A DNA stretch of 62,507 bases from Anaerolineales bacterium. Lineage in GTDB: Bacteria > Chloroflexota > Anaerolineae > Anaerolineales > RBG-16-64-43. A program made the position numbers and the translations under genes. Position 1 is the stretch's first letter; each line of letters opens with the position of its first letter. The stretch is taken from positions 1 through 62,507 of the forward strand of contig JAFGCU010000094.1 in NCBI GenBank assembly GCA_016932475.1, given 5' to 3'. Of the stretch, positions 1 to 62,507 are shown one piece after another. The notes beneath the pieces are model-generated. The model searched no databases. It was given only the letters and a program-made list of their open reading frames with translations, and was not told where the DNA came from.

Positions 1-57
1 CAGGCCGTTTTTTTCACAGTTATTTTCAACGTAGCGTCACAGGCGTTTTTGGTGTTG

Positions 58-155
58 TCCGTCACCCCGGCGTACTCGAAGCCGGGGTCCAGTGTTTTTC
101 TGCGATTCAATGGATGCCGGCCAAGTCCACGCCGGCATGACGATCGCCGGCTGAG
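58..155. repeat. Dispersed repeat, class A (GTCA-CCCGGCGT type)
   Basis: This stretch carries GTCACCCCGGCG, then GAAGCCGGGGTCCAGTG, then TGGATGCCGGCCAAG and GCCGGCATGACGA. The same blocks in the same order recur at about 40262-40410, and related arms occur at 35155-35330, 49100-49310 and 49685-49800. The outer arms are roughly inverted (GTCA...TGAC). It lies upstream of the first gene and has no coding potential I can support. Confidence 0.75.
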
Positions 156-239
156 AAGCAGTTACAAAAAAACAAAAAACTTCGCGTTCTTTGCGCCTTT
201 GCGGTGAAAAGGTTTTCCTGCATAAGCCCCGACGCAGGA

Positions 240-256
240 TATAATCCCGCCCACTG
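240..256 (+). promoter_or_regulatory. -10 box placed for a near-leaderless transcript
   Basis: A perfect TATAAT at 240-245 is followed by CCCG, and the GTG start of the transporter is at 256. Transcription would begin near 252, leaving no room for a Shine-Dalgarno sequence. The same arrangement occurs at ftsY (37121-37135). Confidence 0.5.
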
Positions 257-1479
257 TGAACCGCCTTCTCGCCATCCTCCGCCGGCCGGTCTCGATCATC
301 CGGCTTTTTTTCTTCCTGTGGTTCGCGGGAGGCTCCTTCCTCCAGCCGTACCTGCCGATTTTTTATCGCGATCAGGGGCTGACCGGACTCCAGATCGGTA
401 TGCTTTCCTCGATCGGGTTCGCGGTCGCGATCCTCGCCGCACCGCAGTGGAGCCGCTGGAACGACCGGGCCTCCGCGCCCCAACGTATCCTGCAATTCGC
501 GATCCTGATGCACGTCGTGACCATGTTGATCCTCTCGCGCCAAACGGCATTCCTGCCGATGGTGATCGTCATCGTGGCCAATTCCCTGTTCGCATCCGCC
601 AGCGAACCGGCGGCCGCCTCGCTCGCGCTGCGCGCCACGCGCGGGACCGGATCCGGTTTCGGGAGCGTGCGGGTATGGGGTTCGCTGGGCTGGTCGATCA
701 TGGTCCTGGTCTCGGGTTGGTGGATCGAACGCACAACCATCCAGACCGGCTTTGCGGGATTCGCGGTCTTCATGCTGGCGTCGCTTTCAATTCTTTTCCT
801 TTTCCGCAGCGGACGGAAACCGCAGGCGCCGGGCCCTGCCCCGGTTCCGGAACCGCCGTCCTCCGCCGCCGAATCTCCGCCTGCCCGGCAATCCTCCTCC
901 AGCCGATACCGCCTGATCCCGGCCCTGTTCCTGGCGGTATTGATGTCGTGGATCGCGGTCGCGGGGGTGAGGCAGTTCGAGCCGCTCTTCATTAAACAGC
1001 TCGGCGCGGGCGAGCAGATGATCGGCTTCTCGGCGATGCTTTCGGCGCTGGTCGAACTGCCCGGCATGTTCTGGGCGGATTCGCTGACGCGCAAGTATGG
1101 CGCGCGCCGCGTCCTGATCGCCGGGATGATCCTCGACGGCGTATTGCGCGGCTCAATCCTCCTCTGGCCTTCGATTCCGGCCATCGTCGCCGTCCGCGCG
1201 CTGATCGGGATCTCCTTCAGCATGATCACGGTCGGCGTGGTGGCGTACGTTCAGGAACACACGCCCCACGAGTTTCAAACGCGGGCCGTGGCGCTGTATA
1301 CCGTCGTCGTGCGCAACCTGGTGTTTCTGGTCGTCTATCCCCTCAGCGGTGTCATCTTCGATGCGGTCGGCGCGTACTGGTTGTATGCGATCGCGCTGGC
1401 GGGAAATGTGGCGGGGGGATTGATCCTGTGGCTGGCGAATTTTCCGCGCCTTTCCGCGGGTTTGAAAAATAACCGATAA
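256..1479 (+). CDS. Major facilitator superfamily transporter
   Basis: This is a 407-residue polytopic membrane protein with about twelve hydrophobic segments in two halves, separated by a Pro/Ser-rich cytoplasmic loop around residues 190-220. Length and layout fit the MFS, closest in feel to the nucleoside:H+ symporter/phenylpropionate-permease type (a short first loop, and an FYRDQGLTGLQIG segment after helix 1). The substrate cannot be told. The start is GTG at 256, chosen because it precedes the first hydrophobic helix; a TATAAT box 11 bases upstream implies a nearly leaderless message. It is monocistronic, with no related neighbour. Confidence 0.85.
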   Translation: MNRLLAILRRPVSIIRLFFFLWFAGGSFLQPYLPIFYRDQGLTGLQIGMLSSIGFAVAILAAPQWSRWNDRASAPQRILQFAILMHVVTMLILSRQTAFLPMVIVIVANSLFASASEPAAASLALRATRGTGSGFGSVRVWGSLGWSIMVLVSGWWIERTTIQTGFAGFAVFMLASLSILFLFRSGRKPQAPGPAPVPEPPSSAAESPPARQSSSSRYRLIPALFLAVLMSWIAVAGVRQFEPLFIKQLGAGEQMIGFSAMLSALVELPGMFWADSLTRKYGARRVLIAGMILDGVLRGSILLWPSIPAIVAVRALIGISFSMITVGVVAYVQEHTPHEFQTRAVALYTVVVRNLVFLVVYPLSGVIFDAVGAYWLYAIALAGNVAGGLILWLANFPRLSAGLKNNR

Positions 1480-1890
1480 TCCCAATAATTTTCCATGTGA
1501 AATTCAATTTTGAATCGGCCCGCCGGGAAGCTTGCTCCATCACCTATCGTCCATCGGCGTGGCAGGCACTATACCCTCCTTTGCCTGGTGGTTCCCATGG
1601 CGTGTCTTTTTTTATTTTCACCAAGGCGAATCGACGCCCACCGGCCGCCCGCTGAGCTGACGGCACCTGCAAGGCCGCTCCCTGATCCTTCCAGGTAAAC
1701 CGGTGGATCGATGGTCGCCAAAGGGCCGGCGCCGCGTGCGGGACGTTTCAGGAGAGCGCGCGTCCCGGTACGCACAGCGACCGGGTGCGCCGCACCGGCA
1801 CCCGATCGCTGAGAGGGCTGATGCCGGGGGAGAATTCATGTCCGCGTTTTTTCTCTCCCTCCGAATCGATGCCTGCAAAGGGGTTAATCC
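1480..1890. other. Intergenic stretch without supported gene
   Basis: Short open frames exist on both strands, including one of 62 codons at 1510, but none has a ribosome-binding site, a domain or convincing composition. Part of it is the region 3' of the broken Pro/Thr-rich gene on the minus strand, where that gene's C-terminal domain would be expected but is not seen. Confidence 0.5.
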
Positions 1891-2411
1891 TTACGGCATC
1901 GTCCTGGTCGGGGTAGGCGTAACCGTCGGCGTCCGGGTCACAGTCCGGGTACGAGTGGCTGTCCGAGTCCGGGTAGGTGTGCGCGTTCTTGCGGGAGTCC
2001 GACTCGGCCTTTTGGTTTTCGTGGAGGTGCGGGTCACAGTCGGTGTCCGGGAATCGGACGGCGTCTGAGTGATGGTCCGGGTCGGGGTATACGAATCGGT
2101 CAGCGTCGGGGTGATGTGCGGGTCCCAATCGGCGTCCGGGAATCGGATGGCGTCTGAGTGATGATCCGGGTCGGGGTGTACGAATCGGTCAGCATCGGGG
2201 TGAAGATATCGGTACCGGTCGGCGTCTCCACCAGGGTCAGCGTATTGGTTGGCAAACCGGTTGGCGCCCCGGGATGCGTCGATGTGTCGGTATGAGTTCC
2301 CGTCCGCGTCTCCGCCCGAGTCCCAGTCCACGCCCCGGTCAGCGACGGGGTTCCGGTTTCCGTCGCATCCCCCTCCTGGGCTCTTGTAACGCCATGCTGC
2401 ATGAATAGCAC
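1891..2411 (-). pseudogene. Broken gene for a Pro/Thr-rich repeat (linker) protein
   Basis: The minus strand encodes dense Thr-Pro repeats such as TPTRTRTATRTRT and SYTPTRTITQTPSDSRTP, the composition of the linkers in the lipoproteins at 7784 and 8499. The Pro/Thr pattern runs in one frame from about 2411 to about 2130 and in another from about 2130 to 1891. The switch coincides with two tandem copies of an 89-bp unit (2045-2133 and 2134 onward). Because 89 is not a multiple of three, the copies cannot both be read in one frame. No signal peptide with lipobox and no C-terminal domain is intact. I read it as a decayed lipoprotein gene; a sequencing error is the main alternative. Confidence 0.55.
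2045..2222. repeat. Tandem 89-bp direct repeat
   Basis: GTCCGGGAATCGGA begins at 2045 and again at 2134, followed by nearly identical sequence (GGCGTCTGAGTGATG, then GAATCGGTCAGC). The spacing of 89 bp breaks the reading frame of the Pro/Thr-rich frame that contains it. Confidence 0.8.
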
Positions 2412-3023
2412 AATTTATTACGCAAAAAGGATGGCAGCCAATGCGGCGATTCAGTTGGAGAAGCCCCTCCGGGATCGAACGAATTGCGTCTGCATCTGTC
2501 CTGCCCTCCAATGCTGTTCTTTGAGTTTTCGGGGGTTTTTCGATCTCGGCGGGTTACGTACTTCTCCTTGCTCATCGGCATACCTAGTATATCCGTCCGC
2601 GAACCAGAGTGTTTTTTAATTTTGAAAAATCTGTTACGGTTCCATAACAACAAACATATTCACGAATATTTTACCGCTGCTTCTCAGCCGGATTTCCTTC
2701 TTGATACACGGAATACCCCGTTCGCAAATACCGCGCACGGGACGGGCGCCCCCCCCCAAAAAAAAAACGAATACTCCAATAACTATTGGCTTCCCCAACC
2801 GGAATTAACTGCAGCCTTAAGCCAGAAAACCCAGCGTTTTCGGATTTTCTCGGTATCTCGGGGCATACATCTGCCGGCCTGAGCGCCTACATATTCTCTT
2901 ACTTCCTCTTCAGACCGTGTTCGTCACTTTGCGTGGAAACAGGCGGACGGCGGGGCGGGAATTCTCAGTTATTGGGCTAATGCAATCAGACTGGATCTTC
3001 TCCTCCTGTCCGATTCTCCTGGA
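2412..3023. other. Gene-poor intergenic stretch with homopolymer runs
   Basis: No open frame here has support. It is more AT-rich than its surroundings and contains a run of nine C followed by ten A at 2749-2767. From 2956 it aligns without gaps to 3822 onward, as the flank of the duplicated tRNA segment. Confidence 0.5.
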
Positions 3024-3094
3024 GCAGATGACGGGATCCGGACCCGCGAATGCTTGCCTGGGAGGCAAATGCCTTGCCGCTTGGACCGAGCCCC
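3024..3094 (-). pseudogene. Decayed duplicate of tRNA-Gly(CCC)
   Basis: It aligns without gaps to the intact tRNA-Gly at 3890-3960, offset by exactly 866 bases. The T-arm and the anticodon loop (CTCCCAG, anticodon CCC) are recognisable. The acceptor stem is destroyed: the 5' arm reads GGGGCTC and the 3' arm CATCTGC, leaving only about four of seven pairs including a wobble. The hairpin that follows the intact copy is also broken here. It should not give a functional tRNA. Confidence 0.75.
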
Positions 3095-3360
3095 TCGATT
3101 CACCCTTTTTCGATTGGGAAGCCTTCGTCCAAAACGGGAAGGCAAGCGCCTTGGGGAAAAAGCCGCTTCTGTATATGGTACGGAAGCGGTCATCTTCTTC
3201 TTCGATTGCCGGCCGCCTATCACCGGCTGGCTTTGTGGTTCACCCCCCTCACCGGAACCGCCTTTACATCTGGCGCACAGCGTTCGTGCAAAATCCCTTA
3301 TCGGTATTCTGCGGCAGGAAGTCAGCGGCCGGGACACGCTGCAAACGAGCCTGCTTTAAA

Positions 3361-3394
3361 TTGAAAGGGCGCTCAACTCGGAGCGCCCTTTCAA
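3361..3394. terminator. Perfect 14-bp hairpin, terminator-like
   Basis: TTGAAAGGGCGCTC and GAGCGCCCTTTCAA are exact inverted copies separated by a six-base loop. On the minus strand the stem is followed by TTTAAA, a weak U-tract. No gene ends nearby, so it may be a remnant. Confidence 0.5.
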
Positions 3395-3889
3395 TTGCCT
3401 TGCCTTACCTTGCCTTTCCTTGCCATACCTTACCTCACCTAGCCGTACCAAACTTTGCCAGGTTTCTCCTTTCCTCACCGTGCAGTTGCAACCTGGCAAT
3501 GGAACAGAGGAAGGAGGTTAAATTAACACTACACCCGAAAAACGAGAAGTCAATAACCAACCGGGGAAAATGGCGGCCTTGCAATGTGAATTAATGTGTG
3601 CAAATTTATTGCACACTTGTAAGATACTTCACTCCCTGCGATATCCAGGACGTTCTGTCCGCCGGATGCGGATTCTACAGATTAATGGCTGCATAAAATG
3701 GACTACCTGGGTCGGGTAATCCTGTCATCCAAACCCGTACTGCGAAGCGGTATGCCATTTCAACCCGTCCCGCTCCCAATCCGGTTTCCTTATTTCAGCC
3801 TTGAAAATGCGGATAACGGGACGGGAATTCCCATGTATTGGGTTAAAACAGTCAGACTGGATCTTTTCCTCCAGTCTGATTCGCCGAGA
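3395..3889. other. Intergenic stretch with CCTTGCC/CCTTACC short repeats
   Basis: Positions 3395-3440 contain imperfect copies of CCTTGCCTTA and CCTTACCT. The rest has no supported gene. From 3822 it is the second copy of the duplicated tRNA flank. Confidence 0.5.
3853..3878 (-). terminator. Terminator of tRNA-Gly
   Basis: CAGACTGGA and TCCAGTCTG form a 9-bp stem with an eight-base loop. On the minus strand it lies just 3' of the tRNA and is followed by TGTTTTAA, as expected of an intrinsic terminator. Confidence 0.6.
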
Positions 3890-3960
3890 GCGGGTGACGG
3901 GATTCGGACCCGCGAATGCTTGCTTGGGAAGCAAGTGCCTTACCACTTGGCTACACCCGC
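3890..3960 (-). tRNA. tRNA-Gly, anticodon CCC
   Basis: This is a 71-base cloverleaf on the minus strand. The acceptor stem GCGGGTG/CACCCGC pairs fully. The anticodon stem is CTTGC/GCAAG around loop TTCCCAA, giving anticodon CCC. The T-arm is GCGGG-TCCGAAT-CCCGT. CCA is not encoded. A decayed second copy lies 866 bases to the left. Confidence 0.95.
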
Positions 3961-4011
3961 GTTTTACGGCCGCTTTCGGTTGGCTGATTATAGCCAGCCG
4001 GCCGGTGAGCG

Positions 4012-5058
4012 TCAACCTTTCCGCAGCGGCCGGAGGATCGCGCCGTTCGGCGAGTCCGTCACGCTCCATCCCATTCGTTCGATTTCCATCCGGATGCGGT
4101 CGGCGTCCGCGAACTCGCCGCCCCGGCGCGCCCGTTCTCGATCCTGCAGCAGGGCTATGACCTCCGGCGGGAGAACCGGATCCGCATTGCTCTCAGCCCG
4201 CCGGGCGCGGACTTCCTCCCAGACTTTCTCCTCCACCCCGAACGGCTCGGAAGGGATGCGGTATTCCCCCAATGCGTCAAGCGGAAATTCCGCATCGGCG
4301 GGCAGAACCTTTTCGTGCCCGTCCCGGATGATGGTGATCGTGCCTTTCCCTTCCACCCTCCCCCTGCCGGCCGACCAATCCAGCACAGCCGCCGTGTGTT
4401 CGTCCAACCCGAGAATCGTTGTCCCGGAGGGCGCTATGCGTGCAAGCGCATCAAACCGCTCGCGTCCGATAAAGCACCGGCTGGTATCTAAATCCTCCCC
4501 GCCCCCGGTGTTGTTCCAATGGGAAATCACCGCCAGTTTCCAGCCGATGGGGCCGAACAGATCCAATCCCGGTTTCCATTCCGGATCTTCGCCGGCTTTG
4601 AAGATTTCATACACCGGCAGGGTGACCGATCCGACTGCGACGGCGGCGGCGCTGGCCATCACCAGCTGAGCTCCCTGCTGCCAGCCGGCCAGCATCTGCC
4701 GCCATGCAAGGCTGCCCCGCAGCTGCCGGACCGCGTACGTCGGGCTTCCGGCGCCCATGTACACCAGATCGGCGGCGGCAAGAGGCCGCAAGAGCTCGAC
4801 CGAATCCGTGCTGAACGGTTTCGCTTTCCTCCGGGCCGGAATGACGTCGATCCGCGGGGAAAACTCGGCCGTGCGCAAGGCAATGGCGTCGGCGACCCGG
4901 CCCGCGACCTTTGCGGAGTTGGGTTCAAAACCGGCTGGAGTCTCCAGAATGGCCACCCGGTATCCGCGCGGCAGGGACGCCGACAGTTTGCGGAAAAGCA
5001 TACCGCCGGTTGGCGAGGTTTCCCCCGAACTGAGAAATGTGACTTTTCCCGGATTCAT
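4012..5058 (-). CDS. Peptidase S51/type 1 glutamine-amidotransferase-like protein with CysRS-type C-terminal tail
   Basis: This 348-residue protein has two parts. Residues 1 to about 245 resemble the peptidase S51/cyanophycinase fold: an SSGETSPTG start, MGAGSPTYAVRQLRGS, ASAAAVAVG where the family has its nucleophile-elbow GxSAGA, and LGLDEHTAAVLD. The elbow is altered but keeps a Ser. Residues about 300-345 (RERARRGGEFADADRIR, then GWSVTDSPNGAILRP) match the small C-terminal domain of cysteinyl-tRNA synthetase. The substrate is unknown and peptidase activity cannot be assumed. It diverges from the aldo/keto reductase gene. Confidence 0.75.
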   Translation of the reverse strand: MNPGKVTFLSSGETSPTGGMLFRKLSASLPRGYRVAILETPAGFEPNSAKVAGRVADAIALRTAEFSPRIDVIPARRKAKPFSTDSVELLRPLAAADLVYMGAGSPTYAVRQLRGSLAWRQMLAGWQQGAQLVMASAAAVAVGSVTLPVYEIFKAGEDPEWKPGLDLFGPIGWKLAVISHWNNTGGGEDLDTSRCFIGRERFDALARIAPSGTTILGLDEHTAAVLDWSAGRGRVEGKGTITIIRDGHEKVLPADAEFPLDALGEYRIPSEPFGVEEKVWEEVRARRAESNADPVLPPEVIALLQDRERARRGGEFADADRIRMEIERMGWSVTDSPNGAILRPLRKG

Positions 5059-5143
5059 AAGGACAATCCCCCGGCGAGTGTACCATCAGAGGATGGTCTT
5101 ATAATAGGGGAAGACTCCGGAATCGCCGGGGGAAAAAGGCCAT

Positions 5144-6088
5144 ATGAACTTCACCCAAATCCCGCTCGGGACGACCAACATAAAAATTCCGCCGCTCGGC
5201 ATCGGCGCCTGGGCCTGGGGGGATCGGATGTTCTGGGGATACGGCCGCGGCTATGGCGACGCCGATATCCGCGAAGCGTTCGCGTATGGCATGCAGGCGG
5301 GGATCAACTTCTTCGATACCGCCGAAGTGTACGGACTCGGTCAGTCGGAAAAAATGATCGGACGCCTGCTCCAGGCCGACGGCCGCCCGGCCGTGCTGGC
5401 CACAAAATTCTTTCCCTTCCCCTTCCGCCTGACAAAGGGCAGCCTGCAGCGCGCCCTGCACGGCAGCCTCCGGCGTCTGCAGGTGGAGACCATCGACCTG
5501 TATCAAATTCACCAGCCGTTCGCGCTGATTCCGGACAAGACGATGATGCAAGCCCTGGCCGACGCCGTCTGCGCCGGAAAGATCCGCGCGGCGGGCGTCT
5601 CGAACTACAACGTGGAACGAACCCGGCAGTGCGCCGGTTTTCTGAAAGCCGCGGGCCTGCCGCTTGCCTCCAATCAAATTTCGTTCAGCCTGCTCAACCG
5701 GGATCCGGAGAAGACCGGCCTGCTTGCACTTTGCCGCGAACTCGGCGTATCGGTCATCGCCTACAGCCCTCTGGGGATGGGCATGCTTTCCGGCCGCTAC
5801 ACGCCGGAATCCCCGCCCCGGGATTTTCGCGGGAACCGTTACCCGAAGGAATATCTCTCCCGGATTCTTCCGCTCCTCGGCCTCATGCGCGAGATCGCCC
5901 AGGCACACGGCGGGCGCTCCACGGTCCAGGTCGCGTTGAATTGGGTGATCGGCAAAGGCGCCATCCCCATCCCGGGAGTGAAGAACAAACGCCAGGCGGA
6001 AGACGTGATTTCCACACTGGAGTGGCGGCTGACCGGCGAGGAAATGGCGCAATTGGATGCCGCCAGCGACGCGGTGGGACGGCGATGA
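5144..6088 (+). CDS. Aldo/keto reductase
   Basis: This is a 314-residue NAD(P)H-dependent oxidoreductase of the AKR superfamily, a cytoplasmic (alpha/beta)8 barrel reducing carbonyl compounds. FFDTAEVYG carries the catalytic Asp and Tyr, LATKFF the Lys, and YQIHQPF the His region. SPLGMGMLSG and the C-terminal IPIPGVKNKRQAED segment form the cofactor-binding end. The ATG at 5144 follows GGGGGAAAAAGG, and a TATAAT box lies at 5100-5105. The true substrate cannot be inferred. A second, clearly different AKR is at 48082-49065. Confidence 0.9.
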   Translation: MNFTQIPLGTTNIKIPPLGIGAWAWGDRMFWGYGRGYGDADIREAFAYGMQAGINFFDTAEVYGLGQSEKMIGRLLQADGRPAVLATKFFPFPFRLTKGSLQRALHGSLRRLQVETIDLYQIHQPFALIPDKTMMQALADAVCAGKIRAAGVSNYNVERTRQCAGFLKAAGLPLASNQISFSLLNRDPEKTGLLALCRELGVSVIAYSPLGMGMLSGRYTPESPPRDFRGNRYPKEYLSRILPLLGLMREIAQAHGGRSTVQVALNWVIGKGAIPIPGVKNKRQAEDVISTLEWRLTGEEMAQLDAASDAVGRR

Positions 6089-6208
6089 CTTTCGCCCGCA
6101 TGCCCGTCCTCGCGCATCCGGATTGGCCGGGGAGGCGTTTCCGTTTGGCGGTCCGCGCGGGAGCACATCCGGCGGTCGTTCGGCGCGGCGGCCCCTTCTG
6201 GATGGCGT

Positions 6209-7708
6209 ATGCCCTTTTCTGACGATTCACCGATGGCCGAGGAGGAATCCCCGCGGATACTCGTCACCGGCGTGACCGGATACATCGGCGGCCGGCTCGC
6301 CCCGCGCCTGCTCGAATCCGGTTATCGGGTGCGGGTGCTCGTCCGCGAAAGGGCGCGCCTCGCCGGACGGCCGTGGATCGACGAGGTCGAGGTCGCCTCC
6401 GGCGACGCGCTCACGTCCGGGCCGCTGGAAGAGGCCATGCAGGATGTGGAAACAGCATTCTTCCTGCTCCATTCCCAGCGCGGCGGGCCATCCTTCCTCG
6501 AACGGAACCTCGTGGCGGCGGAGCACTTCGCGGCCGCGGCTAAGTCGGCCGGTGTGCAGCACATGGTTTTCCTCGGCGGATTGGGCGAGGCGGCATTCGA
6601 CCGCTCCGGCCTGCTCGCTTCGCAGCGCCGCTGCGCCGAAATTCTGCGCCGGTCCGGCGTCCCGCTTACCGAGTTCCGCTCCGGTCCGGTGGTCGGCAGC
6701 GGCAGCGTCCTGTTTGAAATCGTCCGCTGCCTGGCCGAGCGGTCGCCCGTGCTGTTCTGCCCCAAATGGCTCACCACCCCGATTCAGCCGATCGCCATCC
6801 GCGACCTCCTGGCGTATTTAATCCTGGCGGTATGCACACCCACCGCGCGCGGAAAGACGATCGAGATCGGCGGACCGGAGGTGACGACCGTCTTCCAGAT
6901 GATCCGCGCCTACACATGGGAACGCGGCTCGCGGCGATGGATGATCCAGATGCCCTGGTGCCTTCCGTGGCTTTCCTCGCAGTGGGTCCATTGGGTTACA
7001 CCGATCCCGGATGACCTTGCCCGGACCCGCATCGACGGCCTGTATCATCCTGCGGTGGTGAACTCTCACACCGCGGATGGAATCTTCGGCCCCGTGCCGC
7101 TGATCCACTACCGGGAATTCCTCCGCCGCGCGATCGACCGGATGGAACAGGGCGAGGTGGAAACCACTTGGGCGGATTCCCTGGCCAGCAGCCAGGGCGA
7201 CCGGATGCCGAGCGGCTTGGAATTCCAGGATGGCCTGATCCTGGAACACCGCCAGCGGATGAGCGCCGCCTCCCCGGCCGAAATTTTCCGCGTGTTCACA
7301 TCCCTGGGCGGGGCCCAGGGCTGGTTTTACATGGATTGGCTGTGGAGGTTTCGCGCCTGGCTCGACCGGCTGGCCGGAGGCGTGGGCATGAAGCGCGGAC
7401 GAAGACATCCGCAGGACGTGCGGCCGGGGGATGTGGTGGATTTCTGGCGCGTGGAGAAAGTGGAACAAGGCCGGCTTCTGCGCCTGCGGGCCGAGATGCG
7501 CATGTTCGGATTGGGCTGGCTGGAATTTCTGATCGTGCCGCTCGGCCTCGGGAAGACCCGCCTGCTGCTGACCGCGTATTACCTTCCAAAGGGTTTCCTG
7601 GGAACTCTCTACTGGTTTTTCCTTAAGCCGTTCCACGCGACGATCTTTTCCGGGTTGATCCGCGCCATCTGCCGCCGCGCGGAACGCGTGGCAAAAAGCG
7701 CCGCCTGA
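6209..7708 (+). CDS. NAD(P)-binding Rossmann protein with DUF2867 C-terminal domain
   Basis: This 499-residue protein is in two domains. The N-terminal part has the dinucleotide-binding motif VTGVTGYIGGRL and an atypical-SDR (NmrA/complex-I-like) layout to about residue 300. From about 330 to the end it matches the DUF2867 lipid-binding-like domain that often follows such Rossmann domains (EIFRVFTSLGGAQGWFYMDWLWRF, here quoted only in part: FRVFTSLGGAQGWF). The arrangement is known in many bacteria, but function is not established. The start at 6209 could instead be the ATG at 6233; neither has a strong ribosome-binding site. Confidence 0.85.
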   Translation: MPFSDDSPMAEEESPRILVTGVTGYIGGRLAPRLLESGYRVRVLVRERARLAGRPWIDEVEVASGDALTSGPLEEAMQDVETAFFLLHSQRGGPSFLERNLVAAEHFAAAAKSAGVQHMVFLGGLGEAAFDRSGLLASQRRCAEILRRSGVPLTEFRSGPVVGSGSVLFEIVRCLAERSPVLFCPKWLTTPIQPIAIRDLLAYLILAVCTPTARGKTIEIGGPEVTTVFQMIRAYTWERGSRRWMIQMPWCLPWLSSQWVHWVTPIPDDLARTRIDGLYHPAVVNSHTADGIFGPVPLIHYREFLRRAIDRMEQGEVETTWADSLASSQGDRMPSGLEFQDGLILEHRQRMSAASPAEIFRVFTSLGGAQGWFYMDWLWRFRAWLDRLAGGVGMKRGRRHPQDVRPGDVVDFWRVEKVEQGRLLRLRAEMRMFGLGWLEFLIVPLGLGKTRLLLTAYYLPKGFLGTLYWFFLKPFHATIFSGLIRAICRRAERVAKSAA

Positions 7709-7727
7709 CGGATCACCGGATTAAAAA

Positions 7728-7759
7728 AACACGCCGCGTACGGAAGCACGCGGCGTGTT
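7728..7759 (-). terminator. Intrinsic terminator of the 7784 lipoprotein gene
   Basis: AACACGCCGCGT and ACGCGGCGTGTT form a perfect 12-bp stem with an eight-base loop. On the minus strand the stem runs into seven T, so it works in that direction; it may also stop the converging gene that ends at 7708. Confidence 0.85.
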
Positions 7760-7783
7760 CCATTTCCCGACAAATCCGGGATG

Positions 7784-8299
7784 CTACCGCAGCAGGCTCG
7801 TGAGGACGACATCCACGCCGCCCGGGAGATAGATCCGGTAAGCGGAAGTGCTCTTGCTGACGACGAAGGTCCATTCCACCGAATCGATCGAATTCGTATC
7901 CCCGTGCGACTGCACGAACACCCAGGCGATATTCTGGTTCAGAGAGACGTCCCATGCCGCCACTTCCTTGTGCGACGTTCCGCCGGTAAGGACGTCGGCT
8001 GTCGCGACGATGAACGTATCCGATGAATTTTTTGGCGTATAGACCTTGCCGCCGAAGTTGATTTCCGATACTTCGTGCAGATCGGTGAATTTTAACTGCA
8101 CGCCGCTGACCGTCACCGGCATGGTGATTCCCGGTATCCCGGTCGGCGTATTGGTTTTGGTGGGAGTGGGCGTTTTGGTCGGAGTCGGCGTGGTGGTCGG
8201 AGTGGGAGTCGGATGCGCCAGGAACGGCACGGACTGGCAGGCCAGCGATAAACACACCAGCGTCAGGCCGATGACAAGCAATGGACGATGTTTCAACAT
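7784..8299 (-). CDS. Lipoprotein with Pro/Thr linker and small C-terminal domain
   Basis: This is a 171-residue exported protein. A signal peptide (residues 1-21) ends in lipobox LSLAC, so it should be lipid-anchored at the membrane. A PTPTPTTTPTPTKTPTPTK linker at about residues 31-53 leads into a domain of about 115 residues rich in beta-forming sequence (VTVSGVQLKFTDLHEV...). That domain recalls DUF4352-type extracellular beta-sandwich proteins, but I cannot name it with confidence. The gene at 8499 has the same architecture. A strong terminator follows. Confidence 0.75.
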   Translation of the reverse strand: MLKHRPLLVIGLTLVCLSLACQSVPFLAHPTPTPTTTPTPTKTPTPTKTNTPTGIPGITMPVTVSGVQLKFTDLHEVSEINFGGKVYTPKNSSDTFIVATADVLTGGTSHKEVAAWDVSLNQNIAWVFVQSHGDTNSIDSVEWTFVVSKSTSAYRIYLPGGVDVVLTSLLR

Positions 8300-8498
8300 G
8301 ATGGCTCCTTGATGAGCTGAGGTTGGTCGTATCCGGGGGAATTGTACCCGAAATCTTCGAAACCCCGTCCGTGTTGGGAAAATTGCATCCCCAAGCTTCG
8401 AACAGCAGACCGGACCGTTGGGTGTATCGTAACGGAAACCCCGGAAGCGTTTCCGTAAAAAGCGGTTAAATTATCCCGGGGCACAGCTTTGCGGCCGG
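8300..8498. other. Intergenic region between two lipoprotein genes
   Basis: It holds the promoter side of the 7784 gene. I see GGAGCC just before its ATG but no clear -35/-10 pair and no terminator for the upstream gene. Confidence 0.4.
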
Positions 8499-9101
8499 TC
8501 AGGGCATGATCGGAGTAAGCGGGATTTCAAGACCCTCCGGAAGGATCGGCGAAAAGGTTGCGGCATCGACGGCCACGGGGAACGCCATATCCAGTTGGGT
8601 CAGGGTCAGGGTTTCCCGGTCCCGTGTGGTACACCAACGCAGGGGGCCAATAGAGGCGCCGGCTTGGGCCGGACCGCTGCAGTGGATCACCCACTCGTCA
8701 ATTCCATTGTCCCGGATCCACTTGTCCAATTGGGTGGATGTGGCTTTTGGCCCGTCCTCCACAGCCGCCAAAAGGATCAAAAAAATATTTTCCCCGGGAT
8801 TCTCAACCGGTTCGCTCTCTGTCCCGCACCGGAAAACATCCCGCAGGAGCGCCTTGGTAATCAGCAGTTGCGCATCCCCTGCCGGCAGCGGCTCCTCGAT
8901 TCCGGGAATCCGCGTCGGTGAAGAAGTGCGGGCCGGGAACGGGGGCACGGTTTGCGTCGATGTGGCCGTCGGAATTGGGTTATCCGTGCGGGTCGCAGCG
9001 GATGAGGCGGTCGGCAAATGGGAAAATAACCCGCCGCCGGTGCAGGCCGGGAAGGCGGCCAGGCACGCCGTCCAAAGGATCAGCATCCCTGTCCTGTCCA
9101 T
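8499..9101 (-). CDS. Lipoprotein with Pro/Thr linker, relative of the 7784 product
   Basis: This is a 200-residue protein. The chosen start at 9101 gives MDRTGMLILW and a lipobox FPAC near residue 20, and follows a GGGGGGAGGG ribosome-binding site; an upstream in-frame start at 9161 would bury the signal peptide. A Thr/Pro/Ser linker (about residues 30-70) ends in PGIEEPLPAGDAQLLITKA, parallel to PGITMPVTVSGVQLKFTD in the 7784 product, so the two are probably paralogous. Cys residues in the C-terminal domain (FRCGTE, IHCSGP, RWCTT) may form disulfides. Function is unknown. Confidence 0.7.
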   Translation of the reverse strand: MDRTGMLILWTACLAAFPACTGGGLFSHLPTASSAATRTDNPIPTATSTQTVPPFPARTSSPTRIPGIEEPLPAGDAQLLITKALLRDVFRCGTESEPVENPGENIFLILLAAVEDGPKATSTQLDKWIRDNGIDEWVIHCSGPAQAGASIGPLRWCTTRDRETLTLTQLDMAFPVAVDAATFSPILPEGLEIPLTPIMP

Positions 9102-9324
9102 CCGTTCCCTCCCCCCGACGGACGAACCGGGATCGGAGAATATTTTCACGGGACGGCTCATCGCTATCGCCCCCGGACCTCGTGAAAAAAAATATCATGC
9201 GAATTCCGCCGGTTTTCCTGCCCCGTCCTTGCGCAGCACAGCGCCCGCCGCCGGGCTTGGCGAACAAAATCCGCCAATAGCATTTATAATCAAAATATAC
9301 CTGCACTCCCGGGAGGCTCTCTTC
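9102..9324. other. Divergent intergenic region
   Basis: It separates the minus-strand lipoprotein from the plus-strand peroxiredoxin. A TATAAT box at 9285-9290 faces the peroxiredoxin. Confidence 0.5.
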
Positions 9325-9798
9325 GTGTCGGAACCGTTCCCCCGCGCGCCGGATTTTCAGTTGGTGGATTCCAAGGGCTATCCGGTCACCCTCTCCACAT
9401 TACGCGGTCACACCAACGTGGTGCTCGTGTTGAACCGTGGCTTGGCCTGCCCCTTCTGCCGCCGCCATCTCGCGCAGCTGCGCCGGGATATGGACGCATT
9501 CGATGCGCGGCACGCCGTAATTCTCATCATCGATCCCGACCGTCCGGAGCAAATCCAGGAACATTGGGAGCGTGATGGGCTGCCATTCCCCGGGTTTGCC
9601 GATACGGAAAATCATGTCGCTTCCCTTTTCCAGCAGAAGGTGGATATGTACGGAAAAGGACGGCTTCCTTCGATCATCCTCCTCGACCGGGAAGGCCGGA
9701 TCCGTTTCCGCCACGACGGCGCGTCCGCGCCCGACATCCCCTCCAGCGAAACTCTCCTTGCCGAATTGGACCGGATCAACCAGGATCCCCCGCGGTGA
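9325..9798 (+). CDS. Peroxiredoxin-like thioredoxin-fold protein (AhpC/TSA)
   Basis: This 157-residue protein has the thioredoxin fold of the AhpC/TSA-redoxin group. It shows APDFQLVDSKGYPVTLSTLRG at the start (in the family, the strand before the redox site), then ACPFCRRHLAQL with a CxxC pair, and a GRLPSIILLDREGRIRF strand with a cis-Pro. It probably reduces peroxides or disulfides, and no signal peptide is seen. The open frame extends far upstream, but the GTG at 9325, eight bases after GGGAGG, is the sensible start. The stop overlaps the GTGA start of the next gene, so the two are translationally coupled. Confidence 0.8.
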   Translation: MSEPFPRAPDFQLVDSKGYPVTLSTLRGHTNVVLVLNRGLACPFCRRHLAQLRRDMDAFDARHAVILIIDPDRPEQIQEHWERDGLPFPGFADTENHVASLFQQKVDMYGKGRLPSIILLDREGRIRFRHDGASAPDIPSSETLLAELDRINQDPPR

Positions 9799-10964
9799 AA
9801 GCGGCTTGCACGATCGCCCTGCTCCTAGCGGGGGCAGGGTTTTTTTCCGGGTGCGGAGACGCCGCCCGGCGGCTGCGCCTCGTCACCTGGACCGAGCTGA
9901 CCGGCCCTCATGCCCAATTCGGCGATGGGATTCGGAAAGCCGCCGGTCTGGCGCTCGAGGAGTATCGGGAGGCGCTGGAAATCGCCGGATGGGATGTGGA
10001 ACTGGCCGCCTATGATGCCCGCGGACCGGCACAGGATTTCTCCGCCGCCGTATCCCGGATCGCCTCCCAACCGGACGTCTTCTGCACGGTGGTGCACGCC
10101 GGTACCGCCAGGGTGTTCTCAGCCTTGGCGCCCCTCCGCGCGGCGGGCATTCCAGCCGTCTTCCCAGCGGAGACCGCCCCGCTTCCGGACGATGATCCGC
10201 TCCCCGGAACCCTCTGGCTTTCCCCCGACGACCGCATCCACGGCGCCGCCGATGCCGAGTGGACGGCGTCCAACGGGTTCACCGGAGTCTTTTTGCTCGT
10301 GGAATCCGGCGCCCATTCGCGGGCGATCGCCGATGGATACCTTGAGCGCGCCAAAACCCTCTCCCTGCCCGTCACGCAATTCCAATTATCCGCGGAGCAG
10401 TATTCCTCCGCCTGGGTCCTTTCCTTTAATGACGCGGCGCCGCCGCTGGTCTATTTTTCGGGTTCCACCCTCAGGATCCCCCCGCTCTTGCAGGACCTGC
10501 AACAATCGGGATTTACGGGTTCCTTTTTCTACGCCGAAAGCCTGGCGGAAGACCTGCTTCCGGCGCCCCTCGTGCCGGATTCCATCCAATTTATTTTTTC
10601 GCCGGCGGCCTACCATTCCGAAAATTTTTTTCCGGATGAATCGTTCGCGGAAAAATATCGAGCTGCGTACGGTTCGGATCCGCCGCCGCTTTCCGAATTG
10701 GGTTTTGACGCCTCGGCGCTTTGCCTGCAACCGCTGCTGCAAAGGGGAAGCGGGGATCCAATCCTGTCCGCGCCCCGGGATGCCATCCGTTCCGCCTGGC
10801 AGACCGGGGGGGCCTGGGAAGGACTCAGCGGCACCTATTCCCTGAACGGCGTCCGATCCCGGGGAACCTGGGTCCACATCCCTTCACGTGATTCGATCAC
10901 CGGCCGGATCCCCGCCCCCGGCTTTTCTCCCGGCGGATTTGAAAACCGCGAGGGAAACGCCTGA
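9795..10964 (+). CDS. ABC-type solute-binding lipoprotein (branched-chain amino-acid type, PBP1 fold)
   Basis: This is a 389-residue exported protein. GTG at 9795 overlaps the stop of the peroxiredoxin gene. The signal peptide ends at lipobox FFSGC (about residue 19). The mature part resembles the LivJ/receptor-ligand-binding family, with TWTELTGPHAQFGDGIRKAA near the start of lobe 1 and VFLLVESGAHSRAIADGY in the hinge region. No cognate permease or ATPase is encoded nearby, so the ligand and partner are unknown. The coupling to a peroxiredoxin is unusual for an importer subunit. Confidence 0.8.
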   Translation: MKAACTIALLLAGAGFFSGCGDAARRLRLVTWTELTGPHAQFGDGIRKAAGLALEEYREALEIAGWDVELAAYDARGPAQDFSAAVSRIASQPDVFCTVVHAGTARVFSALAPLRAAGIPAVFPAETAPLPDDDPLPGTLWLSPDDRIHGAADAEWTASNGFTGVFLLVESGAHSRAIADGYLERAKTLSLPVTQFQLSAEQYSSAWVLSFNDAAPPLVYFSGSTLRIPPLLQDLQQSGFTGSFFYAESLAEDLLPAPLVPDSIQFIFSPAAYHSENFFPDESFAEKYRAAYGSDPPPLSELGFDASALCLQPLLQRGSGDPILSAPRDAIRSAWQTGGAWEGLSGTYSLNGVRSRGTWVHIPSRDSITGRIPAPGFSPGGFENREGNA

Positions 10965-11051
10965 GGTCAACCCCTAACGCAAAGGGATCCGGGATTCCCC
11001 GGGGTTCCGTTTTCTTTGAGAGGATGCTATCATCGCGCTGGAGGCGCGGAT

Positions 11052-12350
11052 ATGCAGCTGCGGGAGAACAGCCGGGTTTGCATCATCGGCGGCGGGCCGG
11101 CGGGATGTTTCGCCGCCATGCACCTGTTGGATCTCGCCCGGGAAGCATCCGTCCGGATCGACGTACGGATTTTCGATCCGCGCTTTGCCCGCGAAGACCG
11201 CGGCATCATCGGCTGCAAGGGCTGCGCGGGGATTGTTTCGGCGAATGCCTTGCAGGCGATCGAATCCCTCGGAATCCACATTCCCCCCTCCGTTATTCAG
11301 GAAACCATCGAGGAATACCGGGTTCACATTCTGGGCCAGGTGATCCGGCTCACCCAGCCCCGGCCGGGACGGACCATTCTGAGCGTATACCGCGGATCCG
11401 GTCCGCGGGCGCACCACGGGGAGCCGATTGCGAGTTTTGACGCATTCCTGCTGGCCGAGGCCCGGGCGCGCGGCGCCGTGTACGTTCCCGAACGGGTGCG
11501 GGCGGTGGAATGGAATGGCGCACCCGCGGTCCGGACGGATTCGGGCGTCCACACCGCCGATTTTCTCGTCCTCGCGGCCGGGGTGAACAGCAATCCGGTG
11601 ATGGATCCGTTTTTCGAGTACACCCCTCCCGCCGCGGAAATCATGGCACAGGATGAAATCCGGAAACCGGAGGGGTGGCCGCCCCATACCGTCGCGGCTT
11701 TCTTCGGGGATCCCAAAGGGCTTGTGTTTGGGGTCCTGGTTCCGAAGAAAGAGTATCTGAATGTTTCCCTGCTGGGCCACGGCATGGGTCCGGATCCCAT
11801 CCGCGAATTCTTCCAGGCGCAGAAAGAACCGGTCTCGCAATACCTGCCATCGCCGCCGGAATCCTGCTGCGGCTGCGGACCGAGGGTTCCGCTGCATGCC
11901 GCCCCGCGGCTATTCGGGGACCGGTGGGTGGCGGTGGGCGACGCCGCGGTGGCCCGGCTGTACAAGGACGGGATTTATTCCGCCTTTATCACCTCCCAGG
12001 GCGCGATGGCGGCGGCCTTCCGGAATGGGATCAGCGCATCCTCGTTCGAAGCCGGGTATGCACCTCTCGCCCGGCGGATCGCCGGCGACAACCAATACGG
12101 GGAACTCCTTTTCGGGGTCACCAATGCCATCATAAAAAGTGCGCGGCTAACCGCCGCGTTCCTCTACAGCCTGCATGTGGATGAACAACGACCGCCTGAG
12201 AAAAAAATCCTGGCTCGCTTGATCTGGGGGATGCTCACCGGCGATGAATCCTACCGGGATCTGTTCCGCATGTCCTTTCAGCCGAGTGAACTGGCGGGTC
12301 TCGGCCGCGAGGCGCTCCGCCGGCAATGGAGAATGGCGCGCAGGGGTTGA
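11052..12350 (+). CDS. FAD-dependent oxidoreductase (geranylgeranyl-reductase/FixC-like)
   Basis: This is a 432-residue flavoprotein. CIIGGGPAGCFAAMHL binds the ADP part of FAD. VAVGDAAVARLYKDGI near residues 295-310 is the second FAD motif of the p-hydroxybenzoate-hydroxylase/geranylgeranyl-reductase fold. It has two Cys clusters, GCKGCAG (about residue 54) and SCCGCG (about residue 271), which could form disulfides or bind a metal. The start at 11052 is chosen for GGAGG at 11041; an ATG at 11016 lacks one. The substrate is unknown. The gene lies 26 bp before the membrane-protein gene that follows. Confidence 0.8.
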   Translation: MQLRENSRVCIIGGGPAGCFAAMHLLDLAREASVRIDVRIFDPRFAREDRGIIGCKGCAGIVSANALQAIESLGIHIPPSVIQETIEEYRVHILGQVIRLTQPRPGRTILSVYRGSGPRAHHGEPIASFDAFLLAEARARGAVYVPERVRAVEWNGAPAVRTDSGVHTADFLVLAAGVNSNPVMDPFFEYTPPAAEIMAQDEIRKPEGWPPHTVAAFFGDPKGLVFGVLVPKKEYLNVSLLGHGMGPDPIREFFQAQKEPVSQYLPSPPESCCGCGPRVPLHAAPRLFGDRWVAVGDAAVARLYKDGIYSAFITSQGAMAAAFRNGISASSFEAGYAPLARRIAGDNQYGELLFGVTNAIIKSARLTAAFLYSLHVDEQRPPEKKILARLIWGMLTGDESYRDLFRMSFQPSELAGLGREALRRQWRMARRG

Positions 12351-12376
12351 TCCGCAACCCGGGAGGAATCCGCCGC

Positions 12377-13930
12377 ATGCGTTCGCGTCTGCCCGTCATC
12401 GGAATATCCCTCGCCGTCGCGCTGCTCACCCTGATCCCCTACGGGCTTGTGTATGCGTCCGCCGGCGAATACCGCTTCACCGGTTTTCTTTTCAATCCGT
12501 ACGACGCCGCCTCGTACCTGGCGAAAATGCGCCAGGGATATGAAGGGCAAATTCTGTATTCGCTGGCCTTCACCGAAGCCCCCGGTCCGGGCGCCCTGTT
12601 TTTCACGTACTATATTCTGCTTGGGCATTTGGCCCGCCTGCTGCATTTCCCCCTGATCGTCATATGGCACATCGCCCGCATCCTCGGCGGGGCGTTCTTC
12701 CTGACCGCCGCTTGGGAATTCTTTGGCCGGATCGGGCTTTCCACCCGCGGCCGCCGCATCGCCTGGATCATCCTCCTGCTCGGATCGGGATTCGGATTCC
12801 TGGCTGTTCCTTTGGGAGCGTTCACGGCCGACCTTTGGGTGGCCGAATATATCCCCTTCCTCGGACTGCTTACCAGCGCGCATTTCCCGCTCGCAAGCGG
12901 GCTGATCCTGCTGCTGGCCGTCCGGATCGCGCTGCTCGCCTCCCGGCCGACGGCATTGTCCCTGGCGGCGGCGTTCGTGCTTGGAACCGCGCTCGCCGCG
13001 ATCCAACCGTTCGGTTTTCTGCCCCTCGGGATGGCGCTGGCGGCTTGGATGGCTTGGATGCGGGTCGCCCGCGGCCGTTTTCCGGAGGGCGCTCTCCAAC
13101 ACCTGGCGGCCGCGGGTTTTGGATTCCTGCCATGGGCTGTTTACGATTTTTGGGTCACCCGGAACCTGCCCAAATTTGCGATGTGGTTCACGCAGAACCA
13201 AACTCCCACGCCGCCGGTCTGGGACGTGGCGCTTTCCATGGGCCTGCCCGGAGTAATCGTTTGCGTATCCTTCATCCGCTGGATTTTTATCCGCGCTCCC
13301 ATGCGGGAAAAACTCACGGCCGTCCGCAGCGAAAGTCTCCTGGCGGCTTTGTGGCTCGCCATCAATCTCGCGCTGCTGTATGCGCCCATCCCGCTGCAGC
13401 GCCGGCTGATGCTCGGGATGTGGATCCCGCTGGCCGCGCTGGCCGCGCCGAAACTGGAGAGCCTGCTGTTCGGCCCCGCCCTCCGGCCCCGGCATGCGGT
13501 GTACACCGCGATCTCCTTGGGCGCCACCAATCTGGTTTTCCTGGCCGCCGTCGGATTCAACGCCTTGGGCCGTAATCCGCTGCTCTTCCTGAGCCCGGAT
13601 GCGGCAGCCGCCGTCGACTGGCTGAACGCGAACGCGCGCGGATCGGTCGTCCTGGCTTCGCCGGAGTACAGCGCCTGGCTGCCGGGAATGGCCGGCGCCC
13701 GAGTCGTGTACGGGCACGGCATGGAAACGCCGGATGCCGGCCGGGCGTTGGCGGATGTGGAAACATTCTTCGCCTCAGTGGATGAAGAGCTTCGGGCGCG
13801 GATCCTCAGCGACCGCCAAGTGGATTTGGTGCTCTGTTCGACGGATCAGGCCGGTTGTCCATCCCCTGAGGGCGGACCGCTGGTGGAAGTTTTTTCATCG
13901 GGAAATATAAGCATATTTGCAGTTCGGTAA
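12377..13930 (+). CDS. Polytopic membrane protein, paralogue of the 49793 product
   Basis: This 517-residue protein has about eleven hydrophobic segments, then a soluble C-terminal part (about residues 410-517). It shares with the protein at 49793-51367 the order GEYRFTGFLFNPYDAASYLA (there GEWRFSGFLFGVEDGNSYIA), MRQG, a Gly-rich GSGFGF loop, and an AAVDWLNANA region followed by a GHGMET segment. The family looks like GT-C-type glycosyltransferases or related lipid-linked sugar enzymes, but I see no motif that proves this. The start at 12377 follows GGGAGG; an upstream ATG at 12326 overlaps the preceding gene. Confidence 0.7.
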   Translation: MRSRLPVIGISLAVALLTLIPYGLVYASAGEYRFTGFLFNPYDAASYLAKMRQGYEGQILYSLAFTEAPGPGALFFTYYILLGHLARLLHFPLIVIWHIARILGGAFFLTAAWEFFGRIGLSTRGRRIAWIILLLGSGFGFLAVPLGAFTADLWVAEYIPFLGLLTSAHFPLASGLILLLAVRIALLASRPTALSLAAAFVLGTALAAIQPFGFLPLGMALAAWMAWMRVARGRFPEGALQHLAAAGFGFLPWAVYDFWVTRNLPKFAMWFTQNQTPTPPVWDVALSMGLPGVIVCVSFIRWIFIRAPMREKLTAVRSESLLAALWLAINLALLYAPIPLQRRLMLGMWIPLAALAAPKLESLLFGPALRPRHAVYTAISLGATNLVFLAAVGFNALGRNPLLFLSPDAAAAVDWLNANARGSVVLASPEYSAWLPGMAGARVVYGHGMETPDAGRALADVETFFASVDEELRARILSDRQVDLVLCSTDQAGCPSPEGGPLVEVFSSGNISIFAVR

Positions 13931-14149
13931 TGCTGTTTTTTCACCAGGACACCAAGTAAATCCAAACCTGTTTTCATTCGCGCCTCCACGCCTTGGCGGC
14001 GATTCGTTTTTTCCCACACAGGCCCAAGGCACCGGAAAACCGGTGTTTTTCCTTTGCGACTTCGTGTGTTTGCGGGTCATTCTTATTTTTTCGCGGAATA
14101 ACTCCAAGCCGCGGAAGAAAAACCGATGCATTCCCTCCGAAAATGATTA
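13931..14149. other. Intergenic region with class C-type repeat arms
   Basis: TTTTTCACCAGGACACCAAGTAAA and a TTCGTGTGTTTGCGGGT-like arm (13932-14080) recall the CACAAAGAGCACAAAG repeat class seen elsewhere. No gene is supported. Confidence 0.45.
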
Positions 14150-14177
14150 TTGACATCGGATTATTTTAAGATATAAT
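14150..14177 (+). promoter_or_regulatory. Near-consensus promoter of the tetR-exporter operon
   Basis: TTGACA (14150-14155) and TATAAT (14172-14177) are separated by 16 bp. The predicted start, near 14184, lies inside the palindromic operator described separately, and the tetR ATG is at 14212. Confidence 0.85.
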
Positions 14178-14178
14178 G

Positions 14179-14196
14179 AATGAACGTTCGTTCATT
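14179..14196. promoter_or_regulatory. Palindromic TetR-type operator
   Basis: AATGAACG and CGTTCATT are exact inverted repeats around TT. The site sits immediately downstream of the -10 box and over the predicted transcription start, the usual place for autorepression by a TetR-family protein such as the one encoded next. Confidence 0.8.
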
Positions 14197-14211
14197 TATA
14201 TGGACTGAATT

Positions 14212-14823
14212 ATGGCCAGAAAACCGAATGTGAAGCCCGGCGATACGCGATCAGCCATCCTCCAGGCGGCCTACGAATCGTTCCTAGAGAACGGGTACCA
14301 CGGAACCAGCATGCGCGATATCGCCCGCCGGGCGAAATTAACCGTTGCGGCGGCGTACAACCATTTTAAAAACAAGGAACAGCTGTATGTGGCCGTGCTG
14401 CACGCCCACCAGCCCTACAATCATGTCCTGCCCGCCCTGGCAGATTCCAAAGTCGAAACCGTCGAAGCATTCGTCCGGACCACCGCCCGCCTGGTGACCG
14501 GCGCCCTAGCCCGGGAACCCGGGCTGATCCGGCTGGTTCTGATCGAAATCGTCGAATTTAAAAGCAAACACATCCCCAAACTGTTCCGGGACATTCTGCC
14601 GCAATCGCTGGCCGTCGTCCGGTCGGCTTCCAAACTGAAAGGCCGGCTCCGTCGTTTTCCTCCGGCCGTCTTGTTGCGGTCGTTCCTCGGTCTGGTCGTT
14701 TCCTACTACATCACCGAACAGATCATCTGGAAAAATTCCCGGCCGCCCATGCAAAAAGATTGCCTGGATGCGTTCATCGACATATACCTGCACGGGGTGA
14801 CCGCCCCGGCCTCCGCGGAGTAA
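14212..14823 (+). CDS. TetR/AcrR-family transcriptional regulator
   Basis: This is a 203-residue repressor. The N-terminal helix-turn-helix (residues 12-58) has the typical ILQAAYESFLENGYHGTSMR, then IARRAKLTVAAAYNHFKNKE. The C-terminal part is the ligand-sensing and dimerisation domain. It probably binds the palindrome at 14179-14196 and represses its own operon, which continues 2 bp later with the exporter permease. The order TetR then ABC/HlyD exporter recalls E. coli cecR (ybiH) with ybhGFSR, a drug-linked efflux locus. The inducer is unknown. Confidence 0.92.
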   Translation: MARKPNVKPGDTRSAILQAAYESFLENGYHGTSMRDIARRAKLTVAAAYNHFKNKEQLYVAVLHAHQPYNHVLPALADSKVETVEAFVRTTARLVTGALAREPGLIRLVLIEIVEFKSKHIPKLFRDILPQSLAVVRSASKLKGRLRRFPPAVLLRSFLGLVVSYYITEQIIWKNSRPPMQKDCLDAFIDIYLHGVTAPASAE

Positions 14824-14825
14824 CC

Positions 14826-15959
14826 ATGTCCTTCTCGCGACTGCTGGCCCTCATCCGCAAGGAATTCCTCCAGATCCGCCGGGATCCGCGGACCCTCGTC
14901 CTGGTGATCGTGATCCCGATCATGCAGATGTTCCTGCTCGGCTATTCCGCCACGAACGATGTGCGCAATGTGGCGTTGATCGTCCTCGATCAGGACCGCA
15001 GCCCGGAGGCCCGCGCGCTGCTCGACGCCTACCGCGCGGCAGATTATTTTCGCGTGAGCGCCGAGGTGGAATCGGAGGAGGAACTTCGGACGATGATCGA
15101 CGGGGGAAAAGCCCGGGCCGCCGTGATCATCCCGGCCGGGTACGGGGAAAAGATCACCGGCGGCGGCCAGGCTCAGATCGTGTTCATTCTCGACGGATCG
15201 GATCCCTCGGCGGCATCCACCGCCCTCTCGGCCGCCCAGCTGATCGGCCAATCCTACGCCACCACCATCCTGGCCGAGCGCATGGCGCGGCGCGGCGTCT
15301 CCGCGGCGGTGGAAGCCCCGCTGGAAGTGCTCACCCAGGTCTGGTACAACCCGGACCTGGTCAGCGCGTATTTCATGATCCCGGGCGTGATCGGAATGAT
15401 CCTCCAGGCGCTGACTTCGATCTTAACCGCATCGGCCATCGTCCGGGAACGGGAGCGCGGCACGATCGAACAGCTGATCGTCACCCCCATCCGCCCGCTG
15501 GAACTGATCATCGGCAAACTCCTGCCCTACGTCCTGATCTCGTTCTTCAACACCTTCGAAGTGATTGCCCTCGGCCATTGGTGGTTCGGCGTGCCGGTCC
15601 GCGGCGACCTCGTGCTGATCGCCCTGCTCTCCGGCCTGTTCCTGCTCTCGAGCCTCGGGATCGGGATGCTCGCCTCGACCATCGCCAACACCCAGCAGGA
15701 AGCCATGCTCACCGTCTGGATGACGTTGCTTCCCAGCCTTTTTCTTTCCGGATTCTTCTTCCCGCTGGAAGCGATGCCGCCGGTTCTCCAAGTGTTCTCC
15801 TATTTCACCCCGCTGCGGTATTACCTGATCATCATCCGATCCCTGATGCTCAAAGGAGTCGGTGTTGAATCGCTTACCCAGGAAATTTTCGCGCTCGCCG
15901 TTTTCGGCGTGGTGATCATGGGGATCGCCGCGCTCCGGTTCCGCAAACGCCTGGATTAA
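14826..15959 (+). CDS. ABC-2 type exporter permease (YbhS/YbhR-like)
   Basis: This is a 377-residue membrane subunit of an exporter. An N-terminal helix (about residues 18-38) is followed by a large extracytoplasmic domain to about residue 175, then five hydrophobic segments. IVRERERGTIEQLIVTP is the ABC-2 signature of the YhhJ/YbhS/YbhR type. The ATG at 14826 is 2 bp after the tetR stop; the longer frame from 14760 would overlap tetR. Only one permease gene is present, so a homodimer is likely, unlike the E. coli YbhS-YbhR pair. Confidence 0.92.
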   Translation: MSFSRLLALIRKEFLQIRRDPRTLVLVIVIPIMQMFLLGYSATNDVRNVALIVLDQDRSPEARALLDAYRAADYFRVSAEVESEEELRTMIDGGKARAAVIIPAGYGEKITGGGQAQIVFILDGSDPSAASTALSAAQLIGQSYATTILAERMARRGVSAAVEAPLEVLTQVWYNPDLVSAYFMIPGVIGMILQALTSILTASAIVRERERGTIEQLIVTPIRPLELIIGKLLPYVLISFFNTFEVIALGHWWFGVPVRGDLVLIALLSGLFLLSSLGIGMLASTIANTQQEAMLTVWMTLLPSLFLSGFFFPLEAMPPVLQVFSYFTPLRYYLIIIRSLMLKGVGVESLTQEIFALAVFGVVIMGIAALRFRKRLD

Positions 15960-15973
15960 CCTTGCCTCCTACC

Positions 15974-15994
15974 CCCTCCCCGCTTTGGGGAGGG
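15974..15994. repeat. Class D palindrome (CCCTCCCC/GGGGAGGG)
   Basis: An 8-bp stem with loop GCTTT lies between the permease and HlyD genes. It belongs to the CCCCTCTCCC-type palindromes also found at 36811-36840 and 52624-52655. It may tune transcript stability within the operon. Confidence 0.7.
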
Positions 15995-16034
15995 CCGGGG
16001 AGGGGTTTACATGTCAGTCGAAAGAGGTGAAACC

Positions 16035-17378
16035 ATGAAAGAGAAGCTTCGCCGCATCCTGCCGGTCATCGTCATCCTTGTCCTGGCCGGCGCCGCGCTC
16101 GGCTGGTACTTGCTCACACAGGCCGCTCCCAATGCCAACGGCGCGATCACCGCTTCGGGAACGGTTGAGGCGGTGGAAGTGGTCATCTCTCCGGAGCTGT
16201 CGGGCCGGGTGGCGGAGGTCCTCGTGGCGCAGGGGGAAACCGTCGCCCAAGGCCAGCCGCTGTTCCGATTGGACGGCGCGCTGCTGCAGGCCCAGCGGAA
16301 ATCGGCGGAGGCCGGCCTGGCCGCGGCGCAATCCGGATTGGAGACCGCGCGCGCGGCGCTGGATACGGCGCGCACGCAATTCGAGCAGGTTTTGGAAACC
16401 GCCCGACTGGCGGAATCCCCCGCCCGCTCCGCCGCGCTCGGATCTTCGCAGCCGGCGGATTTCGACCAGCCGATCTGGTACTTCACCAAGGAAGAGCAGA
16501 TCGCCGCGATGGAAGCGGAAGTGGAGGCCGCCCGCAAGGCGCTCGATGACGCGCTGGAGGAATTAGATGCGCTTCGGAAGGATCCGGCCTACGCGGGAAT
16601 CCTCTCCGCCGAGACGCGCCTGGCGCTGGCGCGGGCGTCGTATCTGACGTCGCAGGATGCCTTGAACCGGGCGAAAGCCTCCGGCGACGCGGATGTGATC
16701 GATGCCGCGCAGGAGACGTTCGACGCGGTTCAGACGGAACTGGAGGATGCCCAGCAGGCGTATGACGAATTGCTGGCCACCGACCAGGGCCGGGAATTGC
16801 TGAAGGCGCGGGCGCGGGTCCGCGCCGCGGAGGACCGCTATCATGCCGCCCTCGACCGCCTGGCGCGGCTGCACACGGGCGAGGATTCGTATCCGGTCAA
16901 GCTGGCGGCGGCGGCCGTGCGGCAGGCCGAAGCGAGCGCGGCCCAGGCGGAAAAAGCCGTTAACCAGGCTCAGGCCCAGCTCGACGCGCTCGATGCCCAG
17001 ATCGAAAAGCTGACGGTGTTCGCACCTTCCGCCGGCACGGTGATCGAACGCAACATCCAGCCGGGCGAGGTGGCCGTCGCCGGCTCCGCCGCCCTGATCC
17101 TCGGGCAGCTCGACCGCCTGACCATCACCGTCTACATTCCGGAAGACCGGTACGGGGATATCCGGCTGGAGCAGACGGTCGGGATCACCGTCGATTCCTT
17201 CCCCGGCTTGGTCTTTTCCGGTTCGGTCACGCGGATCGCGGACCGCGCCCAGTTCACCCCGCGCAACGTCCAAACCGAGGAAGGCCGCCGGACTACGGTC
17301 TTTGCCGTGGAAATCACCGTGGACGATTCGGAATCCGGAATGAAGCCGGGCATGCCGGCGGACGTCGTGTTCGAATAA
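16035..17378 (+). CDS. HlyD-family periplasmic adaptor/membrane-fusion protein (YbhG-like)
   Basis: This 447-residue protein has one N-terminal membrane anchor (about residues 6-26). A split biotinyl-lipoyl-like domain (GTVEAVEVVISPELSGRV, then FAPSAGTVIERNIQPGE) surrounds a long alpha-helical hairpin of about 230 residues rich in Ala, Glu and Gln (coiled coil). A beta-barrel end follows. It should link the ABC exporter to the outside. The chosen start has AGAGGTGA upstream; 16011 is an alternative. The coiled coil is long for an organism that may lack a typical outer membrane. Confidence 0.9.
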   Translation: MKEKLRRILPVIVILVLAGAALGWYLLTQAAPNANGAITASGTVEAVEVVISPELSGRVAEVLVAQGETVAQGQPLFRLDGALLQAQRKSAEAGLAAAQSGLETARAALDTARTQFEQVLETARLAESPARSAALGSSQPADFDQPIWYFTKEEQIAAMEAEVEAARKALDDALEELDALRKDPAYAGILSAETRLALARASYLTSQDALNRAKASGDADVIDAAQETFDAVQTELEDAQQAYDELLATDQGRELLKARARVRAAEDRYHAALDRLARLHTGEDSYPVKLAAAAVRQAEASAAQAEKAVNQAQAQLDALDAQIEKLTVFAPSAGTVIERNIQPGEVAVAGSAALILGQLDRLTITVYIPEDRYGDIRLEQTVGITVDSFPGLVFSGSVTRIADRAQFTPRNVQTEEGRRTTVFAVEITVDDSESGMKPGMPADVVFE

Positions 17379-17387
17379 CCGCTCGAA

Positions 17388-17460
17388 TCCACGAAGAGCA
17401 CCAAGAGCACCAAGAATTATGGGTTTTCTTTTTCTTCGTGCCCTTCGAGCTCTTCGTGGA
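17388..17460. repeat. Class C inverted repeat (CCACGAAGAGCAC type)
   Basis: TCCACGAAGAGCACCAAG at the left end is mirrored by CTCTTCGTGGA at the right end, around an AT-rich centre. It separates the HlyD gene from the ATPase genes inside what otherwise looks like one operon. Confidence 0.75.
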
Positions 17461-17498
17461 GAAATTAATCCAAGAATTGCGGTAAGAGCCAGTGGTGT

Positions 17499-18452
17499 AT
17501 GGAAGAAAACAGTCGGCCTGTGAAAAACGCAATTGAGATCGACCGGGTGGTGAAGGCCTTTGGCGCCGTCCACGCCGTCGATTCCCTGACCCTGCATGTG
17601 CAGGAAGGGGAGATCTACGGCCTGGTCGGCCCGGACGGCGCCGGGAAAACCACCGCCATGCGCCTTCTGTGCGGCGCGCTCGCGCCCACCTCCGGCCGGA
17701 TCAAAGTCGCCGGGTATGAAGTTCCGCGCCAGGTGGAACAAGCCCGGGCGCGGATCGGCTATCTGCCACAGCGCTTTTCGCTTTATGAGGAATTGACGGT
17801 CCTTGAAAACCTGCGGTTCTTCGCCGAGGTCCGTTCCCTGACCGGCGCGGACTGGCTGCCGCGCAGCATCGAGATATTGAAGTTCGTCGGCCTGGATGAA
17901 TTCGCCGGGCGCCGCGCCGGAGCGCTCTCCGGCGGGATGAAGCAAAAACTCGGATTGGCCGCCGCCCTGGTGCACCGCCCGCGGGTTCTGCTGCTGGACG
18001 AACCCACCACCGGGGTGGACCCCGCCACGAGGCAGTCCTTTTGGCAGCTGATCATCCGGCTGATAGCCGAAGGGCCGCTCTCGGTATTTGTCAGCACGCC
18101 CTACATGGACGAGGCCGGCCGCTGCAACCGGGTCGGCTTCCTGCAATCCGGCGCTCTGGTGGTCGAAGGCCCGCCCGGCCGTCTGCGGGAAATGCTCGCC
18201 GGCCGCATCCTCGAGGTGGTCGGCCGGCCGCTCATGCTGCTGCGGGACGCCGTGCGCACCGATCCGGACGTGGAGGATGCGCAGATGTTCGGCGACCGGC
18301 TGCACCTGCGCACGCGCGAAGGCACGCGCGACGCGGTCGGCAGCCGGGTCTGGGTGACCGCCGTGGAAAAAGGGATCTCCGTCGAAAGAGTCCGCCCGGT
18401 TCAAGCCGGATTGGAGGACGTTTTCATTTCGCTCCTGGAGGCCAAGCCGTGA
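17499..18452 (+). CDS. ABC exporter ATPase, corresponds to the first half of YbhF
   Basis: This is a 317-residue ATPase. Walker A is GPDGAGKTT, the signature is LSGGMKQKL, Walker B is LLLDEPTTGVDP, and STPYMDEAGRCNRVG follows. These details (MKQKLGL, TPYMDEA) match my recollection of the N-terminal ATPase domain of E. coli YbhF. It probably pairs with the next gene's product as a heterodimer that drives the ABC-2 permease. Its stop overlaps the GTG of the next gene by four bases. Confidence 0.92.
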   Translation: MEENSRPVKNAIEIDRVVKAFGAVHAVDSLTLHVQEGEIYGLVGPDGAGKTTAMRLLCGALAPTSGRIKVAGYEVPRQVEQARARIGYLPQRFSLYEELTVLENLRFFAEVRSLTGADWLPRSIEILKFVGLDEFAGRRAGALSGGMKQKLGLAAALVHRPRVLLLDEPTTGVDPATRQSFWQLIIRLIAEGPLSVFVSTPYMDEAGRCNRVGFLQSGALVVEGPPGRLREMLAGRILEVVGRPLMLLRDAVRTDPDVEDAQMFGDRLHLRTREGTRDAVGSRVWVTAVEKGISVERVRPVQAGLEDVFISLLEAKP

Positions 18453-19372
18453 ACCCGGTCGTGCGCACCGATGCCCTGACCAAGCGGTTCGGGGAGTTCA
18501 CCGCCGTGGACCGCGTAAGCTTTGAAATCCCCGCGGGAGAAGTGGTGGGATTCCTCGGACCCAACGGATCCGGCAAGACCACCACCATCCGCATGCTGCT
18601 CGGGCTGCTGCAGCCGACCTCCGGCGAAGCCGAAGTCCTCGGGTTCGACATCCGCAAAAATCCCGAGCAGATCCGCGAGCGGGTCGGATACGTCAGCCAG
18701 AAATTCGCGCTGTATTCGGATCTGACGGTCGAGGAGAACCTTCAATTCTACGCGGGGGTCTACGGGGTCGGCGAGCGCGGCAGGATCCGCGAAATGCTGG
18801 AGCTTGTCGGGCTGGAACCGTTCCGGCGCGCGCTGGTGGGCGGGCTCTCGACCGGCTGGCGTCAGCGGCTGGCGCTGGCCACCGCGATCGTCCACAACCC
18901 GAAATTATTTTTTCTGGACGAACCCACCTCGGGCGTGGATCCCACCGCGCGCCGCGCCTTCTGGGATCTGATCTACCGGCTGGTCGAGGGCGGCACCACG
19001 GCGCTCGTCACCACCCATTACATGGACGAAGCCGAATATTGCAGCCGGGTGGGGATCATCAGCGACGGGCGCCTGTTGGCGCTGGATTCACCGGCGGCGC
19101 TCAAACGCGACGCGCTGCCCGGCCGCGCCTGGGACGTGTACGCCGAACCGCTTCTGCCCGCGCTGGCCGCGCTCGGGGAATGCGCGTGCGTGCTGCGTGT
19201 CGGGCTGGCGGGGGATCATTTGCGCGCGGTCACACCGCCCGAAACGGTTGAGGCGGATTTGCTTGCGGGCCTCGGCCGGGACGGGATTCAGATCCATCTG
19301 CTCGAGGCGGCGGAACCCACGCTGGAAGACGTGTTTTTATCGCTCACCGCACGGAGATCCCCCGCGGCCTGA
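18449..19372 (+). CDS. ABC exporter ATPase, corresponds to the second half of YbhF
   Basis: This is a 307-residue ATPase. Walker A is GPNGSGKTT and Walker B is FFLDEPTSGVDP, followed by TTHYMDEAEYCSRVG. The signature is degenerate (LSTGWRQRLAL instead of LSGGQ), as in the C-terminal ATPase domain of YbhF. The GTG start at 18449 overlaps the previous stop (GTGA) and follows CTGGAGG, so the two ATPases are translationally coupled. It completes the exporter set of tetR, permease, HlyD and two ATPases. Confidence 0.92.
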   Translation: MNPVVRTDALTKRFGEFTAVDRVSFEIPAGEVVGFLGPNGSGKTTTIRMLLGLLQPTSGEAEVLGFDIRKNPEQIRERVGYVSQKFALYSDLTVEENLQFYAGVYGVGERGRIREMLELVGLEPFRRALVGGLSTGWRQRLALATAIVHNPKLFFLDEPTSGVDPTARRAFWDLIYRLVEGGTTALVTTHYMDEAEYCSRVGIISDGRLLALDSPAALKRDALPGRAWDVYAEPLLPALAALGECACVLRVGLAGDHLRAVTPPETVEADLLAGLGRDGIQIHLLEAAEPTLEDVFLSLTARRSPAA

Positions 19373-19514
19373 TCCTCACCGCCCCGCCCCGAACACGCGC
19401 CGTCTTTCATGCTATTATGGAAAAACCTTTCCCCCTCCGGAAACGGCCCGGGGGAATCCGCGCTTTCCTCATGGCTGATCGGCATATCATCCGCCCGTCT
19501 TTGCGGAGGTCTTC

Positions 19515-22340
19515 ATGAAGAACCGCAAACCGCCCCCGCGGAACCGCCCCTCCCCCGCCCGGAAAAAGCCGGCGGCGGGCGCGGCCGCTTCCCGCAAACC
19601 AAAAACCAGCCCGCCGGAGGATTTATCGCCCTTCTTCGATTCGCCGCTCGACTTGCTGTGCATCGGCGACCGCCGCGCGATTTTCCAAAAACTCAATCCG
19701 CAATGGGAAGCGGTCCTCGGGTTTCCGCCGGAGGAGATGGAGGGAAGGGATTTTATCGAATTCATCCACCCGGACGACCGGGCGGCCGCCTTGGAGGCGT
19801 TCGGGGAGATCGAACGGCGGAAAAACGTGCAAACGCTGACCAACCGGGTTCGTTCCAAAAACGGCGCCTACCGGTGGCTGGAGTGGAAATACGTGCTGCG
19901 GGGGGAACATATCTACGCCGCCGCGCGCGATATCACCGATCATCAGCAGGCGGAGGCGGCGCTGCTGGAATCGCGCCGGATGCTGGAGACCATCCTCGAC
20001 ACCATCCCCGTCCGGGTGTTCTGGAAAGACCTCCATTCCGTGTTTCTGGGCTGCAACCGGCCTTTCGTCTTGGATGCAGGTTTTTCCTCCCCGGCCGAGA
20101 TCATCGGGCGCGATGATCATCAGATGGGCTGGGCACAACAGGCGGACCTCTACCGTTCGGACGACCGGATCGTTATGGAAACCGGCAAAGAAAAAATCGG
20201 GTATGAAGAACCGCAGACACGGCCTGACGGGAAACAAATCTGGCTGCGAACCAGCAAGAAACCCCTGCGAGACTTGGAAGGCAACATTCGCGGCGTCTTG
20301 GGAACCTATGAAGATATCACCGAGCAGAAAACGGCCGAGAAAGCGCTGCGCGAAAGCGACGAGCGATACCAGCGGATCTCCCGGACGATCACGGATTACA
20401 TCTATCATGTGCGCGTGGAAAACGGGAAGGCCGTGAAGACTCTCCACAGCCGGCGCTGCCTGGCGGTGACGGGATACACCGTCGAGGAGTTCGAATCGGA
20501 TCCGGACCTCTGGCTGCGCATGGTCGATCCCCGGGACCGGCCGATGGTTGAGGAACAGGCGCGGACGGTGCTTTCCGGCCGGGATACTCCGGTAATCGAG
20601 CACCGGCTGCGGCGCAAGGACGGCATCCGGCGTTGGGTCCGGAATACGCCCGTGCTGTATTGCGATCCGGGTGGACGGTTGGTCGGTTACGACGGATTGA
20701 TTCAGGATATTACCGAGCGGAAAGAAGCGGAACTGCAGCTCCATACCCAGCATGAGCTCGCCCTTGCGTTAAGCGCCACCTTTAATATGAAGGAAGGTTT
20801 GCGCGTATGCCTCGAAACGGCCATGCGGGCGTCCGGGATGGAGGCCGGCGGCGTGTATCTTGCGGATCCCGGCACCGGCGCGATGGATCTGGTCGTGGAG
20901 CAGGGCTTGCCGCCCGATCTCGCCAACCTCGTCCGGCATTTGGAACCCGACCGCCCGGAAGCGCGCTGGATGATGGAAGGAAAGCCCATTTACACGGATT
21001 TTAATAATCTACAATCGCATATGCCATTGATCCCGCAGGCCTACGAAGGATTGCACGCCTTGATCGGGCTCCCCATCCGATGCGAAAACCGAATCATCGG
21101 ATGCTTGAACCTCGTCTCGTCCACGGTGGATGCCATCCCCCCCGCCATCCGCGAAACGCTGGAAACCATAGTCGCCCAGATCGGCAGCGCCATCGGCCGG
21201 CTGCGCAGCGAGGCCGAGCTGCGCGAATCGCAGTTGATGCTGCAAACGGTCCTGGATACCATCCCCGTCCGTGTGTTCTGGAAGGATCGCAGTTCCCGCT
21301 ATCTGGGATGCAACCAGCCCTTCGCCCGGGACGCGGGCTTTTCCTCGCCGGCGGAGACGCTCGGAAAGGACGATTTCCAAATGGGCTGGGTGGAACAGGC
21401 GGAGCGGTACCGATCCGACGATATGGCGGTCATCGAAACAGGCCGGGAAAAACTGGGCTACGAAGAGCCGCAAACATGGGCCGACGGGAAACGCATCTGG
21501 GTGCGGACCAGCAAAGTCCCCCTGCGCGACTCGGACGGCTGGATCCGAGGAGTCCTGGGCACATACGAAGACATCACCCAAAGCAAACAAGCGGAGGAGG
21601 AAATCCGCAATCTCAATGCGGAGCTCGAACATCGCGTGGCGCAGCGGACCGCGCAGCTGGAGGCCGCCAACAAGGAAATGGAGGCGTTCGCGTATTCGGT
21701 TTCGCACGACCTGCGCGCGCCGCTGCGCGCCATCGACGGATTCACCCGGGTCCTGGAGGAGGATTACGGACACGCGCTGGATGCAGAAGGAAAACGCGTA
21801 TGCGGCGTCATCCGCCGCAATACCCTCAACATGGACAAATTGATCGACGGTCTGCTGGCGCTCTCCCGTCTGAGCCGAGCGGAAATGGAGTATCAAGCCG
21901 CCGACATGGATGCGATGGTTCAATCGGTCTTTCAGGAACTGGTCCCGCCGGAAAGCCGCGCGCGGATCGATTTCCGGACCGGGCGCCTCCCCACGGTTCA
22001 CTGCGACCCGGTCCTCCTCCGCCAGGTTTGGATCAACCTGATCTCGAATGCGGTTAAATTCAGCAACAACCGGGAACCGGCCAGCATCCGGGTCGAATGC
22101 CGGAGCACGCCGGAGGAGGATGTCTTTTCGATCCACGACAACGGCGCCGGGTTCGACATGCATTACGCGGACAGGGTGTTCGCCGTTTTCCAGCGCCTGC
22201 ACAATGCTTCCGATTTTGAAGGAACCGGCGTTGGGTTGGCGATCGTACAGAGGGTGATCCACCGCCACGGCGGCCGGGTATGGGCGGAAGGCGAGGTGGA
22301 TAAGGGAACCACGATCCGCTTCTCTCTGCCAAAACCATAA
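19515..22340 (+). CDS. Multi-PAS/GAF sensor histidine kinase with a duplicated PAS domain
   Basis: This is a 941-residue soluble-looking kinase. After a Lys/Pro-rich head it has a PAS domain (about 41-150), a second PAS (152-272), a third (283-400), GAF (about 410-560) and a fourth PAS (572-692). HisKA carries the phospho-acceptor H731 in SVSHDLRAPLRA, and HATPase_c (about 830-940) has NLISNAVKFSN, DNGAGFD and GTGVGLAIVQR. The second and fourth PAS domains are near copies (both TIPVRVFWKD, GFSSPAE, GYEEPQT, RGVLGTYEDIT). No response regulator is adjacent. It resembles cytosolic phytochrome-type kinases, but no membrane helix or chromophore Cys is identified. Confidence 0.93.
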   Translation: MKNRKPPPRNRPSPARKKPAAGAAASRKPKTSPPEDLSPFFDSPLDLLCIGDRRAIFQKLNPQWEAVLGFPPEEMEGRDFIEFIHPDDRAAALEAFGEIERRKNVQTLTNRVRSKNGAYRWLEWKYVLRGEHIYAAARDITDHQQAEAALLESRRMLETILDTIPVRVFWKDLHSVFLGCNRPFVLDAGFSSPAEIIGRDDHQMGWAQQADLYRSDDRIVMETGKEKIGYEEPQTRPDGKQIWLRTSKKPLRDLEGNIRGVLGTYEDITEQKTAEKALRESDERYQRISRTITDYIYHVRVENGKAVKTLHSRRCLAVTGYTVEEFESDPDLWLRMVDPRDRPMVEEQARTVLSGRDTPVIEHRLRRKDGIRRWVRNTPVLYCDPGGRLVGYDGLIQDITERKEAELQLHTQHELALALSATFNMKEGLRVCLETAMRASGMEAGGVYLADPGTGAMDLVVEQGLPPDLANLVRHLEPDRPEARWMMEGKPIYTDFNNLQSHMPLIPQAYEGLHALIGLPIRCENRIIGCLNLVSSTVDAIPPAIRETLETIVAQIGSAIGRLRSEAELRESQLMLQTVLDTIPVRVFWKDRSSRYLGCNQPFARDAGFSSPAETLGKDDFQMGWVEQAERYRSDDMAVIETGREKLGYEEPQTWADGKRIWVRTSKVPLRDSDGWIRGVLGTYEDITQSKQAEEEIRNLNAELEHRVAQRTAQLEAANKEMEAFAYSVSHDLRAPLRAIDGFTRVLEEDYGHALDAEGKRVCGVIRRNTLNMDKLIDGLLALSRLSRAEMEYQAADMDAMVQSVFQELVPPESRARIDFRTGRLPTVHCDPVLLRQVWINLISNAVKFSNNREPASIRVECRSTPEEDVFSIHDNGAGFDMHYADRVFAVFQRLHNASDFEGTGVGLAIVQRVIHRHGGRVWAEGEVDKGTTIRFSLPKP

Positions 22341-22413
22341 TGCGCGGGGACGGGAACACACCGGGGGATCCCCCGATGTAGATTACCAAATGCTCGCGGG
22401 CGGCACCGCCCCG

Positions 22414-22716
22414 TCAGCGCAACTTCGCGAGGACGAGGACGATCAGGACGGACACCAGCGCGGATATCAATCCCAGAATCAGCATGGATCGCCGGAAATT
22501 GGGCGGCAGCGTTTTATGCCGCATCTGGTAGATCGTCGACACCCCGCTGCCTGCAATCACCAGCGCAAAGAGATCCCAGGGGGCTTGGTTGAAAAACGCG
22601 CTGCGGACCGTGATATCGACAAGCAGGCCGAAACAAAGAATCATGAAACCCGGCTTGTAGCTGGCGTGCTCGATGCTTCTGGTTCGCTCGTCCTGGATTA
22701 CCGGTTGATCCTTCAT
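22414..22716 (-). CDS. Small membrane protein paired with an XRE regulator
   Basis: This 100-residue protein has three likely membrane segments (about residues 24-40, 45-62 and 77-97). Its ATG overlaps the stop of the XRE gene (ATGA at 22713-22716), so it is translationally coupled. Small hydrophobic proteins next to short XRE regulators are common, but their job is unclear; this could be a stress sensor or a partner that sequesters the regulator. I do not recognise the family with certainty. Confidence 0.7.
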   Translation of the reverse strand: MKDQPVIQDERTRSIEHASYKPGFMILCFGLLVDITVRSAFFNQAPWDLFALVIAGSGVSTIYQMRHKTLPPNFRRSMLILGLISALVSVLIVLVLAKLR

Positions 22717-22931
22717 GGTTCATCTCCTTCGAGGCGGAAAAGGTCTTCCACCCGCTTGTCGAGCCGTTTGGCGAGCAGAAACGCCAACAGCGCCGACGGG
22801 CAATACTCCCCGCTTTCGATCGATCCGATGGTCTGACGGGTCACCCCCGCCAACTTGGCAAGCGCTTCCTGCGATAAATCCTTTTCCGCTCGGGCGACTT
22901 TTACCCGGTTTGCGAGGTGGAGTTTGGCCAT
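22713..22931 (-). CDS. Short XRE-family helix-turn-helix regulator
   Basis: This 72-residue protein is essentially one HTH domain: LSQEALAKLAGVTRQTIGSIE is the motif with its recognition helix, followed by SALLAFLLAKRLDKRVEDLF. It matches the YozG/Cro-type short regulators. It heads a two-gene operon with the overlapping membrane protein. A good promoter (TTGACA at 22973-22978, -10 TACTCT at 22950-22955) precedes it on the minus strand. Confidence 0.9.
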   Translation of the reverse strand: MAKLHLANRVKVARAEKDLSQEALAKLAGVTRQTIGSIESGEYCPSALLAFLLAKRLDKRVEDLFRLEGDEP

Positions 22932-22949
22932 GGCTGGATCCTCTCAAAT

Positions 22950-22978
22950 AGAGTATCAGAAGAGGTTTGTAATGTCAA
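22950..22978 (-). promoter_or_regulatory. Promoter of the XRE/membrane-protein operon
   Basis: On the minus strand TTGACA (22978-22973) and TACTCT (22955-22950) have a 17-bp spacer. AATAGAGTAT and AGTATTCTATT flank and overlap it as an imperfect inverted repeat, a possible site for the XRE protein. Confidence 0.65.
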
Positions 22979-23062
22979 GTATTCTATTCTTTTTGTGTAG
23001 TTGTCTTTTCTTTATGTAAATTATAATATTCAATAAATTTTAGGACTTGGAGAAAGTCGATC

Positions 23063-23106
23063 AAAAAACCACCTGAAGGAAACGGCTTCCTGCCAGGTGG
23101 TTTTTT
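23063..23106. terminator. Bidirectional intrinsic terminator downstream of metA
   Basis: AAAAAACCACCTG and CAGGTGGTTTTTT are exact inverted repeats with an inner AAGGA/TTCCT stem. It lies 74 bp beyond the metA stop on the minus strand and has T-runs on both strands. Confidence 0.85.
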
Positions 23107-23179
23107 CTACCTTTTTCGCGGGATCCGGCCCCCAACCGGATCAGCCGCTCACCTTCCAGATAGATGCTCTCCCCCGCGA

Positions 23180-24124
23180 TTATCCGGCTTGACGGTCGGA
23201 AGGAGAACCCGTAATCCGGTGCAGGTCGTACGGCGTGTTTTCATACACGTGGTAGTTCAGCCAGTTCGCGAAAAACATCGCCGCATGACTCCGCCAACGG
23301 ACGACCGGCAGGCGCGAGGGATCGTTGTCCGGAAAGTAATTGACCGGAACGCGGATGGGCAGCCCCCGGGCAAGATCCCGTTCGTATTCCTGCTTGAGCG
23401 TCAGCGCGTCGTATTCCGAGTGCCCGGTGACAAACGTCCTGCGTCCGTCGCGCGCCGCGAGAATGTGGATGCCCGCCTCGTCGGATTCCGCCAGAATGGC
23501 AAGTTCCGGCACCCGTTCGATATCCGCGCGGCGGATCTCCGTAAGGCGGGAATGCGGGGCGAAGAACTCATCGTCGAACCCCCGCATCAGTTCGTGGCGC
23601 GGCTCGAGAGTCCGGTGCGGAAAAACCCCGAACATCTTTTCGGCCAGCGGATACTTCGGGATTCCATAGAAATGGTGAAGCCCGGCCTGCGCCCCCCAGC
23701 AGATGTAGAGCGACGTGAACACGTTCGTCTCGGCCCAGTCCATGACCTGCACCAGTTCCGGCCAGTAATCGACCTCCTCGAACGGCAGGTCCTCGACCGG
23801 CGCGCCGGTGATGATCAGGCCGTCGAACTTCTGGCGCCGCACTTGGGCGAAGGATTTGTAATGGTTGATCAGGTGCTCCTCGGAGACATTTTTGGACCGG
23901 TGGGAGGCCATGTGCAGCAGGGTCATCTCCACCTGGACGGGGGAATTCCCGAGAAGCCTGAGGAATTGGGTTTCGGTGACGATCTTGGTCGGCATCAGAT
24001 TGAGCATGGCCACCCGCAACGGGCGGATATCCTGGTGGCGGGCGCGTTCCTCCCCCATAACGAAAATATTCTCGCTCTCCAGGACGGCGCGGGCGGGAAG
24101 GGTTTCCGGTATTCGAACGGGCAT
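23180..24124 (-). CDS. metA: Homoserine O-acyltransferase (MetA)
   Basis: This is a 314-residue cytoplasmic enzyme that acylates homoserine with acetyl- or succinyl-CoA, the first committed step of methionine synthesis. Family features seen are [26 protein letters not shown], the catalytic Cys in [15 protein letters not shown], and TGHSEYD with the catalytic His. Whether it prefers acetyl- or succinyl-CoA cannot be decided by eye; many MetA proteins outside enterobacteria use acetyl-CoA. The start at 24124 follows GGAGGC; an in-frame start at 24178 adds 18 unrelated residues. A SAM-I riboswitch and terminator precede it. Confidence 0.95.
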
Positions 24125-24235
24125 CTTGCCTCCATCCTGCGGGTGCCGGCCGTACCGATCCGCAGCATCGATCGGCACAAAGGCGGCCGATCCTGAGTAA
24201 CCGGCGCCGCGGTCCCGGCGCTTCGGCGGTGCATC

Positions 24236-24388
24236 AAGAAAACACCCCTTCCGGTTGAGAAGGGGTGAATGGGAAAGACATCACTTGGCCTCTCATCTTC
24301 CAGAAACATCTGCCGGAATTGGCACCTTGGTTTTCGCCAGGTTGCCGAGGCTTCATCGGGCCGGGCCCTCCGCCTCTCTGGATAAGAG
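24236..24388 (-). promoter_or_regulatory. SAM-I (S-box) riboswitch with expression-platform terminator
   Basis: On the minus strand, 24388 to 24290 reads as an S-box. CTCTTATCCAGAG opens P1/P2, GGCCCGATGAAGCC and CGGCAACC form the conserved core, AAGGTGCCAATTCC follows, and GATGAGAG closes P1. Downstream, CACCCCTT/AAGGGGTG (24243-24267) is a terminator stem followed by TTTTCTT. High S-adenosylmethionine should favour termination before metA. P1 position and motif order fit the class well. Confidence 0.95.
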
Positions 24389-24418
24389 CATGCGCACTTT
24401 GGATTGTGAACAGCCGTT

Positions 24419-24447
24419 TTTATACTACTCCCGGACGGGCATGTCAA
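24419..24447 (-). promoter_or_regulatory. Promoter of the riboswitch-metA transcript
   Basis: On the minus strand TTGACA (24447-24442) and TATAAA (24424-24419) are 17 bp apart. Transcription would start shortly before the riboswitch P1 stem. Confidence 0.8.
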
Positions 24448-24572
24448 GATTATCCGCGGCTTATTGATGAGATGGAGGTGTCATCCGGAGGCTGCAATGC
24501 CCGCAGCCGAAGGATCTGCTTCTTCCGTCTCGCGGGATCCATCGGTCGCGGTTGAAGGGCGAGTTTGTATTC

Positions 24573-24640
24573 GCCACAAAAGGCCCAAAGCGCATAAAAA
24601 AGGAAAAACTATTTTTGTCTTTTGAGCTTTTTGTGGCAAT
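24573..24640. repeat. Class C inverted repeat (GCCACAAAAGGC type)
   Basis: CGCCACAAAAGGCCCAAAG is mirrored by GAGCTTTTTGTGGC around an A-rich centre. It lies between the end of smc and the metA promoter and could end smc transcripts. Confidence 0.7.
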
Positions 24641-24703
24641 TAATTCTGTGCCATACAAGAACGTGCGGCTCAGGTTAATCGTATGGGAGCGACGACGGTT
24701 TTT

Positions 24704-27700
24704 TTACTCGTCGGGGGTCTGGGCGACGAATTCATCCAGCTTGAGGCTGATCACGGTCGAGGCGGAGTCGGAACCCATCGAGACTCCGTAAATCACCTGC
24801 GCGGCCTGGACGGTGTTGCGGTTGTGGGTGACGATGATGAACTGGGTCTGCCGGGAAAGTTCGAGCAGCAGGTCGCGGAACCGCCCGACGTTGGATTCGT
24901 CCAGCATCGCGTCCACTTCATCCAGGACGCAGAACGGGGTCGGAGAAACCTTCAGCAGCGAGAAGATCAGCGCGACGGCGGTCAGGCTGCGCTCGCCGCC
25001 CGAGAGCAGCGCCAAGCCCTGCGACCGCTTGCCGGGGAGTTTGGCGGTGATGTCGATGCCTTCGCCGCTGCCGTCGCCCGTATCGGTCAGGGCGAGCTTG
25101 GCGGATCCGCCCCCGAACAGGCGGACAAAAATCTTGGGGAACTCCTCCGCCACGGCGGTGAAGGTCTTCTGGAAGGCGTTTTGCATCATCGTATCCAGTT
25201 CGGCGATGACTTCGCGCAGCTGCACTTCCGCCTTCTGCAGGTCCTGGACCTGGGCGGTCAGGAATTCGAAGCGTTCCTTCACCTCGGTATATTCGCGGAC
25301 GGCTTCCGGGTTGATCGCGCCCATCCGCCGCAATTGGCCGCGCCGTCGGTTGACCAGATCCTCGATCTCCGGGGCTATTTCCGCCACATGCGGAAGCCGC
25401 TCGACCAGATCCGCCAGCGGCAGCGGGTTGGGGCCGGTCACATCGCTGGCATATTCGAATTCGACCAGCCCGAAATCATCCTCGATCCGGCGGCGCAGCC
25501 CCTCCAGTTCCTCCTGCCGCCGGGCCAGGTCCACCTGCGCCTGGGTGTATTGCCGCTCGGCGGAATGGAGCTTCTGCCGCTCTTCGGCTTCGCTCTCCTC
25601 GAGCGCGCCCTGCTCGGTTTCGGCTTCGGCCAGCTGCTTTTCCGCCGGTTCGATCTGGACCTGGGTCTCATGGATCGATGTGGAAAGCCGGGCTTCCTCC
25701 TCGCGCAGGGAATGCAGCGAGGCCTCCAGCGCGGCGCGTTCTTCGTCCAGCGTCCGGATGCGTTCCCGGCGTTCTTCGACCCCGCGTTCCGTCCGTTCGA
25801 GCGCTTCCTGCACGTCGGACCGCCGCGCTTCCAGAGAGCGCACAGCCTGGTCGGTGAGCGCAAGTTGGGTCTGCCAGTGGGGGATGTCGGCGCCGGCGTC
25901 GGCCGAGTCTTCCGGTTCGGAAGCGACCGCCCCGCCGCGCAGCGTTTCGCGCGCGCTTCCGATCTTCGCGGCAAGCGTCTCCATCTCCCCGGCCAGGCGC
26001 GTTTCCTCTTCGGCGATGGCCCGGCGCTCGGTTTCGATCTCGGCCCGGCGGATTTCCTGCCAGCGTGCTTCCTCCTCCTTGGCCGCTTGAACCTTGCGCG
26101 CTTCCTCGAGCCGCTGCCGCGAATCCTGTTCGGCCTGCTGGGCGTCGGCGAAGGCTTTGGCGCATTCTTCCGAGCGCCCCATTGCGGCCCGGTAGTTCTC
26201 TTCGCTTTCATTCCATTCGCCTTCGGCGCGGGCGGAGGCGGCTTGCGCCGCATGGAGGGCTTGTTCCAGCTCGCGGATCTCGCGCGCCCGGGAAAGGGTC
26301 GACGATCCTTCCCCGCGTCCGGCCAGCACCGGACCGGCGGGATGGAACACCTCGCCGGCGAGGGTCACCACCTTGGCATGCGGGGGCAGCTGGGCGGCGA
26401 GGATCCGGGCCGCGCCGCGGGAACGCACGACCACCACGTTCACAAGAAGCGAATCCAGCGCCGGGCGCAGGGCGGCGGGCGCGCGCACCAATTCGCTCGC
26501 CCGGCCGATGATCTCCGCGTCCTTCGGCAGGGAAACGGGTTCGGGCGGAATAAGCCCCGGCAGCGCCAGCAATCCGGTGCGGCCGGCCGCGGCGCCCGCC
26601 AGGCTCTCCAGGGCCCCCTCGAGCGAATCCAATTCCTGGAGCAGGACCGAATCCTGAAATTCGCCGAGCGCGGCGGCGATCGCCGCTTCGTAATCCGCCT
26701 TGACCTCGAGTTGCGAGGCAAACGCGCCGAGCACGCCGTTCAATCCGCCCTGCTGCGAGCGGCCGACCAGGTGCCGCAATCCGCCGCCGTACCCGAGCAG
26801 TTCCTTTTCGGCCTGGGCCAGCACGTCGCTGCGGGTGCGCAGGCGGATTTCCTCCTCGCGTTTCTGGGAAAGCGCCTGGCGCATCCGTTCGGCTTCGGCC
26901 TGCAGGGCGGAGACGGCTTCGGCGGCGCGGCCCTGTTCGGCCCGCGCCTGTTCGAGTTTCTCCCGTTCCGCCTCCCAGGCCTTCGCCTGCGCATCGCTTT
27001 GGGCGGCGCACGATTCGGCTTCCGCGCGCGCGGCGCCGTGCGCCTGGGCCACGCCTTCCTCGCGCTGCGCGAGTTCCCCCCGGCGCAGGGCCAGTTGCGC
27101 GGCCCGCGCTTCTGTGCGCATCCGCTCGGAATCCATTTCCTGCACTTCGGCCTGCAGAGCCTGGAACTTTTCCTGGCGGGTCCGGCGTTCCGCCTCGAGC
27201 GCTTCCCGCGCGGATTCGGCGCGGGCCAGTTGCGCGAGGATCTCTTCCCGTTCGGCGCGGATCCGTTCCAGCTCGCGTCCGTGTTCCGCGGCGCGCTCTT
27301 CGAGCGCGGCCTTTTCCGTTTCCGCTCCGGTGAGAGCGGCGGAGGCTTCCGCCTGCGAACGCTCGAGCTGCCGCAGTCGTTCTTCGTTCACCGCCAGTTC
27401 GCGGCTCAGCGCCTCGCGCGTGCGGTGCAGCTCGGAGGCCTGCCGGTGCCAGGAGTTTAATTGGGCGCGCAGCGCGCCGAGCGTGGTGCGCACGCTGGCG
27501 AAGCGGCTGTCGGATTTTTCCTGCGCTTCCTGCAGCGCCGCGAGCGTTTTCTCGGCCGCTTCGGCCGTGACGCGGGCGGCGCCCGCTTCCTCCTGCGAGA
27601 GGCGCCAGTGGTAACCGTGCCATTGCAGCAGGACGTCCTTCAGTTCTCCCCGGACGGTGTCGAATTCCGAGGCGCGCTTGGCCTGGCGCCGCAGGCTTTC

Positions 27701-28309
27701 CACCCGCGGCTGCAGTTCGGCCAGGATGTCCAGCACGCGTTCCAGGTTGCGTTTGGTGGAATCCAAACGGCGCAGGGATTCCTCGCGCCGCGCGCGGAAC
27801 AGACCGATCCCCGCCGCTTCCTCGAACAGCCGCCGGCGTTCCTCCGGCTTGAGCGAGAGCGCGCTGTCCACCAGCCCCTGGCCGATGATCGTATAGGTGC
27901 GCTCCGAGAGGCCGCAACGGCCCAGCAGTTCGTCGATATCCTTGAGGCGGACGCGCGCATCGTTGAGGAAATACTCGTTCGAGCCGTCGCGGTATGCGCT
28001 CCGGCCGATCGACACCTCGGAAAATTCGATCGGCAGCCCGCCGTCGGCGTTGTCGAAAGTGATCAGGGCCGAGGCCATGCCCGCCCGCGGCCGCTGCTCG
28101 CTCCCGGAAAAGATCATGTCCTCGGTTTTTTTGCCGCGCAACAGCGCGTAGGCCTGCTCCCCGAGCACCCAGCGGATGGAATCGGCGACGTTGGATTTTC
28201 CGCTTCCGTTCGGCCCGACGATCGCGGTGATGCCCTCCGCGAATTCGAATCGGGTTTTGGAGGCGAATGTTTTATATCCGTGGAGTTCGAGATATTTCAG
28301 ATGAGACAT
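24704..28309 (-). CDS. smc: Chromosome segregation protein SMC
   Basis: This is a 1201-residue condensin ATPase that compacts and segregates the chromosome with ScpA and ScpB (not in this window). The N-terminal head has Walker A GPNGSGKSNVADSIRWVLGE. Two long coiled-coil arms (about 170-500 and 670-1020) flank a hinge near 510-660 (LVGRSQQGGLNGVLG). The C-terminal head has LLSGGERSLTAVALIF and Walker B CVLDEVDAMLDE. The ATG at 28309 gives the canonical beginning LKYLELHGYKTFASKT; a TTG at 28333 would add eight residues. Length is normal. Overlapping long antisense frames are composition shadows. Confidence 0.98.
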   Translation of the reverse strand: MSHLKYLELHGYKTFASKTRFEFAEGITAIVGPNGSGKSNVADSIRWVLGEQAYALLRGKKTEDMIFSGSEQRPRAGMASALITFDNADGGLPIEFSEVSIGRSAYRDGSNEYFLNDARVRLKDIDELLGRCGLSERTYTIIGQGLVDSALSLKPEERRRLFEEAAGIGLFRARREESLRRLDSTKRNLERVLDILAELQPRVESLRRQAKRASEFDTVRGELKDVLLQWHGYHWRLSQEEAGAARVTAEAAEKTLAALQEAQEKSDSRFASVRTTLGALRAQLNSWHRQASELHRTREALSRELAVNEERLRQLERSQAEASAALTGAETEKAALEERAAEHGRELERIRAEREEILAQLARAESAREALEAERRTRQEKFQALQAEVQEMDSERMRTEARAAQLALRRGELAQREEGVAQAHGAARAEAESCAAQSDAQAKAWEAEREKLEQARAEQGRAAEAVSALQAEAERMRQALSQKREEEIRLRTRSDVLAQAEKELLGYGGGLRHLVGRSQQGGLNGVLGAFASQLEVKADYEAAIAAALGEFQDSVLLQELDSLEGALESLAGAAAGRTGLLALPGLIPPEPVSLPKDAEIIGRASELVRAPAALRPALDSLLVNVVVVRSRGAARILAAQLPPHAKVVTLAGEVFHPAGPVLAGRGEGSSTLSRAREIRELEQALHAAQAASARAEGEWNESEENYRAAMGRSEECAKAFADAQQAEQDSRQRLEEARKVQAAKEEEARWQEIRRAEIETERRAIAEEETRLAGEMETLAAKIGSARETLRGGAVASEPEDSADAGADIPHWQTQLALTDQAVRSLEARRSDVQEALERTERGVEERRERIRTLDEERAALEASLHSLREEEARLSTSIHETQVQIEPAEKQLAEAETEQGALEESEAEERQKLHSAERQYTQAQVDLARRQEELEGLRRRIEDDFGLVEFEYASDVTGPNPLPLADLVERLPHVAEIAPEIEDLVNRRRGQLRRMGAINPEAVREYTEVKERFEFLTAQVQDLQKAEVQLREVIAELDTMMQNAFQKTFTAVAEEFPKIFVRLFGGGSAKLALTDTGDGSGEGIDITAKLPGKRSQGLALLSGGERSLTAVALIFSLLKVSPTPFCVLDEVDAMLDESNVGRFRDLLLELSRQTQFIIVTHNRNTVQAAQVIYGVSMGSDSASTVISLKLDEFVAQTPDE

Positions 28310-28434
28310 GGGGAGATTTGCCGAATGGCGCAAGATGCCCCGTCCTTTGCGGCCGGGGCAACGGGATTATAGCATATCTCTCCGCGCGCCGGGTCAGGGT
28401 TGGCAAAGGCGGGGAGAGAGGATATGATTAATCC

Positions 28435-30162
28435 ATGAGATCCCCGGAGGCGTCGGAATCGCTGGAACGCACCACCATCACCATGCGCTGGGCGATGCTG
28501 GTCGCGCTCGCGATCCTCGCGCCCCTGACCACCCCCCTGCCCCTGCTGTCTCTGTTCGCGCTGATCCTTTTATTCCTCCTGCAGCTCGGGCTGAGCATTT
28601 CCAGCTACATCAATTTGCGCCTTCCGAAGATCGCCTGGGTCGGCATTGGGATGCTCGACGCGCTGCTCATCCTGCCGATCTACCTGCAAAACGGCGCGTC
28701 GGCGGGGGCCATCTTCTGGATCGGCCTGCTCCCGACCGCGACGTTCTCGATCTTCTTCGGCGCGATCTGGGGTGTGCTGACCGGATGCCTCCTCGCGGTG
28801 GTGCAGATCTTCCTGCTCCTGCCGGAAGCCAGCGTCACACCGGCGATCCTCGCGCTGGCGGAGAGCATCCCGCTGATGATCATTGCCGGCGGCGCGGGCA
28901 ACCTCGCCGGGCGGCTGGATTACCGGATGATGCTGGCGCGCCGCAAACGCGACGAAGCCTTCAACCAGGAACTGGGCCGGCTCAAGACCCTGGTGCGTTC
29001 GGTGTACCGCATGGCCAGCGCGATCACCGGCAGCCTCGAACCGCTGCGCATCCTCGACACCGCGCTGGACCTGGCGTCCGAGGGCGGCGGCGAGAAGGGC
29101 TCGACCGGCCGGCTGATCAGCATCGCCCTCCTGCGCGATCAAACCGGGTTCTTCATCGCCACCGCCCGCCGGCTGACGCGCGCCGACCTGCGCGCCGCCT
29201 TCCCCGGCGAGGGCGGCGGCCTCTCGCGCATCCTGCGATCGCGCATGCCCACCCGGGTGGATTCGCCCGGGCAGGATCCCGAACTCTCGCAGGTGGTCAC
29301 GCTTCACGCCTGCCATGCGGGGATCCTCCTCCCGATGGTCGTGGACGACGAAGTCCGCGGCGCGCTCCTGTTCGCACACCCGGATCCGCACTTCCTCGAA
29401 GGCGACTTCCTCGAACTGGTCGAGGGCCTGACCAAACAGACCGCCTCCACCCTGCGCAACGCGGAGCTCTTCCAGGCGCTGCGCGAAGAACGCGACAAGC
29501 TGGTGGAAGTGGAGGAAGCGGCGCGCAAGAAGCTGGCCAGCGACCTGCACGACGGGCCGATCCAGGCCACCGCGGCGATCGCGATGCGGGTGAATTATGC
29601 CCGCCGCCTGCTGCAGCGCAAGCCGGAAACCACCAGCGAAGAACTATTTGAAATCGAGGAACTCGCCCGGCGCGCCACGAAGGAAATGCGGCACATGCTC
29701 TTCACCCTGCGCCCGCTCGTGCTCGAGACCCAGGGCCTGGCCGGCGCGCTCCGCCAGCTGGCGGAAAAAACCCGCGACACGTTCAATCAGGATATCCTCC
29801 TCGATATGGAACCCACCGCCGCCGATACGCTCGACATCAACCGCCAGGGGGTGCTCTTCAACCTGGTCGACGAGGCGATCGGCAACGCGCGCAAGCACGC
29901 CAAGGCCCCCCACATCTGGATCCGCATGCACCGCGAGATCGACACGCTGTTCCTCGAGGTGGCGGACGACGGGGTGGGGTTCGACCTGGCCGAGGTCGAA
30001 AAGCATTACACCGAACGCTCAAGCCTGGGGCTGGTTAATCTGCGCGAACGTGCCGAGCTGGCCGGCGGGAACCTCCAGATCGTCTCCGCCGCCGGGAAGG
30101 GAACGCGCGTGCAGGTCCGCATCCCGCTGCAGCTCGCCTCCTCCAGCGAAAAAACCGCCTAG
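28435..30162 (+). CDS. Membrane sensor histidine kinase, NarL/DegS type with GAF domain
   Basis: This is a 575-residue kinase. About five or six membrane helices fill residues 18-155, followed by a GAF-like domain (about 190-350). HisKA_3 has the phospho-acceptor H372 in LASDLHDGPIQATAAIA. HATPase_c (about 450-570) has NLVDEAIGNARKHAKA, DDGVGFD and LGLVNLRERAELAGG. Such kinases signal to LuxR/NarL-type regulators, but none is nearby, so the partner must be elsewhere. The next gene begins 6 bp after its stop and may be cotranscribed. Confidence 0.93.
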   Translation: MRSPEASESLERTTITMRWAMLVALAILAPLTTPLPLLSLFALILLFLLQLGLSISSYINLRLPKIAWVGIGMLDALLILPIYLQNGASAGAIFWIGLLPTATFSIFFGAIWGVLTGCLLAVVQIFLLLPEASVTPAILALAESIPLMIIAGGAGNLAGRLDYRMMLARRKRDEAFNQELGRLKTLVRSVYRMASAITGSLEPLRILDTALDLASEGGGEKGSTGRLISIALLRDQTGFFIATARRLTRADLRAAFPGEGGGLSRILRSRMPTRVDSPGQDPELSQVVTLHACHAGILLPMVVDDEVRGALLFAHPDPHFLEGDFLELVEGLTKQTASTLRNAELFQALREERDKLVEVEEAARKKLASDLHDGPIQATAAIAMRVNYARRLLQRKPETTSEELFEIEELARRATKEMRHMLFTLRPLVLETQGLAGALRQLAEKTRDTFNQDILLDMEPTAADTLDINRQGVLFNLVDEAIGNARKHAKAPHIWIRMHREIDTLFLEVADDGVGFDLAEVEKHYTERSSLGLVNLRERAELAGGNLQIVSAAGKGTRVQVRIPLQLASSSEKTA

Positions 30163-30168
30163 AACCAA

Positions 30169-30804
30169 ATGGCCACGAATCCATTTCTTCCCGGCCTGAT
30201 CCTTGCCCTGGCTGCGTGGATCCTGCCGCTTGCCGTCCGCCTGCTCCCGGCGCGGATCCTCTCCGGCGTGCATTCCCGCGTTCCGATTCTTGCCGAATGG
30301 ACGCCGTGGATTCGCAGCATCGGGCTGCCGTATCTCGGCCTGCTGCTCGGATGGCTCTCCTCCCGGGATTTCGGATTGACCGGTCATACCGCTCCGGAGT
30401 GGATCATCGGCGCCGCGGCGGCGATCGTCCTGGGAATCCTTCTGGGAAGGGTGTGTCTCCGGCTTTCGATCGGGATCGGTTGGGGAGTTATCGGCGATGA
30501 AGCGCGCTGGACGCTTTACCGCGCAGCGGTCTGGCCGTGGGTGACCTATTTACCGCTGGCAGTTGCCGCGGCGCTGCTTGCCACGTGCGCGGAATTTGCG
30601 CTTGCGCGCAAGTTTGGCGGAGAGAAGGTGATCGACGAGGTGGGAATGCTGTTCCTTGCGCATGCCGCGGGTTCGGCCGTCTTGTTCCTCCTGGCGCATA
30701 ATTTTTTCCTGGCGATGCTGTTCTACCTGACCGCGAAAATCGCATCCTCTCCGGACATCCAGTTATCTCTTCGGACAATACTGGAAAAAACCATCAGGAA
30801 ATAA
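30169..30804 (+). CDS. Uncharacterised membrane protein downstream of a histidine kinase
   Basis: This 211-residue protein has five or six hydrophobic segments (about 8-26, 42-60, 72-92, 120-145 and 165-190). I do not recognise the family. It starts 6 bp after the kinase stop, so a shared transcript and a link to the same signal are plausible, perhaps as a sensory membrane partner. No catalytic motif is visible. Confidence 0.6.
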   Translation: MATNPFLPGLILALAAWILPLAVRLLPARILSGVHSRVPILAEWTPWIRSIGLPYLGLLLGWLSSRDFGLTGHTAPEWIIGAAAAIVLGILLGRVCLRLSIGIGWGVIGDEARWTLYRAAVWPWVTYLPLAVAAALLATCAEFALARKFGGEKVIDEVGMLFLAHAAGSAVLFLLAHNFFLAMLFYLTAKIASSPDIQLSLRTILEKTIRK

Positions 30805-31234
30805 CAGACGGGATTTACAGGATTATTTTCAGGATTGACAGGTTTTTTTCTATCTGCTCAACATGATAGTACTTGCTGCGATGCGAAACTTTTTTTACCC
30901 TCCCAAAAAGAAGTGCTTTTTGTCTTCATGTCTTTCTAGTATTGAAAGCACTATCACCACCAAGTCACAAAGACACAAAGCGAAAAGAACAAATACTTTT
31001 CGTTTCTGCTCAGGCCTGAAAAAGAGTACACGGATTACACCGGAAAGGGCCGATTACACGGATTTGGAAACTATGGGATTGTGGAAAAGGCGGGGGGTCA
31101 GGATGAATCTTCAAGAATTCTCAAAATAAGGCGCGGTGTTTTCGGCCCTTTTCGGCGTTTCGGTGTACTGGAACGAGAATTCGGGCTGGGCAGTAACTGC
31201 TTTTCCAATATAAAAATAATCCTCTCAATCCTGT
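30805..31234. other. Repeat-rich intergenic region between convergent genes
   Basis: It holds a class B arm (GGGATTTACAGGATTATTTTCAGGATTGACAGG at 30812-30850, in pieces), CACCAAGTCACAAAGACACAAAG (30957-30980, class C type), and TACACGGATTACACCGG...ATTACACGGATTTGG (31025-31065). No gene is supported. Confidence 0.6.
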
Positions 31235-31852
31235 CTACGTCTTTCCTCTTCCGGAATAAAGGTCTCGCAATATCGGCACCGCCGCCCGCGCGGCGCGGGC
31301 TCGGTGGCTCAGCTCATTCTTCTCCCCCGGAGGAATCTCCGCCATCGTAACCGCGCGTCCTTCCAATTGAAAAATCGGATCGTATCCGAATCCGTTCGTC
31401 CCCCGTTCGCCAAAAGTGATCTCCCCGCGGCATTCGCCTTCGGCGTATTCGACGGCCCCATCCGGCGCGGCGATGGCGATCACGCACACAAAGCGGGCCC
31501 GGCGCGGAGCCGGAACGCCGAGCAGCTTCCCGAGCAGGAAAGCCCTGCGCTTCGGATCGTCGGCGCCCGGGCCGGCATAGCGTGCGGAACGCACGCCCGG
31601 TTCGCCGCCGAGCGCGTCCACCTCCAGGCCGGAATCGTCCGCCAGCGAAATCAATCCCGACGCCCGCATCAGCGCCCGCGCTTTTTTGACCGCGTTCTCG
31701 CGGAAGGTTGCGCCGTCTTCTTCGACCTCGAGCATGATCCCCAGCTCGTCGGGGAAAACGATTTCGGCCGGCACGTCTCGGAGCAGCGCGCGGTATTCGC
31801 GCTGCTTGCCGGGATTGGTCGTGGCGATCAGCAAACGGGATTTTTCGATCAT
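31235..31852 (-). CDS. rdgB: XTP/dITP pyrophosphatase (RdgB/HAM1)
   Basis: This 205-residue cytoplasmic housecleaning enzyme hydrolyses non-canonical purine triphosphates such as dITP and XTP to monophosphates. It shows the family start LLIATTNPGKQREYRALL, ENAVKKARALMRASG, LADDSGLEVDALGGEPGVRSARYAG, and FGYDPIFQ near the C-terminus. The ATG at 31852 follows GGAGGAAAGGA; an upstream ATG at 31879 is less likely. It is divergent from the flippase-like gene with 58 bp between starts. Confidence 0.96.
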   Translation of the reverse strand: MIEKSRLLIATTNPGKQREYRALLRDVPAEIVFPDELGIMLEVEEDGATFRENAVKKARALMRASGLISLADDSGLEVDALGGEPGVRSARYAGPGADDPKRRAFLLGKLLGVPAPRRARFVCVIAIAAPDGAVEYAEGECRGEITFGERGTNGFGYDPIFQLEGRAVTMAEIPPGEKNELSHRARAARAAVPILRDLYSGRGKT

Positions 31853-31910
31853 GCGGCTTCCTTTCCTCCGATGGTACAATCCGAATCACATTCTACACCG
31901 GAGAGCGTAC

Positions 31911-32933
31911 ATGAAGCGCTGGCAGTTTTGGGTCGGGCTGCTCATCAGCCTCCTGTTCCTGGTCTTCTACTTGCTGCCCCAGCAGGATTGGGCCAAGCTT
32001 TGGGAATCCCTGCGCAGCGCGCAGTACCTGTGGCTGATCCCCGCCATTGCGACATATTTTATCGGAGTCTGGTTCCGCGCGGAACGGCTGCACTACATGA
32101 TGCGGCCGATCAAGCAGGTCCCCGCCCGCACTCTCTTCCCGATCGTCTGCATCGGATACATGGGCAACAACATCTATCCGGCCCGGATGGGGGAAATCCT
32201 GCGCGCGTATGTGATCAAGCAGAAGGAGGGGGTCTCGATCAGCGCCTCCCTCGCGATCGTCCTGATCGAGCGCATCTTCGATGCGGTGGTGATGATGTTG
32301 TTCATCTTCGTCAACCTGCCGGAACTCGCGAAGAAAGGAAGCGTCGAATCCGGCGTGGGCGGAACGATCCAGGATGTCGCAATTATCGGGACAGTGTTAT
32401 TCTTCGGGGCGCTGCTGGTTTTCATGCTTGCGGCGATGTTCCCTGCGGTCACTTCGCGGTTCGTCGCCTGGGCGATCGGCCACATGGTCCCCGCCCGATT
32501 CCGGCCGAAAGTGGAAGGCATCGCCGGAAAGTTCCTGGAAGGACTGGCCTGCCTGCGGTCCCCGAGGGATGCGCTGATGATCCTGGCGACCTCGATTGTG
32601 ATCTGGTTGTTCGAAGTGGGAAAATACTGGTTCCTAATGCACGGGTTCGCCTTCACCGTCTCCTTCTTCGCGCTGATGCTGATGAACGGCATCGCCAACA
32701 TTATTACCAGCATCCCGGCCGCTCCAGGATACATCGGCACCTTCGAGGCGGCCGGCGTCGCCGCGCTGCAGGCGTACAACGTCGGCAAGGAAGTCGCCAC
32801 CGCCTACACCGTCGTCTTGCACGCCGCGTTGTGGCTGCCGATCACGCTCCTTGGCGCCTATTACATGCTGCGCATGGGTCTTTCGGTAAAAACGGTGCGC
32901 GAAGAAGTGAAAGAGGAAACGAAAGCGGAGTAA
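31911..32933 (+). CDS. Lysylphosphatidylglycerol-synthase-type flippase family membrane protein
   Basis: This is a 340-residue polytopic protein with about seven or eight membrane helices. It matches the UPF0104/LPG_synthase_TM family: GYMGNNIYPARMGEILRAYV near residues 82-100, IERIFDA, and IPAAPGYIGTFEAAGVAAL near 270. In MprF this module flips aminoacyl lipids; stand-alone versions are thought to move lipids or lipid-linked sugars. The substrate is unknown. The ATG at 31911 has GGAGAG upstream and a TACAAT box at 31875-31880. Confidence 0.88.
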   Translation: MKRWQFWVGLLISLLFLVFYLLPQQDWAKLWESLRSAQYLWLIPAIATYFIGVWFRAERLHYMMRPIKQVPARTLFPIVCIGYMGNNIYPARMGEILRAYVIKQKEGVSISASLAIVLIERIFDAVVMMLFIFVNLPELAKKGSVESGVGGTIQDVAIIGTVLFFGALLVFMLAAMFPAVTSRFVAWAIGHMVPARFRPKVEGIAGKFLEGLACLRSPRDALMILATSIVIWLFEVGKYWFLMHGFAFTVSFFALMLMNGIANIITSIPAAPGYIGTFEAAGVAALQAYNVGKEVATAYTVVLHAALWLPITLLGAYYMLRMGLSVKTVREEVKEETKAE

Positions 32934-32935
32934 TT

Positions 32936-32967
32936 CATGAAGGGCACACTTTCGTGTGCCCTTCATG
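32936..32967 (+). terminator. Intrinsic hairpin after the flippase-like gene
   Basis: CATGAAGGGCACAC and GTGTGCCCTTCATG form a perfect 14-bp stem with a four-base loop directly after the TAA. The following T-run is poor, so it may act as a 3' stabiliser or a weak terminator for the converging genes. Confidence 0.6.
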
Positions 32968-32996
32968 CCTGCAAACTGTAGACCTTCCGATAAATC

Positions 32997-33929
32997 CTAT
33001 CCCAGCACTTCCATTAGAAAATCCAAAATCACCTGCAGCGTGGATGGTTCGGATTCCGGAACCAGCAGAAGGTTGCCGTGGTGCCCGTTTGCGATCTCGA
33101 CCATCCGGTACTTCGCATTCGCGGATTCCGGAACGGTTTTACAGATTGAAATTTCACTGGGATCGGCAAGGCACCAGGCCGCCCTGGGATTATCCCCTTC
33201 GCCCAGGTCTTTTACCGCATCCGCATACGGCACGTCCAAAAAGCCGCCCGGCGAAAGGGATAACGCGCCTTGGCAGGAATCCGGAACCTGCTTGTTCCAC
33301 CAAGCGCAGGCGTCCACCGCGGCATCCGCGCCGATGCTGGAACCCATCGCCACAATGCGTTTTGGATCGGCTCCTTCGAGTTCGGAGGCTTTCTTGAGGG
33401 CGGCTTGCGCATCGAGCAGCCATTCGGCCGGCTTCCATTCCGACGATCTCTCGCACGGCTTGTGGTCCCGGAAGGTGAAGAGAAACACCCCATAGGATTT
33501 TCCGGCGGGAACCGCGGGGAACCAGGAAGGATCCCACCATTTGCCGGATTCGTCCTGGCAATTGGGATAGGTATTGTCATATCCGGTGTTCTGCAGCCAG
33601 GGGGCGATCTCGTTCCAATCCGTCATGTCGCCGTTCACCCAGTGCATCAAAACGACGACCGGAGCCGGACTTGCAGACGCCGGGTAGTAGCGCCCGTGTA
33701 ATTCCTGCCCGTCCGAGGCAAGGAACGTGATTTCCTGCGGGCCGGCGGGAGCAAGATCCTCCGGCGTTTCGGTTGACGAGTTCGTTTCTGCGGTCGGGGA
33801 AGGCACCGGTTCAGCCGAATTACCCGGTGGTGCGGCGGCGGCCCCGGTTGCCGTCGTTTGGGCCTGGCAGCCGGAGAAAAGCAGGGATGCCAATAATAGA
33901 CCTGGCCATAATACCGGCTTTATCCTCAT
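32997..33929 (-). CDS. Secreted lipoprotein of the alpha/beta-hydrolase (dienelactone-hydrolase-like) fold
   Basis: This is a 310-residue protein. The ATG at 33929 follows GGAGGTGG and gives a signal peptide ending in lipobox LFSGC. A Ser/Thr/Pro/Glu-rich linker (about 28-60) precedes the hydrolase domain. The domain has VVLMHWVNGDM (oxyanion strand), RIVAMGSSIGADAA with the nucleophile elbow GSSIG, and a His near the end in IANGHHGNLL. It should be surface-anchored and hydrolyse an ester or similar bond; the substrate is unknown. The protein has several Cys (NTYPNCQDE, ACAWW, DSCQG). Confidence 0.85.
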   Translation of the reverse strand: MRIKPVLWPGLLLASLLFSGCQAQTTATGAAAAPPGNSAEPVPSPTAETNSSTETPEDLAPAGPQEITFLASDGQELHGRYYPASASPAPVVVLMHWVNGDMTDWNEIAPWLQNTGYDNTYPNCQDESGKWWDPSWFPAVPAGKSYGVFLFTFRDHKPCERSSEWKPAEWLLDAQAALKKASELEGADPKRIVAMGSSIGADAAVDACAWWNKQVPDSCQGALSLSPGGFLDVPYADAVKDLGEGDNPRAAWCLADPSEISICKTVPESANAKYRMVEIANGHHGNLLLVPESEPSTLQVILDFLMEVLG

Positions 33930-34362
33930 ATTCCACCTCCTAAGCGGAAAAGCGATGAGAATTTCCCACGAATGATGGACACTGCCGCGCCGCCAATCCA
34001 TACAGCGGCATCCCGGCTGGTTGTGGGGAATTATACAGAAAAACACGGCCGACGGTCTGGAGGCAGCCTCGTCGGCGCAGTGGCTGGATAGTTGCATCCA
34101 ATAACTGACCTCATCCATTCTGCTCAGGACCCCGGCCATATCCGCCCCAGCGGGTTTTCCATCGCTCGGTCGCGACGCGGTGGATACTTTCCTTTTTTTG
34201 CAAACGGGTGGTGGAAAAGATTATGGTAGCTCGGGTTTTATTGGGAGGATTCCAATCCGGAATATATCGCCACGGAATACACAGATTTGCATACGAATTT
34301 CACGGATAAAAAATATCTCGCGGAGATAAACTCTTTTTCATCCGTGCGATCCGTGGTTTCCC
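33930..34362. other. Intergenic region with CACGGAT repeats
   Basis: The right end (about 34265-34365) has CACGGAATACACAG, TTTCACGGATAAAA and CATCCGTGCGATCCGTGG, an inverted arrangement of a CACGGAT-type dispersed repeat. The rest holds nothing I can support apart from the ribosome-binding region of the hydrolase gene. Confidence 0.5.
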
Positions 34363-35025
34363 CTACTCGTTCAGCTCCGCCTCGATCGCATCCCGGAAGG
34401 TTTCATACGGCTGCATCCCGGAAATAAACCTGTCGTTGACGAAGAAGGCCGGCACGCCGTTCACGCCCAGCTTCTGAGCGTCCTGCATGTCGATCTCGAT
34501 TTCGCTGTTGTATTTGCCGCTGGCGACGCAGGTGTTGAACGCGGAGACATCCATTCCGGCTTCCCGGGCATAGGTCTGGTACTGCGTGCTGCCGAGCCCG
34601 CGCGGATCGCCGAAGAGCAGCCGGAAATAATCCCAATACCTTCCTTGGGCGTTGGCGCAGTTGGCGGCGATGGCGGCCGATTGCGCATTGGCATGAAAGG
34701 AAAGCGGAAAATCGCGGAAGACGAAGCGCACTTTTCCGCCGTAATTGGAATATAGTTTGTCGTACACCGTCGCGTACCATTGCCGGCAATAGACGCACTC
34801 GAAATCCGCGAATTCCACGATCGTCACCTTGGCGTCGGCCGGACCCCAGGAAGGGTCGTCTTTGGCGCCGGCGCCGGCCGCGGCGCCGCTCGAACTTCCG
34901 GTGATCGCGGGCAGGTCCCGAACGGCATATCCCACCGCGATCCCGGATGCGAACAGGACGATCCCGAGGATGATCTGCCGGATCGGCCACTGGTCCGAAT
35001 TGTACATATTGATGTTTTTCTTCAT
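34363..35025 (-). CDS. Membrane-anchored DsbA-family thiol-disulfide oxidoreductase
   Basis: This is a 220-residue protein with an N-terminal membrane helix (about residues 17-37), then a Gly/Ala linker. The thioredoxin-like domain begins at DDPSWGPADAKVTIVEFADF. The redox site is ECVYCRQW (CxxC). NGVPAFFVNDRFISG carries the cis-Pro loop. The domain resembles the DsbA/BdbD (Thioredoxin_4) group, which oxidises or isomerises disulfides outside the membrane. The ATG at 35025 is preferred because it precedes the helix most closely, but no strong ribosome-binding site is seen. Confidence 0.9.
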   Translation of the reverse strand: MKKNINMYNSDQWPIRQIILGIVLFASGIAVGYAVRDLPAITGSSSGAAAGAGAKDDPSWGPADAKVTIVEFADFECVYCRQWYATVYDKLYSNYGGKVRFVFRDFPLSFHANAQSAAIAANCANAQGRYWDYFRLLFGDPRGLGSTQYQTYAREAGMDVSAFNTCVASGKYNSEIEIDMQDAQKLGVNGVPAFFVNDRFISGMQPYETFRDAIEAELNE

Positions 35026-35451
35026 GCGGGAAATTGTAACACGGGACAACGAAGGGCACGAAAGGAAACCGGAAGAACACGAAGAGAACGTACATTCACT
35101 TCAGGTCTTCTTCGTGTACCGGGGATAAAAAAAAAAACACCAGGACATCCTTGATCGTCATGCCCGCGCCTGCCCTCGCGCAGCGGCTGTGTCCTCAGCT
35201 GGCATCCACTCCTGAAAACCCTGGATCCCCGCGAAGACCACCTTTGCTCCGTTTTCGCGCAGGTTCTGAGTGCAAAACCGAACCTGCGCATTCTGCGAGG
35301 GCGGGCGCGGGAATGACGACCAAACCAAAGCAAGGTAACACCCAAGCCAACCATTCTTCCACTTTGTGGACAGCCCCGCGGGTTTTATGGATTGAGACGG
35401 TATAATCCGTCCAAGCGGCAATCCTGCATGCCCCTCGGAGAAAGAAATCCC
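35026..35451. other. Repeat-bearing intergenic region (class C and class A)
   Basis: It begins with GAAGGGCACGAAAGG and ACACGAAGAGAACG, with CTTCTTCGTGTACC as the opposite arm (35045-35125). A class A element follows (35155-35330, ATCGTCATGCCCGCG to GCGGGAATGACGACC). A TATAAT box at 35401-35406, followed by CCG, precedes the homocitrate-synthase-like gene. Confidence 0.6.
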
Positions 35452-36684
35452 ATGGGAAAAACAATCTACCTGATCGACGTTACCAACCGCGACGGGGTCC
35501 AGACCGCGAAACTCGGCCTGGCCAAACTCGAAAAGACGATGATCAATTTCTACCTGAACGGGCTGGGCGTCTTCCAAAGCGAATGCGGGTTCCCCACCAC
35601 CCGCCACGAGAGCAACTATCTGAACGCCAACATGGAGCTGGCCGAGCAGGGCGTGCTGAAGCCTATCATCCTGTCCGGCTGGCTGCGGGCGGTCGTCGCC
35701 GACGTGGAACTGGCCTTTCGGCTCACCCGCGTGCGGGACCTCAACCTGTCGATCTCCACGTCGGAACAGATGACGGAGGGAAAATTCCAGGGCCGGAAGA
35801 CCCGCGAGGACGTTTTACAGGAAATGGTGGACGCCCTGCGGCGGGCCCGGGAACTCGGCGCCGGGATCGTCGGCGTGAACGCGGAAGACGCCTCTCGGAC
35901 CGACATGCCGTTCCTCGTCCGCTTCGGCCGCGCCGCAAAAGAAAACGGCGCCGACCGGCTCCGCTATTGCGACACCCTCGGCTGCGACAATCCCTTCTCG
36001 ATCTATGAACGGGTCAAACAGCTGGCCGCCGAGACCGGCATGCCGATCGAACTGCACTGCCACAACGACTTGGGGATGGCCGTGGCCTGCTCCCTGGCCG
36101 GCGCCAAGGGCGCGGTCGACGGCGGCGTGGACGCCTACATCAACACCTGTGTGAATGGGATCGGCGAGCGGGCGGGGAACGCCGACTTGCTTTCCGTCGT
36201 CCTGGCCGTGGGCAAATCGTCCGGATTCGCCGAAAAGTACACGCTTCAACCCGGCCTCCGCCTGGCGGGTATCTGGCGCCTCGCCAAATACGCCTCCTAC
36301 GCTTTCGGCGTCCCGATCCCGATCAACCAGCCCGGCGTCGGCGACAACGCCTTCGCCCACGCATCCGGTATTCATGCCGACGGGGTGCTGAAGGACGAGC
36401 GCAATTACGAGCTGTATCACTTCGAGGAACTCGGGCGGGGCGAGCCGGAGATCATCGAAACCGGCCGCCAGATATGCGTCGGCGAATACAGCGGCATCAA
36501 GGGATTCCGCAATGTGTTCGAGAAGATGGAAATCGAATTCCAAAGCGACGACGAAGCCCGGGAAATCCTCGAACTTGTGCGCTACGCCAACGTGCTGAAA
36601 CAGAAGCCGCTTGTCGCCGACGAATTGCGGTTCATCGCACAGCATCCGCGGCAGGTGAAACAGCTCCTGACGGTGACGCCCTGA
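35452..36684 (+). CDS. Homocitrate-synthase-like DRE-TIM metallolyase
   Basis: This is a 410-residue enzyme of the LeuA/NifV/homocitrate-synthase family, which condenses acetyl-CoA with a 2-oxo acid. The signature near the start is DVTNRDGVQ (usually DxTLRDGEQ). The metal-binding ELHCHNDLGMA and the GIGERAGNADL loop are intact, and a C-terminal domain (about 290-410) includes FAHASGIHADGVLKD. The regulatory domain of LeuA is absent, which favours homocitrate or citramalate synthase. No nif or lysine genes are adjacent, so the pathway is open. GGAGAAAG precedes the ATG at 35452. Confidence 0.82.
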   Translation: MGKTIYLIDVTNRDGVQTAKLGLAKLEKTMINFYLNGLGVFQSECGFPTTRHESNYLNANMELAEQGVLKPIILSGWLRAVVADVELAFRLTRVRDLNLSISTSEQMTEGKFQGRKTREDVLQEMVDALRRARELGAGIVGVNAEDASRTDMPFLVRFGRAAKENGADRLRYCDTLGCDNPFSIYERVKQLAAETGMPIELHCHNDLGMAVACSLAGAKGAVDGGVDAYINTCVNGIGERAGNADLLSVVLAVGKSSGFAEKYTLQPGLRLAGIWRLAKYASYAFGVPIPINQPGVGDNAFAHASGIHADGVLKDERNYELYHFEELGRGEPEIIETGRQICVGEYSGIKGFRNVFEKMEIEFQSDDEAREILELVRYANVLKQKPLVADELRFIAQHPRQVKQLLTVTP

Positions 36685-37120
36685 CGTGCAAAGAATACTC
36701 TTTTTGGGGTATCTGCTCAGCTTTTGCTGTCCTAACCCCCACACCCCGCCTTCACCTCGAAGAACACCGAGGTTCAGGCACCCTCCCCTCGCTTTGCTCG
36801 AGGACAGGCTCTCCCCCTTCCCCGTAAGGGGAAGGGGGAGAGGGGTTGGGGGAGAGGAGGTTAGGACAGTGTATCTTCGGAAGCTTGAGCAATTACTTTT
36901 CAGGATCGTTTGAGATTACCGATTCCGAAGGACCATCGCAGTTAGGCGATAAAGAATAGCCGCAAAGAGCACAAAGAAGTTAATCGAACGAAAGGTATTT
37001 TTCTTCTATGTGATCTTTGTGCTTTTTGTGGCTATTATTCTCCTGCATTTTTTCCGTCCTATTGAGACCAATTCATTTTCCTTGTATGGTAATTCCCCGG
37101 TGCCCGCGACTTCCCGGCTG
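36685..37120. other. Repeat-rich intergenic region upstream of ftsY
   Basis: It holds a long class D region (about 36730-36865) with a 13-bp palindrome CTCCCCCTTCCCC/GGGGAAGGGGGAG at 36811-36840. A class C inverted repeat lies at 36955-37036 (AATAGCCGCAAAGAGCACAAAG and CTTTGTGCTTTTTGTGGCTATT). No gene is supported. Confidence 0.7.
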
Positions 37121-37135
37121 TATAATTCCCGGATA
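37121..37135 (+). promoter_or_regulatory. -10 box of a likely leaderless ftsY transcript
   Basis: TATAAT (37121-37126) is followed by TCCCGG, with the ATG only nine bases after the box. Transcription would start within a base or two of the codon, implying leaderless translation. Confidence 0.55.
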
Positions 37136-38040
37136 TGTCCGACATGAATAATTGGCGCACCGCACTCGACCACACTCGCCGCGCGGCGTTCGGCCGGCTG
37201 TCCGCACTGCTCGGGGCGTCCGAGCTCACCCCCGCCTTCTGGGAAGAGATGGAAAGCCTGCTCCTCCAGGCGGATCTCGGCCCAAAGCTGACGCAGCAGA
37301 TCATCACCATGCTCCAGCAGAAATCGGGCGCCGAAGGCATCATCCGCCGGGCGGAATTGAACCGCGCATTGCGCGAATTCCTCGGCTCGCAGCTGGGGGA
37401 CTCCGTGTCGGCCGCTTTTACGGAGACGCCGTCGGTCCTGCTGGTGGCGGGCGTGAACGGCTCCGGCAAGACCACCAGCATCGCCAAGCTCGCGCACCGC
37501 TACCAGCGTAACGGCAAACGGGTGCTCCTGGCGGCGGCCGATACCTTCCGCGCGGCCGCTTCCGACCAGCTCGAAGTGTGGGCCGGCCGTCTGGGGATCG
37601 AGGTGATCGCCGGCGCGCCGGGCTCCGATCCGGGCGCGGTCGCCCACGACGCCGCCCAGGCCGCGCTGGCCCGCAACATGGATCTGCTGATCGTCGATAC
37701 GGCCGGCCGGCAGCATACCAGTTACAACCTGATGGAAGAGTTGAAAAAAGTACGCCGGGTGCTCGGCAGGGTCGTGCCCGGCGCACCGCACCACACCTGG
37801 CTGGTGCTGGATGCCGCCACCGGGCAGAATGCGCTCGCACAGGCGGCCGCTTTCCGCGATGCAGCCGGGGCGGACGGCGTGATCCTGACCAAGCTCGATG
37901 GATCATCCAAAGGCGGGTTCATATTCCGGATCCGGAGCGAATTGGGGCTGCCGATCCATTTTGTGGGGTTGGGCGAAAAGATCGACGACCTTGCGCCGTT
38001 CGATCCGCAGGCGTTTTTGGATGGAATATTCGGAAGATAG
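37135..38040 (+). CDS. ftsY: Signal recognition particle receptor FtsY
   Basis: This is a 301-residue SRP GTPase that docks ribosome-nascent-chain complexes at the membrane. The helical N domain (residues 1-90) is followed by the G domain with [15 protein letters not shown] (P-loop), [15 protein letters not shown] (I-box), [16 protein letters not shown], and [10 protein letters not shown]. The long acidic N-terminal extension of E. coli FtsY is absent, as in many other bacteria. The window ends before any ffh, so the SRP partner is elsewhere. The next gene, an MBL hydrolase, is separated by a class B repeat. Confidence 0.97.
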
Positions 38041-38132
38041 AATAGACAAGATGGACAGGATTTATTCAGGATTTATAGTTTTTATTACAATAAGTAAATC
38101 CTGATCAAATCTTGCAAATCCTGTCTATTACA
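38034..38132. repeat. Class B inverted repeat (ACAGGATTTA type)
   Basis: TAGACAAGATGGACAGGATTTATTCAGG on the left is mirrored by CCTGATCAAATCTTGCAAATCCTGTCTA on the right (each quoted in part). It begins inside the last codons of ftsY and can form a large hairpin. Confidence 0.75.
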
Positions 38133-38140
38133 GGTCGACC

Positions 38141-38941
38141 TTGAGAATCCACCACCTCAACTGCGGCACGATGCGCCCGTATGGAATCCCCCGCAAGGAC
38201 GGAACCGGCGGATTCTTCGCGCGCGGCGAAGGGATGATCCACTGCCTGCTGGTGGAAACCGGCGAGGGGTTGGCGCTGGTCGATACCGGCTGGGGACTGG
38301 GCGATTATCTGGAACCATCGTTCGCCGTCGGGTTTTTCATGGATTTCTGCGGATTTGCGCGCGACCCGGAGAAAACGGCCGCGAGGCGGGTCGCGCGGCT
38401 GGGGTGCGATCCGGCGGACGTGAAGCATATCTTTCTAACTCACATGCACTTGGACCATGCCGGCGGGCTACCCGATTTTCCAAAGGCGATCGTCCACCTG
38501 GCCGCTCCCGAACTCAAGGCCTGCTTGGATCCACAAACAATAATGGAGCGCTTCGCCTACCGGCCGGAGCACCAGGCGCACGGCCCGCAGTGGCAAGCGC
38601 ATACGCTTTCGGGCGGGCGCTGGTTCGGATTCGAGTGCGCGCCGCCCATCCGGATCGGGGAGGCCGAGTTCGTGATGATCCCATTCGCCGGGCACACGCG
38701 CGGGCACGCTGCGGTCGCCGTGCGCACGGATGACGGGTGGTTGCTGCACTGCGGCGATCTATATGTATATCCGCCCCAGGTCGAGCCGGCCCGGCCGTAC
38801 AAGTATCCAAACGGCGCGTTGATGGAAGCCATCATCACAACCGGGTTCCACATGCCCCGGCGGCACTGGGCCACCCTGCGGGATCTCCTGCGGGATCATG
38901 GGGACGAGGTGCGGGCGTTTTGTTCGCATGCGGTCTGGTAA
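38141..38941 (+). CDS. MBL-fold metallohydrolase
   Basis: This is a 266-residue metallo-beta-lactamase-fold hydrolase. Metal ligands are seen in THMHLDHAGG, in PFAGHTRGHAAVAV (GHTxGH), and in LHCGDLY, with a C-terminal FCSHAVW. Layout and length resemble N-acyl-homoserine-lactonase-like hydrolases, but this family acts on many esters and thioesters. The start is TTG at 38141, chosen because MRIHHLNCGTMRP is the usual family opening. It lies directly after a class B repeat, and another such repeat follows it. Confidence 0.88.
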   Translation: MRIHHLNCGTMRPYGIPRKDGTGGFFARGEGMIHCLLVETGEGLALVDTGWGLGDYLEPSFAVGFFMDFCGFARDPEKTAARRVARLGCDPADVKHIFLTHMHLDHAGGLPDFPKAIVHLAAPELKACLDPQTIMERFAYRPEHQAHGPQWQAHTLSGGRWFGFECAPPIRIGEAEFVMIPFAGHTRGHAAVAVRTDDGWLLHCGDLYVYPPQVEPARPYKYPNGALMEAIITTGFHMPRRHWATLRDLLRDHGDEVRAFCSHAVW

Positions 38942-38947
38942 AGCACA

Positions 38948-39004
38948 GACAGGATTTACAGGATTGACAAGAAAAAAATCCTGAAAAATCCTGTAAATCC
39001 TGTC
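38948..39004. repeat. Class B perfect inverted repeat
   Basis: GACAGGATTTACAGGATT (38948-38965) and AATCCTGTAAATCCTGTC (38987-39004) are exact 18-base inverted copies. It lies just after the MBL gene and could serve as its terminator. Relatives occur at 38034-38132, 47966-48064 and 30812-30850. Confidence 0.85.
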
Positions 39005-39081
39005 CATGCTTTTTTCCAGGAAGTATCCGATTCCTCGCCCCGTAAACGGGGCTCGGAAAGACCTCCTCTGCGGATTCCGTT

Positions 39082-39087
39082 TATAAT
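39082..39087 (+). promoter_or_regulatory. Likely -10 box of prfB
   Basis: TATAAT followed by TCCCC, 22 bases before the prfB ATG. A -35 element is not evident. Confidence 0.45.
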
Positions 39088-39108
39088 TCCCCATCAAAGG
39101 AACCCGCC

Positions 39109-40210
39109 ATGTCCGTCTTCGAAGAAATCGCGCAACGCCTGACCACCGCCAGCGAAAAACTCCGCCACCTTTTGGAGAGTCTTTGACCTCCCCTCACGGG
39201 AAGACCGCCTGAAGCTGCTGGAAGCCCAGGCCGCGGATCCGAACCTCTGGAATTCGCCCGACAACGCAAAAAAACTGATGCGGGAACTCACCCAGGTGCG
39301 GGATGACGTCGCCGCATGGCGCGGGCTCGAACGGCGCGTGAACGACACGCTCGAGCTGGCCGCCCTCGGCGACTTGACCCTGCACGCCGACCTGGAAAAG
39401 GAAACCTCCGCGATCGAAGCCGAGGTGGCGCAAATGGATCTTGCCGCGCTGCTTTCCGGACCGCACGACGGCGCCGATGCCTTCCTCGCCATCCACGCCG
39501 GAGCCGGCGGAACCGACAGCCAGGATTGGGCGGAGATGCTCGAGCGGATGTTCCTGCGCTGGACCGAGCGCCGGGGATTCGAAACCGAAATCCTCGACCG
39601 GATGCCGGGCGAGGAAGCCGGGATTAAGAGCGCCACCATTTCGATAAAAGGCGCGCACGTCTACGGCTACCTCAAGGCGGAAAGGGGAGTCCACCGGCTG
39701 GTGCGGCTTTCGCCGTTCGACTCCGCCAACCGCCGGCACACCTCCTTCGCGCTGGTCGAGGTCTACCCGCAGATCGAGCAGTCGGAGGGGATCGAAATTC
39801 CCGCCTCGGACGTGAAAATTGAAACGTACAAGTCTTCCGGCGCCGGCGGGCAGAACGTGCAGAAGAACGAAACCGCCATCCGCATCACCCACCTCCCGAC
39901 CGGAATAGTCGTCACATGCCAGAACGAACGCTCGCAGACCCAGAACCGCGAAAATGCGATGCGCGTCCTGCGCTCAAAACTGCTGGATATCCAGCGCGAG
40001 ACGCAGGCCAGGGAAATTGCGGATATCAAGGGGGAGCATATCAAAGCCGAGTGGGGCAGCCAGATCCGCTCCTACGTCCTGCACCCGTACCAGATGGTGA
40101 AGGATCACCGCACCGAACACGAGACCGGAAACACCGCGGCGGTGCTGAATGGCGAGATCGATGAGTTCATCGAGGCGTACCTGCGCTCAAAAATCGGGGA
40201 AGAGAAGTAG
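39109..40210 (+). CDS. prfB: Peptide chain release factor 2, programmed +1 frameshift
   Basis: RF2 recognises UGA and UAA and releases the peptide. The gene has two frames. ATG at 39109 opens 25 codons that stop at TGA (39184-39186) in the context CTT TGA C. A GGAG at 39174-39177, three bases before CTT, plays the Shine-Dalgarno-like stimulator role. Slipping one base onto GAC (39185) continues to 40210, giving about 366 residues. SPFDSANRRHTSF holds the SPF stop-codon recognition motif, and SSGAGGQNVQKNETAIRI the catalytic GGQ. Low RF2 favours the slip, so the gene autoregulates. Annotating it from a later ATG would truncate it. Confidence 0.97.
39174..39187 (+). promoter_or_regulatory. RF2 programmed frameshift site
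   Basis: GGAG, AGT spacer, then CTT TGA C. This is the slippery codon, the UGA stop read by RF2 itself, the unfavourable 3' C, and an upstream anti-Shine-Dalgarno pairing site at canonical distance. Confidence 0.95.
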
Positions 40211-40541
40211 CCCGGAAAATCGAAACGGGGATGTGTATTATCCGGACGAGCTCGGTTTCGTCCGTCATCCCGGCGTGCTTGAAGCCGGGGTCCAGTGTTT
40301 TCGCTGTTCATGGATGCCGGCCAAGTTCACCCCCGCTTTGCATTCATCCCGGCTCATGAACCAGAAGCGAGCCGGGACGCGTCGCGAGGTCAGGCGCCGG
40401 CATGACGATTGCCGGGCTGAGCGATTACCAGGCTCCTTTCATATTCCTTTGCCCTTGACCCTTTCATGCACTTCGTGCTCTTTGTGGAAAATAGACTCTT
40501 CCTAATCCTGAAAAACCGCTATACTCGACTATGGAGGTCTC
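40211..40541. repeat. Class A repeat region after prfB
   Basis: CGTCATCCCGGCGTGCTTGAAGCCGGGG (in part) from 40262 and TGGATGCCGGCCAAG match the element at 58-155 almost base for base. The copy here carries extra sequence between the arms (about 40325-40400) before GCCGGCATGACGATTGCCGG. A class C arm (CTTCGTGCTCTTTGTGGAAAAT) follows near 40470. A TATACT box at 40520-40525 serves the next gene. Confidence 0.7.
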
Positions 40542-41609
40542 ATGACCAAATCCGCCGCCCCTGATCCGATGGAAGCAGTCCGCCGCAGGGTGGACACCCT
40601 CAAAGACAATCTGAAGGAAGTGCAGGAGAAGGCGCTGCTTACTTCCGTCCGCGATCAGGCCGAGGACGTGGAGACGCAGGCCAACCGGGTATCCGACTTG
40701 GCCCGCTCGGTCCGCGAACGCGGGTTTGCGTGGGAAAAAGACCTCGAACCCAAATGCCTGGATTTCCGGAAACGTTGGGCGGAACTGAAGCCGGGCGTGA
40801 TGCAATCGATCGTGCGCGAAACGGCATCCCTGAAGATGCGCGTCGCCCAGGCCGAAGCCGATGTGGCTCAGGCTGCCGCGCGCGCCACCAGTCCCGCCGC
40901 CGCCAACGCAGTGCTCCCGCCGGTGGAGCAAACGCTGGACACTCTCAAAGGCGCCTCCGAGGCCGCCGAGAAGGCGGTCTCCGGCATGTTCGACAAACTG
41001 GCCTCCGACCTGGGGACTCTGGAGAGTAACCTGACGCGGATCTCCTGGATGATCGATCAATCGGCCGCGGCGAAAATCGATTGGCTGGCGGCCGAAACCG
41101 GCGTGCTGGCGGTCAAAGCCAAATGGGACAAGGACGGCAAGGACGACCCGAAGGGAATCCTTTACCTGACCGACCAGCGCCTGGCGTTCGAACGGAAAGA
41201 GGACGTGGCGACCAAGAAGGTTTTGTTCATCGCAACCGAAAAGGAGAAGGTCCAGGAAGCGATGCTGGTCGTGCCGCTCGCGGATGTGGCCGGCGTGACG
41301 GCCAGCAAGAAGGGCCTGATGGGGCACGAGGATCATCTGGATTTCGAATTCACCTCGGCCGCGCCGGTCCGCAAAGCCCACTTCCACATCGACGGCCAGG
41401 ATTGCAACCATTGGCAGGCGACCATCGGTCGGATAAAGAGCGGCGAGATCGAAAAAAGCCGCATCGCCCCGGTCTCGGAGGAGGAGAAACAACGGCTGCG
41501 GAACGCGCCGACCAAATGCTCCTCCTGCGGCGGCGCCATCAAAGCCGCCATCCTGCGCGGTCAGACCGAGATTAATTGCACATATTGCGGGGCCGTGACG
41601 CGGTTTTGA
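40542..41609 (+). CDS. Coiled-coil protein with GRAM/PH-like domain and C-terminal zinc ribbon
   Basis: This 355-residue protein is of unknown function. Residues 1-185 are mostly charged helices, likely coiled coil. A beta-rich part (about 190-290) contains KGILYLTDQRLAFERKEDV, typical of GRAM/bacterial-PH domains that bind membranes. The C-terminus has KCSSCGGAIKAAILRG and NCTYCGA, a two-CxxC zinc ribbon. No membrane helix is seen. GGAGG precedes the ATG. Its convergent neighbour also carries a zinc ribbon, but no functional link is proven. Confidence 0.75.
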   Translation: MTKSAAPDPMEAVRRRVDTLKDNLKEVQEKALLTSVRDQAEDVETQANRVSDLARSVRERGFAWEKDLEPKCLDFRKRWAELKPGVMQSIVRETASLKMRVAQAEADVAQAAARATSPAAANAVLPPVEQTLDTLKGASEAAEKAVSGMFDKLASDLGTLESNLTRISWMIDQSAAAKIDWLAAETGVLAVKAKWDKDGKDDPKGILYLTDQRLAFERKEDVATKKVLFIATEKEKVQEAMLVVPLADVAGVTASKKGLMGHEDHLDFEFTSAAPVRKAHFHIDGQDCNHWQATIGRIKSGEIEKSRIAPVSEEEKQRLRNAPTKCSSCGGAIKAAILRGQTEINCTYCGAVTRF

Positions 41610-41635
41610 TTCCACGAATTGCACGGATGATTATT

Positions 41636-41775
41636 GCAGGGGCGACCCAATGGGCCGCCCTTACGTTTGCATGACGCATCTTCTGGGGCGGCCCTTGTGG
41701 CCGCCCTTTGTTTTATGAGGGCGACCCAGTGGGTCGCCCCTACGTTTTTATCGATATGAGGGCGACCCTCGTGGG
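41636..41775. repeat. Class E repeat (GGGCGACCCA-TGGGTCGCCC type)
   Basis: Three imperfect copies are present: GGGGCGACCCAATGGGCCGCCC, GGGGCGGCCCTTGTGGCCGCCC (each quoted in part) and GGGCGACCCAGTGGGTCGCCCC, with TACGTTT between units. Each is a palindrome. They lie between converging genes and may act as bidirectional hairpins. Confidence 0.8.
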
Positions 41776-41787
41776 ATTGCCGGCGGT

Positions 41788-43092
41788 TTACGCCGCCGGC
41801 AATTCTTCCGCCGGCGCATCCAGCAGGTAAAAATCCGGATCGTACTTGCGGGTGAGCTCGAGATACCGCCGGCTTTCCGCTTCATTCCCCCGGCGCTTTT
41901 CGGCGGCGGCCAGGTGGTATGTATCCGACGCTTTGCCGAGTTTATCCGGATGCCGCTTCAGGGCGTCCTGGAGCAGGAGGATTCCCTCATCCGGACGACC
42001 CATCTCCGCCAGCACCGCCCCGCGGGTGCCGATGATCGCGGGTTCCCATCCGAGCTGGCGGATCGCCTCCGAGGAGTAGCGGTCGGCTTCCGCCAGCATC
42101 TCCGGATCCTTGAGCAGCAGGCCGGCATAGGCGATATTGTTATACAGCAGATACTTGAGGTACGGCTGCTTCGCCTCCGCCGTGGAAAGCATCGCCTCGT
42201 ATAACGCGCGCGCCTCGGCAAACCGTTTTTGTTTGATGAACGCATTCCCCTTTAATATCCGCAGGGACGGCTGCCCCGGCTGCAACGCCAGGCCGAGATC
42301 GATCCAGCGCAGGGCGGCGGCGGGATCATTGCGCGCCGAAGCATCCATGGCTTCCAACAGGTAATACGCCTGGTTTCGATTGACCTCCTCCTCCGGTTTT
42401 TGGAACAGCAAATGGAGCAGTTGAAATCCGTCGGTGCCGAGTTGGCCGAAGGACACCCCGGATTTCGACGGGATGAGGTTATGGATCAGGAGGATAAGAT
42501 TAAGGAAAAGGAACAAGCTCGTCCAGTGCAGCCAATCCGCAACGTCGGCGCCAAACCATTCCTGAAGGACAATCAGAAAAACCTGGAGCTTTACCGCCGC
42601 GGCGATCAACACGCCGTGCATCGCGGGGCCCGCCAGAACCGCTCCGAAAAACCGCGCCCGGCTTCCCCCCTTGGGCGGGCAGGCCATCACCGTCCCGCCG
42701 CCGAAGGGCCACAAGCGCAGCTCCCAATCGGTTCCGGCGACGCGCCGGGAAAAAAGCAGCCGCCCCAAGCCGATGGTCACCTTAAACACCCGCACGCCCA
42801 GCGCTTTTCCGGCGGCGGCATGCGCCAGCTCGTGCGCTGCGATGATGGGGTAGTTGACCGCCACCAGGAACAACAGGTCGGCGGCGATACGGATCACCCC
42901 GCGGCGGAACGTGTAGGCGTCCAGGAACGCGAGGATTAGCGCGATCAGGAGAACCGATTCCAGCTGCTCACGGATAACCACTTTCTCCATGCAGCCCGGG
43001 CAATAGGCATGCTTCACCAGCCCGGCCCAACGCTTCCGTACCAGGAAAGCTTCCTGAATATCGGATTCCAATCCGCAACGGCTGCATTTCAT
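41788..43092 (-). CDS. M50-family membrane metalloprotease with zinc ribbon and TPR repeats
   Basis: This is a 434-residue protein. An N-terminal zinc ribbon (MKCSRCGLES, then YCPGCMEK) leads to membrane helices holding AAHELAHAAAG, the HExxH site of site-2 protease-type enzymes, and a likely third ligand in FGQLGTDGF. The C-terminal half (about 250-420) is made of TPR-like helical repeats (NDPAAALRWIDLGLALQPG, AEARALYEAML). It probably cleaves a membrane protein. The ATG at 43092 overlaps the upstream YfhO stop (ATGA) and follows GGAGGG, so the two are translationally coupled. Confidence 0.85.
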   Translation of the reverse strand: MKCSRCGLESDIQEAFLVRKRWAGLVKHAYCPGCMEKVVIREQLESVLLIALILAFLDAYTFRRGVIRIAADLLFLVAVNYPIIAAHELAHAAAGKALGVRVFKVTIGLGRLLFSRRVAGTDWELRLWPFGGGTVMACPPKGGSRARFFGAVLAGPAMHGVLIAAAVKLQVFLIVLQEWFGADVADWLHWTSLFLFLNLILLIHNLIPSKSGVSFGQLGTDGFQLLHLLFQKPEEEVNRNQAYYLLEAMDASARNDPAAALRWIDLGLALQPGQPSLRILKGNAFIKQKRFAEARALYEAMLSTAEAKQPYLKYLLYNNIAYAGLLLKDPEMLAEADRYSSEAIRQLGWEPAIIGTRGAVLAEMGRPDEGILLLQDALKRHPDKLGKASDTYHLAAAEKRRGNEAESRRYLELTRKYDPDFYLLDAPAEELPAA

Positions 43093-45437
43093 ACGGGGCT
43101 GCCCTCCGGTGGTCCGGCCGAACACATCTTCCTGGAACCGCCGATCCATTTACAAAGACCGGCCGCGAGGATGATCGACAGCGCCAATCCGGTCAACAAG
43201 GCGCCCGCCTGGAAATCGAGCGGCTGGTAGAGGTATTCGACCGAATGTTTTCCCGCCGGCACGCGCACCGCCCGGAAAACATAATCCGCCTGCAGGACGG
43301 GCACACGCTCCCCGTCGAGGAACGCACTCCATCCCCGGTCGTTCATATCCGCCAGGACCAGGTACCCGTCGGCGGGGAATTCGACCACGATCCGGACGGC
43401 GTTCGGGTCACCGCCGGCGGATGCCGATACCACCGGAGCGGAAGGACAATCACCCCCCTCCGTCCCTCCTCCCAGTTCGAGGATCACCGTCCGGGCGGGA
43501 TCGAATCGCGGATCCATCACCGCCTGCCAGGCGTCCTCCGGGCTGATCATCCACTCCGCCCGGCACACCCCCCAAACCCGCGCCGAACCGCCCGGCAGAT
43601 GGCGCAGCGCCGGATCGCCGGCGCCCTCCGGCCATTCCCACACGGCGCCGACGTTCATCATCCGGAGGATCGTATCCCGCTGCGCGGTGGGGAGGGTCTC
43701 CAGCCCTTCCATCAGCACGGCGTACCGTGCCGGGACGAAAGAATCGAAATTATTCGCCGAGGGGATGCCGTCGAGCACGCCGACATTCGGAAGTTCCCAG
43801 CGCCGGATGTCCATCCAATCCGAAAGCCCCTGAAACGTCCGGAACACGAACGCCCGGTCGTACATCAACCGGTAGCGGATATCCTCGGGCATGTAAATGC
43901 GCCGCCCGTCCAGCCCGGCCGCAAGCTCCGCGGCCTCCGGATTTTCCGCGCGGTAAAGATCCGGCGTCGTGGCGGGGACCAGGCCCCGCGCGGCAAACGC
44001 AAGATCGAGCGCGACCAGTACCGCGGCCGCGGCCGGGAAAAGCCGGGCGGCAAGCGGCCGGCGCGGCGCGGCGTATTTAAGAAAACCCAGGCCGGCGATG
44101 AGCATGCCGATCACCCCGGCGGCCGCAATCGAACTTGAAAACGAAGGATAGATGGATGGGATGAACCCGGCGCCGATCCCGGCCAGCAGCACGCCCGCCG
44201 CCGCGACTCCCAACCGCGTCGGCCCGGCCGGCGAATCCGCGGCCGCATGCATCCACTCTTCGGCGCCGGCCGCGGCCAGCAGGCACAGGGCAAAGACGAA
44301 CCCGATCATGATCCGCGCCGGCGCCTGGAAAAAATCGAAGGTCGGCGCGCGTTCGAAGAGAAACGGGAAAACCGGCGTGTTGGTCCCCAGGGCGAGGATC
44401 AGGCTCAGCGGTAAAAGGATCAGCAGGTACCCGTGCGGGAACCCCGCCGCGCCCTTGCGGCGCAAGCCGCGCACGGCCGCCGCCGCGGCCAGCCCAAGTG
44501 GCAGCAGGCCGATGTAGATCGCATCTTCCCAATAATTGGCGTAGCCCCAATAATCCCCGCGGGCGGGATTTCCGAAAAAGTCTGGCGCGGCCAGCGTGAG
44601 TAAATGCCACGGCCAGAAGGAATACGCCAACGCCGCCGCCGGATCCACCCCGGCCGAGCGCTGCGAGTGCAGCCAGTAGGCGACAGTCGGGACGAATTGC
44701 GCCGCCCCGAGGAACGCGGCGAACAGGCTTGCGCCGAGCAGCCGCGCTCCCGAAAACGCGGCTTGCCTCCAAAATGGACGCGCGCCGAATGCGCGCACCG
44801 CCATCCACCCGGCGAGGATCAGCCAGGTATACCAGGCGGTCTGCCAGTGCCCGGCCAGCCATTGCAAGCAGAGCGCCAACGCAAGCGGCGCGGAGAAGAG
44901 GCCGCGCTTCTGCCGGCCGGCGTTTTCCCCGGCCAGGATGATCCACGGCAGCCAGGCGACCGACGCATTAATGGTGAGGAACCAGGCGCGCGCCACCAGG
45001 TACCCCGAAAGCATGAACGCCAGTCCGCCCACGGCCTGCCCCAGCCGGCCGATCCCGAGGCTGCGGACGAGCTTGGCCATCCCGATCCCGGCCCACAGCA
45101 GGTGCGCCACCATCAGCAGGCCCTGGCCGTATTCGACCGGGACGGCGATCAGAACCCAATTCGGCGGGTAAAGCAGCGCGGATTGCGCATTGGCCAGAAG
45201 CGGCGCCCCCATCCCCAGCATCGGATTCCAAAGCGGCAAATATCCGTCGAGGACCGATTGTTTGGCGAGCTCGTGCCAGGGAAAAAATTGAAGCAGGGGA
45301 AGCCCCCAGAAGATTGTTTGCATGCCCGCGAGGACCGGCGCGAAGAGCAGGAGCAGCGCACCGGTCAGGACGGCATATACCGGATCGATTCCCCAAAGCA
45401 GCTTTTTAATGCGGAAAAGGAGACTGCCCTCGGCCAT
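43089..45437 (-). CDS. YfhO-family large polytopic membrane protein
   Basis: This 782-residue protein has about twelve membrane helices, a large extracytoplasmic region (about 480-750), and a final helix. It fits the YfhO family (Bacillus YfhO helps glycosylate lipoteichoic acid), with FFPWHELAKQSVLDGYLPLWNPMLGMGAPLLAN (in part LPLWNPMLGMGAPL) near the start and a C-terminal beta domain with AGKHSVEYLYQPL. It is probably a GT-C-like glycosyltransferase or part of cell-envelope sugar transfer; the substrate is unknown. ATG at 45437 is preferred to a TTG at 45473. It is coupled to the M50 protease gene by ATGA. Confidence 0.85.
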   Translation of the reverse strand: MAEGSLLFRIKKLLWGIDPVYAVLTGALLLLFAPVLAGMQTIFWGLPLLQFFPWHELAKQSVLDGYLPLWNPMLGMGAPLLANAQSALLYPPNWVLIAVPVEYGQGLLMVAHLLWAGIGMAKLVRSLGIGRLGQAVGGLAFMLSGYLVARAWFLTINASVAWLPWIILAGENAGRQKRGLFSAPLALALCLQWLAGHWQTAWYTWLILAGWMAVRAFGARPFWRQAAFSGARLLGASLFAAFLGAAQFVPTVAYWLHSQRSAGVDPAAALAYSFWPWHLLTLAAPDFFGNPARGDYWGYANYWEDAIYIGLLPLGLAAAAAVRGLRRKGAAGFPHGYLLILLPLSLILALGTNTPVFPFLFERAPTFDFFQAPARIMIGFVFALCLLAAAGAEEWMHAAADSPAGPTRLGVAAAGVLLAGIGAGFIPSIYPSFSSSIAAAGVIGMLIAGLGFLKYAAPRRPLAARLFPAAAAVLVALDLAFAARGLVPATTPDLYRAENPEAAELAAGLDGRRIYMPEDIRYRLMYDRAFVFRTFQGLSDWMDIRRWELPNVGVLDGIPSANNFDSFVPARYAVLMEGLETLPTAQRDTILRMMNVGAVWEWPEGAGDPALRHLPGGSARVWGVCRAEWMISPEDAWQAVMDPRFDPARTVILELGGGTEGGDCPSAPVVSASAGGDPNAVRIVVEFPADGYLVLADMNDRGWSAFLDGERVPVLQADYVFRAVRVPAGKHSVEYLYQPLDFQAGALLTGLALSIILAAGLCKWIGGSRKMCSAGPPEGSPV

Positions 45438-45517
45438 GGGGCCGTGTATACACTGTTTCCATCGGGCAGGCAAGTGGCTGGGCGGTTAGTACTTGACCGG
45501 ACTCTCCGTAGGGGCTG

Positions 45518-45523
45518 TATAAT
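45518..45523 (+). promoter_or_regulatory. -10 box upstream of the beta-propeller lipoprotein gene
   Basis: TATAATCCCG, with TTGACC at 45493-45498 as a possible -35 at a long 19-bp spacing. The ATG is at 45603. Confidence 0.5.
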
Positions 45524-45602
45524 CCCGATAATCCCTCACGCGGCGTGAGGCACCGTCTCCCCGTTGGGGATGCCGTACCAGCGATTAAAAATGGAGGATC
45601 CC

Positions 45603-46751
45603 ATGTCCAGTCAATTCACCGCAGGCTGCTTCTGCCTGGCATTGGCTGCCGCGCTTTCCGCCTGCGGCCCCACGGCGACTCCAGGCTTGGAAAAAACCTC
45701 CGTCATCGAATCCCTTTCCAGTCCGACGAATACACCCGCCGAAACGGCCGCCGTAACCGATGTGGTCGGCCCGGCGGTCTCCCCGACCCCCGCGGTCGCG
45801 GATCCGCTTCCGGGGCTGGTGTACACCGCGCCGGTTCCGGACAAAGGGATGGCCGGGCCGTTCCTGGTCGAAGCGAACGGCGAGAGCACCCAACTCAGCG
45901 ACAAAACGGCGCCCGCGCTTTCCTCCGACCGCAGCCGGTTGCTGTATTTGAATAACGATGATATCTGGATTCTGGATCTCCAAACCGGCAAGACGCGCAA
46001 CCTCACCAAGACCAACGACCGCCTGGAACGGTACTACCAGTGGTGGCCTTCGCATCCCGACCTGATCGTTTTTCATTATCAGCCGGCCGACGATCCCGGA
46101 CCCGATGCGGGATATTTGGCGTCGATCAAGCCCGACGGGACCAATTACCTTCTCCTGGACGAGGAAGCCCGTTCCTTCTCGCCGGCGGCGCTTTCCCCAG
46201 ACGGTCAATCGATCGCATACGACCGCGCGGGCCAGCCGTGGGTGTATCACTTCGCGGCGGGCAAGATGCCGATCTTCCCGAAATCCTTCACCGGTTTCCA
46301 TCTCGCCGTCAATCCAGCCTGGTCGCCCGACAGCCGGCGGATCGCCTGGCAGCTGTTCGGCATGCCAACGGAGCAAGACAGCGGAAGCGCGGTAGGCATC
46401 CTGGACCTCGATGCGTTGACGGTCACCGAACGCCACAAATATTCGATCCTCGGCGGCAGCGGCATCGGTCCGGATCATCTGGCGTGGAGCCCGGACGGAA
46501 AATGGCTGGCGATTGCGAACCAGGCTGAATTCGCCGAAGACGGCAAGATCTCCCTATGGGTGATCCAACCCGACGGAAGCGAAGAACATCACCTTGGTTC
46601 CGGCGATCTGCCGATCTGGAATCCCGACGGCACAATCCTGCTCTACACGAGCGCCGCGGGGACGTTTGCGGTGAAAGCCGGCGAGTGGGTGCCGCGCCGT
46701 ATCCTGCTGCCGGAGGGCGCGCAGGTGATCGATTGGGTGGAACTCGAATAA
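45603..46751 (+). CDS. Lipoprotein with TolB-like (PD40/WD40) beta-propeller
   Basis: This is a 382-residue exported protein. The ATG at 45603 follows GGAGGATCCC; the signal peptide ends in lipobox LSAC. After a Thr/Pro-rich linker (about 25-65) the body has repeated PD40-type blades: ALSSDRSRLLYLNNDDIWIL, ALSPDGQSIAYDRAG, AWSPDSRRIAWQ, AWSPDGKWLAIAN. It should fold as a surface-anchored propeller for protein or ligand binding. No partner is evident; the next gene, an NMT1-type binding protein, lies 160 bp downstream. Confidence 0.85.
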   Translation: MSSQFTAGCFCLALAAALSACGPTATPGLEKTSVIESLSSPTNTPAETAAVTDVVGPAVSPTPAVADPLPGLVYTAPVPDKGMAGPFLVEANGESTQLSDKTAPALSSDRSRLLYLNNDDIWILDLQTGKTRNLTKTNDRLERYYQWWPSHPDLIVFHYQPADDPGPDAGYLASIKPDGTNYLLLDEEARSFSPAALSPDGQSIAYDRAGQPWVYHFAAGKMPIFPKSFTGFHLAVNPAWSPDSRRIAWQLFGMPTEQDSGSAVGILDLDALTVTERHKYSILGGSGIGPDHLAWSPDGKWLAIANQAEFAEDGKISLWVIQPDGSEEHHLGSGDLPIWNPDGTILLYTSAAGTFAVKAGEWVPRRILLPEGAQVIDWVELE

Positions 46752-46911
46752 TCCACCGGCCCGGGATCTTTTTCCGGCTCCCGCCCGTCGCGGAATGCGG
46801 CGGGGAAAATCCACACGCCGCCTTGTCCCGGCGCATTCATAGACACTAATAGATCCGGACTTGCGACGGCCCCCTGCCTCGCGGTAAAAAAACTTCCACG
46901 GGGAGAGAATC

Positions 46912-47952
46912 ATGAAAATCCGGAAATCTTCAGCCTTCTGTCTGATTGGAATGGCGTTCCTGCTGGCGGGGTGTCAATCCTCCGCGGACTCTCCATCCGG
47001 CAAACGGATCATGCGGGTCGGATATTTTCCGAACATCACCCATTCCCAGGCGCTGATCGGGATGGCGCGCGGGGATTTTCAGGCCGCGCTGGGAACCGAG
47101 GTCGAGATCCAGGCGACCCAGTTCAACGCCGGCCCCTCCGCCATCGAAGCCATCTTCGCCGGGCAGATCGACCTGACCTACATCGGCCCCAATCCCGCCA
47201 TCAACGGGTTTATCAAATCCGGAGGGAAGGCGCTGCGGATCGTATGCGGCGCGACCAGCGGCGGCGCGGCCCTCATCGTCCGTCCCGCGGCAATGATCCG
47301 ATCCGCCGCCGACCTGGCGGGCCGGAAGATCGCCTCCCCGCAGCTTGGCAACACCCAGGATGTCGCACTGCGCCGGTATATCCTGGATAATGGATTGAAG
47401 ACCCTCGAACAGGGCGGAACCGTGGAAGTCGTGCCGACCGATAATCCGCTGATCCTGGATATGTTCCGCCTCGGAACGATCGACGGCGCCTGGGTGCCCG
47501 AACCGTGGGCCAGCCGGCTGGTGGTGGAAGGCGGCGGCGAGGTGTTCCTGGATGAGCGCGACCTGTGGACGGATACGAACGGCGAGTTCGTCACCGCCCA
47601 CATCATCGTCAGCGCGAAATTCCTCGCCCAGCACCCGGACCTGGTCAAGGCCTGGATCCGCGCGCACGTCGAGGTCACCCAATGGGAATTGGATAATCCC
47701 GTCGAAGCCCGGGCGCTCCTCAACCTGGAAATTGAAAAGCTGACCGGTAAAAAACTTGCCGCGGAAGTGCTCTCCATGGCGTGGGGACGGATGACGGTAT
47801 CGTGGGATCCCATATCCGCATCCTTGTTCACCTCCGCCCAATCCGCCTTCGAGGCGGGATTCCTCAAGGAAGAACCGGTCCTGGACGGGATATACGATTT
47901 GACGTTATTGAATGAGGTGCTTCAGGAGAAGAGCCTGCCGGCGGTGGAGTAA
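46912..47952 (+). CDS. NMT1/SsuA-type ABC solute-binding lipoprotein, orphan
   Basis: This is a 346-residue exported protein with lipobox LLAGC near residue 20. The mature part matches the nitrate/sulfonate/bicarbonate-binding family: RVGYFPNITHSQALIGMARG, FNAGPSAIEAIFAGQIDLTYIGPNPAINGF, and a second lobe with LGTIDGAWVPEPWASRLV. Related proteins bind taurine, aliphatic sulfonates, phosphonates or pyrimidine precursors; the ligand here is undetermined. No permease or ATPase gene is near, so it must share a transporter elsewhere. Confidence 0.88.
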   Translation: MKIRKSSAFCLIGMAFLLAGCQSSADSPSGKRIMRVGYFPNITHSQALIGMARGDFQAALGTEVEIQATQFNAGPSAIEAIFAGQIDLTYIGPNPAINGFIKSGGKALRIVCGATSGGAALIVRPAAMIRSAADLAGRKIASPQLGNTQDVALRRYILDNGLKTLEQGGTVEVVPTDNPLILDMFRLGTIDGAWVPEPWASRLVVEGGGEVFLDERDLWTDTNGEFVTAHIIVSAKFLAQHPDLVKAWIRAHVEVTQWELDNPVEARALLNLEIEKLTGKKLAAEVLSMAWGRMTVSWDPISASLFTSAQSAFEAGFLKEEPVLDGIYDLTLLNEVLQEKSLPAVE

Positions 47953-47965
47953 CGGAAACTGGCGA

Positions 47966-48064
47966 CAGGATTGACAAGATTTGGAACAGGATTTACGTTT
48001 CTGATACTTCTTTTGTAAAAACATCATGTAAATCCTGATAAAAATCCTGTCAATCCTGTCTATT
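47966..48064. repeat. Class B inverted repeat
   Basis: GACAGGATTGACAAG and ACAGGATTTACG on the left are mirrored by TAAATCCTGATAAAAATCCTG and TCAATCCTGTC on the right (each in part), around a centre of about 40 bases. It lies between converging genes and can fold into a large hairpin. Confidence 0.8.
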
Positions 48065-48081
48065 ATCTTTTTACCGGCTGC

Positions 48082-49065
48082 TTACCAATAATCATGAACG
48101 GACGGCTTGATTTTTTCATCGTACAGGGATTGGATTTTTTCCATCACCTCCGGCGGCAGAGGCGGCAGGTCGGCCGCGGCGGCGTTTTCCTCTACCTGCG
48201 CCGGACGCTTCCCGCCGGGAATCGCGCACGTGACCGCCGGAAACATCAGGATCCAGCGCAAGGCCATCTGCGACAGCATCATCCCTTCCGGAACGAGCGG
48301 CCGCAGCCGGTCGACCGCCTCCAACCCCAGCGCGAAATCCACGCCCGAAAATGTCTCCCCCCGGTCGAAGGCTTCACCCTTCCGGTTGAAAGCGCGGTGA
48401 TCCTCCGATTCGAAGGTGCTCTCGGCCGAGAATTTTCCGGTGAGCATTCCGGAGGAAAGCGGCACCCGGGCGAGAATCCCGACCTTGCGTTTTGCCGCCT
48501 GCTCGAAGAAAAGATCCGCCGGACGCTGGCGGAAGATGTTGAAAATGATCTGGATCGTCTTGACGTTCGGGAATTCGATCGCCTTGAGCGCTTCTTCGAC
48601 TTTCTCTACGCTCACTCCGTAATGGCGGATCTTGCCGAGGCGGGTCAGATCGTCCAGGATGCCGAACACCTCCGGCCGGTAATAGACCTCCGTCGGCGGG
48701 CAGTGCAGTTGCAGCAGGTCGATCGTATCCACCGCGAGGTTCTTCAAACTGCGGTCGACGTAGGCGGTGAGGTTTTTCCGGTTGTATCCGGCCGCGGTGT
48801 GCGGATCCAGCCGGCGGCCGGCCTTGGTGGCCACATGAAACTCCTCGCGCCTCTCGCGGCGCAGCCGGGCGAGCAGCTTCTCGCTGTGCCCGTCGCCGTA
48901 CACGTCGGCGGTGTCGAAGAAATTGACGCCCAGGTCCAGCGCGCGGTGCAGCGCGGCGAGTGAATCCGAATCCTGCACCGCTCCCCACGTGCCTCCGATC
49001 GCCCAAGCGCCGAAACTGATGGTGGAAACGTTCCAGCCCGTTCGTCCCAGTTCGCGGTATTGCAT
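48082..49065 (-). CDS. Aldo/keto reductase, second type
   Basis: This is a 327-residue NAD(P)H-dependent reductase of the AKR superfamily. NFFDTADVYGDGHSEKL holds Asp and Tyr, HVATKAGRRL the Lys, and LQLHCPP the His position. YGVSVEKVEEALKAIE, VPLSSGMLTGKFS and the C-terminal VTCAIPGGKRPAQVEEN shape the cofactor site. AAGGAG precedes the ATG at 49065; a start at 49107 adds 14 unlikely residues. It is clearly distinct from the AKR at 5144. Sugar or dicarbonyl substrates are usual for this subgroup, but none is indicated. Confidence 0.92.
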   Translation of the reverse strand: MQYRELGRTGWNVSTISFGAWAIGGTWGAVQDSDSLAALHRALDLGVNFFDTADVYGDGHSEKLLARLRRERREEFHVATKAGRRLDPHTAAGYNRKNLTAYVDRSLKNLAVDTIDLLQLHCPPTEVYYRPEVFGILDDLTRLGKIRHYGVSVEKVEEALKAIEFPNVKTIQIIFNIFRQRPADLFFEQAAKRKVGILARVPLSSGMLTGKFSAESTFESEDHRAFNRKGEAFDRGETFSGVDFALGLEAVDRLRPLVPEGMMLSQMALRWILMFPAVTCAIPGGKRPAQVEENAAAADLPPLPPEVMEKIQSLYDEKIKPSVHDYW

Positions 49066-49344
49066 GGTGGTCTCCTTGGAATTCCTTGTTATTCCATTGT
49101 TCGTCATTCCCGCACGGTCTCAGCGGGGATCCAAGCGGTTGCTTGCGAGTTCATCATGGATGCCCGCCTAAACCACGCGGGCATGACAATCATTTTGTCA
49201 TCCCGGCGCGCTCCCATGTTCGTCATTCCCGCGTGCTCTTAGCGGATATCCAGAGGCAATTTTATCCGTAACCCCTGGATCCCCGATAAGAGCGCTCGGG
49301 GATGACGATCCAATGCAAGGTTCAACCGTAAAACGAAAGACCGG
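49066..49344. repeat. Class A repeat cluster
   Basis: Several arms occur in series: GTCATTCCCGCACGGTCTCAGCGGGGATCCAAG (in part), GCGGGCATGACAATC, GTCATCCCGGCGCGCTCCCATGTTCGTCATTCCCGCGTGCTCTTAGCGG (in part), and GGATCCCCGATAAGAGCGCTCGGGGATGACG (in part). They are in both orientations, forming nested inverted repeats. Confidence 0.75.
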
Positions 49345-49587
49345 TTATTTTCTTTTCAAATACCACTCGTGGATCAGCAGGACGAGCACGCTGGCAACCA
49401 AGCACACCCCGATGATCAGCCAATACAGCGGTTCCCGGAAGATCAGGAAACCGGTAATCACCCCGGCGTAGGCGCTGACAGCCCCGGCGGTGATGATGAA
49501 CGTGCCAAACACCCAGAAGCGCATGAGCTTGCGGACTTTGACTTTGGGGTCTGTCGGTTTGGATTCGGGTGCTTTTTGGTTTGTCAT
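49345..49587 (-). CDS. Small two-helix membrane protein
   Basis: This 80-residue protein has a Lys-rich cytoplasmic head, two membrane helices (about 25-48 and 54-74), and a short WYLKRK tail. AGGAGG lies six bases before the ATG, which argues it is real. I do not recognise a family. Confidence 0.6.
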   Translation of the reverse strand: MTNQKAPESKPTDPKVKVRKLMRFWVFGTFIITAGAVSAYAGVITGFLIFREPLYWLIIGVCLVASVLVLLIHEWYLKRK

Positions 49588-49792
49588 GTATCCTCCTGAG
49601 GCAGCGTGGCGGATTTGTTCTTCGGTCTAATAATTCTATACCCGGATGGGAAAAGGGCAAGCAAAGTCGCCGTTAAAAATACATCACCCTGGATCTCCGA
49701 GTAGAACACTCGGGGATCCAGGGTGTTTTTTTATTGAGCCGTGCTGGATTCCTGCTACGAATATGCGGGCATGACGGTCTTCCGGATTGCCG
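49588..49792. repeat. Class A repeat fragment and intergenic DNA
   Basis: GGATCTCCGAGTAGAACACTCGGGGATCCAGGGTG (in part) contains an internal palindrome CCGAGT/ACTCGG, followed by CTGGATTCCTGCTACG and GCGGGCATGACGG. It lies downstream of the 49793 gene. Confidence 0.6.
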
Positions 49793-51367
49793 TCATTCCA
49801 TCACCTTCCATACTTCCCATCCATCCTCGCGGTAGACGAGCTCGCACCCGGGGAAGCCCGCGCCGGGGCGGGCTTGCTCCCCGGGACCCGCCAGGATGTA
49901 CTCCGCGCCGCTTTGCGCAAGCGCGCCCAGCCGGTCGTCATCCGACCTTTTCCCGTCCATGATCGTATCCACCAGAACGAGTTTTTCCGGATTGGACAGC
50001 GTCTCGGGTCCATGGCCGATAAACGCGGTCAGCCCGGTCCAGGCCGGCAGGGCATTTCCCGTGTCGTACCCGCTGAGGACGACCGCGCCCGGTTCGGCAT
50101 TCGCATCCAGCCAAAGCAGGGCGCGGACCCCGGCCTGCGGCAGAAAGGCCGGCGCGGCGGGCTTAACCGCCGTCGTGCACGCCCAACCCCAGAACAAGGC
50201 GGCGGCCGGGAGCAGCAATCCGGTCGCGAGGATGAACGCCGGCCGCCGGATTCGATCCTCGGTTTTTCTTTCGACCAGCAGCAGCGCCAGGACGATCAGC
50301 GCCATCCAGAAACCTTCGGAGAGGCGGCGCTGGATCGAGACCGGCAGATACACAAGCACCGGAATGATGATCATCCACGCGACGGGCAGCAGCCAGCGTT
50401 CGTTTTCGCGCCGCGTCAGCCACGCCCCCGCCAGCGCCGGGAGGAGAAGAACGCTGTATGAAATTATATAATCCCAGACCGGCGGCGCCGGCAGTGTGTT
50501 CTGGGCGGCCCATTGCCGCAGCACCGGATCCAGCGAAAACGATGCTGCGGAATACAGCAACAGCGGAACCGTAAAAGCGGCGGCGACGAGCGCGCGGACC
50601 AGGGAAGCCCGCAGGGAAACCGGCGCCGGCTCGCGGCGAACACGGGTCCGGACGAACCACAATCCGAGGAACGCGGCGATCACCGCCCCGCCGACCACGA
50701 GCATGAGCGGCTGGAAAAGCCAGCCGAGCGCAAGCGCGAGCCCGATCTTAACTCCCGACCGGCCCGGTTTCTCCCCCGCGTCCGGCGAGATCATCCATGC
50801 CAGGCTAAGCAGCAGCAGCGCGCGGGCCGCGGCCAAATGCGGAAGTCCCAACAGAGACAGGAACCCGAACGCTTCGGGGGATGTGAATTCGAGCGGGTAC
50901 GCCCCTTTGGCGAGCAGGATCCAGCCGAACCCTCCCCCGAAGGCGGCCGCGACAAGCCCCCAGCGCCGGAGCGGAACACTTTCGAAGAAAGCCGCCAGGA
51001 AGCGGTAGCTCGCCATGAGCATCGCGATCCCGGCCGCGATCCGCGCCAGGTGAAAAAGCGCAACAAGCTGTTCGTGCATCGCCGCGCCGCCGGCCAGCTT
51101 TCCCAGCAGCAGGAACGGCAGGTAGAGCAGCGCGCCGTTCTGCGGTTCGGTCGTGTACGGAATGCGGAACAGCCATGCGCCGTCCGCGCCCTGGCGCATA
51201 TCGGCGATGTAGGAGTTGCCATCCTCCACGCCGAATAGGAATCCGCTGAAGCGCCACTCCCCACCCTGCGCGGAGAAGGCCGCCAGATACGGGAGCGCGA
51301 GCAGCACCGATGCGGCAGCCGCGAAGATCAGAACCCAGCGCCATTCCGAACGGGTTACGCGTCCCAT
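49793..51367 (-). CDS. Polytopic membrane protein, paralogue of the 12377 product
   Basis: This is a 524-residue protein with about eleven membrane helices, then a soluble C-terminal part (about 420-524) with ALLWLDANAEPGAVVLSG and IGHGPETLSNPEKL. The same order of landmarks as in the 12377 protein (GEWRFSGFLFG, MRQG, GGGFGW, GHG) shows they are paralogues. A GT-C-type glycosyltransferase role is possible but unproven. It overlaps the end of the YfhO-like gene by 13 bases, with GGAG inside that gene, so the pair is cotranscribed. Confidence 0.72.
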   Translation of the reverse strand: MGRVTRSEWRWVLIFAAAASVLLALPYLAAFSAQGGEWRFSGFLFGVEDGNSYIADMRQGADGAWLFRIPYTTEPQNGALLYLPFLLLGKLAGGAAMHEQLVALFHLARIAAGIAMLMASYRFLAAFFESVPLRRWGLVAAAFGGGFGWILLAKGAYPLEFTSPEAFGFLSLLGLPHLAAARALLLLSLAWMISPDAGEKPGRSGVKIGLALALGWLFQPLMLVVGGAVIAAFLGLWFVRTRVRREPAPVSLRASLVRALVAAAFTVPLLLYSAASFSLDPVLRQWAAQNTLPAPPVWDYIISYSVLLLPALAGAWLTRRENERWLLPVAWMIIIPVLVYLPVSIQRRLSEGFWMALIVLALLLVERKTEDRIRRPAFILATGLLLPAAALFWGWACTTAVKPAAPAFLPQAGVRALLWLDANAEPGAVVLSGYDTGNALPAWTGLTAFIGHGPETLSNPEKLVLVDTIMDGKRSDDDRLGALAQSGAEYILAGPGEQARPGAGFPGCELVYREDGWEVWKVME

Positions 51368-53574
51368 CGTCTCAATACTCCATACGCCGCAAGCGCCAGC
51401 GCGGCTGCCGCCAGCCCGATTTGGAAAAGGATCGGATCATACGCCATTTCCACGGTGTGTGCGCCCGGTCCGATCGCCACTGCGCGCCACCAGCCGCCGA
51501 CGGCTGACATCTCGGCCGGTTTTCCATCCACCATCGCCCGCCAGGCCGGGTACCAGACTTCGGAAAGAACGACGATCCCGGGACCGGTTGCGGTCAGGCG
51601 GATTTGGTTCGGGCTCTCGAAATCGATGCGCGCCTCGCGGCCGCGAACCGAGGTATCCCAGGAATCGGGATCCTCCGCCACCCAAACGCGCGCGGAAAAG
51701 TGAAGGCTTTTGCATAAATAAATCCCGCCGATTTGTTCGCATCCGGCGAGCATCGCGCTCTGAATTGGGCAGGCCGACGCAATGTAACGAACATTCAGCA
51801 GCCCCAGCAACTGCAAATCGGGGAAAGCCTCCCGGTTGTCGGATTGCGGATTCCCCGTGGCAAACGCCGGAAGCGTCACGGAATAGCCGTCCAGCGGAAC
51901 GCGCGCCGCCCTGGAAACGGTCTCCGCCGTCGAAGCGAGAATCAGCGGGGCGACGCCATCGAGCGAACGCAAACCGTTTTGCACGGCGGCAAGCTGCGGA
52001 ATACTGGCCGAGGGGGAATACACGCGGTAGGCATCGGCATCCGCCGATATCATCCGCGCCACGGTGGCTGCGTCGGCGGAAACCGGATCGGCCGGATTCG
52101 GATCGATCATCCGCCCGTCCGCCACCGCCAAGTCGATCACCGCCAGGCAGAGCAGAGCGGCGTTGACCGGCGGGTTCCAGCGCCGCGAGAAGAATCCGAC
52201 GAAAAGGATCAACCCCAGCGCGCCCCACATCAGCGCATCCTGCCCCAACACCGCGGGAAGATCCATCGCAAGCGCGGTGGCGGCCAGGATCAACCCGCCC
52301 GCCGCCAGCGCAAAGGCCGCCTTCTTAAAAATCCCGCGCCCGTCCACCAGGGATTCGAGCCGCGTCAAACCGCGCGCGGCCAGCATCGCCAGCGCCAGGC
52401 CGGCGAGGAACATCCAGCGCGGAGGAACGCGCAGCAGGCCCGCGGCGGGAACCGCATCCAGAAGGTTCGATACTCCGGGAATATTGGATCCGAGCGAAAG
52501 GAAAATCGAGGCGAGAAGGAGGATGAACCAGAACCACCCCTCGCGCCCTCGCTCCCCCTCACCCTCATTCCCCAGCCCCTTCTTCCGGTATCCTTCCTCA
52601 CCCCCTACCCCCTCACCCCCCGACCCCCTCTCCCAAATCACTTTGGGAGAGGGGGAGAAAAGGAGCGAGGCGAACGCCAGCGCCAGAACGACCACGCCGG
52701 GATACACGACCCATTCAATCGAGCTTCCGATTCCCGCGAACAGCAATCCGAGGAGCGCGGAAAACGGAAGCGAAAGGACGGTGCCGTCCGCACCGGAAAG
52801 ATACGCGCGCGTGGATAGGGAGACGAACTGCCCCATTGGCAAGGCGAGGACGGCGGCGATCGCCGCGGCAAAGACCGCAAACACGGCGAAATGCTTGACC
52901 CAATTCATGAGCAACCGTCCGCGCGGCCGCGTCGGCATGCCGCTTCCACAGAAAATGGCGTACCCGGCGGCAGCCGCCGCGGAAGGGATCACCCAGCGTG
53001 GATCGATCAGGAAGATGATGCCCGCCATCACTCCAGCCAGCGCCCAGCGGCGGGTGCTTCCTTTGCATGCGGCTTGGCGCGCGGCGAAGAGCAGCCAGGG
53101 AGTCCAGGAGACAGCCAGGACAAGCGTCAGATGTCCGGCCGCCGCATGCGCGACCAGTTTCGGCAGTCCGCCGAAGGCTATCCCTGCCAGTAACGATGCC
53201 ACCTCGCCGGCGCCTTCCTCGCGCGCCAGAAAATACGCGCCGAATCCGGCAAACGCCAAATGCAGGAAAAAGAGGATGTTGAATGCCAGCGGCGCCGGAA
53301 GGATGAGGGCGAGCCACAGCGGAGGATAATACAATCCGGACAGCGGATCCGCCGCGAAGGGCGTCCCGCCCAAGGTATGCGGATTCCAAAGGGGAATTTC
53401 TCCGAATTGAGTGATGGATTGGCGGATGAACTCGGCGCTCGGCCAGTGCGCCACGACCAGGTCGGAATACTCCGCGCCGGGGGCGGAATGGACCGAGGCG
53501 GGATCTCCCAGGAACGGAGCCAGCCAGACCAGGGGGAGGAGGAGAAGCAGCCACAACAGGGAGGGACGCTTCAT
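51355..53574 (-). CDS. YfhO-like polytopic membrane protein carrying an in-frame repeat insertion
   Basis: This 739-residue protein is a relative of the 43089 product. It has an N-terminal helix, WPSAEFIRQSITQFGEIPLW and NPHTLGGTPFA near 70-95, about ten further helices, and a C-terminal beta domain ending in GAHTVEMAYDP and a last helix. Around residues 303-345 a charged Gly/Glu/Arg-rich loop (WERGSGGEGVGGEEG, GEGERGREG) interrupts two helices and coincides with a class D palindrome in the DNA. ATG at 53574 follows no strong ribosome-binding site; it is preferred because the first helix begins there. The downstream membrane-protein gene overlaps its stop. Confidence 0.82.
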   Translation of the reverse strand: MKRPSLLWLLLLLPLVWLAPFLGDPASVHSAPGAEYSDLVVAHWPSAEFIRQSITQFGEIPLWNPHTLGGTPFAADPLSGLYYPPLWLALILPAPLAFNILFFLHLAFAGFGAYFLAREEGAGEVASLLAGIAFGGLPKLVAHAAAGHLTLVLAVSWTPWLLFAARQAACKGSTRRWALAGVMAGIIFLIDPRWVIPSAAAAAGYAIFCGSGMPTRPRGRLLMNWVKHFAVFAVFAAAIAAVLALPMGQFVSLSTRAYLSGADGTVLSLPFSALLGLLFAGIGSSIEWVVYPGVVVLALAFASLLFSPSPKVIWERGSGGEGVGGEEGYRKKGLGNEGEGERGREGWFWFILLLASIFLSLGSNIPGVSNLLDAVPAAGLLRVPPRWMFLAGLALAMLAARGLTRLESLVDGRGIFKKAAFALAAGGLILAATALAMDLPAVLGQDALMWGALGLILFVGFFSRRWNPPVNAALLCLAVIDLAVADGRMIDPNPADPVSADAATVARMISADADAYRVYSPSASIPQLAAVQNGLRSLDGVAPLILASTAETVSRAARVPLDGYSVTLPAFATGNPQSDNREAFPDLQLLGLLNVRYIASACPIQSAMLAGCEQIGGIYLCKSLHFSARVWVAEDPDSWDTSVRGREARIDFESPNQIRLTATGPGIVVLSEVWYPAWRAMVDGKPAEMSAVGGWWRAVAIGPGAHTVEMAYDPILFQIGLAAAALALAAYGVLRRWDA
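52545..52665. repeat. Class D repeat inside a coding sequence
   Basis: CCCCCTCTCCCAAA (52624-52637) and TTTGGGAGAGGGGG (52642-52655) are exact 14-bp inverted copies with loop TCAC. They are embedded in a longer CCCCTCACCC-type low-complexity region that the YfhO-like gene reads through in frame. Confidence 0.85.
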
Positions 53575-53644
53575 TGAGAGATGAGTATACCCCGAGAGAA
53601 AGAGGTGGATTCCCCCTCCCCGCCGTTTTTTGCCGCGCATCTGA

Positions 53645-53650
53645 TATAAT
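53645..53650 (+). promoter_or_regulatory. -10 box of tRNA-Val
   Basis: TATAATCCGG, 12 bases before the first base of the tRNA. No good -35 is seen. Confidence 0.5.
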
Positions 53651-53662
53651 CCGGCCTTGCCC

Positions 53663-53736
53663 GGGCGGTTAGCTCAGTTGGTTAGAGCACACGGTTGACA
53701 TCCGTGAGGTCGTAGGTTCGAGCCCTATACCGCCCA
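53663..53736 (+). tRNA. tRNA-Val, anticodon GAC
   Basis: This is a 74-base cloverleaf. The acceptor stem is GGGCGGT/ACCGCCC, the D-arm GCTCAGTTGGTTAGAGC, the anticodon stem CACGG/CCGTG with loop TTGACAT (anticodon GAC), and the T-arm GTAGG-TTCGAGC-CCTAT. The discriminator base is A and CCA is not encoded. Confidence 0.96.
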
Positions 53737-53739
53737 CAC

Positions 53740-53770
53740 GCGCTCCTATTCGGGAGCGCGTTTTCTTTTC
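53740..53770 (+). terminator. Terminator of tRNA-Val
   Basis: ACGCGCTCC and GGGAGCGCGT flank TATTC, followed by TTTTCTTTTC. It begins within a few bases of the tRNA 3' end. Confidence 0.88.
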
Positions 53771-54598
53771 AAATAAAAAACGGCTATACGGCCGGATTCC
53801 CATCTTTGTTCCTAATCCGTACCCTTAACCCGGACACCGGATGGGATATGATTAAGCTGACGGGCACAACGCAATACCAAAGGACCCACATTCGCCGCCG
53901 AGGCATCCTCCAACAAATGGCTTAGGAGGAAAAATCTCCCTTTCTCCCGAAATCCCCAACCGCCCGGGCGCCGGAACCGATGACCGAGCTTGACAGCAGA
54001 GCGGTTTCCTTAGCGCGCAGCGCCGTATGCCGCCAGCCCGCCGAGCGTGCCCGACACTGTCACCATCCGGTTTTGGCATCATGTCGCCGGGTACTCCGCA
54101 GGATCTCCGCCGGGTTGAGGCTGGCTGCCGTTTCCGAAAGCGCTTTCCGCACGGCTCCGCGCGGCGCAGTGGGTGGCTGTTGGGCTTTTCCCGGCGGCCG
54201 CCGGTTTTGCTTAATCGTATGGGGCACATGCTGCCCCAAGGCGGGCAAGGCAAATCCCTCCGCCGTCTGAGCAAAAACCGGTGAAAATTCTCCGTGATCC
54301 ATCCCGCCCCGCTCGGGGCTCGGGTTATATCCGGCGGCACCAGCAGCGCTCTCCTCGGTTTCGCGCAGATCCGTCGCATGCATTCCGCCGAGCCTCCATC
54401 CACGGGGAGGCGAAGCCGGACTCATCGATCCGTGTACTCCGCTTATGAAACCATGCCATTATCAACAGACCATGATGCCAGGCGGGCTCACCCGAAGGAA
54501 GCCGCCTTCAGAATTTTTTCCATCACGCCGAATGGCTTTATGGCCTGCTTCTTGGACGGGATATCTGCTTATGGTTAAGCTCCCAGTCCCACATGGCG
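53771..54598. other. Gene-free stretch of about 830 bp
   Basis: Open frames of up to about 180 codons exist on the minus strand, but their Arg/Pro-rich, motif-free translations look like composition artefacts. I see no RNA gene, repeat of the classes above, or obvious remnant. It lies 3' of the hypB gene. Confidence 0.5.
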
Positions 54599-55273
54599 TC
54601 ATTCCCGTCGATCCGGGTGGCTGCCCCGGACTCTATGCTTGATCCATTCGACCCATGGACCGCAGCCCTCGCCGGTTTCGCAGGACAGCGCGAACGTGGT
54701 CAACCCGGGATTCAACGCCTCCACCCCCCGCCGGAAATATTCCCTATCGAACCGGACATGCGGCAGCAAATCCATCTTGTTAATAATCAGCACATCCAGG
54801 CCGCGGTAGATTCCCGGATATTTATACGGCTTGTCATCCCCCTCGGGGATCGAGGCGATCAGGATATTGGCGTGCGTGCCTAGCTTGAAGGCCGCAGGGC
54901 ACACCAGGTTGCCGACGTTTTCGACGATAATCAAATCCAACCGGTCCAGGGGAAGTTCGTCCAGGGCGCTTCGTATCATCACGGCGTCGAGATGGCAGGC
55001 TCCCCCGGTGTTGATTTGGACGGCCGGCATCCCGGCCGCCAGCACCTTATCCGAATCGATCGTGACCGATGCGGTGTCCCCTTCGATGACGCCAAGCCGA
55101 AGATCTTCTCCCAACCCCTTGATGGTTTGCAGGATCACGCTGGTCTTCCCCGCTCCCGGGGAAGCCATGATATTGACGGCGTAGATTCCGGCCGCGTCAA
55201 GGCGCTTCCGATTCTCCGCCGCCAGCCGGTCGTTTGCGCCGAGGATGTTCTCGACCACGGTAACGGCAGGCAT
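54599..55273 (-). CDS. hypB: HypB-family nickel-insertion GTPase
   Basis: This is a 224-residue SIMIBI-class GTPase that in hydrogenase maturation delivers nickel with HypA. Seen are the P-loop MASPGAGKTSVI, EGDTAS, NTGGACHLDAVMI with the Cys-His metal site, VENVGNLVCPAAFKLG, and NKMDLLP. The N-terminal CxxCGC or His-rich nickel-binding extension is absent. It begins 3 bp after the Fur-family gene, so the two form an operon. No hypA or hydrogenase gene is in the window, which suggests control by metal status or a role beyond hydrogenase. Confidence 0.95.
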   Translation of the reverse strand: MPAVTVVENILGANDRLAAENRKRLDAAGIYAVNIMASPGAGKTSVILQTIKGLGEDLRLGVIEGDTASVTIDSDKVLAAGMPAVQINTGGACHLDAVMIRSALDELPLDRLDLIIVENVGNLVCPAAFKLGTHANILIASIPEGDDKPYKYPGIYRGLDVLIINKMDLLPHVRFDREYFRRGVEALNPGLTTFALSCETGEGCGPWVEWIKHRVRGSHPDRRE

Positions 55274-55276
55274 GTT

Positions 55277-55663
55277 TCAGCCTTTCTCTTTCCGGCAGGC
55301 CGGGCAGAGTCCGAAAAGGATCAAATGGTTGGTGGTCAGTTGGAAATCAAAACGCCCGCCGATGGCTTCGAACAACGGGCGCAGCGCGGCGTCGTCGATC
55401 GTAACGGTCCGGCGGCATTGCTGGCAAACCAAGTGGTGATGCAGCGGTCGGGACACCCCGGCGTAGACGACGGCACCGGTTCCCATGTCGGATACGGACA
55501 CCTGCCCGCCGTGCGCCAGCCGTTCGAGGGCACGGTAGACGGTCGAGGCATTGAGCGCGGGCAGGCGCGGCTGCAGCCGCTTGAAGATGCGGTTGGCCGT
55601 CAGGTGCCCGTCCTCCTTTTCCAGCAGCGCCAGGATTAATTTATCGACCGAGCTTGTACGCAT
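55277..55663 (-). CDS. Fur-family metalloregulator
   Basis: This is a 128-residue repressor with an N-terminal winged helix (about 1-80, with NASTVYRALERLAHGGQV) and a metal-binding dimerisation domain. HHHLVCQQCRR and LCPACRKEKG supply the two CxxC pairs of the structural zinc site. It could be Fur, Zur, Nur or PerR; the ligands cannot be ranked by eye. It is coupled to hypB and divergent from the epimerase-FmdE-ABC operon, with a palindrome between the starts. ATG at 55663 is preferred over one at 55675. Confidence 0.93.
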   Translation of the reverse strand: MRTSSVDKLILALLEKEDGHLTANRIFKRLQPRLPALNASTVYRALERLAHGGQVSVSDMGTGAVVYAGVSRPLHHHLVCQQCRRTVTIDDAALRPLFEAIGGRFDFQLTTNHLILFGLCPACRKEKG

Positions 55664-55677
55664 ATTGCCTCGCATGG

Positions 55678-55721
55678 ATTATAAAGCAATTTTTTGCATT
55701 AGCAATATCATGCACTATAAT
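55678..55721. promoter_or_regulatory. Overlapping divergent promoters with a candidate Fur-family operator
   Basis: On the minus strand TATAAT (55683-55678) with TTGCTA 16 bp upstream serves fur-hypB. On the plus strand TATAAT (55716-55721) with TTGCAT (55694-55699) serves the epimerase operon. TGCAT (55695-55699) and ATGCA (55710-55714) are inverted repeats between them, and AGCAAT occurs at 55685 and 55701. One bound regulator could control both directions. Confidence 0.6.
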
Positions 55722-55803
55722 AGCCCCTGCCCTTGGCATATTCCGCTCCCGGTACGCCGACGGAAGGGCAAATCCGAAAGCCGATATCCAAAAAGGACGC
55801 CTC

Positions 55804-56844
55804 ATGAGAGTTTATATCACAGGTATCAGCGGATTTCTGGGGATCAACCTAACCCGATATCTTCTGACCAAACGGACACATGCGGAAATATCGGGACTGG
55901 ATCTCGTGAGTTTCGCCTACCCGGAACACAGCCGGATCAATTTCTTTCCAGGGGACATTCGCGATCCGAAACGGGTTCGGGAAAGCATGGCGGGAGCGGA
56001 TGTGGTCGTCCACGCCGCGGCGGCCCTGCCGCTCTACCCGCCCGAAGACATCTTTTCGACCAACGTGGAAGGAACGCGGATTGTTCTGCAGCAGGCGTTG
56101 GAGCTCGGGATCCCCCGCGTGGTGCACGTCTCCTCCACCGCCGTGTACGGCGTTCCGGATCATCATCCCCTGATCGAAACCGACCGCCTGACCGGCGTCG
56201 GCCCGTACGGCGAGGCGAAAGTGCAGGCCGAAGCGGTTTGCGGGGAATACCGGCGCAAGGGACTGTGCGTCCCCATCCTCCGGCCAAAATCTTTCGTCGG
56301 GCCCGAACGTCTGGGTGTATTTGCGATTCTTTACGAGTGGGCAAGCGAAGGCCGGAATTTTCCCATGATCGGTTCCGGGAACAATCGCTACCAGCTGCTT
56401 GACGTCGAGGATCTATGCCAAGCGATCCTGGCCTGCCTGGAGTTGAAAGCCGGTGTTGTCAATGACACCTTCAACATCGCCGCCACGGAATTCGCAACCA
56501 TGAGACAGGATTACCAGGCGGTGCTGGATGAAGCCGGCTTCCGGAAACGCATCATTCCCTTCCCGGCCGGGCCGGTGACTTCCGCATTGAGAATCCTGGA
56601 AGCCCTTAAACTCTCCCCGTTGTACCCGTGGATTTACGAGACCGCTTCCAAGGATTCCTTCGTTTCGGTCGAGAAGGCTGAACGGCTGTTGGACTATAAA
56701 CCGGAACACTCCAACCGCGACGCATTGGCGCGCAATTACCGGTGGTACTTGGGAAACAAGGAACGGTGGAACAGCGCCGAAGGTGTGACTCACCGCCTGC
56801 CGTGGAGGCAGAAAGCACTGAAGCTCGCGAAGCTGTTCTTCTGA
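55804..56844 (+). CDS. NAD-dependent epimerase/dehydratase (extended SDR)
   Basis: This is a 346-residue Rossmann enzyme. ITGISGFLGINLTRYLL binds NAD; VVHAAAALPLY and the catalytic VHVSSTAVYG with downstream YGEAKVQAE (YxxxK) are intact. The C-terminal part holds the substrate pocket. It probably acts on a nucleotide sugar or a steroid/terpenoid-like alcohol. AAGGA precedes the ATG at 55804. It is the first gene of a run that continues 12 bp later with the FmdE-like gene. Why an epimerase should head a metal-linked operon is unclear. Confidence 0.88.
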   Translation: MRVYITGISGFLGINLTRYLLTKRTHAEISGLDLVSFAYPEHSRINFFPGDIRDPKRVRESMAGADVVVHAAAALPLYPPEDIFSTNVEGTRIVLQQALELGIPRVVHVSSTAVYGVPDHHPLIETDRLTGVGPYGEAKVQAEAVCGEYRRKGLCVPILRPKSFVGPERLGVFAILYEWASEGRNFPMIGSGNNRYQLLDVEDLCQAILACLELKAGVVNDTFNIAATEFATMRQDYQAVLDEAGFRKRIIPFPAGPVTSALRILEALKLSPLYPWIYETASKDSFVSVEKAERLLDYKPEHSNRDALARNYRWYLGNKERWNSAEGVTHRLPWRQKALKLAKLFF

Positions 56845-56856
56845 TGAAGAAGGATT

Positions 56857-57411
56857 ATGACGATTGACATTTCCTCGGTGCAAGCGTTTCACGGTCATTT
56901 ATGTCCCGGCTTGGCCATCGGCATCCGGGTGGCGGAAAAGGCCCTGCTGGAAATGGGCGAACGGCCCGGCGACGAGGAGGTGGTGGCGTTCGTGGAAACG
57001 AACAATTGCGCCGTGGACGCGATCCAGTTCATCACCGGATGCACCTTCGGCAAGGGAAATCTAATTCACCTGGATTACGGCAAGAACGCCTTCCGCTTTC
57101 TTCGCCGCTCGGACTTGAAAGCCATCCGCATCCGGGTTCGTCCGGAAACCTGGGATCCGCCCCCACCGGAGGAAGGCCTCCGAACACAGCGCATGCGCTC
57201 CGAACAGTCCGCCGAGGCGGATAAAGAGAAAGCGACCGCGCTTCGCCGGCGCCGGATGGATTGGATACTTTCCGCCCCGCTTGCGGATCTGATCGAAGTG
57301 CAACCCATCGAGGCGGACCTCCCGCCGCGCGCCCAAATATACAGTTCCGTCGTCTGCGCGCGATGCGGCGAAAGGACGATGGATATCCGGCTGCGTATGC
57401 TGGAGGGGTAA
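56857..57411 (+). CDS. FmdE-family protein with C-terminal zinc ribbon
   Basis: This is a 184-residue soluble protein. The N-terminal domain (about 1-130) has FHGHLCPGLAIGIRVAE and NNCAVDAIQFITGCTFGKGN, the hallmark of formylmethanofuran dehydrogenase subunit E-type proteins, with conserved His/Cys ligands. The C-terminal VCARCGERTMD has a CxxC, half of a zinc ribbon. No formylmethanofuran dehydrogenase is nearby, so it is not a methanogenic subunit here. Its place between an epimerase and a FecBCD importer suggests a role with metal, perhaps as a binding or sensing protein. Confidence 0.85.
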   Translation: MTIDISSVQAFHGHLCPGLAIGIRVAEKALLEMGERPGDEEVVAFVETNNCAVDAIQFITGCTFGKGNLIHLDYGKNAFRFLRRSDLKAIRIRVRPETWDPPPPEEGLRTQRMRSEQSAEADKEKATALRRRRMDWILSAPLADLIEVQPIEADLPPRAQIYSSVVCARCGERTMDIRLRMLEG

Positions 57412-57473
57412 CTTCTTTGTCCGGAGTGTTTCGCGAAAACCGCCCTCCGCGGCCGGTGAATCGGGAGATGCGT

Positions 57474-57938
57474 ATGGAACTTACACCGATCGGCGTAGTG
57501 CACCGACTTTCCAAGGACCGCGGGGAGGCGCCCCGCCGGGAAGGGTTTGCGGACACCGCACAAACGTTGGAACTGTTTCCGGAATTCACCCCGGGACGCA
57601 AAACCATAGAAAAGACCGCCCGCCCGATTGTGCTGTATTGGGAGGACAGGGCCAATCGCGACCCGTTGCAATCGAACACGCCCTTCTCATCGGATCCGAT
57701 CGGAGTCTGCGCCAGCCGGTCGCCGAACTGTCCGAACCCCATCGCCTTCTGCGTGGCGGATCTTGTTCACCGGGAAGGAAACCGGCTCATTGTGCAGGGC
57801 ATGGACGCCTTGGATGGCAGCCCACTGCCGGATTCGAAGATCTACTCCCCGTTCCTGGATTCCTTTCCCGATTCGACGCCAGTTCCGCCGCATTCCGATA
57901 ATTTATCAGCGGCAAAGGAACGCTCTCCGTATGGTTGA
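57474..57938 (+). CDS. TrmO/TsaA-like SAM-dependent methyltransferase-family protein
   Basis: This is a 154-residue beta-barrel protein of the TrmO (TsaA, YaeB) family, whose E. coli member N6-methylates t6A in tRNA-Thr. Seen are ELTPIGVVH at the start, GVCASRSPNCPNPIAFC, where the family has its RPxRPNPIG binding motif, and GMDALDGSPLPDSKIY. It lacks the C-terminal extension. GGGAG lies six bases before the ATG at 57474. It overlaps the permease gene by eight bases. In this setting it may modify something other than tRNA; that is inference. Confidence 0.83.
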   Translation: MELTPIGVVHRLSKDRGEAPRREGFADTAQTLELFPEFTPGRKTIEKTARPIVLYWEDRANRDPLQSNTPFSSDPIGVCASRSPNCPNPIAFCVADLVHREGNRLIVQGMDALDGSPLPDSKIYSPFLDSFPDSTPVPPHSDNLSAAKERSPYG

Positions 57939-59019
57939 GAAAACACCCGCCGCCGTCCTTCCCGTTTCCTCGACGGATGCCTTTCTACAATCCTCCGCCC
58001 GCAAACGGCTCATCCTCCTGGAGCTGGCGATTCTCACCTTGCTGCTGGCGGTCTTCGCCCTGCATGCCGGAGCCGCGGATACCAGCCCGTTGCAGGTCCT
58101 GCGGGCGTTGCTGCAGCTCGACACGGGAATCTCCAACGTGGTTATCTGGAACATACGCCTTCCGCGGATCCTCGCCGGAATCGCCGCCGGAGCCGGGCTG
58201 GCCGTCGCCGGGTGCGTCATGCAAACCAGCCTGCGCAACCCGTTGGCTTCTCCCTCCACGCTGGGCATATCCCATGCGGCCGCCTTCGGCGCAAATCTGG
58301 CCATAGTGTTCTTCGGCGCCGGCACCATCCACAGCAGCACGCAGGACGCGGTGCTCATCGGCAATCCGTATCTTGTCACCCTGACCGCCTTCGCCTTTTC
58401 GATGGTCGCCATGACCCTCCTCCTGCTCTTGGCGCGGCTGCGCGGCTTCTCGCCCGAATCGGTGGTTCTTGCCGGCGTGGCCTTCGGCTCGCTGTTCGCC
58501 GCCGGCTCCACGCTGGTACAGTACTTCGCGGAGGATGTGCAAGTGGCGGCGATGGTCTTCTGGACCTTCGGCGACTTGGGACGCGTCTCGTGGCAGGAGG
58601 TCGCCATCCTTACGGTGCTCCTCACCGGCGCGTTTCTCTATTTCCTGCTTCACCGCTGGGATTACAACGCCCTGGACAGCGGCGACGACTCCGCCGCCGG
58701 ACTGGGGGTGCACGTGGAGCAGATCCGCTTCCGCAGCATGCTGGCGGCCTCGCTGGTCACGGCCGTCGCGGTTTCCTTCATGGGCATCATCGGTTTCATC
58801 GGTCTGGTCGCGCCGCAAATCATGCGCCGGGTGCTGGGTGTCGATCACCGCTACCTGATCCCGGCTTCGGCCGTTACGGGCGCCGCGCTGCTGCTGTTTT
58901 CCGACACGCTGGCGCGGACCATGATTTCGCCGGTCGTCCTTCCGGTCGGCGCTATCACCTCCTTCTTCGGCGCGCCGATGTTCCTTTTTCTTCTGGCCAA
59001 GGGATATTCGAAACGATGA
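57931..59019 (+). CDS. FecCD-type ABC importer permease
   Basis: This is a 362-residue membrane subunit with about ten helices, of the BtuC/FecCD/FhuB family that imports iron chelates, haem, cobalamin or metal complexes. NIRLPRILAGIAAGAGLAVAG and NPLASPSTLGIS near residues 70-110, and IGFIGLVAPQIMRRVLG near 290, are family hallmarks. The ATG at 57931 overlaps the previous stop; its own stop overlaps the ATPase start (ATGA). A homodimer is expected since only one permease gene is present. Confidence 0.95.
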   Translation: MVEKTPAAVLPVSSTDAFLQSSARKRLILLELAILTLLLAVFALHAGAADTSPLQVLRALLQLDTGISNVVIWNIRLPRILAGIAAGAGLAVAGCVMQTSLRNPLASPSTLGISHAAAFGANLAIVFFGAGTIHSSTQDAVLIGNPYLVTLTAFAFSMVAMTLLLLLARLRGFSPESVVLAGVAFGSLFAAGSTLVQYFAEDVQVAAMVFWTFGDLGRVSWQEVAILTVLLTGAFLYFLLHRWDYNALDSGDDSAAGLGVHVEQIRFRSMLAASLVTAVAVSFMGIIGFIGLVAPQIMRRVLGVDHRYLIPASAVTGAALLLFSDTLARTMISPVVLPVGAITSFFGAPMFLFLLAKGYSKR

Positions 59020-59768
59020 TCCTGAGCGTGAACCATATTCGGTTTATGTATCCGAGCCGACCCGTCTTGGACGACGCCAGTTTCTCGGTGAACCAGGGGG
59101 AGTTGTTGGCCGTCCTCGGCACCAATGGCACCGGCAAGACGACTCTGCTCAAGTGCATCAACCGCATCCTGCAGCCGGCGGCCGGTTCGGTGCTGATCGG
59201 CGGCGAGTCGGTTGACGCCCTCGGCCGGAACGCGCTCGCGCAAAAGATCGGCTACGTGGAGCAGCAGCGGTCGGGCTCCCGCGCCACGGTCTTCAACGCG
59301 GTGCTTCTGGGCCGCAAACCGTACATCCGTTGGGATATCACCCGCCACGACGCGGCCGTCGCGGACGGCGCACTGGAAGCGTTGGGGATGTCCGGCCATG
59401 CGTTCCGTTTTCTGGACGAACTGAGCGGAGGCGAACTGCAGAAAGTGAATATCGCCCGGGCCCTGGCCCAGGAACCGGAGGTTTTGCTGATGGATGAACC
59501 GACCAGCAACCTCGACCTTAAAAACCAGCTCGAAGTCCTGAAGCTCATCCGTCAAATCACCCGGGACCGGGGAATCGCCGCCGTCATGGCGATGCACGAC
59601 CTGAATCTGGCGCTGCGTTTCGCCGACCGGTTCCTCTTCCTCAAAGGCCGGAAAATCCACGCGGCGGGCGGACCGGATGTCGTGACGCCTGAAATCATCG
59701 AATCGGTCTATTCCGTACCGGTGACGATCGTCTCGCACAGCGGCAACCGGATCATCTATCCGTTGTAA
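59016..59768 (+). CDS. FecE/BtuD-type ABC importer ATPase
   Basis: This is a 250-residue ATPase. Walker A is LGTNGTGKTT, the Q-loop is GYVEQQ, the signature LSGGELQKVNIARAL, Walker B LLMDEPTSNLDL, and the switch His is in AMHDLN. It powers the FecCD-type permease encoded just upstream, whose stop overlaps this ATG by four bases. It belongs to the iron-chelate/cobalamin subgroup. Confidence 0.95.
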   Translation: MILSVNHIRFMYPSRPVLDDASFSVNQGELLAVLGTNGTGKTTLLKCINRILQPAAGSVLIGGESVDALGRNALAQKIGYVEQQRSGSRATVFNAVLLGRKPYIRWDITRHDAAVADGALEALGMSGHAFRFLDELSGGELQKVNIARALAQEPEVLLMDEPTSNLDLKNQLEVLKLIRQITRDRGIAAVMAMHDLNLALRFADRFLFLKGRKIHAAGGPDVVTPEIIESVYSVPVTIVSHSGNRIIYPL

Positions 59769-59808
59769 GCCGGATAGCAACATCTTCTTACTCCCGTGGA
59801 GGCTTTGC

Positions 59809-60906
59809 ATGAATAGAATTTTCCCGATCGTACTCGTCTCGTTGGCGCTGAGCGGGTGCGGAACCGCCGCGCAGCCCGCCGACGTCTTGTTGGCAATAAC
59901 CGACCTGTTAGGCCGCCCGGTCTCCGTCCCCGCGGACGTCACCCGGGTAATCGCCATCGGCCCGGGCGCGTTGAGGCTTTATGTGTACGCGGGCAATTTG
60001 GACTTTGTCGTGGGCGTGGAGCAGATGGACACCGGCGATGTCAGCGGCAAGCCGTACATGCTCGCCAATCCGATGCTCGCGCAGCTGCCGGTGATCGGCC
60101 TCGGCGGGCCCAACAACGCCCCGGATCCGGAAAAAATCCTGGCCGTCGAACCGCAGGTCATCTTCAGCACGTACGCTCTTGACGCCGAAACAGCCGATGA
60201 GTTGCAGGCCCAAACCGGCATCCCGGTCGTGGTCCTCAGCTACGGGGCGCAGGGATTTGGGACGACGTCCATCTTTGGCCAACCGGTGCAGGATTCGCTG
60301 CGGCTAATCGGCCGGATCATCGGGCAGACTTCCAAATCGGAGTCGGCGATTGCATTTCTCCTACAAAGCCGTCGGGATTTGGGGGATAGAACCCAAGCCA
60401 TCCCCGATGCCGAAAAGCCCACGGTCTATATCGGCGGACTGGGGTCCCTGGGTTTGCACGGGATTGAAAGCACACAGGGTCATTATGCGCTGCTCGATGC
60501 CGTCCACGCCAAGAACGTCGTGGATGAAACCGGAAGAAGCGGTTCGGTGATGATCGATAAGGAACAATTGCTGGAATGGGATCCGGACTTCGTTTTTATC
60601 GATCTGGGCGGATATGCGACGGTCAGGGAGGATTACCGGAAAAACTCCGCTTTCTACGACTCGCTCTCCGCGGTCAGGAGCGGACAGGTTTTTTCCCAGC
60701 TGCCGTACAACTACTACTCCACCAATCTCGACACGGCCATCGCCGACGCCTACTACCTGGGGAAGATCCTCTACCCCGAAGCCTTTGCGGATGTCGACCC
60801 CGCGGTGAAGGCTGACGAAATCTACCGGGCGCTACTGGGGCAGCCGGTGTATGCACGGATGAGTGAGGACTTCGGCGGATTCCGAAAATTGCCATTGGGG
60901 GATTAA
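59809..60906 (+). CDS. FecB/BtuF-type metal- or chelate-binding lipoprotein
   Basis: This is a 365-residue exported protein. GGAGG precedes the ATG at 59809, and the signal peptide ends in lipobox ALSGC. The mature part is a class III binding protein: VTRVIAIGPGALRLYVYAG and FVVGVEQMDTGD in lobe 1, PDPEKILAVEPQVIFSTYA, then a long helix. The C-terminal lobe has YNYYSTNLDTAIADAYYLGKILYPE, typical of the iron(III)-dicitrate/hydroxamate-like group without the cobalamin signature. It lies 40 bp after the ATPase gene and completes the importer. The bound metal or chelate is unknown. Confidence 0.92.
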   Translation: MNRIFPIVLVSLALSGCGTAAQPADVLLAITDLLGRPVSVPADVTRVIAIGPGALRLYVYAGNLDFVVGVEQMDTGDVSGKPYMLANPMLAQLPVIGLGGPNNAPDPEKILAVEPQVIFSTYALDAETADELQAQTGIPVVVLSYGAQGFGTTSIFGQPVQDSLRLIGRIIGQTSKSESAIAFLLQSRRDLGDRTQAIPDAEKPTVYIGGLGSLGLHGIESTQGHYALLDAVHAKNVVDETGRSGSVMIDKEQLLEWDPDFVFIDLGGYATVREDYRKNSAFYDSLSAVRSGQVFSQLPYNYYSTNLDTAIADAYYLGKILYPEAFADVDPAVKADEIYRALLGQPVYARMSEDFGGFRKLPLGD

Positions 60907-61411
60907 CGGATGGCAGAACCCAAAATGGGAGATACCGGAAACCCTCCCGGCATCCACCTCCTGCCTGCAATGGTTCTTGTGGCTAAAGCGGACAACCCGT
61001 AATACAGCCGCAAGTACGGTGCGCTCTCGGCCGAGTCCGATTCCGGTCGGGATGAGGATTTCACCCGCGCCGGGATCGCGGACGGGGCTTGGACCGCCTT
61101 CACCGGTCAGGAGTAAAACCGGCGTGATCGTCGGCCCTCTGTTTCTATCCGGTTGACCGAACGCGGACCTGCGCCTGCAGGCGGGCAGCTCAGCCCGGGA
61201 TTCGGCGCCCGCGGATTTGCTTTCAGGATTGCCGCATAAAAACAACAAAAAAAGCTTCAAGGCCCGGTTTATCGGCCGCAGTCTTAACCTATCCCCGACC
61301 TGCCGTTCCAGCCTGCCGGAGTGAGTTCCGCCTGCGATTCTTCACCCCCCGATTCACCCAGACCCGGCCTTTCCCGTCATCCATTTGCGTTTATTCCCCC
61401 CATCTCAAACG
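60907..61411. other. Gene-free stretch between converging genes
   Basis: About 505 bp with only short, motif-free open frames. No strong terminator for the importer operon is seen. It could be decayed coding DNA. Confidence 0.45.
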
Positions 61412-62143
61412 TCAATGCAGTTTGGACAATACGATAAACATGGACAACCCCACTCCGGCCAGAAAAGCAAAGCTGGAATGTTTTTCTTCCTCCGCTCTTG
61501 CTTGCGGCAAAAGATGGGAAGCCGAGATATAGATCAGAACTCCGGAAACGAAACCCAGGATCAATCCCAGATGGCCTTGGCTGAAGTTATGAATAAGGGG
61601 GTATGCCAAAAACGCACCCAAGGGCGTAGTTAAACCCGCCACCAGGATGGCATATAGCATCGCCGTTCTTTCTTTCACTCCCGCCTTGAGGAACACCGTA
61701 TAGGTAATGATGCCTTCGGCAAACTCGTGGATGACCAATCCCATGGCGGCCAAAAAGCCCGTCAGGATGCTGATGCTGAATGTTACCGTATAGATCACTC
61801 CGTCGATAAAGGAATGAATGCCGATACCCTCGGCCGCGACGATCCCAAAGGCAAGAGCTTCCGTCTGAGTCCTTTTCTTGATCAAGTCATTGGAAAAAAA
61901 CATAAACAAAAAGCCCAGCAGGGCGGACAATCCCGCATAACTGTTTTTCTGGATGGCCTGAGGCAGAGCAAGCATCAAGGGGGTCGAGATCAATACACCG
62001 GAGGCAAAACACATAAATAGGGTTTTAACCCGTTCCGCCCAGCTTCTGTGGAAATGCAGTAAAAAAATACCGATGCCGTTTACGAGAGCCGAAAGAACCG
62101 CAAACACGGCGATCCAGAGAAACGTATTTTGTTCGACCGCCAT
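61412..62143 (-). CDS. ZIP-family divalent metal transporter
   Basis: This is a 243-residue polytopic transporter with about eight membrane helices. HSFIDGVIY and HEFAEGIITY hold the paired His/Asp/Glu metal sites of ZIP helices 4 and 5, and a conserved GLTTPLGAF follows. It probably moves zinc or iron into the cytoplasm. GGGAGG lies before the ATG at 62143; a start at 62185 is less likely. It converges with the FecBCD operon, and the Fur-family gene beyond it is on the same strand, 225 bases upstream. Confidence 0.9.
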   Translation of the reverse strand: MAVEQNTFLWIAVFAVLSALVNGIGIFLLHFHRSWAERVKTLFMCFASGVLISTPLMLALPQAIQKNSYAGLSALLGFLFMFFSNDLIKKRTQTEALAFGIVAAEGIGIHSFIDGVIYTVTFSISILTGFLAAMGLVIHEFAEGIITYTVFLKAGVKERTAMLYAILVAGLTTPLGAFLAYPLIHNFSQGHLGLILGFVSGVLIYISASHLLPQARAEEEKHSSFAFLAGVGLSMFIVLSKLH

Positions 62144-62367
62144 CGCATCCTCCCATTTGGAATATCGTGTAGAACCAGTGCGCAACCTGAACCGGACAAT
62201 ATCCTGCTTCCCGGGGAATCAGGCCGCTTTCCTATTTTCCTCATCCATCCGCAGACCAGCTTCTTCCGTCCCGCGACCGGGAAGGGATTGTGTCAAACAA
62301 GCGCTGCGCAGGAACCCTTCGGAAGACCGTTTCCGGCAGCGGTGAAATCCGCTTCCATCAGCGGTGC
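62144..62367. other. Intergenic region between the Fur-family and ZIP genes
   Basis: No clear -35/-10 pair or palindrome stands out, although TTTGACACAATCCC on the minus strand near 62290 could be part of a promoter. Confidence 0.4.
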
Positions 62368-62507
62368 TTATGCCTCGTTGCGGCACACCGGGCACAGCCC
62401 GGAAAGCTCCAACCAATGCCCCTTTACCACATATCCGGTGCGGCGCTGCACGGACTTAATCAGTACATTGAGATCACAACCCTTGAATTCCATCACCGCC
62501 CGGCATC
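62368..62507 (-). CDS. Fur-family metalloregulator, C-terminal fragment cut by the window edge
   Basis: Reading the minus strand from the right edge gives 46 codons ending in TAA at 62368-62370. The translation contains VMEFKGCDLNVLI, RTGYVVKGHWLELSG and LCPVCRNEA, the typical end of Fur/PerR/Zur proteins with the second zinc CxxC. It differs from the 55277 protein (EFKGCDL against TIDDAALRP), so it is a second, distinct regulator. The N-terminal winged helix lies outside the window. Confidence 0.9.
   Translation of the reverse strand, partial: CRAVMEFKGCDLNVLIKSVQRRTGYVVKGHWLELSGLCPVCRNEA

Follow-up and report, generated by a model that had tools for sequence, protein, structure and literature searches.

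A palindromic repeat read in frame within a YfhO-like membrane-protein gene, and the association of its family with DUF559 nuclease genes

The repeat and its host gene

The stretch of DNA analyzed here (the window) comprises 62,507 nucleotides of contig JAFGCU010000094.1 from an Anaerolineales bacterium of the phylum Chloroflexota (assembly GCA_016932475.1) and carries an open gene for a YfhO-like membrane protein (Table 1). The protein scores 27.9 bits against the Pfam model, just below the cut-off of 28.5, and the true start of the gene may be a downstream ATG. Within the gene lies a perfect 14-bp inverted repeat, CCCCCTCTCCCAAA at 52624-52637 and TTTGGGAGAGGGGG at 52642-52655, whose arms are separated by a 4-nt loop. 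With up to three mismatches allowed, this focal palindrome matched once in the window and not at all in 100 dinucleotide shuffles; as RNA of the gene strand it folds with a z-score of -3.9, and it is stop-free in five of its six frames. Rfam at gathering thresholds gave three matches across the window and none at the insert.

Table 1. Features of the window discussed in the text (L, C and G numbers in the text are our handles for loci, contigs and genomes).
Feature	Position	Strand	Basis or remark
Host gene, YfhO-like membrane protein, 761 aa, open ORF	51355..53640	-	ORF list, Pfam PF09586
Whole insert: C-rich tail, palindrome and short right flank	~52538..52672	.	Repeat content
CCCTCACCC motif, common to other family copies	52610..52618	+	Sequence; count in other genomes
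Focal perfect palindrome, CCCCCTCTCCCAAA-TCAC-TTTGGGAGAGGGGG	52624..52655	.	Repeat search, shuffles, folding
MITE-like element of 143 bp, from a different but similar-looking family	36727..36869	.	Intergenic, between two genes
Short C-rich palindrome of other sequence	15960..16005	.	Intergenic; not the focal repeat

The first-pass annotation of this DNA had described the 14-bp palindrome as a dispersed element captured in the gene and read in frame as a Gly/Glu/Arg-rich loop. The palindrome is real, but it makes up only part of the insert, which also has a C-rich tail; this tail holds imperfect C-rich repeats, includes CCCTCACCC and reaches approximately position 52538. The ends of the insert are approximate and were judged from repeat content, the nearest homologues being merely 61-62% identical. 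In the open frame of the gene the repeat is read as SPSPKVIWERGSGGEGVGGEEGYRKKGLGNEGEGERGREG, in a loop of about 40 residues rich in Gly, Glu and Arg that is placed between two hydrophobic stretches.

When 201 genomes of the order were searched with the protein, 133 gave matches, and 29 homologues were fetched from these for alignment (30 loci, one of which was the window itself). The loop is absent from 27 of the 29, in which one hydrophobic stretch directly joins the next. The two nearest homologues, one from the same genus and one from the same family, have shorter loops of their own, with codons and DNA unlike the repeat. The insertion site was thus already length-variable, and the insert may therefore have replaced a loop instead of being added. 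This comparison of orthologues, which the annotation had proposed, bears out its claim that the repeat was captured and is tolerated in coding DNA; the movement itself is what the pattern of presence and absence among homologues would imply. Taken as a short repeat captured in frame within a membrane-protein gene, the locus is almost certainly described correctly.

The repeat family within and beyond the genome

The genome to which the window belongs is assembled as 3.65 Mb in 129 contigs and holds the exact core of the palindrome in two places, the focal site and contig C104. BLAST of the whole insert against this genome returned, besides the insert itself, partial matches, the best of which (88% identity over 49 bp) was to a palindrome array on C104; thus, no second full copy of the insert was found in the assembly. 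A looser form of the palindrome, CCTCTCCC..GGGAGAGG, had 33 matches in the genome (two of them overlapping) versus one for a reversed-pattern control. Two other palindromes in the window, at 15974-15994 and 36811-36840, had been put forward as intergenic members of the same class as the focal one. Both are intergenic, but they share with the focal palindrome a style and not a sequence. The second (36809-36842) is the core of the 143-bp element, which has perfect 11-bp ends, CTGTCCTAACC..GGTTAGGACAG, and belongs by sequence to the same family as most of the 33 looser palindromes. The first does not fold clearly better than its shuffles (z -1.55, with 14 of 200 shuffles equally good).

Intragenic copies were sought in the genome among ORFs of at least 150 aa that extend 30 aa on either side of the repeat, and by this screen the focal copy, one of the 33, is the only one that is clearly intragenic. 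Six more of the 33 palindromes lie inside such ORFs (seven ORFs). None was counted as a capture: Pfam gave no match for five of the seven, and in the other two, a YdjC ORF (L196) and a LigT ORF (L030), the repeat precedes the stretch that matches best, on its N-terminal side, and may not be translated.

Outside this genome the exact core occurs in at least 117 stretches from Chloroflexota, Cyanobacteria, Armatimonadota and Gemmatimonadota, and within the window's own order it was found in just 2 of 301 genomes, the window's own included. Among the matches listed, 117 named loci together with L194 gave 89 distinct copies. In 76 of these, CCCTCACCC stands no more than 30 bp from the stem, and in 38 another palindrome lies within 110 bp. 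All 126 palindromes of the listed set are stop-free in all six frames, versus 776 of 2000 random 32-mers from the window. We attribute the tolerance of the focal insert to a palindrome that is nearly stop-free in any frame, to a length that keeps the frame and to a product that adds only a hydrophilic Gly/Glu/Arg loop.

The genome-wide search for in-frame copies that the annotation had suggested found the focal copy as the one clear case among ORFs of at least 150 aa in its own genome, and several in other bacteria. The core lies in frame between or inside matched Pfam domains in DapF (L142), MenD (L108) and a ParA/4Fe-4S ATPase (L156), an Eco57I-type methylase (L158) carries several in-frame copies, and in AddB (L090) the core is just ahead of the Pfam-matched stretch. 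Relative to the best solved homologue, the net gain at the repeat is 11 gap positions in DapF and 17 in MenD, small enough that the repeat in these proteins coincides with a variable stretch; we therefore rejected the view that the solved homologues wholly lack the repeat-encoded residues. In G6PD (L082), DUF72 (L102) and SU10_adaptor (L140) the repeat is upstream of the domain, and these were not taken as captures. Most of the other core-spanning ORFs scanned in named organisms, a scan that left out some ORFs shorter than about 180 aa, had no Pfam match, and those without a match are probably spurious.

DUF559 genes and the palindromes around them

At two loci that carry the palindromes (L158 and L194), a DUF559 protein is encoded close behind them. 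DUF559 genes were surveyed in 21 genomes, in 151 genomes of the order (65 of which matched at 1e-15) and in 20 named records (14 of which matched). At 80% model coverage the survey gave 120 distinct copies; 101 had both 250-bp flanks, and the 19 lacking a full 250-bp flank were left out of the flank analysis. The set as a whole omits about 20 matches, several with stop codons, from among the weakest of the 151-genome search. The bracketed genes match PF04480 (DUF559), and the focal insert itself contains no DUF559.

Perfect palindromes with arms of at least 9 bp occur on both flanks of 42 of the 101 DUF559 genes, versus 2 of 300 random placements (taken within the window and the YfhO loci). 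Counting genes with such a palindrome on one flank or both gives 78 of the 101, versus 36 of the 300 placements; 59 genes fall short of the two-sided arrangement. The palindromes are mostly C-rich (111 of the 139 with arms of at least 8 bp). An 18-mer common to the left and right flanks of the same gene was found for 27 of the 101, versus 27 of 4000 mismatched pairs, and these bracketing repeats are direct only for 13 genes, inverted only for 9 and both for 5. Brackets that may be direct or inverted are a poor fit to a classical transposon with terminal inverted repeats. The association between DUF559 genes and palindromes is very probably real.

Palindromes of the focal type are found beside DUF559 in four loci (L301, L194, L231 and L292). 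The window's own genome has five DUF559 genes, with C-rich palindromes near all five as read by eye and with tandem palindromes around copies, although the focal type brackets none of them. One of the five, on contig C96, is flanked on one side by a complete unit that closely resembles the 143-bp element of the window and on the other by the same palindrome with the end CTGTCCTAACCCC. The focal copy has a single recognizable end, one palindrome and no recognizable nuclease, and its link to DUF559 is thus one of resemblance.

Some DUF559 copies are themselves in frame within other genes. Within the available stretches, a stop-free frame of at least 300 aa encloses 34 of the 120, and all 34 were scanned with Pfam (L301 via the same locus, L158). 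By our own count, 15 of the 34 have recognized host domains on both sides, in ValS (four genomes), MetH (seven), UvrA (three) and a Type ISP methylase. An eighth MetH copy and three more UvrA copies are cut by contig ends, the latter being assigned from their ABC domains. In others a host match is present on one side only, with PIG-L, APH-like, XDH, DUF1156, MTHFR, OMP decarboxylase or Eco57I beside DUF559, and for three (L300, L307 and L232) Pfam gave no host-domain match. Palindrome arms of at least 8 bp stand on both sides of 18 of the 27 in-frame copies that have both flanks, so the bracketing does not arise from intergenic location alone.

Inteins were considered as an explanation for the in-frame copies and set aside, since Pfam at the E-value limits used gave no Hint or splicing domain in any DUF559-bearing frame. 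The insert in ValS is 142 aa long (residues 479-620, versus a 3-residue gap in the solved ValS of T. thermophilus). In ValS, MetH and UvrA the DUF559 segment is apparently left unspliced, judging from the reading frames. Within one genus the ValS site is filled in four genomes (G010, G129, G092 and G136) and empty in three (G176, G023 and G084). The filled genomes do not form one clade in the ValS tree, where G136 joins two empty ones with a support of 0.855; hence, a single gain in ValS is not established. Substitution rates were calculated for the six filled pairs; the nuclease dS could be estimated in three, and G092 is partly misaligned in its ValS columns (49% identity). For the pair that we quote, G010 and G129, the embedded nuclease has a dN of 0.165 and a dS of 1.9, which is near saturation, and ValS has a dN of 0.061 and a dS of 0.89. 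These values suggest that the embedded nuclease is under constraint.

Relation to known elements and routes of spread

Rickettsia gave the first examples of palindromes read in frame within proteins; others followed among the GTAG and CGTC classes of REP, and RAYT transposases are the suspected movers. The first-pass annotation had likened the focal insertion to the Rickettsia palindromic elements (RPEs), and the likeness is sound as to the way of working: in both systems, as far as the accessible portions of the literature describe them, unrelated proteins tolerate palindromic repeats that were inserted without loss of frame. It does not extend to membership. The tag and the hosts differ, and related palindromes here bracket a nuclease gene. 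RPE-4 and RPE-6 are CGTC REPs according to the available text of one study (PMC3733652), and the CGTC tag is absent beside the focal stem. The same text describes GTAG and CGTC REPs, single or as dimers, inside uvrA, recB, a tRNA synthetase and other genes (PMC3733652), so in-frame REPs outside Rickettsia were already known. The repeats described here resemble these REPs in being intragenic in uvrA and a tRNA synthetase, with the caveat about N-terminal copies applying to both, but differ in their partner, which is DUF559 and not a RAYT, and in their tags, which are nearly absent: among the matches listed, GTAG/CTAC stands at the stem base of 1 of the 89 distinct copies and CGTC/GACG of 1. The focal stem has no GTAG at its base.

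In-frame fusions of MITEs have been reviewed, as the accessible part of that review indicates (PMC10969869). MITEs such as the 143-bp element of the window are short, non-coding and dispersed, with inverted ends, and the focal repeat may share this plan; that element has two perfect ends, most copies of the focal family have CCCTCACCC beside the stem, and the focal copy shows one recognizable end. DUF559 has been assigned to the EDxHD homing family (PMC9403480), a group described elsewhere (PMC3943268), and to the PD-(D/E)XK superfamily as a Vsr-like member (PMC12907096), each in the portion of the text available. What is accessible on the EDxHD/Vsr-like homing endonucleases (the I-Bth0305I family) shows the same nuclease family and selfish spread into conserved genes; the present case differs in that no intron or intein domain was found around the in-frame copies examined, in palindromes that are read as linkers and in a nuclease that would, if so translated, be part of the host polypeptide. 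In the accessible text of the open-access PMC literature, from which subscription journals are mostly missing, no description came up of DUF559 lying between palindromes or left unspliced in host genes.

What is the mechanism by which the repeat may have reached the YfhO-like gene? The explanation that we favor is that the focal insert is a nuclease-less copy of a palindromic family that forms the ends, and probably the targets, of DUF559 mobile units, and we consider this probable. The family, C-rich palindromic repeats in which CCCTCACCC stands beside CCCCCTCTCCCAA..TTGGGAGAGGGGG, would supply the ends of a unit encoding a small DUF559 nuclease (Vsr/EDxHD-like, PD-(D/E)XK). The nuclease would cut at or beside palindrome DNA, and repair would copy a palindrome into the break with the nuclease gene included or not; later recombination between bracketing palindromes could also delete the nuclease, so that one palindrome stays behind alone. 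By such a route the focal repeat would have settled in a tolerant loop that joins two membrane stretches of the YfhO-like protein. As to whether DUF559 is the mover of the palindromes, our judgment is evenly divided, and we infer from resemblance that the focal copy would have moved in this way.

The broader possibility is that there is a class of mobile unit in which a palindrome-bracketed DUF559 gene inserts in frame into linkers of core genes (ValS, MetH, UvrA and methylases) without an intron or intein. The palindromes would then double as mobile ends and harmless linkers in the peptide, solo copies such as the focal one would be nuclease-less offspring, and the family would be REP-like and yet driven by a nuclease instead of a RAYT. 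We see about equal grounds for accepting and for doubting that such a class exists. Conserved enzymes are entered here by repeats of a family found in several phyla, and this family is tied statistically to a nuclease gene within core genes. DUF559 thereby becomes a concrete, testable candidate for the mover of such repeats, and the pattern suggests how proteins may acquire loops and embedded domains. What looks like protein architecture, in some DUF559 "domain fusions" and in predicted peptides such as PSPNxGRGG and PLSQxWERG, may be the trace of a mobile element.

An alternative is that DUF559 is a homing-type nuclease that targets the palindrome, with the repeats spreading by other means and the nuclease invading such REPs as host genes already contain; the focal REP would then be one that has not been invaded. 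The direct as well as inverted orientation of the brackets is consistent with this, as are the tandem palindromes around the DUF559 copies of the window's own genome, the placement of DUF559 in the EDxHD homing family and the filling of one and the same MetH linker in eight genomes of three families. We regard homing into repeats that were already in place as possible, if on the unlikely side.

A further alternative is that the focal repeat is an ordinary REP or MITE moved in trans by a Y1 transposase (RAYT or IS200), with DUF559 a passenger or a separate selfish gene in REP clusters. REPs elsewhere are tied to RAYTs, as the available text of PMC3733652 indicates, and the stretch with the L194 DUF559 copy also includes a Y1/RAYT-like gene. 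At least one Y1 match is present in 19 of the 21 genomes, the window's own among them, and palindromes with arms of at least 9 bp stand on at least one flank of 11 of the 24 Y1 genes examined, which is above the 36 of 300 random placements. (Five of the 29 Y1 loci did not offer enough sequence for this count, and a few loci close to contig ends entered it with an assumed gene position.) Palindromes on both flanks, however, the pattern of a repeat-flanked RAYT, were found at just 1 of the 24, and none of the Y1-flank palindromes appears C-rich by eye. The window's own genome has one weak Y1 match, on contig C90, and this transposase was rejected as the mover, its stretch having no palindromes of this kind. 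The near absence of GTAG and CGTC tags likewise counts against a known class of REP. Across the 21 related genomes, the number of palindromes tracks that of DUF559 (rho 0.62, p 0.003) more clearly than that of Y1 (rho 0.33, p 0.15), as judged from coefficients that are uncorrected for kinship. Movement by a Y1 transposase is, in our estimation, unlikely.

Expansion of a slippage-prone, C-rich loop, with no mobile element involved, would accord with the loops of the two nearest homologues at a length-variable site and with the imperfect C-rich repeats of the tail, but it is very improbable: the 14-bp palindrome is perfect, its 26 outer bases are found unchanged in other phyla and the insert matches an array on another contig. 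Misassembly of a repeat into the gene is less credible still: repeats are where assemblies fail, and this one is in 129 contigs, but the parts of the gene on either side of the insert align in order to the same homologues, no stop interrupts the frame and the comparable insertion in ValS is present in four separate assemblies.

DUF559 domains within MetH and UvrA

The small predicted nuclease domain DUF559 is embedded in MetH in eight genomes from three families (loci listed in the table), where it lies in seemingly the same place, the linker between the pterin-binding and B12-binding domains. The palindrome-encoded linkers around the embedded domain differ among these eight genomes. UvrA is likewise interrupted by DUF559 in six loci (L219, L350, L352, L353, L354 and L355), with the assignment to UvrA made through UvrA domains in three of them and through ABC domains in the other three, which are cut by contig ends. 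In L353 and L355, the UvrA-embedded DUF559 is flanked on both sides by long, near-identical palindromes.

On a single stretch (L194; G081:C60:1-2524), a RAYT/Y1-like ORF and a tandem array of palindromes occur together with a DUF559 domain and with a methylase frame of the DUF1156 type.

The focal palindrome type outside the window

Elsewhere in the window's own genome, the palindrome type found in the YfhO-like gene forms a tandem array that repeats roughly every 169 bp (locus L206; G000:C104:11000-15500). Among the matches listed for Spirulina sp. CS-785/01, the palindrome lies close to many contig ends, and therefore this assembly was probably fragmented by the repeat.

RNA features and coordinates

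Features of the window and of other loci
Feature	Location	Strand	Remark
SAM riboswitch (RF00162)	window 24290-24388	-	score exceeds gathering threshold (Rfam)
tRNA gene	window 53663-53736	+	Rfam match; directly upstream of the start of the YfhO-like host gene
tRNA gene	window 3889-3960	-	Rfam match
Tandem array of focal palindrome type	contig C104, about 13126-13512		locus L206
MetH with DUF559			L216, L265, L280, L322, L329, L330, L333, L340
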